NCBI GenBank assembly: GCA_902774015.1
Contig: CACYHB010000009.1
Location: 1-54,893 of the forward strand
Length of the DNA stretch: 54,893 bases
From: Oscillospiraceae bacterium
Lineage (GTDB): Bacteria; Bacillota; Clostridia; Oscillospirales; Oscillospiraceae
Direction: 5' to 3'
In this document: piece after piece, positions 1 to 54,893 of the stretch
Layout of the letters: each line of letters begins with the position of its first letter
How positions within the stretch are numbered: position 1 is the stretch's first letter
Made by a program: the position numbers and the translations under genes
Notes under the pieces: model-generated
The model's database searches: none
The model's input: only the letters and a program-made list of their open reading frames with translations
Told to the model about the DNA's origin: nothing

Positions 1-18
1 CAGGCTTTTTCGGGTAAT

Positions 19-132
19 CGCATTTTGATCCCCCGTCAAAATGCGCGGCGGGAGAAGCGCAGTCAAAAAAGTCTGTCAGACTTTTTTGACAAGCTGACAG
101 GACCCCGGACGGCAACGCCGTCCGGGGTCCTG
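19..132. terminator. Three-hairpin cluster ending the CoA-transferase transcript
   Basis: Three inverted repeats lie downstream of the minus-strand CoA-transferase. The one nearest the gene has perfect 16-bp GC-rich arms (98-113 and 117-132, loop AAC). The next has 13-bp arms (62-74 and 78-90) with six A/T at the base, so it can act as an intrinsic terminator in either direction. The third has 10-bp arms (19-28 and 36-45). Termination is inferred from structure only. The clustering resembles the hairpin arrays elsewhere in this window. Confidence 0.6.
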
Positions 133-153
133 TTCTGTTATGGGCCGCGCAGA

Positions 154-1458
154 TCAGATCAGGATGCCGCGTTTTTTTGCCTCGAAGCGCAGCTCGTCCC
201 GGAAATTGGGGTGGGCGATGGCGATGAGCTGCTGGGCCCGGCGGGAGAGGGGTTCGCCCCGCAGATGGGCGATGCCGTACTCGGTGACCACGTAATCCAC
301 GTCGTTCTTGCTGGTGGTGACCACGGCGCCGGGGGTGAGGACGGATTTTATCTTGCTGATGCTGTCGCCCTTGGCGGTGGAGGTGAAGGCGATGAAGCTC
401 TTGCCGCCCTTCGACTGGCAGGCGCCCCGTACGTAGTCCACCTGGCCGCCGGAGCCGGACATGTGCTTCGTGCCCACGCTCTCGGCGCAGACCTGGCCCC
501 AGAGATCCACCTCGAGCGCGGCATTGATGGAGATCATGTTGTCGTTGAGGCAGATGACGTTGGGATCGTTCACGTAGTCCACAGGCAGCAGGGCGATGCC
601 GGGATTGTCGTCGATGTAGTCGTAAATCCGCTGGGAGCCGAAGGCGAAGGTAGTGACGGTCTGGCCGCGGTGGATCTGCTTTTTGCTGTTGTTGACCGCG
701 CCGCAGGCGATCAGCTCCACCATGGAGTCGGTGAACATCTCGGTGTGGATGCCGAGATCGTGCTTCTGCTTAAGCGCCGCGCCCACTGCGTCTGGGATCG
801 CGCCGATGCCCAGCTGGATGCAGGAGCCGTCCCGGATCTGCTCGGCGATCAGGCCGCCGATCGTCTCGCTGATCGCGTCCATCTTCGTGGGCGGCAGCAC
901 GGGCAGCTCATGGCTCACTTCAATGAGGCCGGTTACCTGGCTGATGTGGATCTGTGCGCCGCAGACGGCCCGGGGCTGGCGGTCGTTGACCTCCAGGAAA
1001 ATGCGCTTTGCCTTCTCGATCATCGCGGGGCTGTAGGAGCTGACCGTGGAGAGGGAGAACCAGCCGTGCTTGTCCATGGGCGAGACGGAGACGCAGAACA
1101 CGTCGTAGTCGTACATGGCGCGGATGTATTTCGGGATGTCCCGATAGTAGTTGGGGATGATGTCGCCGTAGCCGCCGTTGACGGCCCTCCGGGAGCCGCC
1201 GCCGGAGAACCAGGCTTCGCTGGTGAGCCTGCCGAAGAGGCTGTTGTCCGCGAGAAACTCCAGCGGGTACACATCCAGAAGGGTCTGTACCCTGACGCCG
1301 GAGATCTCATTATTCCTTGCGCGCTCGGCGACGGCGCTCATGATGGTCGGCGTCTGGGCCGCGCCCGCGTCCATGCCGATGAGCCATCCGCTCTCCACCT
1401 GGGCCGCCAGCGCCCCGGCGGTGCTTCTTTTGGCTTCGTATTCTGCCTGATAGTTCAT
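154..1458 (-). CDS. Acetyl-CoA hydrolase/transferase family CoA-transferase (butyryl-CoA:acetate or 4-hydroxybutyrate type)
   Basis: A 434-residue cytosolic enzyme of the family that moves CoA between an acyl-CoA and a carboxylate. Its length matches butyryl-CoA:acetate and 4-hydroxybutyrate CoA-transferases. The segment GIHTEMFTDSM contains the Glu expected to form the glutamyl-CoA intermediate, and a glycine-rich GSGGQVDYVRG loop lies further on. I chose ATG 1458 because an AAAGG motif sits 9 bases upstream; an earlier in-frame ATG at 1467 directly abuts that motif, and upstream codons run into a repeat. PFOR lies upstream on the same strand, which fits fermentation of pyruvate to acetyl-CoA and short-chain fatty acids. 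The exact substrate pair cannot be read from sequence. Confidence 0.85.
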   Translation of the reverse strand: MNYQAEYEAKRSTAGALAAQVESGWLIGMDAGAAQTPTIMSAVAERARNNEISGVRVQTLLDVYPLEFLADNSLFGRLTSEAWFSGGGSRRAVNGGYGDIIPNYYRDIPKYIRAMYDYDVFCVSVSPMDKHGWFSLSTVSSYSPAMIEKAKRIFLEVNDRQPRAVCGAQIHISQVTGLIEVSHELPVLPPTKMDAISETIGGLIAEQIRDGSCIQLGIGAIPDAVGAALKQKHDLGIHTEMFTDSMVELIACGAVNNSKKQIHRGQTVTTFAFGSQRIYDYIDDNPGIALLPVDYVNDPNVICLNDNMISINAALEVDLWGQVCAESVGTKHMSGSGGQVDYVRGACQSKGGKSFIAFTSTAKGDSISKIKSVLTPGAVVTTSKNDVDYVVTEYGIAHLRGEPLSRRAQQLIAIAHPNFRDELRFEAKKRGILI

Positions 1459-1480
1459 GTTCTGCATCCTTTCGTGGAAT

Positions 1481-1597
1481 GGCTCCCCTGTGCAAGGGGA
1501 GCTGTCTGCGGAGCTGACTGAGGGGTTGGTGAAGGTCTTGCCGCCAACCCCTCCGGCCTCGCTGCGCTCGGTCACCTCCCCTTGCGCAGGGGAGGCT
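1481..1597. repeat. 117-bp palindromic interspersed repeat
   Basis: The stretch between PFOR and the CoA-transferase is a compound palindrome. Each end is itself a hairpin with a TGTGCAA or TTGCGCA loop flanked by C-rich and G-rich arms (1482-1502 and 1575-1595), and the two ends are inverted near-copies of each other. A third stem pairs 1521-1529 (AGGGGTTGG) with 1544-1552. There is no convincing coding content. The architecture is that of a small non-autonomous repeat of the kind common between genes in gut Clostridia; that family comparison is from memory. Confidence 0.7.
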
Positions 1598-1605
1598 ATT
1601 TGCTC

Positions 1606-4600
1606 TCAGCCCTGTCCTGCCAGTCTCTTGTACTTGGCGTAGCGCTTGGCCGTGAAGTCCTCGGCCTCGGCGAAGAGCATCTCGGCCCGTTCGGGGAAGG
1701 TGCGGGTCAGGGAGGCGAAGCGGTTTTCGCCCATCATGAAGTCCCGCAGCTTGCCGTTGGGCTCGCCGGAATCCAGCAGGAAGGGGTTCTTTCCCTCGTT
1801 CTCCAGCTCCGGGTTGTAGCGGAACAGGGGCCAGAAGCCGCATTCCGTGGCGGCCTTGCCCTCCTCCATGGCCTTGCCCATGCCCTTCGACAGCCCGTGG
1901 TTGATGCAGGGGGCGTAGGCCACGACGATGGACGGCCCGTGATAGGCGGCCGCCTCCTTGAGGCACTTGATGGCGTGCTCGGGGTTGGCGCCGAGGTTGA
2001 TCTGCGCCACGTAGATGTAGCCGTAGGTGGAGAGGATCAGACCCAGGTCCTTCTTGGGCGTGGCCTTGCCCGCGGCGGCAAACTGCACGGAGGCGCCGAT
2101 GGGCGTGGCCTTGGAGGACTGTCCGCCGGTGTTGGCGTAGAGCTCGTTGTCCATGACCAGCACGTTCAGATCCATGCCGGTGGCCAGCACGTGGTCCAGA
2201 CCGCCGTAGCCGATGTCGTAGGCCCAGCCGTCGCCGCCGACCATCCAGATGGCCTTCTTGGTCAGCGTGTCCTCACGGCGGCGGATAAAGTCGAGATCCT
2301 CGCTCTCCTCGGTATTCGCCTTCAGCGCTTCACGGACCCGGTCGGCGGCCTCTTCGGTCTTGTCCATGTCGTCGCCCTCATCCAGCCACTGCCGCAGCGC
2401 GTCCTTGAGCCGTTCGTCCGCGCTCTGCTCCAGGACGGCGCGGGCGTGCATTTTGGTCTGCTCGCGCAGCTGCTCGGCGGAGAGCCCGATGCCCAGCGCA
2501 AATTCGGCGTTGTTTTCAAACAGGGAGTTGGAGAAGGCGGGGCCGAAGCCGCGCTTGTTCACGGTCTGGGGGAAGGTGGGGGCGAAGAAGCCGTAGGCCT
2601 GGGAGCAGCCCGTGGCGTTGGCGGCATACATCCGGTCGCCGAAGAGCTGGGTCAGCAGCTTCAGGTACGGCGTCTCACCGCAGCCGGGGCAGGCGCCGGA
2701 GAACTCGTACAGGGGCTGCTCGTACTGGCTGCCCTTGGCGGAGAAGCGGCTCATGGGATTGGCCTTCTCGCTGAGCGTCAGGCAGTAGTCCCAGTTCTTC
2801 TGCTCGGCGACCACGTCGTCCAGCGGCACCATGCGGAGAGCCTTTTCTTTGGCCGGGCAGACGGTGACGCAGCTTCCGCAGCCCTGGCAGTCCATCACGC
2901 CCACCTGGATGCGGTAGCGCAGGCCCTCGAAGCCCTTGCCCAGAGCCGGCTTGGTCTCGCAGCCCGCGGGCGCGGCCGCGGCCTCCTCCCCGGTGAAGAG
3001 GAAGGGACGGATGGCGGCGTGGGGGCAGACCAGGGAGCAGCGGTTGCAGCCGATGCATTTCGCGGGATCCCAGACGGGCACGTTGTCGGCCACGCCGCGT
3101 TTTTCAAAGCGGGCCATGGAGATGGGCATGACGCCGTCGGCATATTCGGTGAAGGTGCTGACCGGGATGTCGTCGCCCTTGGCGCGGTTCATCGGGATCA
3201 GGACCTTCTGCACGTAGGAGGGAAGGCCCGGATCGACAGCGAGCGCTTCGTCTCTGAGCTGCGCCCACTCCTCGGGCACCTCGATCTTCACCATGTCGGT
3301 CAGGCCCCGTTCGATCGCGGCGAGGTTCATGTTCACGATCTTCTCACCCTTGCGGGAGAAGGTTTTGACGGCGGCCTCCTTCATGTACTTCTCGGCATCC
3401 ATGATGGGCAGCACGCCGGAGAGCTTGAAGAAGGCGGCCTGCAGCACGGTGCTGGTACGGTTGCCCAGACCGATCTCGGCGGCGATGTCGGTGGCGTCGA
3501 TGGTGTAGAACTGCACGTGGCGCTCCGCAAGCAGGCGTTTGGCGCGGTTGGGCAGGTTTGCGGTCAGGGTCTCGCCCTTCCAGCGGGTGTTCAGCAGGAA
3601 AATGCCGCCGGGTTTGACCTCGTTTACGACGTCATAGGTGTGCATGTAGCTCTGCTTGTGGCAGGCCACGAAATCGGCCATGGTCACGTAGTAGGCCGAC
3701 TGGATGGGCTCGTGGCCGAAGCGCAGATGGCTGCGGGTCAGACCGCCGGATTTCTTGGCGTCGTACTGGAAGTAGGCCTGCACGTACTGATCGGTGTTGT
3801 CGCCGATGATCTTGCAGGAGTTCTTGTTGGCGCCCACGGTGCCGTCGGAGCCGAGGCCCCAGAACTTGCAGGAGATGATGGACTTGCCGGAGGTGACGAT
3901 GTTCTCGCCCACGGGCAGAGAGGTGAAGGTCACGTCGTCGTTGATGCCGACGGTGAAGTGGTTCTTCTTTTCGCCGGCCATGTTGTCGAACACGGCGCGG
4001 ATCTGGGCGGGGGTGGTGTCCTTGGAGGAGAGACCGTAGCGGCCGCCCAGCAGGGTCACGCGGAGACCCGCCTCCTGCACGGCGGCGCTCACGTCCTCAT
4101 ACAGCGGCTCACCCAGAGCGCCGGGCTCCTTGGTGCGGTCAAGCACGCTCAGAACCCTGCAGCTTGCGGGGATGGCGGCGGTGAAATGCTTCAGGGAGAA
4201 GGGGCGGTACAGACGTACCTGGATGAGGCCCACCTTCTCGCCGCGCGCGTTGAGCCAGGCGACGACCTCCTGCGCGGTCTGGCATACGCTGCCCATGGCC
4301 ACGAGCACACGCTCGGCGTCGGGCGCGCCGTAGTAGTTGAAGAGCTTGTAATCGCGCCCGGTGAGGGCGGACATCTTTTCCATGTATTCCTCGACGATCG
4401 CGGGGAAGGCATTGTAGGTGGGGTTCGAGGCCTCGCGGTGCTGGAAGAAAATGTCGTCGTTTTCGCCGCTGTTGCGGATGGTGGGATGCTCCGGGTTCAG
4501 CGCCCGGTCGCGGAATTTCTGCAGCTCGTCCCAGTCCACCAGCTTGCGCAGATCCTCGTAATCCAGCACGTCGATCTTCTGGATCTCGTGGCTGGTCCGG

Positions 4601-5115
4601 AAGCCGTCAAAGAAGTGCTGCACGGGGACGTGGCCCTTGATGGCGGCCAGATGGGCCACCGCGCCCAGATCCATGCACTCCTGCACGCTGGAGGAGGCCA
4701 GCTGGGCCCAGCCGGTCTGGCGGCAGGCCATCACGTCCTGATGGTCGCCGAAGATGGAGACGGACTCCGTCGCGACGGAGCGCGCCGCCACGTGCATCAC
4801 CGCGGGGACCAGCAGGCCCGCGATGCGGTACATGGGCGGGATCATCAGCATCAGGCCCTGGGCGGAGGTGTAGGTGGTGCCGAGAGATCCGGCCTCCAGC
4901 GCGCCCTGCATGGCGGCGCAGGCGCCGGCCTCCGCCTGCATCTCCATGAGCTTCACGGAGCTGCCGAACAGATTTTTCTTTCCCCGGGCGGCCCACTCAT
5001 CGACGTGGTTGGCCATGGGGCTCGACGGGGTAATGGGGTAAATGGTTGCGACTTCGGTAAAGGCATAACTCGCATAAGCGGCGGCTTCATTGCCGTCCAT
5101 GGATTTCCTCAACAT
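1606..5115 (-). CDS. nifJ: Pyruvate:ferredoxin (flavodoxin) oxidoreductase
   Basis: A single-chain PFOR of 1169 residues, the usual length. It oxidatively decarboxylates pyruvate to acetyl-CoA and CO2 and reduces ferredoxin. The N-terminus (MDGNEAAAYASYAFTEVA, then YPITPSSPMA) is typical of the thiamine-diphosphate-binding first domain. Two CxxCxxCxxxCP clusters near residues 685 and 740 bind two [4Fe-4S] centres. CPGCGETPY near residue 815 and GGDGWAYDIGYGG near 965 form the C-terminal thiamine-diphosphate domain, and its conserved Cys residues supply the proximal cluster. AGGAGG lies 7 bases before the ATG. The CoA-transferase is downstream and a small ferredoxin is encoded at 47.7 kb. Both fit the same fermentative pathway. 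Confidence 0.97.
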   Translation of the reverse strand: MLRKSMDGNEAAAYASYAFTEVATIYPITPSSPMANHVDEWAARGKKNLFGSSVKLMEMQAEAGACAAMQGALEAGSLGTTYTSAQGLMLMIPPMYRIAGLLVPAVMHVAARSVATESVSIFGDHQDVMACRQTGWAQLASSSVQECMDLGAVAHLAAIKGHVPVQHFFDGFRTSHEIQKIDVLDYEDLRKLVDWDELQKFRDRALNPEHPTIRNSGENDDIFFQHREASNPTYNAFPAIVEEYMEKMSALTGRDYKLFNYYGAPDAERVLVAMGSVCQTAQEVVAWLNARGEKVGLIQVRLYRPFSLKHFTAAIPASCRVLSVLDRTKEPGALGEPLYEDVSAAVQEAGLRVTLLGGRYGLSSKDTTPAQIRAVFDNMAGEKKNHFTVGINDDVTFTSLPVGENIVTSGKSIISCKFWGLGSDGTVGANKNSCKIIGDNTDQYVQAYFQYDAKKSGGLTRSHLRFGHEPIQSAYYVTMADFVACHKQSYMHTYDVVNEVKPGGIFLLNTRWKGETLTANLPNRAKRLLAERHVQFYTIDATDIAAEIGLGNRTSTVLQAAFFKLSGVLPIMDAEKYMKEAAVKTFSRKGEKIVNMNLAAIERGLTDMVKIEVPEEWAQLRDEALAVDPGLPSYVQKVLIPMNRAKGDDIPVSTFTEYADGVMPISMARFEKRGVADNVPVWDPAKCIGCNRCSLVCPHAAIRPFLFTGEEAAAAPAGCETKPALGKGFEGLRYRIQVGVMDCQGCGSCVTVCPAKEKALRMVPLDDVVAEQKNWDYCLTLSEKANPMSRFSAKGSQYEQPLYEFSGACPGCGETPYLKLLTQLFGDRMYAANATGCSQAYGFFAPTFPQTVNKRGFGPAFSNSLFENNAEFALGIGLSAEQLREQTKMHARAVLEQSADERLKDALRQWLDEGDDMDKTEEAADRVREALKANTEESEDLDFIRRREDTLTKKAIWMVGGDGWAYDIGYGGLDHVLATGMDLNVLVMDNELYANTGGQSSKATPIGASVQFAAAGKATPKKDLGLILSTYGYIYVAQINLGANPEHAIKCLKEAAAYHGPSIVVAYAPCINHGLSKGMGKAMEEGKAATECGFWPLFRYNPELENEGKNPFLLDSGEPNGKLRDFMMGENRFASLTRTFPERAEMLFAEAEDFTAKRYAKYKRLAGQG

Positions 5116-5236
5116 GGGAAAGCCTCCTGATATGTAAATAGTAATATAGGGAATTCTTTCACGCAGGGAAGGAGTTTCGCACGGAACGCTTCGTCGAATT
5201 TTCCAAAAATCGCCTCCGTTAATTCAATTTTTTTAT

Positions 5237-5265
5237 ATTATACACCTATTTCACACAGGAAGAAA
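5237..5265 (-). promoter_or_regulatory. Probable nifJ promoter
   Basis: Reading the minus strand, TATAAT at 5242-5237 is a perfect -10. The hexamer 17 bases upstream (TTTCTT, 5265-5260) is a poor -35. The leader to the start codon would be about 115 bases. Confidence 0.4.
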
Positions 5266-5448
5266 GGGGGCGGAGCCGCTTTTCTTATTTTTTCTTTGTA
5301 TGAAAACCATATCTGTCGGAAAAGCGGCGGGCGGCTGATAGCGACGCGAAGCTGGTACTTTAGGGCAGCCCCTGCTGACCACTGGCCACTCGTGCCGCGT
5401 CTATCACCGACCGATGGCCGGCGCTGCGAAGAACGTTCGTCCCTCGCC

Positions 5449-5736
5449 GCAGGGGCGCGTATTACGCGCCCGCCATGTCAGACTCTGCACCGTATCCGCG
5501 GGCGATTCGTGAATCGCCCCAACGAAGCGCATTTGTGCTGCACCGCAGGGGCGCGTACTACGCGCCCGCCATGTCAGACTCTGCACCGCGTCCGCGGGCG
5601 ATTCGTGAATCGCCCCTACGAAGCGCCCTTGTGCTGCACCGCAGGGGCGCGTATTACGCGCCAGCCATGTCAGACTCTGCACCGCGTCCGCGGGCGATTC
5701 GTGAATCGCCCCTACGAAGCGGCTTTGTGCTGCACC
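5449..5736. repeat. Three tandem copies of a 96-bp repeat
   Basis: Near-identical units start at 5449, 5545 and 5641, and a fourth copy begins at 5737 but diverges after about 7 bases. Every unit holds two palindromes: GGCGCGTATTACGCGCC and GGGCGATTCGTGAATCGCCC. Because 96 is a multiple of three, the array stays open in several frames on both strands, but the translation is just the repeat and is not believed to be a gene. I see nothing recognisable between 5266 and 5448. The array lies directly upstream of the promoter of the DUF2201-type gene. Confidence 0.9.
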
Positions 5737-5823
5737 GCAGGGGCCGACGTCGCCTGTCGGCCCGCGGACGCGGTACCGGTTCCCGCGGGAGCGCGCTACG
5801 CTCCCCTGCGAACTCGTACCGCC

Positions 5824-5852
5824 TTTACTTTCCGCCGCGCATTCGGTATAAT
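5824..5852 (+). promoter_or_regulatory. Promoter of the DUF2201-type/MoxR unit
   Basis: TTTACT (5824-5829), a 17-base spacer and a perfect TATAAT (5847-5852). Transcription should begin near 5859, leaving a leader of about 30 bases before the ACG at 5889. This places the start of the following gene after the 96-bp repeat array. Confidence 0.65.
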
Positions 5853-5888
5853 ACTTTCAACACCGCGGAAGGAGAGGAGGGGAGCGCG

Positions 5889-6935
5889 ACGGACTTCAAA
5901 GAGATCTGCGACGCGCTGGAAGAGCGCTATCCCCAGTGGGCCGGCAGGCTGCGCATGCTCTCCTTCCGGGAGGGAGCGGGCTTCGGCCCGGTGGACAACA
6001 ACGGCCGGGAGATCCTCTACAACGAGCGGCTGATGAAGTACTATACCGAGGAGAGCCGCCGCTTCTACGTGGCCCAGCAGCTGCTGCATCTTCAGCTCAA
6101 CCACTTTGCCAGGGGCAGGGGGAAGGACCGGCGCCTCTGGAAAACCGCCAGCGACGCGGTGGTCAACGCCATGCTGAAGGCCGACGGCTTCGCCCTGCCG
6201 GAGGACGCGGTGCTCCTGCCCGGCGCGGGAGATCAGAGTGCCGAGGACCTGTACGCGCTGCTGCGGCAGCAGCGGAAGGACACGGACGAGAGCGGGCGGG
6301 AGACGGAGCCGATGATCCGCGAAGTTAGGCCCGACGACAAGAGCAAACAGGCCGGCAAGGAGAGCGAGGCCCATCTGCGCGCCATTGAGGACCCGGGGCT
6401 TGCCGCCATCGTGGCGGGACTTGCGGAGCTGCTGGAGCCCAGCATGCAGCTGGATTTCGACTGGTTTCCCGGCACCACCATCCGGGACGGGGTGCTGGGG
6501 CATGAGTTCCGGGCCTATCCGGTGGCCCACGCGGAGATCCTGCTGGACACCAGCGCCTCCGTGGACGCGGAGCTGCTGCGCGCCTTCGTGCGAGGAGTAA
6601 AAGGCCTCCTGCGGCAGGACGCGGTGGTGCGCGTCGGCTGCTTTGATACCCGCTTTTACGGCTTTCAGGACGTTGTGACCGAGCAGGATATCGAAAAGCT
6701 GGAGCTGAGCGGCGCGGGCGGCACGGACTTTCACGCCGCGATCCACGCCTTCACCGGAGATGCGGAAAACCGCATCATCTTTACCGACGGTTTTGCCGAG
6801 ATGCCCGAGGAGCGCTGCGACGCGATCTGGGTGGTCTACGGGAATACGACGATCCACCCCATCGGCGGCCGCGTGATCTACAGCCGGCCAAACGAGGAGA
6901 AAGAGAAGCATGAAATCGATTTTCTTATCACTTGA
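5889..6935 (+). CDS. VWA-like (DUF2201-type) protein with degenerate metallopeptidase motif, putative ACG start
   Basis: A 348-residue protein if it starts at ACG 5889. The reading frame is open further upstream, but only through the tandem repeats, and it contains no ATG, GTG or TTG between the promoter and residue 23. A strong GAGGAGGGG sits 6 bases before the ACG. The N-terminal half resembles the DUF2201 putative metallopeptidase domain, but the usual HExxH reads QQLLH at residues 63-67. The C-terminal half is VWA-like with MIDAS residues DTSAS near residue 220, GGTDF and FTDGF. It overlaps the MoxR-type ATPase gene by 26 bases, which suggests a two-component ATPase/VWA machine. Function unknown. 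The ACG could also be a sequence variant of ATG. Confidence 0.75.
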   Translation, partial: TDFKEICDALEERYPQWAGRLRMLSFREGAGFGPVDNNGREILYNERLMKYYTEESRRFYVAQQLLHLQLNHFARGRGKDRRLWKTASDAVVNAMLKADGFALPEDAVLLPGAGDQSAEDLYALLRQQRKDTDESGRETEPMIREVRPDDKSKQAGKESEAHLRAIEDPGLAAIVAGLAELLEPSMQLDFDWFPGTTIRDGVLGHEFRAYPVAHAEILLDTSASVDAELLRAFVRGVKGLLRQDAVVRVGCFDTRFYGFQDVVTEQDIEKLELSGAGGTDFHAAIHAFTGDAENRIIFTDGFAEMPEERCDAIWVVYGNTTIHPIGGRVIYSRPNEEKEKHEIDFLIT

Positions 6936-8532
6936 ACAGGTCTATGCAAAGCCCCTTGCCCTCTTCGGCAAGGTGGGCTCCGCCGCGCCGGCCACGGATC
7001 TGGCGCTGATGACCGCCCCGGACGACGGCTTTCTTCACGAGAGCGGCGGCGGGATCAACTACTACCTCTCCGACGGCTGCGTGGACCGCTTCGGCCGCGC
7101 CGGCAACTGCGCCGTCTGCGCCGTCCGGCCGGTTCTCCTGCTGGACGAGGGAGAGGAGAGCCTTTTGCGCCGTGTGCACGGGGAGGGCGGCGTTACCACC
7201 GCCGAGTACGGCACGTATCCCACCGTGATCCTGGATCCCGCCCTGCGGGATATGGCGGAGCGGGAGTTTGCCCGGGGAAGCCTCGCAGACACCGGCCGCC
7301 GCGTGCGCGTCGGAGAAGAGGAGGCGCCGGTCTGGCGGCTCGGCGCCAAGGAGCTCGTGCGCGTCACGCTCCGGCAGGGCGGCGTCAACGGCTATGTAAG
7401 TCTTTCGGACGGGAGCCTGGTGGGCGAAGGGGAGAGCGTTTTTCTGGAAATGCGCCCCGTGCGCTGGCTCTATGACGAGGAGAAAGCCCTCCTTGTGAGC
7501 TGTCAGGCGCTCTTCGGCGGCATGAGCCGCGAGGAGGCCGCCGCCTATCTGCGGGAGGACTTTATCAAAGAGCTTTGTACGGCCGACCAGAGCGAGGCAA
7601 AGGACAGAGCCTTCCGGGTGGAGGAGCATGACGAGCTGAGCCTGATCCGCGCCTATGTGAAGGCGGACATCCCGGTCTTTCTCCACGGCCTGTCCGGCGA
7701 CGGCAAGAGCGACCGCGTCCGGCAGATCGACCCCCTGGCGCTGGACATCGAGCTGGTGAACGAGAACCCCGACACGATCAACGGCCGCGCGATCTACAAC
7801 GAGGCGAGGGACGAGATCGTGGACGTCAAGCCCGTCTGGCTGGTGAAGCTGGAGCGGCTCTGCGAGGACGGAGAACTCCACATCCTCTTTTTCGATGAGC
7901 TCACCAACGCCACCAAGCAGACCCAGTCGGTGATCTTCAAGATCGTGCTGGAGCGCTTCGTGAACAACCGCTGGCCGCTGCCGGCGAACGCCCGCATCGT
8001 GGCCGCCGGCAACGACCGCAGCGAATCCAGCGCCGCCCACGACCTGGCAGAGCCCCTCTTCGGCCGCTTCGCCCACATCTATATCCGCACCACCGTGGAA
8101 AACTGGATGCCCTGGGCCGTGCGAAGCCGCATCAACCCCTACGTGATGGAGTTTCTCGCGAACAACGACCTCTACCTGCGCACACCCTTTACCGGTACCG
8201 AGGGCAACGCCGATCCCCGCCGCTGGGAGATGGCGTCCAGGGCGCTCGACAGCTCCGGCAACGACTTCTCTCTGCTGGAACCCATCGTGGGTCGGGAGAC
8301 CGCCGAGAGCTTCATCCGCTTCTTCAAGGCCCAGGAGCAGCTTGCGGCCCTCGGCGAGTACAGCGACGAGGAGCTTGCGCGCTTCAGCGTGGCCCGGCGT
8401 TATCAGCTGGCCCAGCAGTGCCTGTATCTGGCCGCGGCCAGGCCGGAGGAGGCCAGGGCGCTGGTCCGCCGCCTCGGCGCGGAGTTTGAGGCCTGGTTCG
8501 ACTATATGCTGGAGAGAAAGAGCCTGCTGTAA
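6910..8532 (+). CDS. MoxR-type AAA+ ATPase with extra N-terminal domain
   Basis: A 540-residue protein. The AAA+ core is in the C-terminal half: Walker A GLSGDGKS, Walker B LFFDE, and a sensor/arginine segment around AAGNDRSESSAAHDLAEPLFGRF. This fits MoxR-like ATPases that work with VWA proteins to remodel or activate targets. The first 200 residues or so are not AAA+; a segment ending in VRPVLLL recalls DUF6273-like domains, a weak by-eye match. GAGGAG lies upstream of the ATG, inside the previous gene, and the 26-base overlap points to translational coupling. In most pairs I know of the ATPase gene comes first; here it is second. Substrate and role unknown. Confidence 0.8.
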   Translation: MKSIFLSLEQVYAKPLALFGKVGSAAPATDLALMTAPDDGFLHESGGGINYYLSDGCVDRFGRAGNCAVCAVRPVLLLDEGEESLLRRVHGEGGVTTAEYGTYPTVILDPALRDMAEREFARGSLADTGRRVRVGEEEAPVWRLGAKELVRVTLRQGGVNGYVSLSDGSLVGEGESVFLEMRPVRWLYDEEKALLVSCQALFGGMSREEAAAYLREDFIKELCTADQSEAKDRAFRVEEHDELSLIRAYVKADIPVFLHGLSGDGKSDRVRQIDPLALDIELVNENPDTINGRAIYNEARDEIVDVKPVWLVKLERLCEDGELHILFFDELTNATKQTQSVIFKIVLERFVNNRWPLPANARIVAAGNDRSESSAAHDLAEPLFGRFAHIYIRTTVENWMPWAVRSRINPYVMEFLANNDLYLRTPFTGTEGNADPRRWEMASRALDSSGNDFSLLEPIVGRETAESFIRFFKAQEQLAALGEYSDEELARFSVARRYQLAQQCLYLAAARPEEARALVRRLGAEFEAWFDYMLERKSLL

Positions 8533-8549
8533 ACCCAAAAAAGAAACAA

Positions 8550-8602
8550 GCCCCGCAGATTGTTAACCAGAGACGTTGAAGAAGGTTGACAATCTGCGGG
8601 GC
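8550..8602 (+). promoter_or_regulatory. BirA (biotin) operator within a 19-bp-arm palindrome
   Basis: ATTGTTAACC (8559-8568), a 15-base gap and GGTTGACAAT (8584-8593) match the known biotin-repressor box of Firmicutes. The dyad extends outward with GCCCCGCAG/CTGCGGGGC to 19-bp arms, so the same sequence may also form a terminator-like hairpin for the MoxR unit ending at 8532. It overlaps the -35 of the following promoter, as expected for a repressor site. The linked birA encodes a DNA-binding biotin ligase. Confidence 0.85.
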
Positions 8603-8614
8603 CTGTGCTATTTT
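8586..8614 (+). promoter_or_regulatory. BirA-controlled promoter for bioY-birA
   Basis: A perfect -35 TTGACA (8586-8591), a 17-base spacer and TATTTT (8609-8614). The -35 lies inside the right half of the BirA box. The predicted transcription start is near 8621, only about four bases before a repeat element begins, so bioY is now almost 500 bases downstream of its promoter. Confidence 0.75.
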
Positions 8615-8624
8615 GATGCGGAGA

Positions 8625-9083
8625 AATGTATGGGTTTTGTCGGGCTGCTTGCGCGAGTTTAGATGCGCATTGCGCCCCCCTATCTTTCTTTTCGGTACTT
8701 GCCCGAAAAGAAAGACAGTGCCGCGCCCGGTGGAAGAAAGAAAAGGGCGCCCCAAGGACGCCATGCTTTCTGCGCTTCGCCGTTCGCGGAATGGCTTCGC
8801 TTCGCTCGCGCCGCTGCCTGGATGCTGAGTTTACGAGCCGCCGGAAAGTGCTTTCCTGCGCTTTCGTGCTGTACAGTATAGCGGCAGCGGACACCCGGGC
8901 GCACCCGGCATGCCAACATTCGGACGGCGGCGACCCTGGCTGGGCTTTCCCCAAAAGCCTCTGGGCAAGCGGCCTTTCTCTTTGGAGTACAAGAACCGTT
9001 TCTCTTTCCGCAAGAGGAAAGAGAAATGGGTCTTGAAATACGTAGCCTGCCCGCTCTGAGCGGCTGGGAAGAACCCATACATT
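8625..9083. mobile_element. MITE-like element, 459 bp, 12-bp terminal inverted repeats
   Basis: The ends are perfect 12-bp inverted repeats, AATGTATGGGTT (8625-8636) and AACCCATACATT (9072-9083). Inside are further dyads, including CTTTCTTTTCGG with CCGAAAAGAAAG near 8690 and TTTCTCTTTCC with GGAAAGAGAAA near 9000. Its right-hand part recurs in inverse orientation at 54751-54893. Reading frames inside it look like nonsense, so it would be non-autonomous. I could not see a clear target-site duplication. It lies between the BirA-controlled promoter and bioY. Confidence 0.7.
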
Positions 9084-9115
9084 CAATTCATTGATAACCA
9101 AAGGAAGTCAGGCAC

Positions 9116-9658
9116 ATGAAAACAAAGACCACCCGAGAGCTTGCCATGATCGCCATGGGCGCGGCGCTGATCGCCGTCTGCTCCTGGATCGCCGTACCCG
9201 CCGCCATCCCCTTTACGCTGCAGACCTTCGCCGTCTGCCTCGTGACGGCGCTCTTCGGCCTGCGCATGGGACTCTGGACCGTGGCGGTCTATCTGCTGCT
9301 GGGGGCCGTGGGCGTGCCGGTGTTTTCCGGCTTCAAGGGCGGTCTCGGCGCTCTGCTCGGCGCCACCGGCGGCTATCTGGCGGGTTTTCTGTTTACGGCG
9401 CTGGTCGTTGGCCTGGCGGTGGATCAATTTGGCAGAAAGCTCCCGGTCCTGATCGTTTCTATGGTATTGGGCATCCTTTTGTGCTATACTTTCGGTACCG
9501 CCTGGTTCGTCCTCGTCTACTCCCGCAGCAGCGGGCCCATCGGCGTGGGGACGGCCCTGGGCTGGTGTGTGCTGCCCTATCTGCTGCCGGACGCGGTGAA
9601 GATCGCGCTGGCTACGCTCTTGGTCGGGCGGCTGTATCCGATCCTGAACAGAGGATGA
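9116..9658 (+). CDS. bioY: Biotin transporter substrate-binding (S) component
   Basis: A 180-residue, very hydrophobic protein with about six membrane segments. The N-terminal AMGAALIAVCSWIAVP and the IPFTLQTFAVCL segment are typical of BioY, the biotin-binding S component of ECF transporters. No energising EcfA/EcfT genes are here, so it probably shares a module encoded elsewhere. AAAGGAAG lies about 8 bases before the ATG. It is followed 4 bases later by birA, which pairs biotin uptake with biotin attachment and sensing. Expression should be repressed by biotin-bound BirA at the operator near 8575, unless the intervening repeat changes this. Confidence 0.93.
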   Translation: MKTKTTRELAMIAMGAALIAVCSWIAVPAAIPFTLQTFAVCLVTALFGLRMGLWTVAVYLLLGAVGVPVFSGFKGGLGALLGATGGYLAGFLFTALVVGLAVDQFGRKLPVLIVSMVLGILLCYTFGTAWFVLVYSRSSGPIGVGTALGWCVLPYLLPDAVKIALATLLVGRLYPILNRG

Positions 9659-9662
9659 TACC

Positions 9663-10631
9663 ATGATAAAAGAAGCGATCCTTGCCTGTCTGCGCGATCA
9701 CGCGGAGCGCTATGTCTCCGGCGCCGCGCTGGCGCGGGAACTCTCCGTCAGCCGCACGGCCGTATGGAAGGCGGTGGAGCAGCTGCGCGCGGAGGGCTAT
9801 GCCATCGAATCGGCGACAAACCGGGGCTACCGCCTGTGCGCTGTGAGCGACGTGCTCAGCGAGCCGCGCGTGCGAAGCTATCTGAAAAACCCGGGAATCA
9901 CGCCGAAGGTCTACGCCAGTGTCAGCTCTACCAACACGCTGCTCAAGGTCATGGCGGCAGAGGGGGCGCCGGAGGGACTTGCGCTGATCGCGGGCGAGCA
10001 GACCGCCGGGCGGGGCCGCATGGGCCGGAGCTTCTATTCCCCGGCGGATTCGGGCCTGTACATGAGCCTGCTGCTGCGCCCGACGCTCCCCGCGGCGGAG
10101 GCTGTGCGCGTCACCGCCTGCGCGGCCGTGGCCGTGGCGGAGGCGGTCGAGGAGCTCTCCGGCCTACCGGCTCAGATCAAGTGGGTCAACGATATTTTCG
10201 TCGGCGGCCGAAAGGTCTCCGGCATCCTGACCGAGGCCTCCCTGGACTGCGAGAGCGGCGGCCTCAGCTACGCCGTGGTCGGCATCGGCATCAACACCGC
10301 CGTCCCCGCAGGGGATTTCCCACCCGAGCTGCGGCAGATCGCAGGGGCCGCCTTCGGACAGGAGAGGCCGCCGGAGCTGCGCTGCCGGCTGGCGGCGCTG
10401 GTGTTGGACAAGCTGATGGATTTTTATGGAAGGCTGGATGATCCGGCGATCCTGGAGGCCTACCGCCGTCGGTCTCTGATCCCGGGGCGGGAGATCAACA
10501 TCCTTTCGCCCGGGAGGGAACCGGTCCCGGCTACGGCGCTGGCGGTGGAAGAGGACTACAGCCTGCTGGTCCGCCTGCCGGACGGCAGTCTGCGGCGCCT
10601 CAATTCCGGCGAGGTAAGCGTGCGGCTTTGA
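9663..10631 (+). CDS. birA: Bifunctional biotin--[acetyl-CoA-carboxylase] ligase / biotin repressor
   Basis: A 322-residue protein in the size range of bifunctional BirA. Residues 1-60 form a winged helix-turn-helix (LARELSVSRTAVWKAVEQL), so it should bind DNA. The central catalytic domain has the biotinyl-AMP loop GRGRMGRSF, the KWVNDIFVGGRKVSGIL segment and VGIGINT. A small C-terminal domain follows. It joins biotin to carboxylase lysines and, when loaded with biotinyl-AMP, represses biotin genes; the BirA box upstream of bioY is the obvious target, giving autoregulation. It starts 4 bases after bioY. Confidence 0.96.
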   Translation: MIKEAILACLRDHAERYVSGAALARELSVSRTAVWKAVEQLRAEGYAIESATNRGYRLCAVSDVLSEPRVRSYLKNPGITPKVYASVSSTNTLLKVMAAEGAPEGLALIAGEQTAGRGRMGRSFYSPADSGLYMSLLLRPTLPAAEAVRVTACAAVAVAEAVEELSGLPAQIKWVNDIFVGGRKVSGILTEASLDCESGGLSYAVVGIGINTAVPAGDFPPELRQIAGAAFGQERPPELRCRLAALVLDKLMDFYGRLDDPAILEAYRRRSLIPGREINILSPGREPVPATALAVEEDYSLLVRLPDGSLRRLNSGEVSVRL

Positions 10632-10633
10632 AA

Positions 10634-10673
10634 AACGAAGGGCGCGTGATGTTTGCTTCACGCGCCCTTCGTT
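10634..10673. terminator. Bidirectional terminator between birA and the zinc-ribbon gene
   Basis: A perfect 16-bp stem (10634-10649 with 10658-10673) and an 8-base loop. A-rich and T-rich flanks let it serve both convergent genes. Confidence 0.8.
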
Positions 10674-10685
10674 ATTGTACGCAGC

Positions 10686-11189
10686 TTATTCCTTGTTTTC
10701 GCCCAGATCGAACTCCAGCACCTCGCCGCAGTTGGGGCAGGTGATGCTGCCCTTCTCCAGGGTCTCCTCGTCGAAACTGATCTCCTCACCGCAGCTGGGG
10801 CAGGTCACGTCGTACATCACGCCGTCGTATTCGACTTCCTCGTCCTCTTCCTCGTCCTCGTCGGCCTCTCCGTCGCTCTCCTCGTCGTCGAAGTCGCCGC
10901 CGATGCCGTAGTCGGCCAGATCGTACAGGTTGTCGTCATCGTCCAGCTCTTCGAGTCCGCCGTCGTCCAGATCGGCGGTCAGTTCCTCCAGATAACCCAG
11001 ATCCTCGCAGATGTCGTCGATCACTTCCGCGTAGTCGGAGCTCACAGCCTGGAGGTCCTCGATCTCATGCGCCATGTCGGACAGCAGATCGTTCAGCGCG
11101 CTCCAGAGCTTTCCGTCCCGGGATTCGGGCTCCACGCCCAGGCCCTCGGTCAAACCCTTCAGATAGGCAGCTTTCTCAACAATCGTCAT
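10686..11189 (-). CDS. CD1247-type acidic zinc-ribbon protein
   Basis: A 167-residue protein seen widely in Clostridia and often annotated as CD1247 N-terminal domain-containing. Residues 1-70 are a helical domain (EKAAYLKGLTEGLG, then LLSDMAHEIEDL). The middle is a strongly acidic Asp/Glu stretch, probably disordered. The C-terminus is a zinc ribbon with CPSC and CPNC pairs. GGAGG lies 8 bases before the ATG. Its function is not established; the zinc ribbon and acidic linker suggest a nucleic-acid or RNA polymerase partner, which is inference only. It follows efp on the same strand after a terminator. Confidence 0.8.
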   Translation of the reverse strand: MTIVEKAAYLKGLTEGLGVEPESRDGKLWSALNDLLSDMAHEIEDLQAVSSDYAEVIDDICEDLGYLEELTADLDDGGLEELDDDDNLYDLADYGIGGDFDDEESDGEADEDEEEDEEVEYDGVMYDVTCPSCGEEISFDEETLEKGSITCPNCGEVLEFDLGENKE

Positions 11190-11219
11190 CTCGGTAGCCT
11201 CCAGTCTTTATGATTTGTG

Positions 11220-11248
11220 AAAAAAGGGGGAGATACGCGACCTCCCCC
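11220..11248 (-). terminator. Intrinsic terminator of efp
   Basis: On the minus strand a 7-bp G/C stem (11248-11242 with 11232-11226) is followed directly by six T (11225-11220). It separates efp from the zinc-ribbon gene, although read-through is possible because that gene has no obvious promoter of its own. Confidence 0.75.
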
Positions 11249-11270
11249 GAATTCCCGCTGTGTGTTTGCC

Positions 11271-11828
11271 TTACGCTCTGGACAGATACTCGCCGGTGCG
11301 GGTATCGACCTTGATGCGCTCGCCCCGGTCGATGAAGAGGGGGACCTTGATCTCGGCGCCGGTCTCCAGGGTGGCGGGCTTGGTGGCGTTGGTGGCGGTG
11401 TTGCCGGCAAAGCCGGGGTCGGTATCGGTGACTTCGAGCTCCACGAAGAAGGGAGGCTCCACGTTGAAGACCTTGCCCTTGTAGGAGTAGATGGTGCACT
11501 CCATGTTTTCCTTGACGAACTTGAAGTTGTCGCCCAGGACGGAGCCGTCCACCGGCTCGAGCTCATAGGTCTCGGGGTTCATGAAATAATAGAGGTTGCC
11601 GTCGTTGTAACTGTACTCCATGGTCATGCGGTCAACGGTGGCGTTCTCAAACTTGGCGGTGGGGTTGAAGGAAGTCTCGGTCACAGCGCCGGTGATGACG
11701 TTCTTCATCTTGGTGCGCACGAAGGCGGCGCCCTTGCCGGGCTTCACGTGCTGGAACTCGACGACCTGCATGACGTTGCCGTCCATTTCAAAGGTAACGC
11801 CGTTTCTGAATTCGCCTGCAGTAATCAT
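11271..11828 (-). CDS. efp: Translation elongation factor P
   Basis: A 185-residue EF-P with the usual three beta-barrel domains. It enters the ribosome E site and relieves stalling at consecutive prolines. The tip loop [17 protein letters not shown] carries the conserved Lys that may be modified, though no modification gene is seen nearby. The C-terminal [18 protein letters not shown] is the family signature. GGGAGG lies upstream of the ATG, and a good promoter lies at 11882-11910. Confidence 0.98.
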
Positions 11829-11881
11829 AAATTGGGTCCTCCCGAAGATAGTTTATCTGTAACAATAGTATTAGCTGTATT

Positions 11882-11910
11882 ATTTTACAGTATGTCCCGC
11901 CGATTTGCAA
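11882..11910 (-). promoter_or_regulatory. efp promoter
   Basis: Minus-strand TTGCAA (11910-11905), a 17-base spacer and TAAAAT (11887-11882). The leader would be about 45 bases. Confidence 0.65.
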
Positions 11911-11980
11911 GCCTTTTCTGCGGAATCCCCGCGGCGTCCCGCCGAAAAAGAGAATTTTCACGAGAAAACAAAAATTTTTC

Positions 11981-12009
11981 TTGCAATTGCCGGACCCTTC
12001 TGCTAATAT
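11981..12009 (+). promoter_or_regulatory. rpmB promoter
   Basis: TTGCAA (11981-11986), 17 bases, TAATAT (12004-12009). It gives a leader of about 200 bases before rpmB. Apart from the hairpin at 12157-12184 I recognise nothing in that leader. Confidence 0.65.
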
Positions 12010-12156
12010 AAATAAGCTGTTTCTCAGCATAACACGCAGTCAATTGTGATCATTTCGGAAAAAGGCGCATGCCTGGCCCAGGGGGAAGAATGAAAATCGT
12101 TTTTGACGCAGCTCTGCCGCGGCAAAAACACCCCAAGGCGAGCAGTGCGAGTCCTT

Positions 12157-12184
12157 CAATTGCGAAAGGCTTTTCGCAATTGAC
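12157..12184. repeat. Hairpin with 12-bp arms, shared with the rny leader
   Basis: TCAATTGCGAAA, a GGCT loop, then TTTCGCAATTGA. The same two 12-base arms with a different 6-base loop occur at 39571-39600, in the leader of RNase Y. The position, just upstream of the rpmB ribosome-binding site, allows a role in the mRNA leader, but a simple repeat element is equally possible. Confidence 0.75.
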
Positions 12185-12216
12185 TGAATAACACGAGCAA
12201 GGAGGTGCTTCAAGCT

Positions 12217-12405
12217 ATGGCAAAATGCCAGTTCTGCGACAAGGATGTGGCCTTCGGCATCAAGGTCAGCCATTCTCACAGACGCTCCAACCGTACCTGG
12301 AAGCCGAACGTGAAGCGCGTCAAGGCCATCGTGGACGGCTCTCCCAAGCATGTCTACGTCTGCACTCGCTGCCTGCGCAGCGGTAAGGTCACTCGCGCTG
12401 TGTAA
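12217..12405 (+). CDS. rpmB: 50S ribosomal protein L28
   Basis: A 62-residue L28 that carries the zinc-binding form: CQFC at the N-terminus and CTRC near the C-terminus. The central SHSHRRSNRTWKPN is the family signature. I use ATG 12217; an in-frame GTG at 12205 overlaps the GGAGG ribosome-binding site and is unlikely. It has its own promoter and ends in a strong terminator. Confidence 0.97.
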   Translation: MAKCQFCDKDVAFGIKVSHSHRRSNRTWKPNVKRVKAIVDGSPKHVYVCTRCLRSGKVTRAV

Positions 12406-12423
12406 TTCAACATTACCCGAAAC

Positions 12424-12453
12424 AAAGCCTGTCGTATTTCGACGGGCTTTTTT
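12424..12453 (+). terminator. Intrinsic terminator of rpmB
   Basis: An 11-bp stem (12424-12434 with 12440-12450, one G-T pair), a 5-base loop and a run of six T. Confidence 0.85.
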
Positions 12454-12481
12454 CGGTACTTTATGAAAAGGAGAAAGATCC

Positions 12482-13054
12482 ATGGAGCTACTGGAACAGA
12501 GGATTCTCAGCGAAGGCCGGGTGAAGCCGGGCGGCATCCTGAAGGTGGACAGCTTCCTCAACCATCAGATCGATCCGCAGCTGCTGTACGAGATGGCGCT
12601 GGAGCTCAAGCGCCTCTATGCCGGCGAGGGCGTCAACAAGATCTTCACCATCGAAGCCTCCGGCATCGCCATCGCGAGCCTCGCGGGCTTTGTGTTCGGC
12701 TGCCCGGTGGTCTTTGCCAAGAAAAGCAAGACAAAGAACATCTCCGACGCGCTCTATTCCGTGGAGGTGGAGTCCTTCACCCACGGCAACACCAACACGG
12801 TGGTGGTGTCGAAGGAGTATCTGCACCCGGAGGACCGGGTCCTGATCGTGGACGATTTTCTTGCCACGGGCGCGGCCCTTGTGGGGCTCAAGGCGCTTGT
12901 GGAGCAGGCGGGCGGCACCGTGGTCGGCGCAGGTATCGCCATTGAGAAAGAGTTCCAGGGGGGCGGCAACCTGCTGCGCAGGCAGGGTATGCGCATCGAG
13001 TCCCTGGCGAAGATCGCCTCCATGAGCGACGACGGCCTGGAATTCTGCCGCTGA
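12482..13054 (+). CDS. xpt: Xanthine phosphoribosyltransferase
   Basis: A 190-residue purine salvage enzyme converting xanthine and PRPP to XMP. The length and the sequence (SFLNHQIDP, FTIEASGIAIA, then the PRPP-binding loop VLIVDDFLATGAA) match Xpt. AAGGAG lies upstream of the ATG. Unlike Bacillus xpt, no purine riboswitch precedes it: the 76 bases after rpmB hold only the terminator and the ribosome-binding site. The riboswitch comes after it, in front of the nucleoside ABC importer. No convincing own promoter was found, so some read-through from rpmB is possible. Confidence 0.96.
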   Translation: MELLEQRILSEGRVKPGGILKVDSFLNHQIDPQLLYEMALELKRLYAGEGVNKIFTIEASGIAIASLAGFVFGCPVVFAKKSKTKNISDALYSVEVESFTHGNTNTVVVSKEYLHPEDRVLIVDDFLATGAALVGLKALVEQAGGTVVGAGIAIEKEFQGGGNLLRRQGMRIESLAKIASMSDDGLEFCR

Positions 13055-13169
13055 GCACGGAAAAACCGCTGCTTTTCCGCGCCGCAGGACCCTGTATTTT
13101 CGGAAAAAACTTTCAACATTTTGTACAAAAACTTGAACCATAAAATGTTGAAAATGGCCAAGTTTTTAC

Positions 13170-13198
13170 TTGACTTTTTTCGACAGGACTGTTACTAT
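13170..13198 (+). promoter_or_regulatory. Promoter of the riboswitch-controlled nucleoside importer
   Basis: TTGACT (13170-13175), a 17-base spacer, TACTAT (13193-13198). Transcription from about 13205 would include the whole purine aptamer. Confidence 0.7.
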
Positions 13199-13216
13199 AC
13201 TGTCATAATTCAATAG

Positions 13217-13289
13217 TGTTCGATATATCGCAAATGATATGGATTTGAAGTTTCTACCCGGGCACCGTAAATGACCGGACTATCGAAGA
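13217..13289 (+). promoter_or_regulatory. Purine riboswitch aptamer, guanine class
   Basis: P1 pairs TTCGATA (13219-13225) with TATCGAA (13281-13287). P2 is CAAAT/ATTTG around a GATATGG loop. The conserved TTTCTACC junction and the CCGTAAATG loop of P3 are present. The specificity base, equivalent to C74 of the Bacillus xpt aptamer, is C13280, so guanine or hypoxanthine is expected rather than adenine. A terminator follows, so the ligand should switch transcription off. Confidence 0.92.
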
Positions 13290-13337
13290 TGCAAGAGAGG
13301 GCCAGATCTGTTTCCGACCCCCGTGCTTTGTGTTTTT

Positions 13338-13375
13338 CAGAGAGGCTTCGAATCGGGGCCTCTCTGTGCTTTTGT
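13338..13375 (+). terminator. Riboswitch expression-platform terminator
   Basis: CAGAGAGGC (13338-13346) pairs with GCCTCTCTG (13358-13366) and is followed by a T-rich tract. The 3 prime arm could instead pair with AGAGAGGGCC at 13294-13303, just after P1, which would serve as the antiterminator. Confidence 0.7.
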
Positions 13376-13397
13376 CGCTGCTGCGGCCCATTTCTCT

Positions 13398-13473
13398 GTC
13401 ATCCTGAGGAGCGGCGAAGGATCTCATCCGGTGATTTCGCCCCGTCCGGGATCCTCAGCGCGCTCCGAATGAC
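13398..13473. repeat. Palindromic repeat in the importer leader
   Basis: The arms begin with GTCATCCTGAGGAGC and end with GCTCCGAATGAC; the inner parts GGATC pair as well. It resembles the GTCAT...ATGAC repeats scattered through many Firmicutes genomes (recognised from memory). It sits between the riboswitch terminator and the first gene. Confidence 0.65.
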
Positions 13474-13585
13474 GGCGCCGGCTTGGTGCCTGCTGCATGT
13501 CCCTTTTCCGCACACGCGGTTTAGGTGTGTCGGGGGTTCACCCCCCGGCACTGATAAAAATCTTACTTTTTTAGGAGAGAACAGA

Positions 13586-14788
13586 ATGAAAAAGATCATC
13601 GCAATGCTGATGGCTCTCTGCATGGTCGTGGCTCTGGCTGCTTTCAACGCCCCCGCCGCTTCCGCCGAGACCCCCGTCAAGATCGGTTTTATCTTCCTGC
13701 ACGATGAGCAGTCCACCTACGACCTCAACTTCATGAACGCCGCCAAGGAAGCCTGCGAAGCCCGCGGCATGGTCGAGAACGAGGACTTCTTCTTCAAGGT
13801 GGGTATCCCCGAGGGCCAGGAGTGCTACGAGACCGCGCTGGATCTGGTCGATCTGGGCTGCAACATCGTCTTCGCCGACTCTTTCGGCCATGAGGACTAC
13901 ATGATCCAGGCCGCCAAGGAGTGCCCTGAGGTTCAGTTCTGCCACGCCACCGGCACCCGCGCCCACACCGAGGGTCTGGACAACTACCACAACGCGTTTG
14001 CCTCCATCTATGAGGGCCGTTACCTGGCCGGCATCGCCGCCGGTATGAAGCTCAACGAGATGATCGAGAGCGGCAAGATCACCGAAGACGAGGCCAAGAT
14101 CGGCTACGTCGGCGCTTTCACCTACGCCGAGGTTATCTCCGGCTACACCTCCTTCTTCCTCGGCGCCCGTTCCGTCTGCCCCAGCGCCACCATGGAAGTC
14201 ACCTTCACCGGTTCCTGGTACGATCTGGCTCTTGAGCAGGAAGGCGCTCAGAAGCTCATCGACGACGGCTGCGTCCTGATCAGCCAGCACGCCGACTCCA
14301 TGGGTGCTCCCTCCACCTGCGAGGCCGCCGGTGTTCCCAACGTCTCCTACAACGGATCCACCATCGCTGCCGGTCCCAACACCTACATCATCTCCTCCCG
14401 CATCAACTGGGCTCCCTACTTCACCTACATCATGGACAGCGTCGCCAATGGCGAGGCCATTGACGCCGACTGGACCGGCGACTTCAGCACCGGCTCCGTC
14501 GAGCTGGCCGAGCTGAACGAGGCCGTTGCCGCCGAAGGCACCGCCGAAGCCATCGAGGCCGCCAAGAAGGGTCTGATGACCGACGAGCTGCATGTCTTCG
14601 CCACCGACTCCTACACGGTCGAGGGTGAGGCTCAGGAGAGCTACATGGCCGACGTGGATACCGACCCCGCCTACGAGGGCGACACCGAGGTCGTGTCCGA
14701 CGGCTTCTTCCACGAGTCCGAGTTCCGCTCCGCTCCTTACTTTGACGTTCAGATCGACGGCATCACTCTGCTCGATACCGCGTTCTAA
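13586..14788 (+). CDS. BMP-family nucleoside ABC transporter substrate-binding protein
   Basis: A 400-residue extracellular binding protein of the BMP/Med family (the NupN/PnrA type), which captures purine nucleosides. The mature protein begins VKIGFIFLHDEQSTYDLNFM, and the segment DSFGHEDYMIQAAKECPEVQF is typical. The N-terminus is a signal peptide cut after ASA. There is no lipobox Cys at the end of the hydrophobic core, although most Gram-positive relatives are lipoproteins. AGGAG lies upstream of ATG 13586. The gene heads the importer operon behind a guanine riboswitch, so the cargo is probably guanosine or related nucleosides. Confidence 0.93.
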   Translation: MKKIIAMLMALCMVVALAAFNAPAASAETPVKIGFIFLHDEQSTYDLNFMNAAKEACEARGMVENEDFFFKVGIPEGQECYETALDLVDLGCNIVFADSFGHEDYMIQAAKECPEVQFCHATGTRAHTEGLDNYHNAFASIYEGRYLAGIAAGMKLNEMIESGKITEDEAKIGYVGAFTYAEVISGYTSFFLGARSVCPSATMEVTFTGSWYDLALEQEGAQKLIDDGCVLISQHADSMGAPSTCEAAGVPNVSYNGSTIAAGPNTYIISSRINWAPYFTYIMDSVANGEAIDADWTGDFSTGSVELAELNEAVAAEGTAEAIEAAKKGLMTDELHVFATDSYTVEGEAQESYMADVDTDPAYEGDTEVVSDGFFHESEFRSAPYFDVQIDGITLLDTAF

Positions 14789-14797
14789 TGACAATCT

Positions 14798-14899
14798 GGG
14801 AAGTCCCGGCTCCCCCGGGACTTCCCTTTCAGCTTCACAGAGCCAAGTGCTGCAAAAGGAAGCGCGAGACCGTTTTGCCCCGCGTTTCCTTTTACAGCA
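14798..14899 (+). promoter_or_regulatory. Two intergenic hairpins after the binding-protein gene
   Basis: The first has perfect 12-bp arms (14798-14809, 14815-14826). The second has imperfect 19-base arms (14848-14866, 14881-14899). Neither is followed by a long T run. Such hairpins after a binding-protein gene often protect its mRNA or damp downstream expression, giving more binding protein than membrane subunits; here that is inference. Confidence 0.6.
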
Positions 14900-14928
14900 T
14901 TTTGGCCTTTTCTGAGGAGGGTTCGACT

Positions 14929-16458
14929 TTGGACAACAAGATTCCTGCCGTAACCATGCGCAACATCACCAAGCGCTTCGGCCCTGTCGTCGCCAACGAC
15001 AAGGTCTGGCTCAACATCTACCGCGGCGAGATCCTTGCCCTGCTGGGCGAGAACGGCAGCGGCAAGACCACGCTGATGAACATGCTCTCCGGCATCTATT
15101 TCCCGGACGAGGGCGAGATCCAGATCGACGGGAAGGACGTGGTCATCCGTTCCCCGAAGGACGCCTTTGACCTGGGCATCGGCATGATCCATCAGCACTT
15201 CAAGCTGGTGGATGTGCTCACGGCGGCCGAGAACATCGTCCTGGGTCTGCCCGGCAAGCTGGACCTCAGGACCGCTGCGAAGAAGATCCGTGAGATCTGC
15301 GAAGCCTACGGCTTTGAGGTGGATCCGAACCAGAAAATCTACGACATGTCCGTCTCCCAGAAGCAGACCGTGGAGATCGTCAAGGTGCTCTACCGCGGGG
15401 CCGACATTCTGATCCTGGACGAGCCCACCGCCGTTCTGACTCCGCAGGAGACCGACAAGCTCTTCGCCGTGCTGCGCAACATGCGCAACGACGGCAAGGC
15501 CGTCGTCATCATCACCCACAAGATGCACGAGGTGGAGGCGCTGTCCGACCGGGTGGCCGTGCTGCGCCACGGCCAGTTCATCGGCGATATGCCCACCGCC
15601 AGAACCAACGCCCAGGAGATGACCAACATGATGGTCGGCCATCCTGTGACGCTGAACATCGCCCGGCCCGATCCTGTGGACCCCAGGCCCCGCATCGAGG
15701 TCAAGGGCCTGACGGTGCGCAGCATGGACGGCATCATCAAGCTGGACGACGTGAGCTTTACCGCCAATTCCGGCGAGATCCTGGGCATCGCGGGCATTTC
15801 CGGCTGCGGCCAGAAGGAGCTGCTGGAGGCCATCGCCGGCCTGCAGCCGGTGGAGGCCGGCTCCGTCTCCTATATTGAGGACGACGGCAGCCGGGAGGAA
15901 CTCATCGGCAAGGACCCGCTGAGCATTCAGCAGATGGGCGTGAGCTTGTCCTTCGTGCCGGAGGACCGCCTGGGCATGGGCCTTGTGGGCAACATGGACC
16001 TGGCGGACAATATGATGCTCCGCTCCTTCCGCAGGGGCCGCTCCGTCTTCACCGACCGCCGCTCTCCCCACACGCTGGCGGAGACCGTGGTGCGCGATCT
16101 CGAGGTCAGCACCCCCAGCGTGGCCACGCCGGTGCGCCGCCTCTCCGGCGGCAACGTCCAGAAAGTACTGGTCGGGCGCGAGATCGCCTCCGCCCCCACC
16201 GTGCTGCTGACGGCTTACGCCGTGCGCGGCCTGGACATCAATTCTTCCTATACGATCTACGACCTGATCAACAAGCAGAAGCAGCAGGGCGTCGCCGTCA
16301 TCTACGTGGGTGAGGATCTGGACGTGCTGCTGGAGCTGGCGGACCGCATTCTCGTGCTCTGCGGCGGCAAGGTCAGCGGCATCGTCCCCGGCCGCGGCGC
16401 CAAAAAGCGGGACGTGGGCCTGATGATGACAAAGCTGGGAGGGAAAGCCGATGAATAA
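14929..16458 (+). CDS. Nucleoside ABC transporter ATP-binding protein (two NBDs)
   Basis: A 509-residue double ATPase of the BMP/ribose importer kind. I chose TTG 14929, placed 7 bases after GAGGAGGG; the frame is open further back but has no other good start. NBD1 is complete (GENGSGKT, signature-like MSVSQKQ, LILDEPT, H-switch ITHK). NBD2 has a modified P-loop (GISGCGQKEL), a good LSGGNVQK signature, but at the Walker B position reads VLLTAYAVRGLD, so the catalytic Asp-Glu pair is missing. Asymmetric sites are known in this family. It overlaps the first permease gene by 8 bases. Confidence 0.94.
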   Translation: MDNKIPAVTMRNITKRFGPVVANDKVWLNIYRGEILALLGENGSGKTTLMNMLSGIYFPDEGEIQIDGKDVVIRSPKDAFDLGIGMIHQHFKLVDVLTAAENIVLGLPGKLDLRTAAKKIREICEAYGFEVDPNQKIYDMSVSQKQTVEIVKVLYRGADILILDEPTAVLTPQETDKLFAVLRNMRNDGKAVVIITHKMHEVEALSDRVAVLRHGQFIGDMPTARTNAQEMTNMMVGHPVTLNIARPDPVDPRPRIEVKGLTVRSMDGIIKLDDVSFTANSGEILGIAGISGCGQKELLEAIAGLQPVEAGSVSYIEDDGSREELIGKDPLSIQQMGVSLSFVPEDRLGMGLVGNMDLADNMMLRSFRRGRSVFTDRRSPHTLAETVVRDLEVSTPSVATPVRRLSGGNVQKVLVGREIASAPTVLLTAYAVRGLDINSSYTIYDLINKQKQQGVAVIYVGEDLDVLLELADRILVLCGGKVSGIVPGRGAKKRDVGLMMTKLGGKADE

Positions 16459-17551
16459 CAAACAGCATACGCCTCTCTTCCATGTGTCCAAGCGCGGCGC
16501 CCTGCCCTGGTATCTGAGCTGGGCCATCCGCGGCCTGGCAGTGCTGCTGGCACTGCTGACCAGCGCCCTGGTCACCAACCTGCTCACGGGCGAAAACCCT
16601 GTCAGCGTGTTTACCACGATCTACGAGGGCTCCTTCGGCAGCGCCCGCAAAATGTGGGTCCTAGGCCAGAACGTGGCGATCCTGCTGTGCGTGTCCCTGG
16701 CGGTGACGCCCGCCTTCCGCATGCGCTGCTGGAACCTGGGCGGCGACGGGCAGATGCTCGCCGGCTGTCTGGCCACGGCCGCCTGCATGATCCTCCTGGG
16801 CGACAAGATCCCCAACTGGCTGCTGATCGCCCTGATGCTTGTCAGCAGCATGCTGGCCGGCGCGGTATGGGCCCTGGTCCCCGCGATCTTCAAAGCCCGC
16901 TACAACACCAACGAGACCCTGTTCACCCTGATGATGAACTATATCGCCACCCAGCTGGTCGCGTACTACATCATCATCTGGGAGGTGCCAAAGGGCGCAG
17001 GCAAGATCGGCATCATCAACCAGAGCACAAACGCAGGCTGGCTGCCCCAGGTGGGGCCCAGCAAATATCTGCTGAACATCATCATCGTAGCGGTGCTGAC
17101 GGTGATCATGTACCTGTATCTGAACTACTCCAAGCACGGCTATGAGATCTCCGTCGTGGGCGAGTCGGAGCGCACGGCCCGCTACGTGGGCATCAAGGTG
17201 GGCAAGGTCATCATCCGCACCATGCTCCTCTCCGGCGCGATCTGCGGTCTGGCGGGCATGCTGCTGGTGGGCGGCACGGATCATACGCTGACCACCACCA
17301 TCACGGCCGGCCGCGGCTTCACCGCCGTCATGGTCTCCTGGCTGGCCAAATTCAACCCCGTCTTCATGATCCTCACCAGCTTCCTGCTGGTTTTCCTGAG
17401 TAAGGGCGGCAGTGAGATCGCCTCCAAGTTCGGTCTCAGCGCCTCCTTCGGCGATATTCTGACCGGCATCATCCTCTTCTTCATCATCGGCAGCGAGTTT
17501 TTCATCAACTACAAGATCAACTTCCGGAAATCCGGGGAAAAGGAGGCCTGA
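16451..17551 (+). CDS. Nucleoside ABC transporter permease 1
   Basis: A 366-residue membrane protein of the BPD_transp_2 family with eight or more hydrophobic segments. It is the larger of the two permeases typical of BMP-type importers. Landmarks are FRMRCWNLGGDGQMLAG, the cytoplasmic YEISVVGESERTARYVGI coupling region and AICGLAGMLLVGG. GGGAGGG lies 7 bases before the ATG, inside the ATPase gene, and the genes overlap by 8 bases. It forms the transmembrane channel with the next permease. Confidence 0.93.
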   Translation: MNNKQHTPLFHVSKRGALPWYLSWAIRGLAVLLALLTSALVTNLLTGENPVSVFTTIYEGSFGSARKMWVLGQNVAILLCVSLAVTPAFRMRCWNLGGDGQMLAGCLATAACMILLGDKIPNWLLIALMLVSSMLAGAVWALVPAIFKARYNTNETLFTLMMNYIATQLVAYYIIIWEVPKGAGKIGIINQSTNAGWLPQVGPSKYLLNIIIVAVLTVIMYLYLNYSKHGYEISVVGESERTARYVGIKVGKVIIRTMLLSGAICGLAGMLLVGGTDHTLTTTITAGRGFTAVMVSWLAKFNPVFMILTSFLLVFLSKGGSEIASKFGLSASFGDILTGIILFFIIGSEFFINYKINFRKSGEKEA

Positions 17552-17554
17552 GCA

Positions 17555-18538
17555 ATGTTTGATTTTATCTCCTTCATCCCCCGCGCCATCATGCAGGGCG
17601 TGCCTCTGCTCTTCGGCAGCACCGGCGAGACCCTGACCGAAAAATCCGGCAACCTGAACCTGGGCATCCCCGGTATCATGTACGTCGGCGCCATTTCGGG
17701 CGTGGTCGGCTCCTTCTTCTACGAGCAGAGCGGCAACACGAATACCTTCCTGATGCTGGCGATCCCCCTGTGCTGCTCCCTGCTGGGTTCTCTTCTCATG
17801 GGCCTGCTTTACTGCTTCCTCACGGTGACGCTGCGCGCCAACCAGAACGTGACCGGCCTTGCGCTGACCACCTTCGGTGTGGGCATCGGCAACTTCTTCG
17901 GCGGCTCGCTCATCAAGCTGGCCGGGGCGGAAGTGCCCGCCATCGTGCTGGGCGCCACCAGCCGCTGCTTCTGCGCCACGCTTCCGGCGGCGGAAAAGCT
18001 GGGCTGGTTCGGCAAGCTCTTCCTCAGCTACGGCTTCCTGGCCTACGTTTCCGTGATCATCGCCCTGACGGCGGCCTATATCCTCAAGCGCACCCGCGTT
18101 GGCCTGCATCTGCGCGCCGTGGGTGAAAGCCCCACCACGGCGGACGCCGCCGGCATCAACGTCTCCAAGTACAAGTATATCTCCACCTGCGCCGGCTCCA
18201 TGATCGCGGGTCTCGGCGGCCTGTACTACATCATGGACTACACCAAGGGCATCTGGTCCAGCGACGCCTTCGGCGACCGCGGCTGGCTCGCCATCGCGCT
18301 GGTCATCTTCACCATCTGGCGGCCCAATGTGGGCGTGCTGGCCTCCTTCCTCTTCGGCGGGCTGTACATCCTGCATATGTATATCCCCAGCGGTATGAAC
18401 CTGGCCATCAAGGAGCTGTACAAAATGGCGCCCTATGTGGTGACCATCGTCGTGCTGATCATCTCCTCCATGCGCAACAAGCGCGAGAACCAGCCTCCCG
18501 CCTCTCTGGGCCTGGCCTACTTCCGCGAAGAACGTTAA
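17555..18538 (+). CDS. Nucleoside ABC transporter permease 2
   Basis: A 327-residue BPD_transp_2 permease. The N-terminal SIPR-like entry and LTEKSGNLNLGIPGIMYVGA, then the coupling segment VGLHLRAVGESPTTADAAGIN, are typical of the second permease of BMP-type importers. It starts 3 bases after permease 1 behind AAGGAGG. It closes the operon: SBP, ATPase, permease, permease. Confidence 0.93.
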   Translation: MFDFISFIPRAIMQGVPLLFGSTGETLTEKSGNLNLGIPGIMYVGAISGVVGSFFYEQSGNTNTFLMLAIPLCCSLLGSLLMGLLYCFLTVTLRANQNVTGLALTTFGVGIGNFFGGSLIKLAGAEVPAIVLGATSRCFCATLPAAEKLGWFGKLFLSYGFLAYVSVIIALTAAYILKRTRVGLHLRAVGESPTTADAAGINVSKYKYISTCAGSMIAGLGGLYYIMDYTKGIWSSDAFGDRGWLAIALVIFTIWRPNVGVLASFLFGGLYILHMYIPSGMNLAIKELYKMAPYVVTIVVLIISSMRNKRENQPPASLGLAYFREER

Positions 18539-18556
18539 GAGAACGAAAAACAACTG

Positions 18557-18645
18557 GCGCCGCTGCGATTATCTCGCAGCGGCGCTTTGCTGTATACAGG
18601 TTTCGCCAAAGAAAGAAACACCCGCCTCACAGAGACGGGTGTTTT
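18557..18645 (+). terminator. Double terminator of the nucleoside importer operon
   Basis: The first hairpin has perfect 12-bp GC-rich arms (18557-18568, 18574-18585) then TTT. The second pairs 18616-18624 with 18636-18644 and has a T-rich tail. Confidence 0.75.
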
Positions 18646-18655
18646 CTTATACTAT

Positions 18656-18832
18656 TCTTCAATAAAACGATTCAATATCGTTTTATTGCCTGTGAGCCGT
18701 TGGACTCACAGGCAAAGGCGCAATGCGCCTTTGAAGAAGCCGTGCAATATCAATCTTGGGCAAAGCCTGTGCTTTGCCCGGCGCAGCCGGAGCTGCGCAT
18801 AAAACGCTTGTTTTCAAGCGTTTTATTGAAGA
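18656..18832. repeat. Array of six hairpins bounded by 14-bp inverted repeats
   Basis: The ends are perfect inverted repeats, TCTTCAATAAAACG (18656-18669) and CGTTTTATTGAAGA (18819-18832). Between and including them are six stems: 18660-18688 (12 bp), 18688-18713 (9 bp), 18714-18732 (9 bp), 18758-18779 (9 bp), 18781-18798 (7 bp) and 18799-18826 (12 bp). No coding content. It lies in the gap between the importer terminator and the convergent rpmE. The function is unknown; an interspersed hairpin element or a structured RNA are both possible. Confidence 0.8.
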
Positions 18833-18859
18833 TTGGTATTATATAACCGACGGAGCCGA

Positions 18860-19060
18860 TTACTTGATGCCGTACTTCTTGTTGAACTTGTCAACGCGGC
18901 CGCTGGTGTCGACCAGCTTCTGCTTGCCGGTGTAGAAGGGGTGGCACTTGGAGCAGATTTCAACGGTGATGTTCTGCTTGGTGGAACCGGTCTCGATCAC
19001 ATTGCCGCAGGCGCAGCGAATGGTGGTCGGTTTGTAGTTGGGATGGATCCCTGCTTTCAT
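18860..19060 (-). CDS. rpmE: 50S ribosomal protein L31
   Basis: A 66-residue L31 of the zinc-binding type with CACG and CSKC motifs ([19 protein letters not shown] at the start). I use ATG 19060, because the GAGGAG ribosome-binding site 10 bases upstream would otherwise lie inside the gene. Confidence 0.97.
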
Positions 19061-19136
19061 TTTGCGTACGCTCCTCAATCAAAGGCTGCCATGATTGTGC
19101 CCTCGCGAGCAGGCATAGTTACATGGCGCAAAGAGA

Positions 19137-19165
19137 AGTATAACACAGCCGTTTCCGTTTTGCAA
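19137..19165 (-). promoter_or_regulatory. rpmE promoter
   Basis: Minus-strand TTGCAA (19165-19160), a 17-base spacer and TATACT (19142-19137). It lies just downstream of addA, which has no strong terminator of its own. Confidence 0.7.
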
Positions 19166-19197
19166 GAAGTATTTCGCAGAAAAAACGGCTTTTTTGC

Positions 19198-22100
19198 TCA
19201 AAGATCCGGGGAAAGACGCACCGCTTCGCCGGCGGAGAGGAAATAGAGGACGCATTCGCGCACAGGCTTCCGGCAGATGCGCGTGAGCGCCCTGGCGTAG
19301 GCGCGCAGCTGCCCTGCGTAAAAGGCGGCCCGCTGCTCGCAGGCGGCCCGGCCGCGCAGCCGGTCCGTCTTGTAGTCGATGACGGTGATCTGGCCGTCTT
19401 CTTCGAGAAAACAGTCCACCACGCCCTGCAGCAGCAGCTCCTCGCCGCCCTCACCGCCGAAGACCTCGGCGGCGTCGACGAGCAGGGAGAACTTGAATTC
19501 GCGGCGGATCGCTTCGGCGTGCAGCATCCGCTGCCCCAGGGGAGAGGCAAAGAGCGCGCAGATGGCATGAGCGTCCACGGCCTCGGCCTCCCGGTCGCTG
19601 AGATAGCGCTCCCGGCGCAGGCGCTCGATCTCCCCGGCCACCAGCTCCGGGCTTCCGCCCTTGGAGAAATCCATGTACTGGAGCACCAGATGGGTGGCGG
19701 TGCCGCGCTCAGCCCCGGTCAGGGGCTTCTGCTCCCGCGTGAAATCCGGCATCCGGAAGGTCCTGCGCCGCTTCGGCGTCAGGTCCTGCGCTTCGGGATC
19801 CTCCTCCGCACGGCCCTTGAGCTCTGTGGCGGTGACCTTGGAGGGCAGATGCTCCGCAGCCGGATGAGGATAGCGGAAGGAGAGCCTCCGCTGCAGCTCT
19901 TTGAAGGCGGCTGCGTCCTCCTCTTCGCACGCCGGCTGCACCGGCGCCGCATCTTCCTCCTCCCCGGGGTCGGCAATGCGCAGACGCAGATGCTCCCCGT
20001 CGGAGAGCGCGGCGCACAGGAGCCAGTCGGCCGGAGCTTTGGCCCTGGCCAGCACCTCCACGGCCATGGGACGCGTCAGGGTACTCCGCGCCTCCTGTAC
20101 GGCCTTGTCCGGATCCCTGAACCCGGCAGTGATGTAAAGCCGCTCTTTCGCGCGGGTCATCGCCACGTACAGCAGCCGCAGCTCCTCGGAGAGCATCTCC
20201 CGCTCCAGCCGCAGCTTCACGGCGCTGCGGGCCAGCGTGGGATACTCCACTCTCCGCACAAGATCGGTGTGTTTCGGTCCCAGCCCCAGAACGGGGTGCA
20301 CCAGCACGGCGGCGGTGCTGTCCCGCCGGTTGAACTGCCGGGCGGTGTCGCAGAGAAAGACCACGGGAAACTCCAGGCCCTTGGACTTGTGGACCGAGAG
20401 GATCTGAACGGCGGCGGCCCCCTCGGAGCCCATGGCCGGCTCCTCGCCCCTGGCGGCGAGACGGCGCAGCCAGAGCACATAGCGGTGCAGCCCCCGGTAG
20501 CCGGTGGCCTCAAAGCGCTCGGAGAGCTCCACCATGGCCATGAGGCGGGCGCGGCGCTGCTCCCCGTCGGCCATGGCCGAGCAGACAGCGATCAGGTCCA
20601 TCTCCTCGATCAGCAGCCAGGTCAGCTCGGCGGCCCGGAGATCCGGGGCCTCTCCCCGCAGGCGCTCCAACAGAGCAAGGAAGGCCCGGGAGCCTTCGTC
20701 CTCCTGCGCGTCCAGCGTCAGAGCGGAATAGAGATCCGCCTGCCGGTCGCGGGCGCGGATGCGGGCGAGGTCGTTCACCGTGAAGCCGAAAGCGGGAGAG
20801 CGCAGCACGGCGATGAGCGGGATGTCCTGATGGGGATTGTCCACCACGGCCAGCATATTCAGCAGGGCTGAGACCTCCACGCTGCTGTAGTAGCCGCCGC
20901 CCTGGCCGCTGCCCACGGGCACGCCGGCGCGGGCAAGCTCCCGGCGGTAGATGCCGCCCACGTTGTTCACCGAGCGCAGCAGCACCGCAATGTCCCCGTA
21001 GCGGATGGGGCGGCTGGCGCCCCGCTCCGTGACCGTCGCGCCGGACTCCACCAGGCGGCGGATCTGCGCGGCGACGAAGCGCGCCTCCACGGCGGTCTTG
21101 TCCGGGCTCTCCTCCTCGTCGCCGCCTTTGGGCAGACGCAGCAGCGTCAGCTCCGGCACGGGACCCGGGCCGGGATAATCCGCCCCGCAGCGCAGGGCGG
21201 CCGCATCGTCATAGTCGATGTCGCCGAGGGCCCTGGACATGCAGAGGGAAAAGACCGCGTTGGCCCCCTCGAGGATCTCGCGGCGGGAGCGGAAATTCTC
21301 CCGCAGCAGGATGCGGCGCGGCTCGCCGGGCCCCGGCTCGTCGGCATAGCTCTCGTATTTTTCTGTGAAGATCGTGGGGTCGGCCAGGCGGAAGCGGTAG
21401 ATGGACTGCTTCACGTCGCCCACCAGGAAGAGGTTTTTCCCCTCCCTTGACACGGCGCGGAAGATCAGATCCTGCACCCGGCTCACGTCCTGGTATTCAT
21501 CCACCATGATCTCGGTGTAGCGCTCGGAGACGCGGCGGGCCAGCTCCGTGGGGCTGCCGTCCTCTTCGGTAAGGAGGCGGGCGGCCGTGTGCTCCAGATC
21601 GGCGTAGTCCACCAGATTGGCCCGGCGCTTGTCGCTCTCGTAATCCCTGTCAAAGTCCAGCACCAGCCGCAGCAGCGCCGACATGGCAGGGGCGGTAGCC
21701 GCCATATCACGGAGGAGCTTCTCCGAGTCTGAGGAGAAGACAGCGGCCAGGCTCTCCATGGCCTTTTTGCAGGCGTCGCGCCGGTCGCGCACAAACCTGG
21801 CCGTCTCGGGATCCTCGTATTTGAGCAGGCTGTTCAGCCGGGGGAAGGGGATGGGAAAGGCCGCGCGGGCCGCATCCCAGCCGAGGGCGAGGCGGCGGCG
21901 CAGCTCCCGCAGGGCGGCGGCGGTCTCGTCAAAGCTGCCGTAATAGGCTTTCTTGATCTTCTCGTCCCGGCAGACCATGGGCAGCAGCCGATCATACTCC
22001 GAGCACCAGTAGTCCGCGCGCTCCGCGGCCCGGTCCAGCAGCTCACGGCCCCAGAGAGTTTCGCCCGCGTCGGAAGCGGGGTTCTGCAGCAGCTGCACCT

Positions 22101-22692
22101 GCTCCGCCGCCCAGCGCTCGGGACGGGCATGACACTGCATTCTGTCATAGAGGGAGAGCACCAGCTCCGCAAGCCGCCGGTCGTCCCGCCCGGCGCCCAC
22201 GGTGTCGGCCAGCAGGGAAAAGCCGGGCAGCTCCTCCTGCTTTTCGTAGCAGCGCTCCAGCGTCCGCTCCAGCGCGGCGGCCTTCATGGCGGCGGCGCGC
22301 TCCTCGTCGGCGATCTTGAAGTCCGGGCTCAGGCCGATGCGGTGGGCGTTCTCCCGCAGGAGCGCGGCGCAGAAGCTGTGGATCGTGCCGATCTGCGCCC
22401 GGCGCACCAGCGCGCTCTGACGGCGCAGACGGCGGCTGCCGGGGTCGGCAGCCAGGGCTTCGCTCAGCTCCATGCTGATGCGGCCCCGCAGCTCCGCCGC
22501 CGCGGCGCGAGTGAAGGTGATGATCAGAAAGCCGCTCAGATCCGCCGGATCCTGCTCGTCACGGATATAGTGCATGAGCCGCTCGGTGAGCACCTTTGTT
22601 TTGCCGCTGCCGGCTCCGGCGGAGACCAGAACGGCCCCGCCCCGGCACTCAATGGCGGTTTTCTGAGCAATTGTGGGTTTGAAGTCAGCCAT
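19198..22692 (-). CDS. addA: ATP-dependent helicase/nuclease subunit A
   Basis: A 1164-residue UvrD-like helicase with a C-terminal RecB-family nuclease. With AddB it processes double-strand ends for recombination. Walker A SAGAGSGKT is at residues 24-32. VDEYQDVSRVQ is motif II, SVHKSKGLEFPVVFL motif V and LLYVAMTRAKERLYI motif VI. The C-terminal DYKTDRLRG holds nuclease residues. The start ATG 22692 is 9 bases after GGAGG and overlaps the addB stop by 8 bases, so the two are translationally coupled. Longer in-frame starts would lie within addB. Confidence 0.97.
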   Translation of the reverse strand: MADFKPTIAQKTAIECRGGAVLVSAGAGSGKTKVLTERLMHYIRDEQDPADLSGFLIITFTRAAAAELRGRISMELSEALAADPGSRRLRRQSALVRRAQIGTIHSFCAALLRENAHRIGLSPDFKIADEERAAAMKAAALERTLERCYEKQEELPGFSLLADTVGAGRDDRRLAELVLSLYDRMQCHARPERWAAEQVQLLQNPASDAGETLWGRELLDRAAERADYWCSEYDRLLPMVCRDEKIKKAYYGSFDETAAALRELRRRLALGWDAARAAFPIPFPRLNSLLKYEDPETARFVRDRRDACKKAMESLAAVFSSDSEKLLRDMAATAPAMSALLRLVLDFDRDYESDKRRANLVDYADLEHTAARLLTEEDGSPTELARRVSERYTEIMVDEYQDVSRVQDLIFRAVSREGKNLFLVGDVKQSIYRFRLADPTIFTEKYESYADEPGPGEPRRILLRENFRSRREILEGANAVFSLCMSRALGDIDYDDAAALRCGADYPGPGPVPELTLLRLPKGGDEEESPDKTAVEARFVAAQIRRLVESGATVTERGASRPIRYGDIAVLLRSVNNVGGIYRRELARAGVPVGSGQGGGYYSSVEVSALLNMLAVVDNPHQDIPLIAVLRSPAFGFTVNDLARIRARDRQADLYSALTLDAQEDEGSRAFLALLERLRGEAPDLRAAELTWLLIEEMDLIAVCSAMADGEQRRARLMAMVELSERFEATGYRGLHRYVLWLRRLAARGEEPAMGSEGAAAVQILSVHKSKGLEFPVVFLCDTARQFNRRDSTAAVLVHPVLGLGPKHTDLVRRVEYPTLARSAVKLRLEREMLSEELRLLYVAMTRAKERLYITAGFRDPDKAVQEARSTLTRPMAVEVLARAKAPADWLLCAALSDGEHLRLRIADPGEEEDAAPVQPACEEEDAAAFKELQRRLSFRYPHPAAEHLPSKVTATELKGRAEEDPEAQDLTPKRRRTFRMPDFTREQKPLTGAERGTATHLVLQYMDFSKGGSPELVAGEIERLRRERYLSDREAEAVDAHAICALFASPLGQRMLHAEAIRREFKFSLLVDAAEVFGGEGGEELLLQGVVDCFLEEDGQITVIDYKTDRLRGRAACEQRAAFYAGQLRAYARALTRICRKPVRECVLYFLSAGEAVRLSPDL

Positions 22693-25600
22693 GGGCGTCA
22701 TCCTCCGGCCGGTCGAGACGCTGTTCTTCCAGCATCCCCCAGACCTGCTTGTCGGTATAGCGCGGCATATAGCGCACGTGCTCACCGTTTTCGCCGTCGG
22801 CGAAATGGCAGGCGTCAAAGTATTCGCAGTTGAGGCAGGCGTTCTCGCGCTGGCTGCGGTAATAGGGGTCGGCTGCTATGCTGCCGCGGCTCAGGGCCTC
22901 TGCCATGCCGCCCAGAGTCTCGCGGATATGGCGCGACAGCTCGCCCAGCCTCTCGAGGGAGGCCACGGAGTCCGCCCCGGCTTTTCCGTTTTTGAACTTG
23001 ACCGGGATGTAGCGCTTGTCCTCGCCCTTCTCCCAGGCCTCCATCGCGGCCGGATCGTCCAGCACCAGGCCGCTGCGGCGCAGTTTGTCCCGCCGCTGCT
23101 TTTCCAGCTCCTCGTCGCCCGCGTCCGTGTCGAGGGAGAGCAGGAGGTTCCGGGCCGGGACGTACATCACGCCCGCTGGGACGATCTCCTTCCCATAGCG
23201 GCCCGCGCCGTCGGCCTGAAGGGCGAAGAGGTACAGCAGCATCTGCAGTCCCATGCCGTACCAGACGTCGGAGAGGGAGAACTTCTTCACGCCGGTCTTG
23301 TAATCCACGACGCGCAGATAGAGCTTCTCCCCGTGCACCCAGCCGTCCACCCGGTCGGCGATGCCGGTAAGGGTGACGGAGGCGCCGTCCTTTGTCAGCT
23401 CCACCGGGCGCATATCCTCCGCTTTGGAGAAATCCAGCTCGAAATCCAGCGGCACGAAGTCCGAGCGCCGAAGCTCGCCCGCCATGTCGTCCACCACCCG
23501 GTGCACGTCCTGGCACAGGCGGCGGAAGAGGTGGGTGAAGCGGGGACTCTTCTCCCGGAAGTCGTCCAGCTCCTCGTGCACGTAGGCCGTGACCCACTGC
23601 TCGGTCAGCGCGTGCAGCTCCTCGTCCGTGAGGACGGCAAAGCCGCCGTGCGCGGCCGCGTCCCGGGCTACGTGCTCCAGCACGTAGTGCATGAAGGTAC
23701 CGATCTCCGGTGGGGTAAAGCCTGCCGGTTCGTATTTTTTTGCCCGCAGGCCGTATTCGCAGAAATAGGCGAAGCGGCAGGAGGCGAATTTGTCGATGCG
23801 GGAGGCGCTGAGACGGAGCCGGCTGCCGTAGAGCGCACGCACCGCCTCCGGGCTGAGACGGCCCCGGCTCATCTCCGCCGCGGCCTCCAGCCGCTGAAAG
23901 CGCGCCGGGTCCTCCGCGCGGAACCAGGCCGCGGCGGCCCTGGCAGCGGAGCCGCCGCCGTGCAGCGCCCGGGCCGCCAGCGTGAGTGCCGGGCCGGGCG
24001 CGGAGAAGCGCAGCGCGTCCGCCGCCGGACTCTCCACCGGCAGATCGAAGAGCGCCTTTGCGCGGCTGAACACCAGCGAGGGCCGCAGCGCCTCGCCATC
24101 CGCGCCGGTGACGGGGTAGCTGAGCTGCAGACCCCGGTCCGGGAGGGTCAGGCAGCTGTATATGAGCGAGAATTCCCGCCACAGCTCCCCCTCTCCGGCG
24201 CCCAGATCGATATCCAGCTCCAGAAGTCTCTCCCGCTCCTCGCCGGTAAAGACGCGGTTCCCGTCGTCTGCCGGCGGGAGCCGGTCGTCGCTGGCGCCCA
24301 GCACCAGCAGGTGCCGGATCGTCCGGCGGCGCATCCGGTCGAAGTCGCCCGCGGAGACCCGGTCCAGCGCCACGGGAATGAGCCCCACGTCATACTGGCT
24401 CAGCATCCGCAGAAAGAGCCGCCCGAAGTCCCACATGTCCATCCGGGTTTCGCCCAGGATGGCGGCCGCCTGCTCCAGTGCGGAGACCAGCAGCTCCCAG
24501 AGCTGGCGGTATTCGGCGGCCAGGGCCTGGCGTCCGCCCGCTTCCAGGGCGGCGGAGCGGGCTTCCAGCTGCTCCGGCAGCCGCAGCTCCTCCAGAAATG
24601 CGCTCAGCGCCGCCGCCTGTTCCTCCGCCGTCTCCGCGGCGAGGCCGCGCTGCCGGAAGCGCAGCAGGGGATCGGCGAGCTTTCGCCGCAGACGGTTGAC
24701 GTTCCGGAGCTTCTCCTCTGCGGCCGCGTCATACTCATTGCCGTAGCCCTCCGGGTGCTGCCTCCAGTCGCTCCTGCGCTCCCAGGCCCAGGCGCGCAGC
24801 TGCCACTTGTAGATATAGTCGGCCAGCAGGTCGCACTCTGCGGTGTCGAGCCCGGTCAGGCCGGTGCGCATATAGCCGATCAGATCGTCTACGTCCCAGC
24901 CGCCCTCCAGGATCTCATAAGACAGAGACAGCAGCGCGGGCAGCGGTTTCTGCAGCAGCTCGCTGCGCCGGGCGGTGAAAAGGGGCACGCCGTAGTGCGC
25001 AAACACGCTCTCCAGCGTCCCGCGGTAGTCCTCAAAACCGCGCACCGCAATGGCGACGTCCCGCCAGCGGCAGCCGCCGTCCCGCACCAGCTCCAGCACC
25101 CGGGCCGCCGCCAGTTCGCATTCGGCGGTGATGCTCTCGGCGGCTGCGAGACGGATGGGCGGTGCCTCGCCCTGCCAGGTCTCCCGGGACCAGGAAAACA
25201 TATGCTCGCTGTAAAAGCGCAGCGCATCGGGCTTGGAGGCCCCGCGCATGATCTCCGTGCGCGTCTCGGCGCCCGCCTCCCGCGCGGCCTCCAGCAGGCG
25301 GCGGCAGGAGATGCGCGAGAGGGCAAAGACTTCGCTGTCGCTCTCCAGATCGTCCACCGTCATGCAGACCGTGAGCTGTACGCCCCGGCGCAGCAGCGCG
25401 GCGAGCACCTCCTGCTCCTGCCGGGTAAAGTCGATGAAGCCGTCCACGTAGACGCGGTTTTCCGGCCCCAGATCGGAGCAGGCGATCTTCTCCGCCAGCA
25501 CGCTGAGCCGATCGGCAGGATCGGCCTGCCCGTTTGCCACGACGGCGTCGTAGGCGCTCAGGATCAGCGACAGATCAAAGAGCTTGTCGCCGAGGCTGTC

Positions 25601-26035
25601 GTCGCAGGCCGCGGCGGCCTCCTCCAGCATCCCGGGCGTGATGCAGGCGCTTTTCAGCTCGTCCACGGCGGCCAGCAGCATGCTCTGCAGCTCGCTTTTG
25701 CGCCGCGCCCCGTCGTAGACCCGCAGCCGGGAGCCCACCTGCTCCAGCGCCAGGGCCATGCACAGCAGGCGCCCGCCCTTGTCCAGCCAGCGGACGGCCG
25801 CGCCGCCCTGCTGCTGCAGCACCCGGCGGGCCAGACCCGTGAAGCTGAACACCTCGCCGTAGAGGGAAAGACCGTCTCCGCAGACCCGACAGAGCTCGCG
25901 CTCGGCCTCGTGGCTGTACTGCTCCGGCACCAGCAGCATGCTGCCGCCCCGCCCGGCCGCTACCGCCGCGCGGATCTCCTCGATGACGGCGCCGGTCTTT
26001 CCGGCGCCGGCTTTGCCGATGATGAGACGCAGCAT
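22685..26035 (-). CDS. addB: ATP-dependent helicase/nuclease subunit B
   Basis: A 1116-residue AddB. The N-terminal Walker A GKAGAGKT (residues 7-14) and LLVPEQYSHEAE are typical. The C-terminal region has a nuclease motif (VVDYKTGVKKF) and the iron-sulfur cysteines: one in SCRFAYFCEYGL and the CLNCEYFDAC group near the end, which should hold a [4Fe-4S] cluster stabilising the nuclease domain. First gene of addBA; the AddAB complex recognises Chi-like sites and loads RecA. Confidence 0.96.
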   Translation of the reverse strand: MLRLIIGKAGAGKTGAVIEEIRAAVAAGRGGSMLLVPEQYSHEAERELCRVCGDGLSLYGEVFSFTGLARRVLQQQGGAAVRWLDKGGRLLCMALALEQVGSRLRVYDGARRKSELQSMLLAAVDELKSACITPGMLEEAAAACDDSLGDKLFDLSLILSAYDAVVANGQADPADRLSVLAEKIACSDLGPENRVYVDGFIDFTRQEQEVLAALLRRGVQLTVCMTVDDLESDSEVFALSRISCRRLLEAAREAGAETRTEIMRGASKPDALRFYSEHMFSWSRETWQGEAPPIRLAAAESITAECELAAARVLELVRDGGCRWRDVAIAVRGFEDYRGTLESVFAHYGVPLFTARRSELLQKPLPALLSLSYEILEGGWDVDDLIGYMRTGLTGLDTAECDLLADYIYKWQLRAWAWERRSDWRQHPEGYGNEYDAAAEEKLRNVNRLRRKLADPLLRFRQRGLAAETAEEQAAALSAFLEELRLPEQLEARSAALEAGGRQALAAEYRQLWELLVSALEQAAAILGETRMDMWDFGRLFLRMLSQYDVGLIPVALDRVSAGDFDRMRRRTIRHLLVLGASDDRLPPADDGNRVFTGEERERLLELDIDLGAGEGELWREFSLIYSCLTLPDRGLQLSYPVTGADGEALRPSLVFSRAKALFDLPVESPAADALRFSAPGPALTLAARALHGGGSAARAAAAWFRAEDPARFQRLEAAAEMSRGRLSPEAVRALYGSRLRLSASRIDKFASCRFAYFCEYGLRAKKYEPAGFTPPEIGTFMHYVLEHVARDAAAHGGFAVLTDEELHALTEQWVTAYVHEELDDFREKSPRFTHLFRRLCQDVHRVVDDMAGELRRSDFVPLDFELDFSKAEDMRPVELTKDGASVTLTGIADRVDGWVHGEKLYLRVVDYKTGVKKFSLSDVWYGMGLQMLLYLFALQADGAGRYGKEIVPAGVMYVPARNLLLSLDTDAGDEELEKQRRDKLRRSGLVLDDPAAMEAWEKGEDKRYIPVKFKNGKAGADSVASLERLGELSRHIRETLGGMAEALSRGSIAADPYYRSQRENACLNCEYFDACHFADGENGEHVRYMPRYTDKQVWGMLEEQRLDRPEDDAHG

Positions 26036-26073
26036 CGCATTGCCCCCTTCGTCTGCCGCGATTCGTTTTCTCT

Positions 26074-26102
26074 ATCATACCAAATCCGGCCCGCCGGCGC
26101 AA
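26074..26102 (-). promoter_or_regulatory. addBA promoter
   Basis: Minus-strand TTGCGC (26102-26097), 17 bases, TATGAT (26079-26074). It is divergent from the GH13 promoter and its transcript would start about 40 bases before addB. Confidence 0.55.
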
Positions 26103-26121
26103 GATTCCGGTACGTGCCCCC

Positions 26122-26150
26122 TTGATTTCACAGGGGCATTCCTCTATAAT
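26122..26150 (+). promoter_or_regulatory. Promoter of the GH13 gene
   Basis: TTGATT (26122-26127), a 17-base spacer and a perfect TATAAT (26145-26150). The leader would be about 120 bases. Confidence 0.7.
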
Positions 26151-26275
26151 ATTTTACACGAAGCATAAACCATCCTCCGCGATTCTGTGCGGACGGGCGT
26201 GATTTACCCGCCTTCCCTGATGCTTGCCCCGGGATCGGCGGAGCTGATTTTTGATTGATGCAGGAGGTGATCCCC

Positions 26276-28135
26276 GTGGACAGAAACGCATGGGACCCGA
26301 TCTTTCGTGAACGCTTCGCGCGCCATGAGGACGAGTTCAGATGGCTGTATATGGAGCTCTATCACGGCGACGAGCAGGCCTATGACTATTTCGTGCAGAT
26401 GCTCTGCCGCATGTATGAGCAGCGCCCCGCCTCCATGCGGCGTATCGACGAGGAGCGCCTGGCCGACCCCGACTGGTATCGTGGCCGGGATCTGCTGGGC
26501 ATGCTGATGTATGTCAACGCCTTCGCGGGGAACCTGGAGGGCGTTCGGGAGAAGCTGGGCTATCTTTCGGAGTGCGGCGTCAACTATCTGCACCTGATGC
26601 CCCTGCTGGAGAGTCCGGCGGGGCGCAGCGACGGGGGCTACGCCGTGGCGGACTTCCGCAGGGTCCAGCCGGAGCTCGGCACCATGGAGGAGCTGGCCGC
26701 CCTGGCGCAGGACTGCCACGAGCGCGGCATGAGCCTCTGCCTCGACTTCGTGATGAACCATTCCAGCGAGGATCACGAGTGGGCCCGCCGCGCCCGGGCG
26801 GGGGAGAAGGAGTATCAGGACCGCTACTTCTTCTATGACGACTGGACGGTGCCGAAGGAATTCGAAAAGACGGTGCCTCAGGTCTTCCCCACCACCGCGC
26901 CCGGGAACTTCTCCTGGTGCGAGGAGGCGGGCAAGGTGGTCATGACCACCTTCTACCCCTATCAGTGGGACTTGAACTACGAAAACCCCGTCGTCTTCAA
27001 CGACATGACGGAGAACATGCTCTATCTCTGCAACCAGGGCATCGACATCATCCGTCTCGACGCGGTGCCCTATATCTGGAAGGAACTGGGCACCAGCTGC
27101 CGCAACCTCCCCCAGGTACACACGCTGGTGCGCATGATGCGCATAGCCTGCGAGATCGCGGCGCCCGCCACGCTGCTGCTGGGCGAGGTGGTCATGGAGC
27201 CCAGCAAGGTGGTGCCCTACTTCGGCACGGTGGATAAGCCCGAGTGTCACCTGCTCTATAACGTGACCACCATGGCCAGCACCTGGCACACCGTGGCCAC
27301 CGCCGACGTGCGCCTGCTGCGCCATCAGCTGGGGCAGGTTTTCGCCCTGCCGCGGCAGTACAGCTTCCTCAACTATCTCCGCTGCCATGACGACATCGGC
27401 TGGGGTCTGGACTACGGCTTTTTGAGCCGCTTCGGCATGCAGGAGGTCCCACACAAGAAGTATCTCAACGATTACCTGACCGGCAAATGGCCCGGCAGCC
27501 CGGCCCGGGGCGAGCTGTACAACGACGATCCCCGCCTGGGAGACGCCCGGCTCTGCGGCACGACGGCCTCCCTCTGCGGCGTGGAGAGCGCCCGCCGGGA
27601 GCAGGACGCGGAGAAGCTGGACTGGGCCCTGCGGCTGGATATCATGCTGCACGCCTACATGTTCACGCTCAGCGGCATCCCTGTCCTCTACAGCGGGGAC
27701 GAGGTTGCCCGGGAGAACGACTACGGATATCACGACGATCCCCTCAAGGCGGACGACAGCCGCTATCTCCATCGTGGGAACATGGACTGGGAGGCCGCCG
27801 CGCGGCGACTCGTCCCCGGCACGCCCGAGCAGCGCGTCTTCGATTCCCTGCGGAAGCTGGAGACGCTACGGGCAGAGCACCGTGTCTTCGACGGCGGCGC
27901 GGACGTATGGATCGTCAATACCCGGGACGACAGCGTGCTGGGCATCGGCCGCTATTTCCGGGGAGAGAAGCTGGTGGCGCTCTTTAACTTCGCCTCCTCC
28001 GAGCGTACGCTGAATATCGACGAACTGGGCGAATTCAGCGACCTGATGACCGGAGAGCCTGCCGACAAGTGGCATGTGAAGCTCCCGGCGGGCGGCTTTG
28101 CCTGGCTCCTGTGCGACTTCGACAAGCAGAACTGA
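26276..28135 (+). CDS. Amylosucrase-like GH13 glycoside hydrolase/glucosyltransferase
   Basis: A 619-residue alpha-amylase-fold enzyme of the amylosucrase/sucrose hydrolase type (GH13_4). These act on sucrose, either hydrolysing it or building alpha-glucan. The helical N-terminal domain runs to about residue 85. The barrel then shows LCLDFVMNHSS (region I), the nucleophile in IDIIRLDAVPYIW, the acid/base in LLLGEVV and the transition-state Asp in CHDDIGWG. I use GTG 26276, 8 bases after AGGAGG; the in-frame TTG and ATG upstream precede or overlap that site. No signal peptide, so it should act in the cytosol. No sucrose transporter adjoins it. Confidence 0.85.
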   Translation: MDRNAWDPIFRERFARHEDEFRWLYMELYHGDEQAYDYFVQMLCRMYEQRPASMRRIDEERLADPDWYRGRDLLGMLMYVNAFAGNLEGVREKLGYLSECGVNYLHLMPLLESPAGRSDGGYAVADFRRVQPELGTMEELAALAQDCHERGMSLCLDFVMNHSSEDHEWARRARAGEKEYQDRYFFYDDWTVPKEFEKTVPQVFPTTAPGNFSWCEEAGKVVMTTFYPYQWDLNYENPVVFNDMTENMLYLCNQGIDIIRLDAVPYIWKELGTSCRNLPQVHTLVRMMRIACEIAAPATLLLGEVVMEPSKVVPYFGTVDKPECHLLYNVTTMASTWHTVATADVRLLRHQLGQVFALPRQYSFLNYLRCHDDIGWGLDYGFLSRFGMQEVPHKKYLNDYLTGKWPGSPARGELYNDDPRLGDARLCGTTASLCGVESARREQDAEKLDWALRLDIMLHAYMFTLSGIPVLYSGDEVARENDYGYHDDPLKADDSRYLHRGNMDWEAAARRLVPGTPEQRVFDSLRKLETLRAEHRVFDGGADVWIVNTRDDSVLGIGRYFRGEKLVALFNFASSERTLNIDELGEFSDLMTGEPADKWHVKLPAGGFAWLLCDFDKQN

Positions 28136-28160
28136 TGGCCCGACCGGGGGAGAAAACGGC

Positions 28161-28212
28161 AACAGGGAAAGGAAGCGGATCCGAACCGGATCCGCTTCCT
28201 TTCCCTGTTTTT
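28161..28212. terminator. Bidirectional terminator with 23-bp stem
   Basis: Perfect arms 28161-28183 and 28187-28209 with an AAC loop and T5 on the plus side. It serves the convergent GH13 and DUF6020 genes. Confidence 0.9.
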
Positions 28213-28216
28213 CGTG

Positions 28217-29932
28217 TCAAACCGCTGCGGACGCCTCGACCCTCCGGCTGTCGGCTAAGAGCAGCCCGGGCTGCAAAAGCGCCGCCAGCTGCAGCGGAAA
28301 AGCGAGATAAAGCGCCGCAAAATAGCGCACCAGGATCAGCGGACAGAGCGCCGAGAGCAGCACATAAGCCAGCAGAAGCAGCAGGGCCGGTGACGACAGG
28401 CGCCGCCAGCGCAGGTAGAACAGCGCCCCCAGCAGCAGCCAGAAATGAAAACCCACAGAAAAGATCTGCCGCAGGACAGGGAGGCGCTCAAAGCTCAGCA
28501 TGGTGCCCAGGCGCTCATACCAGTCGTGCACCCGCGGCAGCAGCTCCCGGTAGCCGCCCGGGCCGGGATTGAGCCGGGTGTAGTAATAGTAGCAGGTCTC
28601 AAAGCCCTCATAGCCGCCGGAGCGCACGTAAGCGTCGATCACGTCCCCGGGGAACCAGAGGGGCCGCGTCGTCTCCAGCCAGGCGTCAAAATAGGTCGCC
28701 GGAAAGCGGCGGAAGAGACCCAGCCAAAGGCGGAAGAAATCCCCGTAGCCGCTCTCATTGCGCAGGTGCTTCAGCGCGGCCATGGAGTAGTCGCCGTCCG
28801 CCTCGGCGTAGAGCTTGCCCTCCGTGTGGAAAAACTCCGAAAACAGTGCCAGCTCTTCCTCGCTCCACTGTTCCCGGTCCAGCGTATAGCAGCGCAGGAT
28901 GGGCTGGGTCAGCGCGGCCACGGCGCTGGAGCCGCCCTCCGCGGATTCCGGCTGACAGACATGGGCGAGGAAAGCGCTCAGACCGCCGTAGAGCAGCAGC
29001 GTGACGAGGGCAAAGCACAGCGCGCCGCGGCGGTTTCCGCGCCCCGCGCGCAGCACAAGAAGGAGCGCAAAGGCCGCGAGCAGCAGCATCGCCAGAAGAG
29101 GGGAGCTGTTGTTGCGGCTCAGGACCGTCAGCGCCGAGATCGCCGCCAGCAGCAGGACCTGAGGCGGGGAGCGCCAGAAGGCGTCCCGATCCCGGCCCAG
29201 GAGCAGCAGCAGGAAACAGAGGGCGCTCAGGTTCCCCGCAAACATCAGATCGCGGATCGGACTCACCGCCAGCATCTGCACCGTCGGAAAAAGCGCGCAC
29301 CACAGAAGCCCCGCCAGCAGCACCCAGCCGTTCAGCCCCAGCCGGTACAGCCGTCGGAGCATCCAGGCGAAGAGCAGGGCCAGCAGCACCATGTGCAGCA
29401 GCGTAAAGACCGCGACGCCGGCTTCGAAGGAGCCGGTGATGCCGTAGACGCGGTTGACGACCGTCACGTTCAGCCAGGAGTGGAGGCGCGGATAGGCGGC
29501 GCTGTAACCAAAGGCGCACTGATCGTATTCGCCGCCCGTATCGTAGGCGAAGTTTCCGGGGAAGATGCCCAGAAAACAGGGGATCCAGCAGACAAGGATC
29601 AAAAGCCACAGGAGCCAGAGACGCGTGAACAGCGGCGCGAAGCGGGGCTTCGCCGCCCGCAGTTTTCCCTCCCACAGCTTCAGGAGCCGCCAGAGAGCGC
29701 AGAAAAACAGCGCGCAGACGAGACCGAGGCCTGCGCTCGCTCCGAGCAGGGGGAGCGACCAGGGGACGGCGCCGTCACGGATCAGACAGAATCCGCAGAG
29801 CTCGCAGAAACCGAGCAAAAGACCCGGAAGCGCGGCGAGGCGCAGCATGCGCCCGTCGGGGAGACCCAGGCGGACAAGCACGCCGACGGAGGCGGCGGCG
29901 AGAAGCAGCGCGGCAGAGAGCAGAGTGAGCAT
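28217..29932 (-). CDS. DUF6020-type polytopic membrane protein
   Basis: A 571-residue membrane protein with about 12 hydrophobic segments. After four N-terminal helices comes the extracytoplasmic motif PGNFAYDTGGEYDQ, followed by YPRLHSWLNV, which I recognise from DUF6020 proteins; their fold recalls membrane glycosyltransferases such as GT39/83. A soluble loop with WSEEELALFSEFFHTEGKLY follows, then more helices. AAAGGA lies 8 bases before the ATG. It follows the GPH transporter after a hairpin, so it may or may not share its transcript. A cell-envelope glycan role is inference. Confidence 0.7.
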   Translation of the reverse strand: MLTLLSAALLLAAASVGVLVRLGLPDGRMLRLAALPGLLLGFCELCGFCLIRDGAVPWSLPLLGASAGLGLVCALFFCALWRLLKLWEGKLRAAKPRFAPLFTRLWLLWLLILVCWIPCFLGIFPGNFAYDTGGEYDQCAFGYSAAYPRLHSWLNVTVVNRVYGITGSFEAGVAVFTLLHMVLLALLFAWMLRRLYRLGLNGWVLLAGLLWCALFPTVQMLAVSPIRDLMFAGNLSALCFLLLLLGRDRDAFWRSPPQVLLLAAISALTVLSRNNSSPLLAMLLLAAFALLLVLRAGRGNRRGALCFALVTLLLYGGLSAFLAHVCQPESAEGGSSAVAALTQPILRCYTLDREQWSEEELALFSEFFHTEGKLYAEADGDYSMAALKHLRNESGYGDFFRLWLGLFRRFPATYFDAWLETTRPLWFPGDVIDAYVRSGGYEGFETCYYYYTRLNPGPGGYRELLPRVHDWYERLGTMLSFERLPVLRQIFSVGFHFWLLLGALFYLRWRRLSSPALLLLLAYVLLSALCPLILVRYFAALYLAFPLQLAALLQPGLLLADSRRVEASAAV

Positions 29933-29979
29933 GGGAGCGGTCCTTTCGTCAAGGGAGCGGTTTTTGATACAAGGGGGAA

Positions 29980-30012
29980 GATGCCCCGGGCGACAGACCC
30001 GTCCGGGGCATC
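29980..30012 (-). terminator. Hairpin between the GPH transporter and the DUF6020 gene
   Basis: GATGCCCCGG and CCGGGGCATC form a 10-bp stem (30012-30003 with 29989-29980) with a 13-base loop. Only a weak pyrimidine tail follows, so termination may be partial. Confidence 0.5.
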
Positions 30013-30026
30013 CTGCGGCAGCAGAC

Positions 30027-31448
30027 TTATTTGTTTTCGCTGAGCCTGCGATAGGCCTCCTCCTTCTGCACCTGCAGCTCTTCGATGCGCTGCCTGGACA
30101 GAGGATACCAGAAGCGGAGGATCAGAAATACCAGCAGGAAGAGCACGGCCGGGATCATGACGGAGGAGTTGTACATGCTCTGCAGGGCAGAGTCGCTCAG
30201 ACCCTCGGTCTTGAGCTCGGAGCCGTTGTAGCCGATGCGCAGCAGGGGGACGTTGATGAGGATGGTGGCCACGGTCTGGCCCAGCTTGCGCATGAAGGAA
30301 TAGAAGGCGTAGCTGGTGGCCTCGTCGTTGAGGCCGAAGGTGACCTTGTTGTAGTCGATGGCGTCGGTGGCCATGACCCAGATCAGCAGGAAGATGAAGG
30401 CGGTGCCGATGCCGGAGGCGAGGCAGGCGGCCAGATAGAGCCAGACGTTGGTGACGCCGAAGAGCGCCAGCACGAAGAGAGCCAGATAGAATACCGCGGC
30501 CAGCAGCACGCCGTAGGAGCAGACCTCCCGGCGGCCCAGCCTGTTGCCGAGGCGGGTGGCGAAGAACATCACGACCGCCACCGGCAGATACTGGAACACG
30601 GTGGGGAGCATGGTGAGGCCGGGCTGCTTGAAGTAGTGATGGAAGAGGTAGGAGTTATAGCCCTGGCCGAACATCTGGGCGGCCAGGAAGAGCATGGAGG
30701 CCAGGGAGACCGCCATGAAGGGGCGGCTCTTTAAGAGGATGCGGATGACCTTCATGGTCTCGCCCTTCTGGCGCGGGGCGGGCTTGGACTCCACACGCTC
30801 CTTGTTCCAGGCGTAGCAGAGGAAGTAGGCCAGGACGCTCAGCACGGCGATGATGCACACGCCCACGAAGACCCGGTGGAAGTCCATCTGGCTGCTGCCG
30901 TCGGCGAGCTTCACGTAGCACATGCTGGCCAGCACCATCGCGGGCATGGCGCCGAAGGTGGAGCCGATGGAGCGGAACACGGACAGGGAGGAGCGCTCCT
31001 TGTCGCTGGAGGTGACCACCTGGGCCAGAGAGCCGTAGGGGATGTTGATGCAGGTGTAGAGCATGCCGAAGAGGATGTAGGTGGCGTAGATCCAGGCCAG
31101 GCGCCCGCCGGCGGAAAAGCCGCGCACGTCGGCGAACATCAGGACCGCGGCCAGGGCCACGGGGATGGCGAAGACCTTGATCCAGTGGCGGTAGCGCCCA
31201 TCCTTGCGGGGCTTGGCGCCGTCAATGATCCGGCCCCAGATGGGGTCGTTGATCGCGTCCCAGATGCGGGCGATGATCGTCATGATCATCACGCTCAGGA
31301 CGCTGATCTCCAGCACGTCGGTGTAATACTTGTTCAGAACGCTCTGGGTCAGGCCGAACACCAGGCAGGAGGCCAGATCGCCCATGGCGTAGCCGATCTT
31401 GTCTTTGGCCTTGATGCCGCTGGTCCGGGAGATGTAGGAGTTGTCCAT
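30027..31448 (-). CDS. GPH-family sugar:cation symporter (MFS)
   Basis: A 473-residue transporter with 12 expected membrane segments. DKIGYAMGDLAS, the loop ARIWDAINDPIWGRIIDG and the RSIGSTFG region are hallmarks of the glycoside-pentoside-hexuronide family. It starts 21 bases after the GH31 gene, behind AGAGGA, so the two are one operon: symporter imports a glycoside, GH31 cleaves it. Sulfoquinovose transporters YihO/YihP belong to this family, but so do many others; the substrate is open. Confidence 0.9.
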   Translation of the reverse strand: MDNSYISRTSGIKAKDKIGYAMGDLASCLVFGLTQSVLNKYYTDVLEISVLSVMIMTIIARIWDAINDPIWGRIIDGAKPRKDGRYRHWIKVFAIPVALAAVLMFADVRGFSAGGRLAWIYATYILFGMLYTCINIPYGSLAQVVTSSDKERSSLSVFRSIGSTFGAMPAMVLASMCYVKLADGSSQMDFHRVFVGVCIIAVLSVLAYFLCYAWNKERVESKPAPRQKGETMKVIRILLKSRPFMAVSLASMLFLAAQMFGQGYNSYLFHHYFKQPGLTMLPTVFQYLPVAVVMFFATRLGNRLGRREVCSYGVLLAAVFYLALFVLALFGVTNVWLYLAACLASGIGTAFIFLLIWVMATDAIDYNKVTFGLNDEATSYAFYSFMRKLGQTVATILINVPLLRIGYNGSELKTEGLSDSALQSMYNSSVMIPAVLFLLVFLILRFWYPLSRQRIEELQVQKEEAYRRLSENK

Positions 31449-31469
31449 GTGTTTGTCCTCTCTTCCTGT

Positions 31470-33452
31470 TTATTTATATTGGTCGGATGCCTTGCGGAAA
31501 AGCTCGGCATATTTGCTGTCTCTGCGGTAGAAGACCGGGGGTTTGCCCAGCGGGGCGGCGACCCGGTGCTTGCCCGGCCTGTAGCGCCGTCCGGTCCAGA
31601 AGCCCACCCAGTCGCCCTCGGGGAGCACCACGGTGCGGCTGCGCACGCCCCGGAGGATCACCGGGCAGACGAAGAGATCGTCCCCCAGGAAGTAGCAGTA
31701 GGGGTCGCGGGAGGCGGCGAAGCTGCCCTTTTCCCAGAAGTCCGGCCGCAGGGCGGGCACGCCTTTTTCGGCCTCTTTGGCCACGTGTTCGATGTAGGGG
31801 CGCAGGGCCGCGTGCAGGCGGGTGAGCTTCACGGTGTAGGACTTGACGTTTTTTGCGTCGAACTGGGCGTTGGCCCAGGGGCGGATGGACTCGTGGCTGC
31901 GCATGAGCAGGGAGAAGCAGCCCATCTCCATCCAGCGGGTGAAGAGCTCTCCGCTGCGGCGCATCTTGCCGAAGGAGAAGAAGCCGCCGATGTCACAGTG
32001 GACCATGGTCACGCCGGAGAAGGCCAGGGAGAAGCTCGCGGGCATGACGCAGGGCAGGCCGTAGTCCTTGGTGGTGTCGGTGTGCTGGTCGCCGTTCCAG
32101 AGGATGGGGGCGTAGGTCTGGATGCCCAGGTAGCCGGAGCGGGTGAAGAAGAACACGTCCTTCGCGCCGCGCTCCTCAATGGCCTCCCGGTTGATCTTCG
32201 CCCACAGGACCGGCCAGGCGTTGTGCAGCAGCCGGGGGTCTCCGTCGTGCAGCACACAGTCCACCGGCAGGTATTCGCCGAAGTCCGCCATCCAGCCGGA
32301 GACGCCCAGATCCAGCATGTTCTGCCCGATCAGGGTCTCCTTGATGTAGCGTACGGCCTCGGGGTGGGTCAGATCCAGCATGCCGGCGTCGAAGGTGGTG
32401 GATTTGATGTGGTAAATGCTGCCGTCCCGCTTCCGGATCAGCCAGCCCTTTTCCTTACAGTAGTTGTAGAGCCTGCCGTCCTTGACCAGATAGGGGTTGA
32501 TATAGGCCAGAAAGCGCACGCCGCGTGCGTTGAGCCTCTGGATGGTGCCCTTGAGATCGGGGTAGAGCTTCTCATCGACCTCCCAGTTCCACCAGACCTG
32601 CTTGCCCATGACGGTGCGCAGCTCGCCGGACCAGTCCTGACTCCAGACGGCGGAGACCTTTGCCCCCGCGTCCAGCATGGCAAAGCATTTTTTCAGGATG
32701 GTGTCGGTGCCGCCCTGGATGCCGAGGATCATGCCCTCGTGGCACCAGGCGGGCAGATACTGGCGGTTGGGGATCCGCTCGGCCAGAAGCTGCGACAGTG
32801 TCCGGAAATCCTTTGCCTGCAGCAGCGTAAGGCTTGCGGGGCATGTGTCGAAGGCGAAGAGCAGCGCGTCTTCTCCGGTGAAGTCGGCCAGACCGTCGGC
32901 GGCGGTGTCGAAAAGGATCATCCGCCCCCGATCGGTGACAAAGACGGGCATGGGCGCGTAGCTGCCGATGCTGCTGTGCTCCTTTTCCCGGTACAGCGGG
33001 CGCGGCACCAGCGCCTTCTCGATGATGGTCACGGCCTTGATATGCTCAGAGACGAAATTGACCACCTGCTCGCCCCGCAGATTGGTCTGCCGGTATTGTT
33101 CGCCGCCGCCGAACACGGCCTCGTCCTTCTCCGCGGGCAGCCGGAATTCATAGGACCAGCCTGCCTCGCCGCTGAAGTCCAGGCGCAGGCCGCCCTTCTC
33201 CTCCGTCAGGCGCACTTCTGCGCTGTGTCCGCGGGCGGAGAAGCGGAGCAGGCCGTCCTCCGTCTCCTGCAGATCGGTGAGCGGGATGCGCTCCGCTTCC
33301 GTGACCTGGGTTTTCACGCTGCCGCGGTCTGCGCTGTAGCGCTTTTCCTGCCGGACGGCGGAGATGAACACGGCGTCGGGCCGGTGCTCGGCCAGGAGCT
33401 TCCCCGCGCACAGCACACGCCAGGTGTTGCCGGAAACCTGTGAATGGACCAT
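31470..33452 (-). CDS. YihQ-like GH31 alpha-glycosidase
   Basis: A 660-residue cytosolic GH31 enzyme, closest by eye to sulfoquinovosidase YihQ (VWSQDWSGE, GVRFLAYINPYL, GWMADFGEYLP, then WNGDQHTD). The nucleophile Asp is in MADFGEY and the acid/base Asp in NGDQH. Of the five YihQ sulfonate-site residues I recall, Q262, Q288 and W304 appear conserved, while R301 reads Gln (GKQVWWNW) and Y508 reads Phe (CDIGGFF). The true substrate may therefore not be a sulfosugar. No other sulfoglycolysis gene is nearby. I use ATG 33452, 6 bases after GGGAGG. The GPH transporter follows. Confidence 0.85.
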   Translation of the reverse strand: MVHSQVSGNTWRVLCAGKLLAEHRPDAVFISAVRQEKRYSADRGSVKTQVTEAERIPLTDLQETEDGLLRFSARGHSAEVRLTEEKGGLRLDFSGEAGWSYEFRLPAEKDEAVFGGGEQYRQTNLRGEQVVNFVSEHIKAVTIIEKALVPRPLYREKEHSSIGSYAPMPVFVTDRGRMILFDTAADGLADFTGEDALLFAFDTCPASLTLLQAKDFRTLSQLLAERIPNRQYLPAWCHEGMILGIQGGTDTILKKCFAMLDAGAKVSAVWSQDWSGELRTVMGKQVWWNWEVDEKLYPDLKGTIQRLNARGVRFLAYINPYLVKDGRLYNYCKEKGWLIRKRDGSIYHIKSTTFDAGMLDLTHPEAVRYIKETLIGQNMLDLGVSGWMADFGEYLPVDCVLHDGDPRLLHNAWPVLWAKINREAIEERGAKDVFFFTRSGYLGIQTYAPILWNGDQHTDTTKDYGLPCVMPASFSLAFSGVTMVHCDIGGFFSFGKMRRSGELFTRWMEMGCFSLLMRSHESIRPWANAQFDAKNVKSYTVKLTRLHAALRPYIEHVAKEAEKGVPALRPDFWEKGSFAASRDPYCYFLGDDLFVCPVILRGVRSRTVVLPEGDWVGFWTGRRYRPGKHRVAAPLGKPPVFYRRDSKYAELFRKASDQYK

Positions 33453-33494
33453 AGGCGACCTCCCGTAATTTTTTAGCAGTCTTAAGCAATCTAT

Positions 33495-33524
33495 ATCATA
33501 TCGCTTTTGGCGGGGGCTTGTCAA
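33495..33524 (-). promoter_or_regulatory. GH31-GPH operon promoter
   Basis: Minus-strand perfect TTGACA (33524-33519), an 18-base spacer and TATGAT (33500-33495). No clear operator dyad was seen. Confidence 0.7.
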
Positions 33525-33541
33525 CCGGAAGAGGAGAGAGA

Positions 33542-33586
33542 AAAGACGCTGTTTTCCGTTCTGTCGTTACAGAAAACAGCGTCTTT
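33542..33586 (-). terminator. Terminator of the spoIIE unit
   Basis: Perfect 15-bp arms (33542-33556 and 33572-33586) with an inner CTGT/ACAG pairing. On the minus strand a TTTT tail follows the stem. Confidence 0.8.
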
Positions 33587-33610
33587 GAAAGGATCCTGGC
33601 GGGCCGAAGG

Positions 33611-33922
33611 TCAAAGGAGCCCGCAGAGGCGCAGAAGGACCAGCGCGGCCAGCGCCAGCGCCGGCAGAAACCAGAGAAGCCGCTGCCGCGGCGGCGGGGG
33701 AGAGCCGGGTCCGGAGAAAGCGGCGGCCGCCTCCCGTGCCTGACGCAGCAGCTCCTCCCGGTCCCGCCGCGGGTCCATCAGCCAGTCGTCCCGGAGGACG
33801 AAGAGCGCTTCCCGGAAGCAGGGCGCGGGTTCCCGGACCACGATCACTCTGCCCATGGTGCCCTGAACGGGGATCGCTCCCGCCCGCCGGGAGAGCATAC
33901 GGGAGCGGATGCGGGCCATCAT
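33611..33922 (-). CDS. Small basic protein with C-terminal membrane anchor
   Basis: A 103-residue protein I do not recognise. The N-terminal half is rich in Arg (RIRSRMLSRRAG, then GRVIVVREPAPCFREALF). A Pro-rich linker (PGSPPPPRQR) leads to one C-terminal hydrophobic segment, LLWFLPALALAALVLLRL. The tail-anchored layout would place the basic part in the cytosol. It overlaps the spoIIE stop by 4 bases and shares its terminator, so it is co-expressed with spoIIE, perhaps in sporulation. Confidence 0.6.
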   Translation of the reverse strand: MMARIRSRMLSRRAGAIPVQGTMGRVIVVREPAPCFREALFVLRDDWLMDPRRDREELLRQAREAAAAFSGPGSPPPPRQRLLWFLPALALAALVLLRLCGLL

Positions 33923-36246
33923 GCGCGCTCCTCCACACGGACGGTGACCACCGTCATGTCGTCCGACGCGCCGAAGCGCTCCTCCGCCGCGCGCAGCACC
34001 AGCCGTGCCAGAGTGCGCATGTCTCCGCTCTCCCGGGCCAGCATCTCCCGCAGCCAGTCGTCCTCCGCATCGCGCAGAACGCCGTCAGAGGCCACCAGCG
34101 CCAGCGATCCGGGCTGCAGGCGCATGTGCACCGCGTCCGGCGCGAGCCCGGCGCCGCCGCCCGTGCTCAGCCCGGCGGCCAGAGTCTCGCCCCGGATGCG
34201 GCGGATGCTCTTGCCGTTTTTCACATAGGAGGGGGCGGCCCCGTATTTGTAAAAGCAGGCCTCCCCGCTGAAAAGATCCACGCACATCAGATCCACCGTG
34301 GCGCAGCCCCAGGAGTCCGGGCTGCGCAGCAGCATGACGGAGTTGAGGATCTTCATGGCCAGGGCCGGGTCCACGCCGGAGCGCAGGAATTTTTCCAGGA
34401 TGGCCACGACGCGCCCGCTGTCGCGGGCCGCCTCGTCTCCGGCGCCCATGCCGTCGGAGAGCAGCACGCAGAGAACGCCCGCGTCGGTCTTGAAGTAGCT
34501 GCCCCGGTCACCGTTGACGGTCTCGCCCTGCTTTTTCATCGCGGCGATCCCCACCGAGACCGCCAGCGGCTCGGCTTCCAGCAGCGTGAGCCTTGAACTG
34601 CCCGCGCTCTCCTCCGGGCAGCAGAGCCGCACGCCCACCACCGCGGAGAGCTTTTCCAGCCAGTCCGGGGCCTCCGTCAGCGGCGTAAGCCGGCCGCTCT
34701 CCAGGGTCACGTGAAGCCTGCCGCTGCCGTCCCGGTAGACCGAGGCCTCCGCGTCGATCTCCAGGCTGCGCAGATGCCGAAGCAGACGCCGCTCCGCCAG
34801 CGGGTCCGCGCCGTTGACGCTGCCCAGCTCTTCCGCTACGCTTCCGAGCACCTGGGAGATGTCGGCATACTGGCCCCAGGCCACGCTTCGGTTCTCGGAG
34901 AGACGGCTGCGCAGCTGCCGCCGGTAGGCCAGAGCCCGCAGCTCCCCGTTGACGGCGGCGGTGAAGGCCCCCAGATCGCTGCACCTGGCGCGAAAATGCC
35001 CCGGCAGATCCTCGGGGGCGAGGCTGCCCTTGGCCACCATGGCGCGGGTGGCGTCGTTCATGGCGGAGAGCGTGTCCAGATAGTCCGCGTTCCAGCACTG
35101 ATTCTTGTTCTTGCAGCGGATGCAGACCGCGTCCGCCGCCCGGTCAAAAACCCGGGCCACGTTTTCGTCGTTGGCCGAGGTCTCCAGGCTGCTTCGAACG
35201 GTTTCATACAGCTCGCCGTAAGCCTCGCTCAGATTTTTGACCCGACGGGCGGCAAAGCGCCGCAGGCCGGATTCGCCGCTGCCGCGCTCCATGGCCGGAA
35301 GCAGCAGCCCCAGCGGACCCAGGAGGACGGCGGGCAGCAGCATGAAGAGCACCGAGGCGCAGAAGGTCTCAAAGAGGGCGGAAATATAGATTTCCGTCGT
35401 CCAGGCGCAGACCACCGCCAGCGCCCCGCTGAGGATGAAGGAGAGCGCAAAGAGGAAACGCCCGTGGCGCCCGAAAAGCCCGGACAGCAGCCCGGAGAGG
35501 GCATAGGCCATGGTGTAGAAAGGGGCGCCGGGATTCCCGACGTCCATGGCAAGCCCCAATACCGTGCCGACAGCGGCGCCTGTGAGCATCCCTCCCTTCA
35601 TGGCGGAGGCCATCAGCAGCAGCAGCGCAAGCACTCGCCCGACAGACACCGTGTCGAACACAAGAAGCCTTGAGACCGTCATCAGCAGGCAGGCGAGAAG
35701 GATCATCAGAGCCACGCCGTGCAGCAGCTCGCCCCCTTCTGTCTCGCTGCTGCCGGCCAGCGCCTCCCGGAAAAAGAAGGCGCTGCCGAAGGCGAGACAG
35801 GTTTCCAGAAAGAGCGCGGACAGCATGCCGTAAAGGTCCTGTGTCAGGGCGGCGCTGCCCAGCCAGGAGGCCGCGGCCATCACGCCGCCCGCCACCGCGG
35901 GCATAAACAGGCGGGCGCGGTAGACCGACAGTTCGTGAAACACGAAGGCCGCCGTATATACCAGCACCGAAGCTGCGGCGTAGCGGATGCCCCATTCCAG
36001 CCCGCCGGCGCCCAGATAGCCCAGTGTGGCGCCCAGCAGCGCCGAGACGCCGCTCAGCCCCGGCCCGGCCGCCGCCACCAGCGCCATGCCGAAGGGCGCG
36101 CAGTTTTCCATCGCCCTTGCGCAGGCCAGCGTCAGACCCAGCGCGAAATAGATCCCGCAGTGCGCCGCCGTAAAAAAGCGGCGGTCGATCTTCCCGACGC
36201 CCGCCCGCTGCAGGCTCAGCGGCCGCCCGGATTCTCCCAAAGCCAT
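33919..36246 (-). CDS. spoIIE: Stage II sporulation protein E (PP2C-type phosphatase)
   Basis: A 775-residue SpoIIE. The first 300 residues are about ten membrane helices, followed by a regulatory region with a short Cys motif (CIRCKNKNQCW), then a PP2C phosphatase domain with LLSDGMGAGDEA near residue 595 and WGCATVDLMCVDL. It dephosphorylates SpoIIAA at the asymmetric septum and so activates sigma F in the forespore. AGGAGG lies 8 bases before the ATG. I found no clear Spo0A box in the upstream gap. Its presence indicates that the host can probably sporulate. Confidence 0.95.
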   Translation of the reverse strand: MALGESGRPLSLQRAGVGKIDRRFFTAAHCGIYFALGLTLACARAMENCAPFGMALVAAAGPGLSGVSALLGATLGYLGAGGLEWGIRYAAASVLVYTAAFVFHELSVYRARLFMPAVAGGVMAAASWLGSAALTQDLYGMLSALFLETCLAFGSAFFFREALAGSSETEGGELLHGVALMILLACLLMTVSRLLVFDTVSVGRVLALLLLMASAMKGGMLTGAAVGTVLGLAMDVGNPGAPFYTMAYALSGLLSGLFGRHGRFLFALSFILSGALAVVCAWTTEIYISALFETFCASVLFMLLPAVLLGPLGLLLPAMERGSGESGLRRFAARRVKNLSEAYGELYETVRSSLETSANDENVARVFDRAADAVCIRCKNKNQCWNADYLDTLSAMNDATRAMVAKGSLAPEDLPGHFRARCSDLGAFTAAVNGELRALAYRRQLRSRLSENRSVAWGQYADISQVLGSVAEELGSVNGADPLAERRLLRHLRSLEIDAEASVYRDGSGRLHVTLESGRLTPLTEAPDWLEKLSAVVGVRLCCPEESAGSSRLTLLEAEPLAVSVGIAAMKKQGETVNGDRGSYFKTDAGVLCVLLSDGMGAGDEAARDSGRVVAILEKFLRSGVDPALAMKILNSVMLLRSPDSWGCATVDLMCVDLFSGEACFYKYGAAPSYVKNGKSIRRIRGETLAAGLSTGGGAGLAPDAVHMRLQPGSLALVASDGVLRDAEDDWLREMLARESGDMRTLARLVLRAAEERFGASDDMTVVTVRVEERA

Positions 36247-36414
36247 AAAACTCGCCTCCTGAGTTTACATAAATGTGAGATCATTATAATTATGTAATTT
36301 CAAGAAGCCTGTCATTTGGCGCTGTTGAAGCAGGGAAGTTTGTATGGAGAAATGGACAAAAATAGGGAGACGATCCCGGAAACTGCCGCGCCGGGCCGCT
36401 TCGACCCGCTGTGC

Positions 36415-36442
36415 TTGCAAATGCGGAAAACGGAGGTATAAT
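36415..36442 (+). promoter_or_regulatory. Promoter of the GT4 gene
   Basis: TTGCAA (36415-36420), a 16-base spacer, TATAAT (36437-36442), about 25 bases before the start codon region. Confidence 0.65.
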
Positions 36443-36472
36443 ATACAGGATAAGCATGCAGGGAGGAAAGCT

Positions 36473-37912
36473 ATGGAAAACTACAAGGTATGTCTCATCA
36501 ACGACTCTTTTCCGCCGGCCATCGACGGAGTGGCCAACGCGGTCACCAATTACGCCTCCATTATCGCCCGGGATTACGGGAAGCCCACCGTGGTCACTCC
36601 CTTTTATCCGGAAGCGGACGACTCGGTCTACTCTTTTCCGGTGGTGCGCTATCCCAGCGTGGACATGACCAAGTTCGTGGGCTACCGCGCGGGCATGCCC
36701 TTCTCCGCCGAAATGATGGAGAAGCTGGAGAAGACCGGCTTCGATATTATCCACAGCCACTGTCCCATCACCTCCACGATGGTGGCCCGTTCCCTGCGCG
36801 ACCGGGTCGACGTGCCGGTTGTCTTTACCTATCATACCAAGTTCGACATCGACATCGCCAACGCCGTGCGTTCCCGGCTGCTGCAGGAGGGGGCGGCAAA
36901 GCTGCTGGTGCAGAACATCGCCGCCTGCGACGAGGTCTGGACCGTATCCGAGGGCGCGGGGGACAATCTCCGCAAGCTGGGCTACCGGGGCGATTACCGC
37001 GTGATGCCCAACGGCGTGGACTTTCCCCAGGGCCGCGTGGACGAGGCGCTGATCGCGGAGGTCACGGCGGGCTTTGATCTGCCCGAGGGGCTGCCGGTGT
37101 TCCTGTTCGTGGGCCGCATGATGTGGTACAAGGGCATCCGCATCATTCTGGATGCACTGAAGACCCTCGCCGACGCGGGGAGGGACTATCGCATGGTCTT
37201 TGTCGGCGGCGGCAACGACAAGGAGGAGATCGTCGCTCAAACCGCGTCGCTGGGGCTTGCGGACAAGGTGCTCTTCTGCGAGCCGATCCGGGATCGGGAG
37301 CGCATCCGCGCCTGGTACTGCCGCGCCGACCTCTTTCTCTTCCCCTCCACCTTCGACACCAACGGCCTGGTGGTGCGCGAGGCGGCGGCCTGCGGGCTTG
37401 GCAGCGTCCTGGTGGCGGGCAGCTGCGCCGCCGAGGACGTGCGGGACGGTGAGAGCGGTTTTCTGATCGAGGAGAACGCCGCCTCCATGGCGGCAAAGCT
37501 GGAGACGCTGCTGGATGCGCCGGAGAGCATGCGCCGTGTGGGCGAGGGCGCCCAGCGGGAGATCTACATCTCCTGGGACAGCGCTGTGAAGAACGCCTAT
37601 GAGCGCTACGGGGTCGTGATCGAGAATTACCGCCTTGGCCGCTATCCGAAGCACGAGGGCCTCACAGACGAGTTTTTCCACGGCATGGCGGAGCTGATGG
37701 ACGTGATGAACCGCCGCCGCGAGGTGCAGCAGCAGCTCCTGGCCGCCACGCAGTTCCCAAAGCTTGTGGAGCGCCGGCGTGAGCTGCAGCGCCAGCTCCT
37801 CGGCAGCGTTCACAGCAACGTGGATCAACTGCGCACGGAGCTGGCGGAGGAGCGGCGCCGCATCAACGGGCAGCTGTCCGAGTTCTACCGCCACATGGAT
37901 CGTTTCTATTGA
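36473..37912 (+). CDS. GT4-family glycosyltransferase with C-terminal coiled coil
   Basis: A 479-residue GT-B fold enzyme. The N-terminal INDSFPPAIDGVANAV carries the acceptor-side glycine loop, HSHCPITS and FTYHTKFD follow, and FVGRMMWYKGI and FDTNGLVVREA (an Asp/Glu version of the EX7E donor site near residue 295) are in the second Rossmann domain. It resembles lipid glycosyltransferases that make glucosyl-diacylglycerols, but the acceptor is not certain. After about residue 390 comes an unusual 90-residue, Arg/Gln/Glu-rich helical tail that should form a coiled coil or bind membrane. ATG 36473 follows GGGAGG. Confidence 0.85.
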   Translation: MENYKVCLINDSFPPAIDGVANAVTNYASIIARDYGKPTVVTPFYPEADDSVYSFPVVRYPSVDMTKFVGYRAGMPFSAEMMEKLEKTGFDIIHSHCPITSTMVARSLRDRVDVPVVFTYHTKFDIDIANAVRSRLLQEGAAKLLVQNIAACDEVWTVSEGAGDNLRKLGYRGDYRVMPNGVDFPQGRVDEALIAEVTAGFDLPEGLPVFLFVGRMMWYKGIRIILDALKTLADAGRDYRMVFVGGGNDKEEIVAQTASLGLADKVLFCEPIRDRERIRAWYCRADLFLFPSTFDTNGLVVREAAACGLGSVLVAGSCAAEDVRDGESGFLIEENAASMAAKLETLLDAPESMRRVGEGAQREIYISWDSAVKNAYERYGVVIENYRLGRYPKHEGLTDEFFHGMAELMDVMNRRREVQQQLLAATQFPKLVERRRELQRQLLGSVHSNVDQLRTELAEERRRINGQLSEFYRHMDRFY

Positions 37913-37935
37913 TCCGCCCCGCGCATACGTGAGAA

Positions 37936-37967
37936 AAGCCGCCCGGTTCAAAGGAACCGGGCGGCTT
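37936..37967. terminator. Bidirectional terminator between GT4 and rny
   Basis: Perfect 14-bp arms (37936-37949, 37954-37967), AAAG loop, with A-rich and T-rich flanks for the two convergent genes. Confidence 0.85.
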
Positions 37968-37980
37968 CGGCTTTTCTTGT

Positions 37981-39519
37981 TTACTTGGCGTAGTCGACGA
38001 CCTTGGTCTCGCGCAGCATGTGGACCTTGATCTGACCGGGGTAAGTGAGCTCTTCCTCGATCTTCTTGGCGATGTCCCGCGCGAGCAGGACCATCTGATC
38101 CTCGCTGACCTTGTCGGGCTCGACCATGATGCGGATCTCGCGGCCGGCCTGAATGGCATAGGAGCTGGCGATGCCGGGGAAGCTCTTGGAGACTTCTTCC
38201 AGCTTTTCCAGACGCTTGACGTAGTTTTCGATGTTCTCGCGGCGGGCGCCGGGGCGCGCGGCGGAGATGGCGTCGGCCGCCTGGACAAGGCAGGCCACGA
38301 TGGTCTGGGGCTCCACGTCGTTGTGGTGGGCCTCAATGGCGTGGATCACGGCGTCGGACTCGTGGTACTTGCGGGCGATGTCCACACCGATGGAAACGTG
38401 GCTGCCCTCCACCTCATGGTCGATGGCCTTGCCGATGTCGTGCAGCAGACCTGCGCGCTTGGCGGTCGCCACGTCGGCGCCCAGCTCGGCGGCCAGAAGG
38501 CCGGCGATGTGGGAGACCTCGATGGAGTGGTTGAGCACGTTCTGCCCGTAGCTGGTGCGGTAGCGCATGCGGCCCAGGAGCTTCACCAGCTCCGGGTGCA
38601 GGCCGTGGATATTGGTCTCAAACACGGCGCGCTCGCCCTCGGCCTTGATGGTGGCGTTGACCTCTTTCTGGGCCTTGGCGACCATTTCCTCAATGCGGGC
38701 GGGGTGGATGCGGCCGTCGGCGATCAGCTTCTCCAGCGCAAGACGCGCCACCTCCCGGCGGACGGGATCGAAGCTGGAGACCGTGATAGCCTCGGGCGTA
38801 TCGTCGATAATCAGGTCGCAGCCGGTCAGGGTCTCGATGCTGCGGATGTTGCGGCCTTCGCGGCCGATGATGCGGCCCTTCATCTCGTCGTTGGGGAGAG
38901 GGACGACGGAGACGGTGATCTCGCTGGTGTGGTCTGCGGCACAGCGCTGGATCGCGGTGGTGATGATCTTGCGGGCGCGTTCGTCCGCCTCATCCTTGGC
39001 CTGGGTCTCGATCTCCTTGATCTTGATCGCCATTTCGTGGGTCACATCGTCCCGCACGCTGGCAATGATGAAGGCCTTGGCCTCCTCCACGGAGAAGCCG
39101 GAGATGCGCTCGAGCATTTCGAGCTGGCTCTTTTTGATCTGCCCGATCTCGGCCTGCTGGGCCTCGGCCGCGGCGATCTTGCTGGAAAGGGCCTCGCTCT
39201 TTTTCTCGACCGCGTCGGTCTTGCGGTCCAGAGTCTCTTCCTTCTGCTGCAGGCGGCGCTCCTGCTTCTGCAGCTCGGAACGGCGCGATTTTTCTTCCCG
39301 CTCATATTCGGAGCGGCGTTTGTGTATTTCTTCCTTTGCCTCAACGAGCGCTTCGCGCTTTTTGCTTTCGGCGCTCTTTATTGCATCATTGACTATTTGT
39401 TTTGCCTGTTCCTCGGCGTTGGCAATGCTGCGCTCGGCGTTCTTTTCCCGCGTGATGAAAAACGCGGCAGCCGCGCCCACACCGACCACCAGGCCGATCA
39501 AGATCCATAAAAACGGCAT
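37981..39519 (-). CDS. rny: Ribonuclease Y
   Basis: A 512-residue membrane-anchored endoribonuclease that starts mRNA decay. It has an N-terminal membrane helix ([18 protein letters not shown]), a long charged coiled coil to about residue 190, a KH domain with [15 protein letters not shown], and an HD domain with the metal-binding [13 protein letters not shown] prefer ATG 39519, which begins at the hydrophobic anchor; GGAGGTG lies 12 bases upstream. An in-frame ATG at 39540 is possible but overlaps this motif. The mRNA leader is long and rich in hairpins. Confidence 0.96.
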
Positions 39520-39558
39520 CGTAAGTAAACACACCTCCATTCTTTCAGAATTTTGCGG

Positions 39559-39776
39559 TGGTTACTTTAGTCAATTGCGAAACGCCGGTTTCGCAATTGA
39601 GAGCTCGCGCTTATCGCAGCGGGCATGGCCCGCTTTGGTCGGCGCGAGGCTCCGCACAGCTCCGCTCAGAGTGCTTTTGAGGCGGCAAAGCTGCCTCAAA
39701 AGCGATTTGAATTCTCTCCGGGACGAAAGCATCAGGATTCCTGTGACTCTCGCAACTGACTAGGTAGTTACTTGAT
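39559..39776. repeat. Hairpin-rich repeat element in the rny leader
   Basis: It opens with GGTTACTTTAGTCAATTGCG and closes with an imperfect inverted version near 39750-39776. Within are a 12-bp-arm hairpin (39571-39582, 39589-39600), a nested stem around AGCGGGC/GCCCGCT (39618-39634) and an 11-bp-arm hairpin (39673-39683, 39693-39703). The first hairpin arms are identical to those before rpmB. The rest of the 419-base gap holds the promoter and nothing else I recognise. Confidence 0.7.
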
Positions 39777-39884
39777 TATTCAGAAATAATCTAAAGCAAG
39801 ATGAGCCATCAAGCGAACTCATCCGAAGTTGAAAAGAATATCAAAGAAGCCTCCCCATGGCTTCGTCAATATTATATCCAATTT

Positions 39885-39913
39885 ATTTTAGCCTTTTCCG
39901 ATAGTTATGTCAA
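39885..39913 (-). promoter_or_regulatory. rny promoter
   Basis: Minus-strand TTGACA (39913-39908), a 17-base spacer and TAAAAT (39890-39885). It implies a leader of about 360 bases including the hairpin element. It begins 26 bases after the stop of the aldehyde dehydrogenase gene. Confidence 0.7.
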
Positions 39914-39938
39914 GTGAAAATCACGGACAAATTCTGTC

Positions 39939-41345
39939 TCAGCGGAGAAACAGCCCCAGCAGCTTCTGCTTCCAGCGGCTGCCGTAGGGGTGCTCCCGCA
40001 GGGGGAGGTTGAAGCGCGTCGAACCAATGAGCACCGTGGACGGGTGCGTAAACTCCCGGAAGCCCCACTCCCCGTGGTAGGCGCCCATGCCGGAATGGCC
40101 AGTGCCGCCGAAGGGCGCGCCGCGCACCATGAGCTGCAGGCAGACCTCATTGATGCAGCCGCCGCCGTACTGCTGGCAGGCCATGGTTTTCTTCGCCCAG
40201 CGGAGATCCCTTGTGAAGAGATAGAGCGCGAGGCCGTGTTCCCGGGCGGCAATCGTGTCCATCACGCGGTCGATCTCCGCATCCGGGAAAGGCACCACCG
40301 GCAGCAGGGGGCAGAAGAGCTCGTGCTGCACGATCTCCTCGTCGATGCCGACGGGGTAGAGGATCGACGGCTCAAAGCGGAGCGTCTCGGCGTCGCCGTG
40401 ACCGCCGTAAACGATCCGGTCCGCATACTGCCCCGCTCGGGCGGCGCACTTGTCGTAGGCCGCGCGGCTGATGAGCCGGGGGTATTCGGCATTGCCCAGC
40501 GCCTCGCCGATCTGTTTTTGAAAGGCGGCCTTCAGCTCCCGCAGAAAGGCCTCCGCCGCCTCCTCGGCCACGGCGACCTGGTTGATGTTGATGCAGATCT
40601 GTCCGCTGTTGCAGAGCTTGAAGAAGGCGATCTTCCGGGCTGCGTCCTTCAGGTCCGCATCGGCGCGCACCACGCACCAGTTGCCGGTCTCGCCGCCCAG
40701 CTCCAGCGCCGCGGGCGTAAGATTGTCCGCCGCCAGCTGCAGCACATGCCGTCCCACCTTCGGCGAGCCGGTGTAGAAGATCTTGTCAAAGCGCTCGGAG
40801 AGGCAGAGATCGCCCACCTCGTGCCCGCCGTCCACCACGGTGACATACTCCGGCGGGAAGGCGGAGGCAATCAGCTTCTGCAGTGCCGCCGTGCAGTTGG
40901 GCGACTTGGCGCTGGCCTTGATGACGGCGGTGTTCCCGCCGGCGACGCTGGCCGCCAGCACTCCCAGCGTCAGCAGGATCGGAAAGTTGAAGGGGCTCAC
41001 GATCAGCGTAACGCCGTAGGGCATCTTATAGACTTTTGTGATTACGCTGGGAAAGCAGGTCAGGCCGCTGAAGCGCGTCTCGGGTCTGGCCCAGCGGCGC
41101 AGGCCGCGGATGGCTTCATTCAGCTCCACCACACTGGTGCCGATGTCGCAGAAATAGGATTCGGTGTCGCTACGCCCCAGGTCCGCCCGCAGGGCCGCCA
41201 GCAGCTCGTCCTGCTGCTCCAGCACCGCATCGCGCAGCTTTTTGAGCTGCGCAATGCGCCAGTTTACATCCAGCGTTGCACCGCTCCGGAAAAAGCTGCG
41301 CTGGGTCTCCACAGTCTCGTGGATTCGTTCTTTTGTCCATTCCAT
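39939..41345 (-). CDS. Aldehyde dehydrogenase (class 3-like)
   Basis: A 468-residue NAD(P)-dependent aldehyde dehydrogenase. The FNFPILLTLGVLAASVAGGNTAVIK region is typical of class 3/coniferyl aldehyde types. The catalytic Cys lies in NSGQIC and the general-base Glu in LELGGE; the residue after the second Gly is Glu where most relatives have Lys. It starts 10 bases after the threonine aldolase gene, in one transcript. Since that enzyme releases acetaldehyde, oxidation of acetaldehyde is a plausible role (inference). Confidence 0.92.
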   Translation of the reverse strand: MEWTKERIHETVETQRSFFRSGATLDVNWRIAQLKKLRDAVLEQQDELLAALRADLGRSDTESYFCDIGTSVVELNEAIRGLRRWARPETRFSGLTCFPSVITKVYKMPYGVTLIVSPFNFPILLTLGVLAASVAGGNTAVIKASAKSPNCTAALQKLIASAFPPEYVTVVDGGHEVGDLCLSERFDKIFYTGSPKVGRHVLQLAADNLTPAALELGGETGNWCVVRADADLKDAARKIAFFKLCNSGQICININQVAVAEEAAEAFLRELKAAFQKQIGEALGNAEYPRLISRAAYDKCAARAGQYADRIVYGGHGDAETLRFEPSILYPVGIDEEIVQHELFCPLLPVVPFPDAEIDRVMDTIAAREHGLALYLFTRDLRWAKKTMACQQYGGGCINEVCLQLMVRGAPFGGTGHSGMGAYHGEWGFREFTHPSTVLIGSTRFNLPLREHPYGSRWKQKLLGLFLR

Positions 41346-41355
41346 CTTGTTTCCC

Positions 41356-42378
41356 TCACAGCAGCGCCTTGAGCGCCTGAATGTCCTCGGGCCGGGTGGC
41401 CCAGCTCGTCACGAAGCGCACGGCGAAACGCCCGTCGTCGAGGGGCTGCCAGACGCTGAAGGCCACGTCCTTTTCCAGCCTTTCCTTCTGCGCCGCCGTC
41501 AGGATCACAAACTGCTGGTTGGTGGGGGAGTCCGCAAAGAGCGGATAGCCCTTCTCCGCGAAGGCGGCCTTCAGCGCCATGGCCAGTTCAACGGCGCGGC
41601 GGGAGATGTCCCAGTACAGGCCGTCGGTAAAGAGCGCGTCAAACTGCACGCCCAGCAGCCGTCCCTTGGCCAGCAGCGCGCCGTGCTGCTTGACCGTGCT
41701 GAAAAAGCCCTTCGGCGCGCCGTGCCTCGGAAAGACGACGGCCTCGCCGCAGAGGGCGCCCACCTTGGTGCCGCCGATGTAGAACACGTCGCAGAGCTCG
41801 GCCACGTCCCGGATGCTCATGTCGCAGGCGGGACTCATCAGACCGTAGCCCAGGCGGGCGCCGTCCAGGAAGAGCTTCAGCCCCCGGCGGCGGCACACGG
41901 CGGAGATTTCGCTCAGCTCCTTTTTGCTGTAGAGCGTACCCAGCTCGGTGGGCTGGGAGAGGTAAACCAGAGCGGGCTCCGGCATATGCTCGTGGGTGGC
42001 GTCGGCAAAGAAGGAAGCCATGCAGGACTCCAGCTCCCCGGCCCGCAGCTTTCCCTCGCGGGAGGGCAGCGTGACGACCTTATGGCCGGTGCCTTCGATG
42101 GCGCCCGCCTCATGGACGGCGATATGGCCGGTCTCGGCGGCGATCACCGCTTCATAGCCCCGCAGCAGGGAGGCGATCACCACCCGATTTGCCTGGGTAC
42201 CGCCGTTGAGAAAGTACACGTCGGCGTCCTCGCCGCAGAGGGCGCGGATCTTTTCCGCCGCGCTGCGGCACCAGCGGTCTTCGCCGTAGCCCGGCTGCGA
42301 GACCCGGTTGCTTTCCGCCAGGGCTTCCAGCAGCTTCTCGTGGCAGCCCTCGGTATAGTCGCTCAAAAAGTACAGCAT
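41356..42378 (-). CDS. Low-specificity L-threonine aldolase
   Basis: A 340-residue PLP enzyme of fold type I that splits threonine or allo-threonine to glycine and acetaldehyde. The N-terminus FLSDYTEGCHEKLLEAL, the FLNGGTQANRVVI cofactor region, LFLDGARLGYGL and the Schiff-base Lys in YIGGTKVGAL are typical. It lies 14 bases after the PdxR-like regulator gene with AGAGGAGGAA upstream. A PLP enzyme under a PLP-sensing regulator makes sense as a unit. Confidence 0.94.
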   Translation of the reverse strand: MLYFLSDYTEGCHEKLLEALAESNRVSQPGYGEDRWCRSAAEKIRALCGEDADVYFLNGGTQANRVVIASLLRGYEAVIAAETGHIAVHEAGAIEGTGHKVVTLPSREGKLRAGELESCMASFFADATHEHMPEPALVYLSQPTELGTLYSKKELSEISAVCRRRGLKLFLDGARLGYGLMSPACDMSIRDVAELCDVFYIGGTKVGALCGEAVVFPRHGAPKGFFSTVKQHGALLAKGRLLGVQFDALFTDGLYWDISRRAVELAMALKAAFAEKGYPLFADSPTNQQFVILTAAQKERLEKDVAFSVWQPLDDGRFAVRFVTSWATRPEDIQALKALL

Positions 42379-42392
42379 CGGCCGTTCCTCCT

Positions 42393-43469
42393 CTATGATT
42401 TCTGCTTTTTCAGCAGTCGTTTTCGCCGGTTGATGTAGCGCTCCAGGTGCCCCTGGGCGATAAACTCCGCCAGCACCAGCTGGTCAAAGACCGGCACCGT
42501 GCAGGAATAGAAATCCAGCCGCCGGGCATAGGATTCCAGCAGCGCCTGCGGCAGTACCAGAAAGCCCACGCGGACAGACGGGGCGAGGATCTTGGAAAAG
42601 GTATTGAGATACAGCACCCGCTCCGGGGCCAGAGAAAAAATGGTCTCGATCTGTCCCCGCAGCGAGGCAAACTCCGCATCGTAGTCGTCCTCCACGACGT
42701 ATGCGCCGCGCTCTTTGGCCCAGCGGGCATATTCGTGCCGCTTGGAGGCTGGCGCGGTGACGCCGCTGGGATAGCTGTGAAAGGGCGTCACGTGCAGAAC
42801 GCCGGCCGTGCTTTGCGCCAGCGCCTCGCTCACGATGCCGTCCGGACCCATGGGCAGACCCTCGCAGCGGGCGCCGTTGGCCTCATAGACCCGGCGGATC
42901 TTCTCGTAGCATGGTTCTTCCAGCGCGTAGCGCCGTTCGCGGCCCAGCAGCTGCACCACCAGCCCGTAGAGATACTCCGCTCCCGCGCCTACCAGGATCT
43001 GCTCCGGTCGGACAGCGATGCCGCGGCTGCGCTCCAGATAGCCCGCCAGCGCCCGCCGCAGCTCAATACAGCCGCAGTTCGGGGAGCGGGAGAGGATGCG
43101 GCGGTCATAATCCGTGAGTACCCGGCGCATGGTCCGCGCCCAAACGGAAAAAGGGAAGTCCGCCGGCGCGTCGTCCCCGGCGCTCATGTCCTCCAGCGCG
43201 GCGGGGGGCAGTGCGGGCGGCGCGCTGCCGCCGCCGAATACGGCGTAGCAGCCGCTGCGCGGGCGCGTCTCGGCGTAGCCCTCGTCGCACAGGAGGGCCA
43301 GGGCGTGCTCCACGGTGATGAGACTCAGCCCCGTCTCCGCCGCCAGGCTCCGCTTGGAGGGCAGGCGGCTCCCCGCAGGCAGCGCGCCCGAGACGACGGC
43401 GGCGCGCAGCTGCCGGTAGAGCTGCATATAGGCGCGCTCTCCCGCGTCCCGGTCGATCTGAATCTGCAC
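42393..43469 (-). CDS. PdxR/MocR-type GntR-aminotransferase regulator, short form
   Basis: A 358-residue regulator. Residues 1-75 are a GntR winged helix (AYMQLYRQLRAAVVSGALPAG, LPSKRSLA). The rest is an aminotransferase-like effector domain with the PLP Lys in NTFSKILAPSVRVGF. Family members are usually about 450-480 residues; this one stops at HLERYINRRKRLLKKQKS, just where the C-terminal small domain would begin, so about 100 residues are absent. It begins with GTG 43469 behind GGAGG. It is divergent from pyridoxamine kinase, the classical target of PdxR, with operator-like repeats between. Confidence 0.88.
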   Translation of the reverse strand: MQIQIDRDAGERAYMQLYRQLRAAVVSGALPAGSRLPSKRSLAAETGLSLITVEHALALLCDEGYAETRPRSGCYAVFGGGSAPPALPPAALEDMSAGDDAPADFPFSVWARTMRRVLTDYDRRILSRSPNCGCIELRRALAGYLERSRGIAVRPEQILVGAGAEYLYGLVVQLLGRERRYALEEPCYEKIRRVYEANGARCEGLPMGPDGIVSEALAQSTAGVLHVTPFHSYPSGVTAPASKRHEYARWAKERGAYVVEDDYDAEFASLRGQIETIFSLAPERVLYLNTFSKILAPSVRVGFLVLPQALLESYARRLDFYSCTVPVFDQLVLAEFIAQGHLERYINRRKRLLKKQKS

Positions 43470-43500
43470 CTCGGCCCCGCCTCCCTGCTGTGTCTTTCAG

Positions 43501-43562
43501 AACTGGCCTTATAAAAAAGAATCAAACTGGCAATATGCATAAGGTCAGTTATTCATTATACT
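43501..43562 (+). promoter_or_regulatory. PdxR operator array and pyridoxamine kinase promoter
   Basis: Three related 12-base sites: AACTGGCCTTAT (43501-43512), AACTGGCAATAT (43525-43536, direct, 24 bases on) and ATAAGGTCAGTT (43539-43550, inverted). MocR regulators bind such mixed direct and inverted repeats. The last two cover the -35 region of a promoter with -10 TATACT (43557-43562) and no good -35, which fits activation of the kinase gene. Confidence 0.7.
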
Positions 43563-43595
43563 GGGATCACAGTAATTGTCAAGGAGGCCTTCTTC

Positions 43596-44429
43596 ATGTC
43601 TTATCATAAAATCCTGACGATCCAGGACATCTCCTGCGTGGGCCAGTGCTCGCTGACGGTGGCTCTGCCCATCCTGTCCGCGGCCGGGCAGGAGACCTGC
43701 ATCCTCCCTTCGGCGGTCCTGTCCACCCACACGGCGGGTTTTTCAGGCTACACCGTAAGAGATCTGACGGAGGATATTCCCGCCATCGCGGATCACTGGG
43801 AGAAGGAAAAGATCCGTTTTGACGCGGTCTATACAGGCTATCTCGGCAGCACGGAGCAGGTCGCCTTTGTGCGGGACATTATCCGCCGCCTCTCCGCCCC
43901 CGGGGCGCCCGCCATCGTGGACCCGGCCATGGCGGACAACGGGAAGCTCTATCCCGCTTTCGACAGGGACTATGTGGAAGCCATGAAGGGCTTGTCCTTC
44001 TCGGCGGACATCATCCTGCCCAACATCACGGAGGCCTGCTTCCTCACGGGCATGGTGTACCGGGAGGACTATGATGAGAGCTACATTGCCGGGCTGCTGG
44101 ACCGGCTCAGCGCCGCCGGCGCAAAAACCGTCGTCCTCACCGGCGTCGGCTACCGGGAGGGATATACGGGCGTCGTGGTCCGGGAGAACGGGCAGGATCG
44201 CTATTACGAGCACCGGCGCATCTCCAGGGGCTGCCACGGCACCGGGGACGTGTATGCCGCCGCCTTCGTGGGCGCGCTGCTGAACGGGAAAAACGCCTAC
44301 GACGCCGCCGTGATCGCCGCCGACTATACCCTGCTGTGCATTGAGCGCACCCAGGGCGACGCCTCCCACTGGTACGGCGTCAAGTTTGAGCCGCAGCTGC
44401 CCGCCTACCTGCGCATGCTGGGCCTTTGA
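43596..44429 (+). CDS. Pyridoxamine/pyridoxal kinase
   Basis: A 277-residue ribokinase-fold enzyme that phosphorylates B6 vitamers, giving PLP. KILTIQDISCVGQCSLTVALPIL at the start, LPSAVLSTHTAGF, VDPAMADNGKLY, LPNITEACFLTG and the anion hole HGTGDVYAAAFVGALL are typical of PdxK/PdxY. AGGAGG lies 8 bases before the ATG. The divergent PdxR-like regulator and the operators between suggest B6-dependent control. Confidence 0.94.
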   Translation: MSYHKILTIQDISCVGQCSLTVALPILSAAGQETCILPSAVLSTHTAGFSGYTVRDLTEDIPAIADHWEKEKIRFDAVYTGYLGSTEQVAFVRDIIRRLSAPGAPAIVDPAMADNGKLYPAFDRDYVEAMKGLSFSADIILPNITEACFLTGMVYREDYDESYIAGLLDRLSAAGAKTVVLTGVGYREGYTGVVVRENGQDRYYEHRRISRGCHGTGDVYAAAFVGALLNGKNAYDAAVIAADYTLLCIERTQGDASHWYGVKFEPQLPAYLRMLGL

Positions 44430-44451
44430 GCGCGTTGCGACACAGAAGGAG

Positions 44452-44480
44452 TGGACGGCGGAGGATTTTAGCGTTATAAT
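44452..44480 (+). promoter_or_regulatory. Promoter of the small lipoprotein gene
   Basis: TGGACG (44452-44457), 17 bases, perfect TATAAT (44475-44480). The leader is about 40 bases. Confidence 0.55.
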
Positions 44481-44524
44481 AATTCAGTTACCGAAAACCG
44501 TTTTACGGAGATGGAAGAATCCTT

Positions 44525-45142
44525 ATGAAAAGAATCCTTGCCGTTCTGCTGCTCTGCTCCCTGTGCCTGAGCCTCTGCGCCTGCGGAAAAAAACAGGAGG
44601 AACCCATCGCGGCCCCGGAAGAAGCCGTGGAGACCGTGACGCCGGTGCAGATGCAGCGCAGCTACCGCAGCTATGAGATCACGGCGGACAACTGGCAGCA
44701 GTATTTCGAGATCACTGAGATCCCACTGTACATCCTCACCAGCACGGAGATCATCTCCCAGGTCTGCCAGAACTACTGCGTGGTGCTCAAAGACGAGTAT
44801 CTGCCCTATCTCAATCCGGAGGGAACGTACAGCGTCCGCTTCGAGCTGAACTTCGACGTCTACGTGGAGACGCTGGAGATCGACACCGTGCACTACACCT
44901 ACCGCCACATGGGCGACAGGCTCTATGCCGCGAACGCCACCAAGACCGCGGTCTTTGACCGGGCCTCGCTCCCCAGGAGCGCCTACGGCACCGACTACAA
45001 CGCCCGCGTGGGCTATGCCAACGCCTTTTTCAACGGCTGGGCGCAGATGCAGCCGGAGTCCAAGGTCTGGGCCGGTTTTTATCTCGACCCCTCGGCGGTG
45101 CAGGTGCTGAGCGCGAGCGGGACCATAGAGCTTGCGGCATAG
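44525..45142 (+). CDS. Small lipoprotein of unknown function
   Basis: A 205-residue protein with a clear lipoprotein signal: hydrophobic LAVLLLCSLCLSL then LCAC followed by GKK. The mature domain begins around SYRSYEITADNWQQYFEI, rich in aromatic residues and beta strands, and includes a paired-Cys segment (VCQNYC). I do not recognise the family. It lies alone between pyridoxamine kinase and the convergent clpC-like gene. Confidence 0.7.
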   Translation: MKRILAVLLLCSLCLSLCACGKKQEEPIAAPEEAVETVTPVQMQRSYRSYEITADNWQQYFEITEIPLYILTSTEIISQVCQNYCVVLKDEYLPYLNPEGTYSVRFELNFDVYVETLEIDTVHYTYRHMGDRLYAANATKTAVFDRASLPRSAYGTDYNARVGYANAFFNGWAQMQPESKVWAGFYLDPSAVQVLSASGTIELAA

Positions 45143-45153
45143 CGCGGAAATAT

Positions 45154-45187
45154 AAAAAGGGATGTGACCTTGATCACATCCCTTTTT
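45154..45187. terminator. Bidirectional terminator overlapping the clpC stop codon
   Basis: Perfect 14-bp arms (45154-45167, 45174-45187), a 6-base loop and A5/T5 ends. The right arm contains the last codons and the stop of the minus-strand clpC-like gene. Confidence 0.9.
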
Positions 45188-47438
45188 CAATGCTCAGGCG
45201 CAGCGCCCCGTTTTCCACATGGGCCCGCAGCGTGTCGCCGGGGCCGGCGCGGCCGTCGAGCAGCAGCTCCGCCGCCGCGTCTTCGATGCAGCGCTGAACG
45301 CTGCGGCGCAGGGGACGGGCGCCGTATTTTTCGTCGCTGCCCTGCGCGGCGAGCCAGGCGACGGCGTCTCCGTCCGCCTCCAGGCTCAGCCCCTTTTCCC
45401 GAAAGCGCTCCCGCAGCGCGCCGAGCAGCAGCTCGGTGATGCGCAGCATTTCCGGCCGGCCCAGCCGGTGAAAGACCAGGATCTCATCCACCCGGTTGAG
45501 AAACTCCGGCCGGAAGGTGGCGCGCAGCTCCTCCAGGACCTGACGGCGCATGGTACCGTCGTCCCGTGCGGCGCCGGTATCAAAGCCCAGCGGACTGCGG
45601 CCTTCGCTGATGCTCTTCGCGCCCACGTTGGAGGTCATGACGATGAGCGTGTTGCGGAAATCCACCTTCCGCCCGCCCGCGTCGGTCAGGTGCCCGTCGT
45701 CCAGGATCTGCAGCAGCAGGCTCCACACGTCCTCATGCGCCTTTTCGATCTCATCGAAGAGCAGCACGGACCAGGGCTTGCGCCGCACCTGCTCGGTGAG
45801 CTGACCGCCCTCCTCGTAACCCACGTAGCCGGGAGGCGAACCGAGAATGCGGCTGACGCTGTGCTTTTCCATATATTCCGACATGTCCAGCCGGATGAGC
45901 GCCTGCTCGTCGCCGAAAACGGCCTCGGCCAGCGCCCGGCAGAGCTCGGTCTTGCCCACGCCGGTGGGGCCGAGGAAGAGAAAGCTGCCCACGGGGCGGG
46001 CGGGGTCCCGCAGCCCGATCCGGCTGCGGCGGACGGCCCGCGCTACCGCGGACACCGCCTCGTCCTGGCCGATGACGCGCCGCCGCAGGCGCTGCTCCAG
46101 ATCCAGCAGGCGCTCGGTTTCCCCCTGATCCAGCCCGGTCACGGGGATCCCGGTCCAGAGAGAGACCACCCGGGCCACGTCCTCGCTGCCAAGGGTGCCG
46201 CCGCCGCTGCTGAGGCGCAGGCCCGCCGCGGCCTCGTCCAGCAGGTCCAGGGCCTTGTCCGGAAGAAAGCGCTCCGGGATATAGCGCACGGAGAGCCGAT
46301 GGGCGGCCTCCAGCGCCTCGTCCGGGATGCGTACGCTGTGGTGCTTCTCCAGACCGGGCCGCAGAGAACGCAGGATCTCCAGCGTCTGCTCTCTTCCCGG
46401 CTCGGTGACCTGTACCGGCTGGAAGCGGCGTTCCAGCGCGGCGTCCTTCTCAATGTGACGCCGGTACTCCTCCGGCGTGGTGGCGCCGATGATCTGGATC
46501 TCTCCGCGCCCGAGGGCGGGCTTTAAGATGTTGGCCGCGTCGATGGCACCCTCGGCGCTTCCCGCGCCGATGATGGTGTGCAGCTCGTCGATGAAGAGGA
46601 TCACGTCACCCGCGCGCTTCACCTCACGCAGAACGGATTTCACCCGGTCCTCGAAATCACCCCGATACTTTGTCCCGGCCAGCATGGCCGGGATGTCCAG
46701 CGAGACGATCCGCTTGCGGCGCAGCGGCTCCGGGGCGTCGCCCCTGGAGATGCGCAGCGCCAGGCCCTCGGCCACGGCTGTCTTGCCCACGCCGGGCTCG
46801 CCCACAAGGACAGGATTGTTCTTGCTGCGGCGTGAGAGGATCTGCACGGCGCGTCGGATCTCCGTCCCCCGGCTGACCACCGGGTCGATCCGCCCGGCGG
46901 CTGCCAGCTCTGTCAGATCCCGGCTGTACTGGTCCAGCACACGGGTCTCGGTGCGCCGCCCGCTGCGCACAGGCCCCGGCAGGCTCCTGCCTTCCGGCGC
47001 GGGGCTGCCGAACATGTCCACGATATCGGTGACCAGATCGTTCGGGTCCAGGCCCAAGGCCAGCAGCAGCCGCGTGCCGCCGCAGTCCGCCTGCCGGAGG
47101 ATGCCTATGAGCAAATGCTCGGTGCCGATGAAGCCCTGGCGCAGAGCGATTGCCTCCTCCGCCGCCCGCTCCACCGCATTGCGTGCGTGGAGGCTGAGCC
47201 CCTGCATGGGAAGGGAAGCTTCGCCTGTCCCCAGCCGCTCCGCAAGCAGACAGCGCAGCGGCCCCGGTTCCGCGCCCCTTCGGCGCAGCACCCGGCCGCC
47301 GAGCCCGTCTGCGTCGGCTGCGATGCCGATCAGCAGATGCCCGGTCCCCACAAAGCTGTGGCCCATCTCTCCCGCCGTGCAGCGGGCGAGCTCTATGGCA
47401 CGCTCGGCCCGGTCGGTAAACTTCTGGTTGCTTTTCAT
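45174..47438 (-). CDS. ClpC-like Hsp100 ATPase without middle domain
   Basis: A 754-residue double AAA+ unfoldase. The N-domain has the paired Clp repeats (FTDRAERAIELA..., LSLHARNAVERAAE...). NBD1 has GEPGVGKT and FIDELH; NBD2 has GPTGVGKT and LFDEIEKAH. In ClpC a coiled-coil middle domain of about 50 residues separates the NBD1 small domain from NBD2; here LDEAAAGLRL is followed after only a few residues by EDVARVVSLWTGIPV, so it is missing. A possible ClpP-docking loop PLGF is present. I use ATG 47438 behind GGAAGGA. No ctsR, mcsA, mcsB or clpP is nearby. Confidence 0.92.
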   Translation of the reverse strand: MKSNQKFTDRAERAIELARCTAGEMGHSFVGTGHLLIGIAADADGLGGRVLRRRGAEPGPLRCLLAERLGTGEASLPMQGLSLHARNAVERAAEEAIALRQGFIGTEHLLIGILRQADCGGTRLLLALGLDPNDLVTDIVDMFGSPAPEGRSLPGPVRSGRRTETRVLDQYSRDLTELAAAGRIDPVVSRGTEIRRAVQILSRRSKNNPVLVGEPGVGKTAVAEGLALRISRGDAPEPLRRKRIVSLDIPAMLAGTKYRGDFEDRVKSVLREVKRAGDVILFIDELHTIIGAGSAEGAIDAANILKPALGRGEIQIIGATTPEEYRRHIEKDAALERRFQPVQVTEPGREQTLEILRSLRPGLEKHHSVRIPDEALEAAHRLSVRYIPERFLPDKALDLLDEAAAGLRLSSGGGTLGSEDVARVVSLWTGIPVTGLDQGETERLLDLEQRLRRRVIGQDEAVSAVARAVRRSRIGLRDPARPVGSFLFLGPTGVGKTELCRALAEAVFGDEQALIRLDMSEYMEKHSVSRILGSPPGYVGYEEGGQLTEQVRRKPWSVLLFDEIEKAHEDVWSLLLQILDDGHLTDAGGRKVDFRNTLIVMTSNVGAKSISEGRSPLGFDTGAARDDGTMRRQVLEELRATFRPEFLNRVDEILVFHRLGRPEMLRITELLLGALRERFREKGLSLEADGDAVAWLAAQGSDEKYGARPLRRSVQRCIEDAAAELLLDGRAGPGDTLRAHVENGALRLSIEKGM

Positions 47439-47565
47439 ACGCCCTGTCCTTCCTGTTTTGCTGCCATCATACCGCTCCGCGGCTGCCGAATGGGGCAAAT
47501 CTCCGTCGTTCAGCTTTCATTATTGCCAGAATTCCCGGGCTTTAGTAAGGGGGGAAAAATAATCA

Positions 47566-47593
47566 TTGATTTTTTGAAAACTTGTGCTACAAT
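47566..47593 (+). promoter_or_regulatory. Ferredoxin promoter
   Basis: TTGATT (47566-47571), a 16-base spacer, TACAAT (47588-47593). A leader of about 75 bases leads to AGGAGG and the ATG. Confidence 0.65.
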
Positions 47594-47676
47594 AATCCCG
47601 AAAAGAGGCTGAAAAGCCTGCAATTTCCTATTTTATTTGTGGGAATTGTGCCAAAATCTTAATAGGAGGTAACACC

Positions 47677-47847
47677 ATGGCTTACGTTATCACCGATGAG
47701 TGCCTGTCCTGCGGTTCCTGCGCTGCGCAGTGCCCCGCTGAGGCCATCGACATGGGCGATCTGCACTACGAGATCGACGCGAGCAAGTGCCTGGAGTGCG
47801 GTTCCTGCGCCGCCCAGTGCCCTGCTGAGGCCATCGTGGTTGAGTAA
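47677..47847 (+). CDS. 2[4Fe-4S] ferredoxin
   Basis: A 56-residue clostridial-type ferredoxin with two near-identical halves: CLSCGSCAAQCPAEAID and CLECGSCAAQCPAEAIV. Eight Cys give two [4Fe-4S] clusters. AGGAGG (47664-47669) lies 7 bases before the ATG. It is the natural electron acceptor for the PFOR encoded at 1.6-5.1 kb. A dyad follows the stop codon (47846-47854 with 47890-47898) and may end the transcript. Confidence 0.97.
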   Translation: MAYVITDECLSCGSCAAQCPAEAIDMGDLHYEIDASKCLECGSCAAQCPAEAIVVE

Positions 47848-47913
47848 TCACACGCCTGGAATGAGCGGCCCGGCCGCTCTTTCCTTGGACGTGTGATTAA
47901 ACATATCTAACTG

Positions 47914-48633
47914 ATGGAGACAAAATGGCTCGAACTCTGGCCGGGCGGGCCGCTGTTCCGGCAGACGGCGCAGGCGCCTGTGGGGACGGACTCGGTGCTG
48001 CTGGCCGCCTTTGCCGCCGGCAAAGGCGCCCAGGGGATCGACATGGGCTGCGGTTCCGGGATCCTGATGCTGCTGCTTCTCACGGCTTCGGAGAAGCTGG
48101 AGATGACAGGCCTTGAACTGCAGGTGGATGCGGCGGCGCTGGCCCGGGAGAATCTGGCGCGCGCCGGCCTCTCCGGCCGCGGCACGGTCCTGAACGGCGA
48201 TCTTCGCCGGGTGCGGGAGCTTCTGAAAGCGGGGAGCTTTGATCTGGCTGTGGCAAATCCCCCCTATTTTGCCCCCGGGCACGGCGCTTCCGCCCCGGAT
48301 CCGGGCAGGGCTGCGGCCCGGGAGGAGAGCGCGTGTACGCTGGAGGAGTTCTGCGCCGCGGCGGCCTGGCTGCTGCCCACCGGCGGGCGCTTCTGTCTGG
48401 TGTATCGACCGGAGCGGCTCCCGGAGCTCTTTTGCGAAATGACGCAACAGGGGATCGAGCCCAAGCGGCTGCGGCTCTGCTGCCACCGGCCGGGCGCCGC
48501 GCCGAACCTGGCGCTGGTGGAGGGCAGACGGGGCGGAAAGCCAGGACTCAGCGTGGAGCCGCCGCTCTATCTCACCGACGCAGACGGGAAGGAGACCGAG
48601 GAGCTGCGGCGGATCTACCGCAGGGAGAAATAA
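47914..48633 (+). CDS. tRNA1(Val) A37 N6-methyltransferase-like protein
   Basis: A 239-residue class I methyltransferase. The SAM loop is IDMGCGSGILMLLL, and VANPPYFAPGHG is the NPPY catalytic motif of N6-adenine methyltransferases. The order and the N-terminal LFRQTAQAPVGTDSVLLAAFA resemble TrmN6/YfiC, which methylates A37 of tRNA1(Val). The upstream region has no good ribosome-binding site; the ATG at 47914 is chosen because the protein then begins like its family. It follows the ferredoxin gene by 66 bases. Confidence 0.85.
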   Translation: METKWLELWPGGPLFRQTAQAPVGTDSVLLAAFAAGKGAQGIDMGCGSGILMLLLLTASEKLEMTGLELQVDAAALARENLARAGLSGRGTVLNGDLRRVRELLKAGSFDLAVANPPYFAPGHGASAPDPGRAAAREESACTLEEFCAAAAWLLPTGGRFCLVYRPERLPELFCEMTQQGIEPKRLRLCCHRPGAAPNLALVEGRRGGKPGLSVEPPLYLTDADGKETEELRRIYRREK

Positions 48634-48641
48634 AAAAATAG

Positions 48642-48681
48642 AAGCGGGACGCTGTGCATTTTCGTGCACAGCGTCCCGCTT
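48642..48681. terminator. Bidirectional terminator with 17-bp stem
   Basis: Perfect arms 48642-48658 and 48665-48681, loop TTTTCG, A-rich on one side and T-rich on the other. It separates convergent genes. Confidence 0.88.
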
Positions 48682-48700
48682 TCTGCCGCTTCAGGAGCGC

Positions 48701-49675
48701 TTATTCAGCTTCCTTTTCCAACACGCGGCTGAAGCTCATGCTGTCCTGGCCTTCGCCGATCGTGATGACGCCGTATTCATAGGAGAAGGGGAGCGATTCG
48801 CCGTCCTTCTCCGCAGTCATGTCCTCAAAATCGAAGCGGATTTCCAGCTCGGTTCCGAACAGATCGAGCAGCGCTTTGCCGTCCTCGTTCACGACCATCG
48901 TCGGCAGCATGCCCAGCGCGTCCAGCAGGGAAAGCTGCTCGGTGATATCGCCGTCTTCCTCGCTGACCATGGCGGTCATGACGTAGGGGCCGGCATAACC
49001 GGGATCGGCCTGCTCCATGACGATCCGATCCCCGTCTCCGTTGACGATGATCAGACAGCCTTCCTCCAGTTCAAAGGAGAAAACGTCGTCCTCGTCCCAG
49101 GTCACGGTCTGTTCTTCAAAATCGAAGAAGAGCTCCGTCCACTGGTCGTCGTCTTCAAAAACGGCGTCGCCGTGGGAAAAGAGGATCAGCGTGACAGACT
49201 CCGCGTCCTCCGGATCATAGTATTCGTCCAGAACGCTCTCCCCGTCGTCATCCAGAATGTCGCTGAGGATATAGAAGGTGAAGGGGCCGCCGCTCTCATC
49301 AAGCGTAATGCCCTCCTTGCTGAAATAGAAGCTGCCGTCATCCTCGCCGATGATCAGCACTTCCCCGTCGAAAGAATAGGGAACTGCGTTTTCGCCTACC
49401 CGGATCACTTCCTCCTCAAAGTCGAAGGTCATGGTCTGCTCTTCTCCGAAGAGATCCATGACGGCGCTGCCGTCCTCGTTCACGGTCAGTGTGGCGGTTT
49501 TCCCCATGGCCGCCATGGCCTGGAGCATCTCGGTCGAATCTCCGTTCTCTTCGTCGATGACGTTGAAAAGCGTGTACTCGCCGCAGATGTCCATCCCATC
49601 GTCTGCCAGCGCGGAAACGCCGCAGAAGCTGAAGAGCATCAGAAGGACCAGCAGCAAAGAAAGCGTTTTTTTCAT
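48701..49675 (-). CDS. Secreted acidic protein with three internal repeats
   Basis: A 324-residue exported protein of unknown family. A signal peptide (KKTLSLLLVLLMLFSFCGV, cleavage after SALA) is followed by three tandem modules of about 95 residues. Modules 1 and 3 are clearly related: GEYTLFNVIDEENGDSTE and GPYVMTAMVSEEDGDITE, then VNEDGSAVMDLFG and VNEDGKALLDLFG, then FDFE. Module 2 is more diverged but keeps ELFFDFE. The mature protein is very acidic and probably beta-rich. ATG 49675 lies behind AAGGAGG. Confidence 0.75.
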   Translation of the reverse strand: MKKTLSLLLVLLMLFSFCGVSALADDGMDICGEYTLFNVIDEENGDSTEMLQAMAAMGKTATLTVNEDGSAVMDLFGEEQTMTFDFEEEVIRVGENAVPYSFDGEVLIIGEDDGSFYFSKEGITLDESGGPFTFYILSDILDDDGESVLDEYYDPEDAESVTLILFSHGDAVFEDDDQWTELFFDFEEQTVTWDEDDVFSFELEEGCLIIVNGDGDRIVMEQADPGYAGPYVMTAMVSEEDGDITEQLSLLDALGMLPTMVVNEDGKALLDLFGTELEIRFDFEDMTAEKDGESLPFSYEYGVITIGEGQDSMSFSRVLEKEAE

Positions 49676-49742
49676 GGAAACCCTCCTTATCGTCCGCAAT
49701 CTGTCGTTACCTCTCTGCCCATACTGTAACAGGGAACGCGAA

Positions 49743-49787
49743 AAGCGTCAAGCTGTTTTCGGAATAGCCGGAAACAGCTTGACGCTT
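49743..49787 (-). terminator. Terminator of the TRAP permease, overlapping the next promoter
   Basis: A 20-bp stem with one G-T pair (49743-49762, 49768-49787) and a 5-base loop. On the minus strand it ends in TTTT. Its second arm contains TTGACG, which with TACAGT 17 bases on looks like the promoter of the secreted-protein gene. Confidence 0.7.
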
Positions 49788-49803
49788 ATATGCGTGAGAC
49801 GCA

Positions 49804-51933
49804 TCAGGCGCTCTGCCGGTTTGCGCCGACGGCCTGGAACACGACCACGGCGGAGAGCAGCACCACGCCCACAATGTCGGTCAGCATGCTGGGGTCCATC
49901 ATCAGCAGGCCGCCTGCACCGATCAGGATCCGAAGCAGCGGATTCAGCTGGCCGCGCAGATAGCCGTTGAGCGCGGCTGCCACGCCGAAGATACCCACGA
50001 TGGAGGTGGCCACCACCAGGACGACCTGGACGGCGGAGGTGTCGATGAGCAGCATGGAGGGGTTGAGCGCGAAGATATAGGGGACCACGAAAGCGCCGAC
50101 GGCGAGCTTGGAGGCGTTGAAGGCTGTCTTCATGGGCGGGGCCTTGGCGATGGCGGAGCCGGCGTAGGCGGCCAGAGCCACAGGCGGCGTAATGTCCGCC
50201 ACGATGCCGAAGTAGAAGACAAAGAAATGGGCCGCCAGCACCGGGATGCCCAGTTGGATCAGGATGGGCGCGCAGGTGGAGGCCATGATGCAGTAGTTGG
50301 CGGTGGTGGGCACGCCCATACCCAGCACGATGCAGCAGAGCATCGTGAAAAACAGCGCGATCAGCACGGAGCCGTGGGAGAGCGTGATGATCGCCGTGAT
50401 GATCTGGGAGGCGAGGCCCGTGATGGTGATACAGCCGCCGATGATGCCGGCCACGCCGCAGGCGGCGCCCACGGAGATGGCGCTCTTGGCGCCGTTGGCC
50501 AGCGCGTCAAAAAAGACGGCGGGCGTCATGACGGCGTCTTTGCTGAACATGCACAGGCCGGCGCTCACAATGGCGACCAGCAGCAGCGCGAGCTTGACGC
50601 CGGCAGGCAGCGCCACGAACAGATAGCACAGCAGCGCCGCGATGCCTACCACGCTCACAGGCGGGTTCCGGTGGGCGTTGGCGACCTGAACGGCGAAGAG
50701 GATGGCGATGGACGCCGCGAAGGCCATGGTATTGCTGCCGGAGGAGACCAGGTACACCAGGATCACCAGCGGGAGCAGCAGATAGCTTCGGCCGACGAGC
50801 TTTTTGAAGACGGGAAGCACCTCCGGGTCGATGCCCTTGAGGCCCAGCTTCTTCGCCTCCAGGTGGACGGCGATGAAAATACCCGTGAAATACAGGACGG
50901 CGGGCAGAATGGCCCGGACAATGATGTTCGAGTAGGGGACTCCCACGTATTCGGCCATCAGAAAGGCTGCGGCGCCCATGATGGGGGGCATGATCTGGCC
51001 GCCGGTGGAAGCCGCGGCCTCAACGGCTCCGGCAAACTCCGGCTTGTAACCGGTCCTTTTCATCATCGGGATCGTGACGGAGCCGGTGGTCACGGTGTTG
51101 CCCACGGAGGAGCCGGACACCATGCCGCAGAGCGCCGAGGAGATGACCGCCACCTTGGCGGGGCCGCCGGAGAAGCGGCCGACCAGAGAGTTGGCCATGT
51201 CGATAAAGAACTGGGCGATCCCGGTGCGCTCCAGAAAGGCGCCGAAGATGATGAAGACCAGGATGAACTTGGCGCAGACCTGGATGGGCGTGCCGAGGAT
51301 CCCTCCGCCCTGCACCTTGTAGAACAGGCTGATGGCCACGTTGCGCACGGTGGCGGCGGTGCTCAGGTGCTTGACGCCGAGATAGTAGTACAGCGCATAG
51401 CCGATGAACACGCCGGCCACGCAGAGGATGGGGATGCCCACCGCACGGCGGCAGAGCTCCAGCAGCGTCAGGATGCCGACGATGCCGATAGCCACCTCGT
51501 AGGGCCGGACCTGGGACATGCCCAGGCGGACGGTCAGACTCTGGGCGTTGACGACCACGTACAGGAAAGCCGCCGTGCCTGCCAGCATGAGGATCCAGTC
51601 ATACCAGGGGATGTGGTTCACGTGCTGCAGGCCCTTTTTGATGGGGTAGTTCAGATAGCCCACCAGCAGGATGCCGGCCACGAAAGAGGGATAGCGGATC
51701 AGGTCCAGCCAGGTGGCGAAGAGCGTGACGTAGATCACGAAAAGGGAGAAGATCGCCATGACGGCATAGACGGCCCATTTCTGCCAGCCCTCCCAGATGC
51801 GGGTATTGGATTCACGGTCATACTTTTTCATGACCGCGTCCATGGCGGCCTGATCGAATTCGTGTTCGTCGGCCGCGGGCTGCTCCGCAGGAGCCGTCGG
51901 GAGTATCGTCTTGTTCTTTTTCTTGTCAGCCAT
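49804..51933 (-). CDS. TRAP transporter fused permease (TAXI type)
   Basis: A 709-residue membrane protein joining the small (DctQ) and large (DctM) TRAP subunits. About 50 hydrophilic residues at the start precede four helices, then the 12-helix DctM part with VSGSSVGNTVTTGSVTIPMMKRTGY, GGQIMPPIMGAAAFLMAEY, and a second related half (GMGVPTTANYCIMA). GGAGG lies 7 bases before the ATG. The TAXI binding protein is encoded upstream in the same operon. The pair imports an organic acid or amino acid using an ion gradient; the substrate is unknown. Confidence 0.95.
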   Translation of the reverse strand: MADKKKNKTILPTAPAEQPAADEHEFDQAAMDAVMKKYDRESNTRIWEGWQKWAVYAVMAIFSLFVIYVTLFATWLDLIRYPSFVAGILLVGYLNYPIKKGLQHVNHIPWYDWILMLAGTAAFLYVVVNAQSLTVRLGMSQVRPYEVAIGIVGILTLLELCRRAVGIPILCVAGVFIGYALYYYLGVKHLSTAATVRNVAISLFYKVQGGGILGTPIQVCAKFILVFIIFGAFLERTGIAQFFIDMANSLVGRFSGGPAKVAVISSALCGMVSGSSVGNTVTTGSVTIPMMKRTGYKPEFAGAVEAAASTGGQIMPPIMGAAAFLMAEYVGVPYSNIIVRAILPAVLYFTGIFIAVHLEAKKLGLKGIDPEVLPVFKKLVGRSYLLLPLVILVYLVSSGSNTMAFAASIAILFAVQVANAHRNPPVSVVGIAALLCYLFVALPAGVKLALLLVAIVSAGLCMFSKDAVMTPAVFFDALANGAKSAISVGAACGVAGIIGGCITITGLASQIITAIITLSHGSVLIALFFTMLCCIVLGMGVPTTANYCIMASTCAPILIQLGIPVLAAHFFVFYFGIVADITPPVALAAYAGSAIAKAPPMKTAFNASKLAVGAFVVPYIFALNPSMLLIDTSAVQVVLVVATSIVGIFGVAAALNGYLRGQLNPLLRILIGAGGLLMMDPSMLTDIVGVVLLSAVVVFQAVGANRQSA

Positions 51934-51978
51934 GGGATTTCCTCCGTGCGCAGATTTGGATATGATTAGGATATGAGG

Positions 51979-52005
51979 CGGAGTGCCGTATACAACGGCA
52001 CTCCG
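51979..52005 (-). promoter_or_regulatory. Intergenic hairpin between TAXI and permease genes
   Basis: Perfect 11-bp arms CGGAGTGCCGT (51979-51989) and ACGGCACTCCG (51995-52005) with a 5-base loop and no T run. It is placed to stabilise the binding-protein mRNA or lower permease expression (inference). Confidence 0.6.
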
Positions 52006-52041
52006 TCGGGTGTTTCAGCTATTATTGACAGAGCGCGTGGT

Positions 52042-53019
52042 TCAGTCAGCCGTATCCACGGTGATGCCGTTCTCGGCAAAGAACTTTGCGGCGCCCTTGG
52101 CAAAGGGAACGGCGATGCCGTCGGTGGCGAAGTCAAGGGACAGCTCGGCGCCCTTGGCGTGCAGCGCGGCGATGGCGTCGGCGTTGTTGTAGATGGTGGA
52201 GACGATGGTGTAAGCCACGTCGTCAGACAGGTCCGCGCGGCAGACCAGAGTCGCCTTTACGGTGACGGTCACGGTGTCGTCGTCAAAGCCGTTGTAGGTG
52301 CCGCCGGGGATGGTGTAGGAAGCGTACCAGGGGCAGTCGGCCAGGAGCTTCGTCATGTGCTCGTCGTCGATGGAAACCAGGTAAACGTTCTTGGCGGTGG
52401 CCAGATCCACGATGGAGGTGGTGGGCGCGCCGGCAGTGGTGAAGGCTGCGTCGATCTTGCCGTCCTTCAGGCTCTCGGTGGAATCACCGAAGGACTGGTA
52501 GACGGGCGTGATGTCGTCAATGCTCATGCCGTAGGCACCGAGAATATCGACCGTGTTGAAGTAGGTGCCGGAACCCACGTCGCCCACGCAGACGTTCTTG
52601 CCGGCCAGGTCGGCGACGGACTTGATATCGGGATCGCAGGTGACGATCTGTACGGTCTCGGCGTAGAGGCCGCCCAGCACACGGAAGCCGGTCAGGGGGC
52701 CGCTCTCGGCGAAGCTGTTGTAGCCGTTGTAAGCGTAGGTCATAACGTCGGACTGCACGGTGGCCAGATCGTAGATGCCGTCCGCCACGATACCGGTGAT
52801 GTTGGAAGCGCTGCCGGTGGAAGAGACGACGTTGATGCTCACGTCAGTGTTCTGGCCGATGTAGCCGCCCAGCACGCCGCCGAAAGCGTAGTAAGTGCCG
52901 GACTCGCCGCCGGTGCCCATGGTCAGCTTGTGGTCGTCTTTCTTGGGCGCGCTGTCGCCGCAGGCGCAGAGCGCGAATACCATGCAGAGAGCAAGCAGAA
53001 GAGCAAAGAGCTTTTTCAT
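52042..53019 (-). CDS. TRAP transporter TAXI-family solute-binding lipoprotein
   Basis: A 325-residue lipoprotein. The signal (MKKLFALLLALCMVFALCAC) ends in LCAC followed by GDS. The mature part starts LTMGTGGESGTYYAFGGVLG, the TAXI hallmark, with DLATVQSDVMTYAYNG and LAGKNVCVGDVGSGTYFN further on. I use ATG 53019 behind AAGGAGG rather than an upstream ATG at 53046. It delivers substrate to the fused permease. Confidence 0.95.
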   Translation of the reverse strand: MKKLFALLLALCMVFALCACGDSAPKKDDHKLTMGTGGESGTYYAFGGVLGGYIGQNTDVSINVVSSTGSASNITGIVADGIYDLATVQSDVMTYAYNGYNSFAESGPLTGFRVLGGLYAETVQIVTCDPDIKSVADLAGKNVCVGDVGSGTYFNTVDILGAYGMSIDDITPVYQSFGDSTESLKDGKIDAAFTTAGAPTTSIVDLATAKNVYLVSIDDEHMTKLLADCPWYASYTIPGGTYNGFDDDTVTVTVKATLVCRADLSDDVAYTIVSTIYNNADAIAALHAKGAELSLDFATDGIAVPFAKGAAKFFAENGITVDTAD

Positions 53020-53038
53020 TTTCAGGTCCTCCTTAATT

Positions 53039-53052
53039 GTATACAAGTATAC
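53039..53052 (-). promoter_or_regulatory. GTATAC palindrome, possible GntR-type operator
   Basis: GTATACAAGTATAC, within the longer TTGTATACAAGTATACA, lies between the predicted transcription start (about 53063) and the ribosome-binding site. Its position at about +11 to +24 suits a repressor roadblock. The likeness to GntR/FCD operators is by eye. Confidence 0.5.
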
Positions 53053-53069
53053 ACCTGTGCGGTGATGTC

Positions 53070-53098
53070 ATAATACATGATTCCCCGGAGAATTGCAA
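53070..53098 (-). promoter_or_regulatory. TRAP-TAXI operon promoter
   Basis: Minus-strand TTGCAA (53098-53093), a 17-base spacer and TATTAT (53075-53070). Confidence 0.65.
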
Positions 53099-53210
53099 GA
53101 GGAAATTGTGCTTTTTTTGCAAGCGGACAAAATTTTGCGCTCAGGAGAAGATTTTTTATGCAGGATGGACGAAAAACACCCTCGAAAACCGACCCGACAG
53201 GAAACAAGAC

Positions 53211-53239
53211 TTGCCAAAAAAGGTCGGATGCGTCATAAT
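53211..53239 (+). promoter_or_regulatory. Promoter of the HAD gene, predicting a leaderless mRNA
   Basis: TTGCCA (53211-53216), a 17-base spacer and CATAAT (53234-53239). The start site 7 bases on coincides with the ATG at 53246. Confidence 0.6.
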
Positions 53240-53245
53240 ACAGCC

Positions 53246-54097
53246 ATGATGGATTTATTATATAAGGTGATCGCTTTCGATCTGGACGGAACGCTTCTTC
53301 GGGACGACAAGACGATCCCGCAGGAAAACCTGAAGGCCCTCCTGGCCGCCGACCGCGCGGGGATCCGGCTTGTGCCGGCCACCGGGCGCATCTACCGCGG
53401 CATTCCGGAGGCCCTCCGGGAGCTGCCCTTCCTTCGTTATTATATTCTGTCCAACGGCGCCGCCGTGTACGACAGCCGGGAGGACAGGACTCTTTTCCGG
53501 GCGGACATCCCGGTGGAGCTGGCCCTGCAGTGCTACGCCTGGCTGGACACGCTGCCCGTCATTTACGACTGCTATCAGAACGAGTGCGGCTGGATGACGC
53601 GCTCCATGCTGGAGGCGGCTGAGCCATACTTCGTCCTGGAGCCGGAGGTCCTGAAGATGCTCTACGGGCTGCGCCGTCCGGTGCCGGATCTGAAGGAGAC
53701 CCTGCGCGAGCGGGGCGAGGGTCTGCAGAAGCTGCAGATGTTTTTCAAGCCGGAGGACGAGGTGCTGCGGCAGGCGACCCTCCGGGAGCTGCCCCGGCGC
53801 TTTCCGGAGCTGGCGGCGACGACCTCCGTGAAAAACAACATCGAGGTCAACAGCGTCCACGCCGGGAAGGGCAAGGCCCTGCTGGGCCTCTGCGCGGCGC
53901 TGGGCATCGATCCGGCCGCTTCCGCCGCCTTCGGCGACGGCAGCAACGACACGGAAATGCTGCGCATGGCGGGCCTCGGCGTCGCCATGGCTAACGCATC
54001 AAGCGAGGTGAAGGCCGCGGCCGACCTCATCACCGACAGCAATGAAGACTGCGGCTTTGCCCGCACGGTCCGGCGTATTCTGGAGGGGTCCGTATGA
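53246..54097 (+). CDS. Cof-type HAD-superfamily hydrolase
   Basis: A 283-residue phosphatase of the Cof/type IIB HAD group, probably acting on sugar phosphates or similar small metabolites. Motif I is IAFDLDGTLL with the nucleophile Asp, motif II PATGR, motif III Lys in NSVHAGKGKALLGL, and motif IV FGDGSNDTEML. The cap domain lies between motifs II and III. Two ATGs in a row open the protein and there is no ribosome-binding site; the promoter position suggests a leaderless mRNA. The frame is open further upstream, but that part lies before the promoter. It overlaps plsY by 4 bases. Confidence 0.9.
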   Translation: MMDLLYKVIAFDLDGTLLRDDKTIPQENLKALLAADRAGIRLVPATGRIYRGIPEALRELPFLRYYILSNGAAVYDSREDRTLFRADIPVELALQCYAWLDTLPVIYDCYQNECGWMTRSMLEAAEPYFVLEPEVLKMLYGLRRPVPDLKETLRERGEGLQKLQMFFKPEDEVLRQATLRELPRRFPELAATTSVKNNIEVNSVHAGKGKALLGLCAALGIDPAASAAFGDGSNDTEMLRMAGLGVAMANASSEVKAAADLITDSNEDCGFARTVRRILEGSV

Positions 54098-54741
54098 ACA
54101 CAATCGAACAGGGCGCTCTGTGCCTGCTGCTTGGCTACTGTCTCGGCAGCCTGAGCCCGTCTTTTCTGATCGGGAAGCTGCGAGGCTATGACGTGCGCAA
54201 GAGCGGCTCCGGAAATGCCGGCGCATCCAATACCCTGATCCTTGTGGGAAAGATGGCCGGCCTTACCGTGGCCCTGCTGGACATCCTCAAGGCCGCCTGC
54301 GCCTGGTGGATCGCGGCTGCGCTCTTTCCGGCGCTGAGGCTGGCCGGGATCCTGGGCGGCGTCGGCGCGATCTTCGGGCATATGTTCCCGGTCTGGCTTC
54401 GCTTTCACGGCGGCAAGGGCCTGGCCTGCATGGGCGGCGTGATTCTGGCCTATGACTGGAAGAGCCTGATGATCCTGCTCCTGATCGCGCTCCTGATCAG
54501 TCTGCTTACCAATTACGTCTCAGTCGCTACTGTGAGCATGTCGGTGATCTGGCCGGCCTATTACGGCCTCTCCACCGCTTTCTGGCTGGGCGCGGCGGTC
54601 CTGCTGATCCCGGCCGTGCCGATCTTCCTGCGGCATCTGATCAATTTCCGGCGGATCCGGCGGGGGGAGGAGCTGCGCCTGAGCTATCTCTGGAAAAAGG
54701 ACGCAGAGCTTGCGCGCATCGGCTATTCGGAGGAGCTGTAA
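54094..54741 (+). CDS. plsY: Acyl-phosphate:glycerol-3-phosphate acyltransferase
   Basis: A 215-residue membrane enzyme that makes lysophosphatidic acid from acyl-phosphate, the first step of phospholipid synthesis. All PlsY motifs are visible: GYCLGSLSPSFLIG, GSGNAGASNT and GHMFPVWLRFHGGKGLA. Five or more hydrophobic segments are present. The ATGA overlap with the HAD gene shows coupled translation. Confidence 0.97.
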   Translation: MNTIEQGALCLLLGYCLGSLSPSFLIGKLRGYDVRKSGSGNAGASNTLILVGKMAGLTVALLDILKAACAWWIAAALFPALRLAGILGGVGAIFGHMFPVWLRFHGGKGLACMGGVILAYDWKSLMILLLIALLISLLTNYVSVATVSMSVIWPAYYGLSTAFWLGAAVLLIPAVPIFLRHLINFRRIRRGEELRLSYLWKKDAELARIGYSEEL

Positions 54742-54750
54742 GATCACAAA

Positions 54751-54893
54751 GCATAGGTTTTGTCCTTCTGCTCAGAGCGGTCAGGCTGCGTAAATCAAGA
54801 ACCATTTCTCTTTCCTCTTGCGGAAAGAGAAACGGTTCTTGTACTCCAAAGAGAAAGGCCGCTTGTCAGAGCGGACGACACATGGTCTAATCA
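54751..54893. mobile_element. Second, inverted copy of the MITE-like element (cut by window end)
   Basis: From GCATAGGTTTTGTC (54751) to the end, the sequence is a close match to the reverse complement of the right end of the 8625-9083 element, including CTCAGAGCGG, the TTTCTCTTTCC/GGAAAGAGAAA dyad and CCAAAGAGAAAGGCCGCTTG. Similarity seems to fade after about 54867. Its outer end lies about 10 bases after the plsY stop. Confidence 0.75.

Follow-up and report, generated by a model that had tools for sequence, protein, structure and literature searches.

A MITE-like element from a dispersed repeat family in the leader of a BirA-controlled bioY-birA operon: probably an old, tolerated insertion

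In the BirA-BioY regulation of Firmicutes, the BirA box lies over the -35 element of bioY, and BirA, with its helix-turn-helix domain, is encoded in the same operon. The locus described here, part of a window of 54,893 nucleotides from an Oscillospiraceae genome, differs from this usual arrangement in that its leader is interrupted by a repeated element. Among small repeats, BIMEs consist of modules that combine in varied orders and orientations; the family of the element analyzed here shares this trait, but differs from BIMEs by having terminal inverted repeats at both outer ends. BIMEs and mosaic repeats are mentioned in the available text of PMC2229807, as are the ERIC/IRU elements of enterobacteria, with which the present element has in common that they are dispersed, mainly intergenic and co-transcribed with their neighbors. 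In contrast, all repeat families in that text are ~100-200 bp long, whereas the window's element is longer and composite.

The closest described case is the Correia (NEMIS) element that directly follows the promoter of mtrCDE in Neisseria gonorrhoeae, for which the accessible part of PMC10969869 reports RNase III cleavage at the repeats as well as inversion. In both cases, a small inverted-repeat element with TA at its tips lies right behind a promoter and yields structured RNA, and inversion is a further common feature (PMC10969869 and PMC2229807, as far as their available text goes). Compared by anatomy and literature, the window's family differs from Correia in its length (459-600 bp), its two subterminal hairpins, its exchangeable interior and the lack of a detected inner promoter. 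Among the literature matches listed (up to 20 per search, in one case 20 of 513), no title dealt with a MITE in a bioY leader or with MITEs of Oscillospiraceae. The arrangement is probably the result of an old insertion of a non-autonomous MITE-like element in the bioY leader, tolerated by an operon that is still controlled by BirA; by analogy, such an event would be of a known kind, closely paralleled by an earlier case, the gonococcal Correia element that follows the mtrCDE promoter.

Operator, promoter and element at the bioY locus

A previous sequence-only reading of the locus had described a BirA box, a promoter with its -35 within the box, an element of 459 bp whose terminal inverted repeats are perfect over 12 bp, and then bioY-birA; all of these coordinates were confirmed by direct reading, promoter scan and Pfam search. 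The genes and signals given below, apart from the strandless dyad, are on the plus strand. The BirA operator-like box (TTGTTAACC-N15-GGTTGACAA), identified by direct reading, spans positions 8560-8592 (half-sites at 8560-8568 and 8584-8592, with 15 nt between them) and lies at the center of a long dyad detected by repeat search (8546-8606; 23-nt arms, 91% complementary, 15-nt spacer), which might have a second role as a terminator. An Rfam scan of positions 8400-9700 returned just one sub-threshold match over this dyad (rdlD, 20.1 bits, with a cut-off of 50) and no structured RNA above the gathering score. The promoter (8586-8614) consists of a -35 TTGACA at 8586-8591, inside the BirA box, a 17-nt spacer and a -10 TATTTT at 8609-8614 preceded by TG, and was the sole consensus promoter found by the promoter scan in 8400-9200 (mean of 0.2 in shuffled sequences). 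Transcription is expected to start at ~8621 (± 2 nt), 7 nt after the -10. With the start so placed, the element begins ~4-5 nt past it, between the kept BirA-controlled promoter and bioY, again in agreement with the earlier description.

Downstream of the element, a Shine-Dalgarno-like AAGGAAG (9101-9107, direct reading) precedes bioY, whose ATG is at 9116 and which encodes the 180-aa S component of a biotin ECF transporter (9116-9658; PF02632, 131.8 bits). It is followed by birA (9663-10631), encoding a bifunctional biotin ligase/repressor of 322 aa with the DNA-binding domain HTH_11 (58.2 bits), BPL_LplA_LipB and BPL_C. On the other side of the box lies a gene of 540 aa (6910-8532), without a Pfam match at E 0.001; its position beside bioY distinguishes the genomes that have the insertion site in common.

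The element itself covers positions 8625-9083 (459 bp). Its outer tips, AATGTATGGGTT (8625-8636) and AACCCATACATT (9072-9083), form a perfect 12-bp inverted repeat, expected by chance in a 566-bp stretch with a probability of ~0.01 according to our own arithmetic, and represent the tip of a longer pair of arms (25 nt at 76%, repeat search). From left to right, it comprises an A-type end (8625-8671), a subterminal hairpin A (8672-8726; 24-nt arms, 83% complementary), a subterminal hairpin C (8990-9035; 20-nt arms, 90% complementary) and a C-type end (9037-9083); both ends are degenerate terminal inverted repeats, ~47 nt long at the A-type end, with the outer 12 bp perfect, and are shared with dispersed copies, and both hairpins were detected by the repeat search and in folds. 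A Pfam scan of five open frames in or across the element detected no transposase family, and yielded one chance-level match below the cut-off (E 0.032). As is typical of MITEs, the element is short, lacks a transposase gene, carries terminal inverted repeats and has many dispersed copies.

The dispersed family and its mobility

In the window's own genome (88 contigs, 94% complete), at least 80 BLAST matches to pieces of the element were found, a lower bound given that 40 of 64 candidates were scored, and 33 distinct A-type ends were present in the loci fetched. The best other copy is 88% identical to the window's element over 389 bp. Copies align best in their interior, and both of their ends share a degenerate inverted repeat of ~47 nt with a tip often similar to TATAGGTTTTTCTCC. 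Behind each end lies a hairpin of either type A (near GCGCCCCCC..TCTTTCTTTTC) or type C (near CCATTTCTTTCC). Among 36 two-ended elements, all had one A and one C end except for one C/C and one A/A element, so that the ends appear to be exchangeable. Many of the 36 have no clear tip pair; the window's tips, matching at 12 of 12 positions, were the fifth best, after those of L025, L201, L181 and L012, and in L001, L010, L012, L025 and L181 the left and right tips are equally far, to within 1 nt, from the inner anchor. The other two-ended copies span 278-622 bp between inner anchors (pairing was limited to ends 250-680 bp apart), and the longest distances in own-genome loci were 618 and 579, besides one 10.4-kb gap to an unpaired end.

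The family was present in 4 of 40 sampled genomes, own included. Matches in sister genomes numbered 16 in G060, 41 in G061, 6 in G062 and 9 in G064, with none in G063 at E 0.001. Tips containing TA were seen in family copies; an IS630-type DDE_3 transposase was found in none of the three genomes searched (own, G060 and G061).

Mobility was evaluated on five own-genome copies, located in two stretches of 19.9 kb, by comparison with sister genomes G060 and G061. Three of the five copies (C1:22766, C23:30980 and C23:34975) face an empty orthologous gap of 20-98 bp in one or both of them, so that the occupied and empty states expected of a MITE were seen at three other loci, not at the bioY site. 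Of the remaining two, copy C1:37812 faces 1.8-2.1 kb of other sequence, and at C23:22249 a different insert is present in both sister genomes. Direct TA or AT repeats are possible at the tips, the intergenic flanks being too diverged to read the length of a duplication from the empty sites. These comparisons indicate that the window's element belongs to a dispersed MITE-like family and was probably once mobile.

Further observations concern individual copies. In locus L204 (positions 2242-2709, own genome C23), a family copy corresponds to an insert of ~450 bp in both sister genomes (G060:C13 and G061:C3), which contains an apparent open frame and is bounded by inverted TTTTGAG-rich repeats; the product of this frame presumably resembles a four-helix-bundle (IVP-like) protein. 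Copies joined tip to tip were seen in L019, L008 and L020, the junction in L008 and L019 being a shared CTATAG or GTATAC. A further family piece occupies positions 54770-54865, near the end of the window's contig, and other contigs (e.g. C43, C24, C18, C32 and C4) likewise end in or near family copies; therefore, these repeats probably break the assembly. Covariation of the tips, i.e. tips that vary between copies and pair within a copy, was considered for the 36 elements and discarded, as the slight advantage of own over cross pairs that was seen across the outer 50 nt (equaled in 43 of 5000 permutations) was absent from the tip zone (4231 of 5000).

Inserts in the bioY leader of related species

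A bioY scan of the genome contigs resulted in 80 loci. Of 80 relatives, 57 have a BirA box (≤3 substitutions) ahead of bioY, including all of the 25 nearest (L061-L085), and 51 boxes had at most one substitution, a threshold reached in none of 40 shuffled 1-kb stretches. The distance from the end of the box to the start codon was 38-102 nt in 49 of the 57 boxed loci (median over all 57, 61 nt), and relatives with another gene order mostly have short leaders, measuring 47-62 nt in L064-L066 and L068-L077. The gene order of the window (540-aa gene, BirA box, bioY, birA) was found at four loci: the window itself, L061 (RUG12356), L063 (SRR873600_bin.36) and L067 (RUG498). The 540-aa gene is matched in 46 of 102 genomes of the genus, in a few of them weakly, and among its best 30 loci four, own included, have bioY within 1.5 kb, the other three having the same leader regions as L063, L061 and L067.

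All four of these loci carry an insert or a remnant of it, and the recent insertion envisaged in the sequence-only reading was accordingly not borne out. In L061 the element is 600 bp long and oriented as in the window, in L063 it is 597 bp long and reversed, and L067 retains a ~62-nt remnant of an A-end (12.5 bits, bias 6.5, against 4.6 bits for the best of 200 shuffles; E 0.0016, E-values for such degenerate ends being rough). When 25 leaders were searched, matches at E ≤ 10 occurred solely in these three loci and the window. Identities over aligned columns were 75% between the window and L061, and 74% for both the window and L061 against reversed L063, compared with 65% and 68% in the wrong-orientation control with L063 unreversed. 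The distance from the box to the start codon is 675 bp in both L061 and L063. The condition named for refuting the earlier reading, that relatives all carry the same 459 bp, thus applies in part: an insert was found at the same site, but its length (600 and 597 bp), sequence (74-75% identical) and, in one case, orientation differ.

The BirA box pattern is present without substitution in all four species, and the promoter is also kept in all of them. The A-end points toward the promoter in the window, L061 and L067, and toward bioY in L063, which would therefore represent the derived state. The relatives are metagenome-assembled genomes, and leader regions were identical in L063/G129, L061/G109 and L067/G099, leaving one assembly per species; since each species rests on one assembly, the inversion in L063 could be an assembly error. 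A same-gene-order empty site was not found among the four, so that insertion at the bioY locus is inferred from the family and from the other loci.

Based on these comparisons, the remnant in L067 and a single origin of the insert appear fairly supported; such an origin is likely, and one insertion followed by exchange of the interior and inversion in place is the simplest account, short of proof. The non-autonomous element would have entered the operon in the narrow space that separates the -10 from the ribosome-binding site, most likely in a common ancestor of the four species found. Later, it would have swapped internal parts with other copies, turned around at its site in one lineage and, in another, been worn down to a single end. 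The window's insert is closer to the copy elsewhere in its genome (88% over 389 bp) than to that of L061 (75%), which also fits independent insertion or replacement.

Repeated insertion at this spot has to be weighed also in view of two other families of small repeats found in the same short gap. Locus L062 (85% BioY identity, different upstream gene) carries an insert of ~165 bp with ends GGCAATACC.., flanked by a TTAG repeat (by reading), whose family has 24 matches in its own genome, 16 of them ≥99 nt, itself included. Locus L078 carries an insert of ~160 bp with ends CTAATCCTT.., the site being empty in its relative L081; this third family has 17 matches in the L078 genome and 14 in that of L081, and the left border of the insert gave no clean match to the empty site, a duplication of TA or of ~8 bp being possible. 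No meaningful similarity was detected among the three inserts (best E 0.44). Altogether, 5 of the 25 nearest boxed loci have long leaders, derived from the three families, and 8 of the 57 boxed loci exceed 140 nt from box to start. Among these eight, L120, L094 and L129 were not counted as inserts, as by reading L120 has an apparent coding frame between box and gene, and L094 and L129 look like cases of an earlier start codon.

It is conceivable, though improbable, that the spot after the bioY start was hit repeatedly, the window, L061 and L063 having acquired their copies separately or by later replacement. The two additional families, the closeness of the window's copy to its paralogue and the reversed copy in L063 are in line with this, and so are the C-ends of the window and L061, which rank 9 and 11 for each other instead of being mutual best matches among 177 candidate ends (a set that includes internal C hairpins, the "C-end" taken for L063 being such a hairpin and not its true C-end). 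On the other hand, the A-ends of L061 and L063 are reciprocal best matches in that set, and the A-end of L061 is the joint best match of the window's, tied with an unrelated end (28.0 each); the window's A-end ranks that of L063 19th. The right flanks, moreover, abut the tips at about the same position (by reading). Insertion in the gap from the -10 to the ribosome-binding site alone spares operator, promoter and translation, so that the coincidence of place can be explained by survivorship, and no hot spot is claimed, considering the dozens of copies per genome and the permissive space limited to this gap. A single insertion followed by exchange and inversion continues to be the preferred reading.

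The position of family copies relative to promoters was compared at a larger scale. Across 136 family ends, 21 strong promoter-like sites were directed into the element; as counted with one hand-made score, the -10 lay -1 to 12 bp from the edge in 11 of them and 20-40 bp from it in none. Because four of the 11 are bioY sites orthologous to one another, and L017 and L141 form a further pair that is orthologous judging by the flanks, they correspond to ~7 loci, two of them weak. A first count on 72 ends showed no clear excess (8/72 over threshold at the edge, vs. 4/72, 7/72, 5/72 and 3/71 in shifted controls); when the threshold was raised, there were 10 inward sites within 400 bp, of which 6 sit at 0-20 bp. 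We regard as quite unlikely a broader interpretation, in which three families of small mobile repeats repeatedly enter, or are kept at, the start of the bioY transcript and the window's family settles at transcription starts. If it were true, the adjacency of 11 of the 21 sites would be in keeping with elements that enter active promoters at the melted start region and then invert in place, with regulation spared. Survivorship, given short native leaders, accounts for the promoter adjacency as well as targeting does. The family provides a set of promoter-adjacent insertions useful for asking whether small transposable elements favor transcription starts. Copies in L010 (~1400-1985), L012 (~1440-1940), L017/L141 and L147 begin about -1 to 4 bp past the -10 of a strong inward promoter-like site, and downstream of the L010 element lies a start codon with a Shine-Dalgarno-like site.

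Leader RNA and control of the operon

Under the preferred reading of an old, tolerated insertion, transcription would start ~4-5 nt before the element and read through it, giving a leader of ~495 nt instead of ~36; the ~460 nt of extra RNA would fold into stable hairpins, with the ribosome-binding site located after the element. Biotin control should be unchanged, because operator and promoter are wholly upstream of the element. The element would represent tolerated baggage, since box, promoter and genes were preserved and its content and orientation were not.

The sequence-only reading had also raised the possibility of an element-borne promoter that bypasses BirA. The promoter scan detected neither a consensus sigma-70 promoter nor a plus-strand terminator inside the elements of the window and L061, and in L063 found just a weak match (9/12, at 2357-2385) ~30 nt after the native promoter, across the edge of the element. 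Promoters of their own are known for Correia and other MITEs, as far as the available text of the sources goes, but these results, together with a BirA box free of substitutions in all four species, make it very improbable that the element frees bioY-birA from BirA.

The predicted fold of the element is very stable (-216 kcal/mol, z -4.4, none of 100 shuffles as good). The ten pairs probed in hairpin A (8684-8693 with 8705-8714) and in hairpin C (8998-9007 with 9018-9027) had a mean pair probability of 1.00 in all 21 folds. Whether the tips paired with each other depended on the fold, with a probability of ~0.98 when up to 45 nt of bioY were included and ≤0.04 with 60 or 85 nt; a tip-closed hairpin hiding the insert from the ribosome, seen in one fold, was lost with at least 60 bases of bioY and was discarded. 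The predicted openness of the ribosome-binding site showed no consistent trend (0.27 in the window, or 0.49 with the flanks joined without the element, 0.59 in L061 and 0.68 in L063).

Such stability, the full-length inserts kept in three species and the precedent of Correia at mtrCDE (in the accessible part of PMC10969869) would be compatible with a functional part of the leader, in which the hairpins, as targets of RNase III-type enzymes or as a protection of the 5' end, set the life or the translation of the bioY-birA mRNA. However, content, length and orientation vary between species, L067 has lost most of the element, and tip pairing and openness of the ribosome-binding site change with the fold and the species, respectively, so that we consider this role unlikely. 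Plausibly, the element may act in a modest way, by letting RNase III-type enzymes cleave its hairpins or by altering mRNA life.

An old insertion, tolerated in the leader, suggests that a regulated vitamin-uptake operon of an uncultured lineage can carry several hundred bases of hairpin-rich repeat in its leader over the long term with its operator kept. The four species, with the element forward in two, reversed in one and eroded in another, together with L062, L078 and the empty L081, constitute a natural series on leader inserts and expression. The dyad around the BirA box also recurs in this series: long dyads were found in L061 (24 nt, 96%) and L063 (27 nt, 85%), and a shorter one of ~18 nt, by reading, in L067. 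On the minus strand of the window, a T-rich run (TTGTTTCTTTTTT) follows the 8546-8606 dyad.
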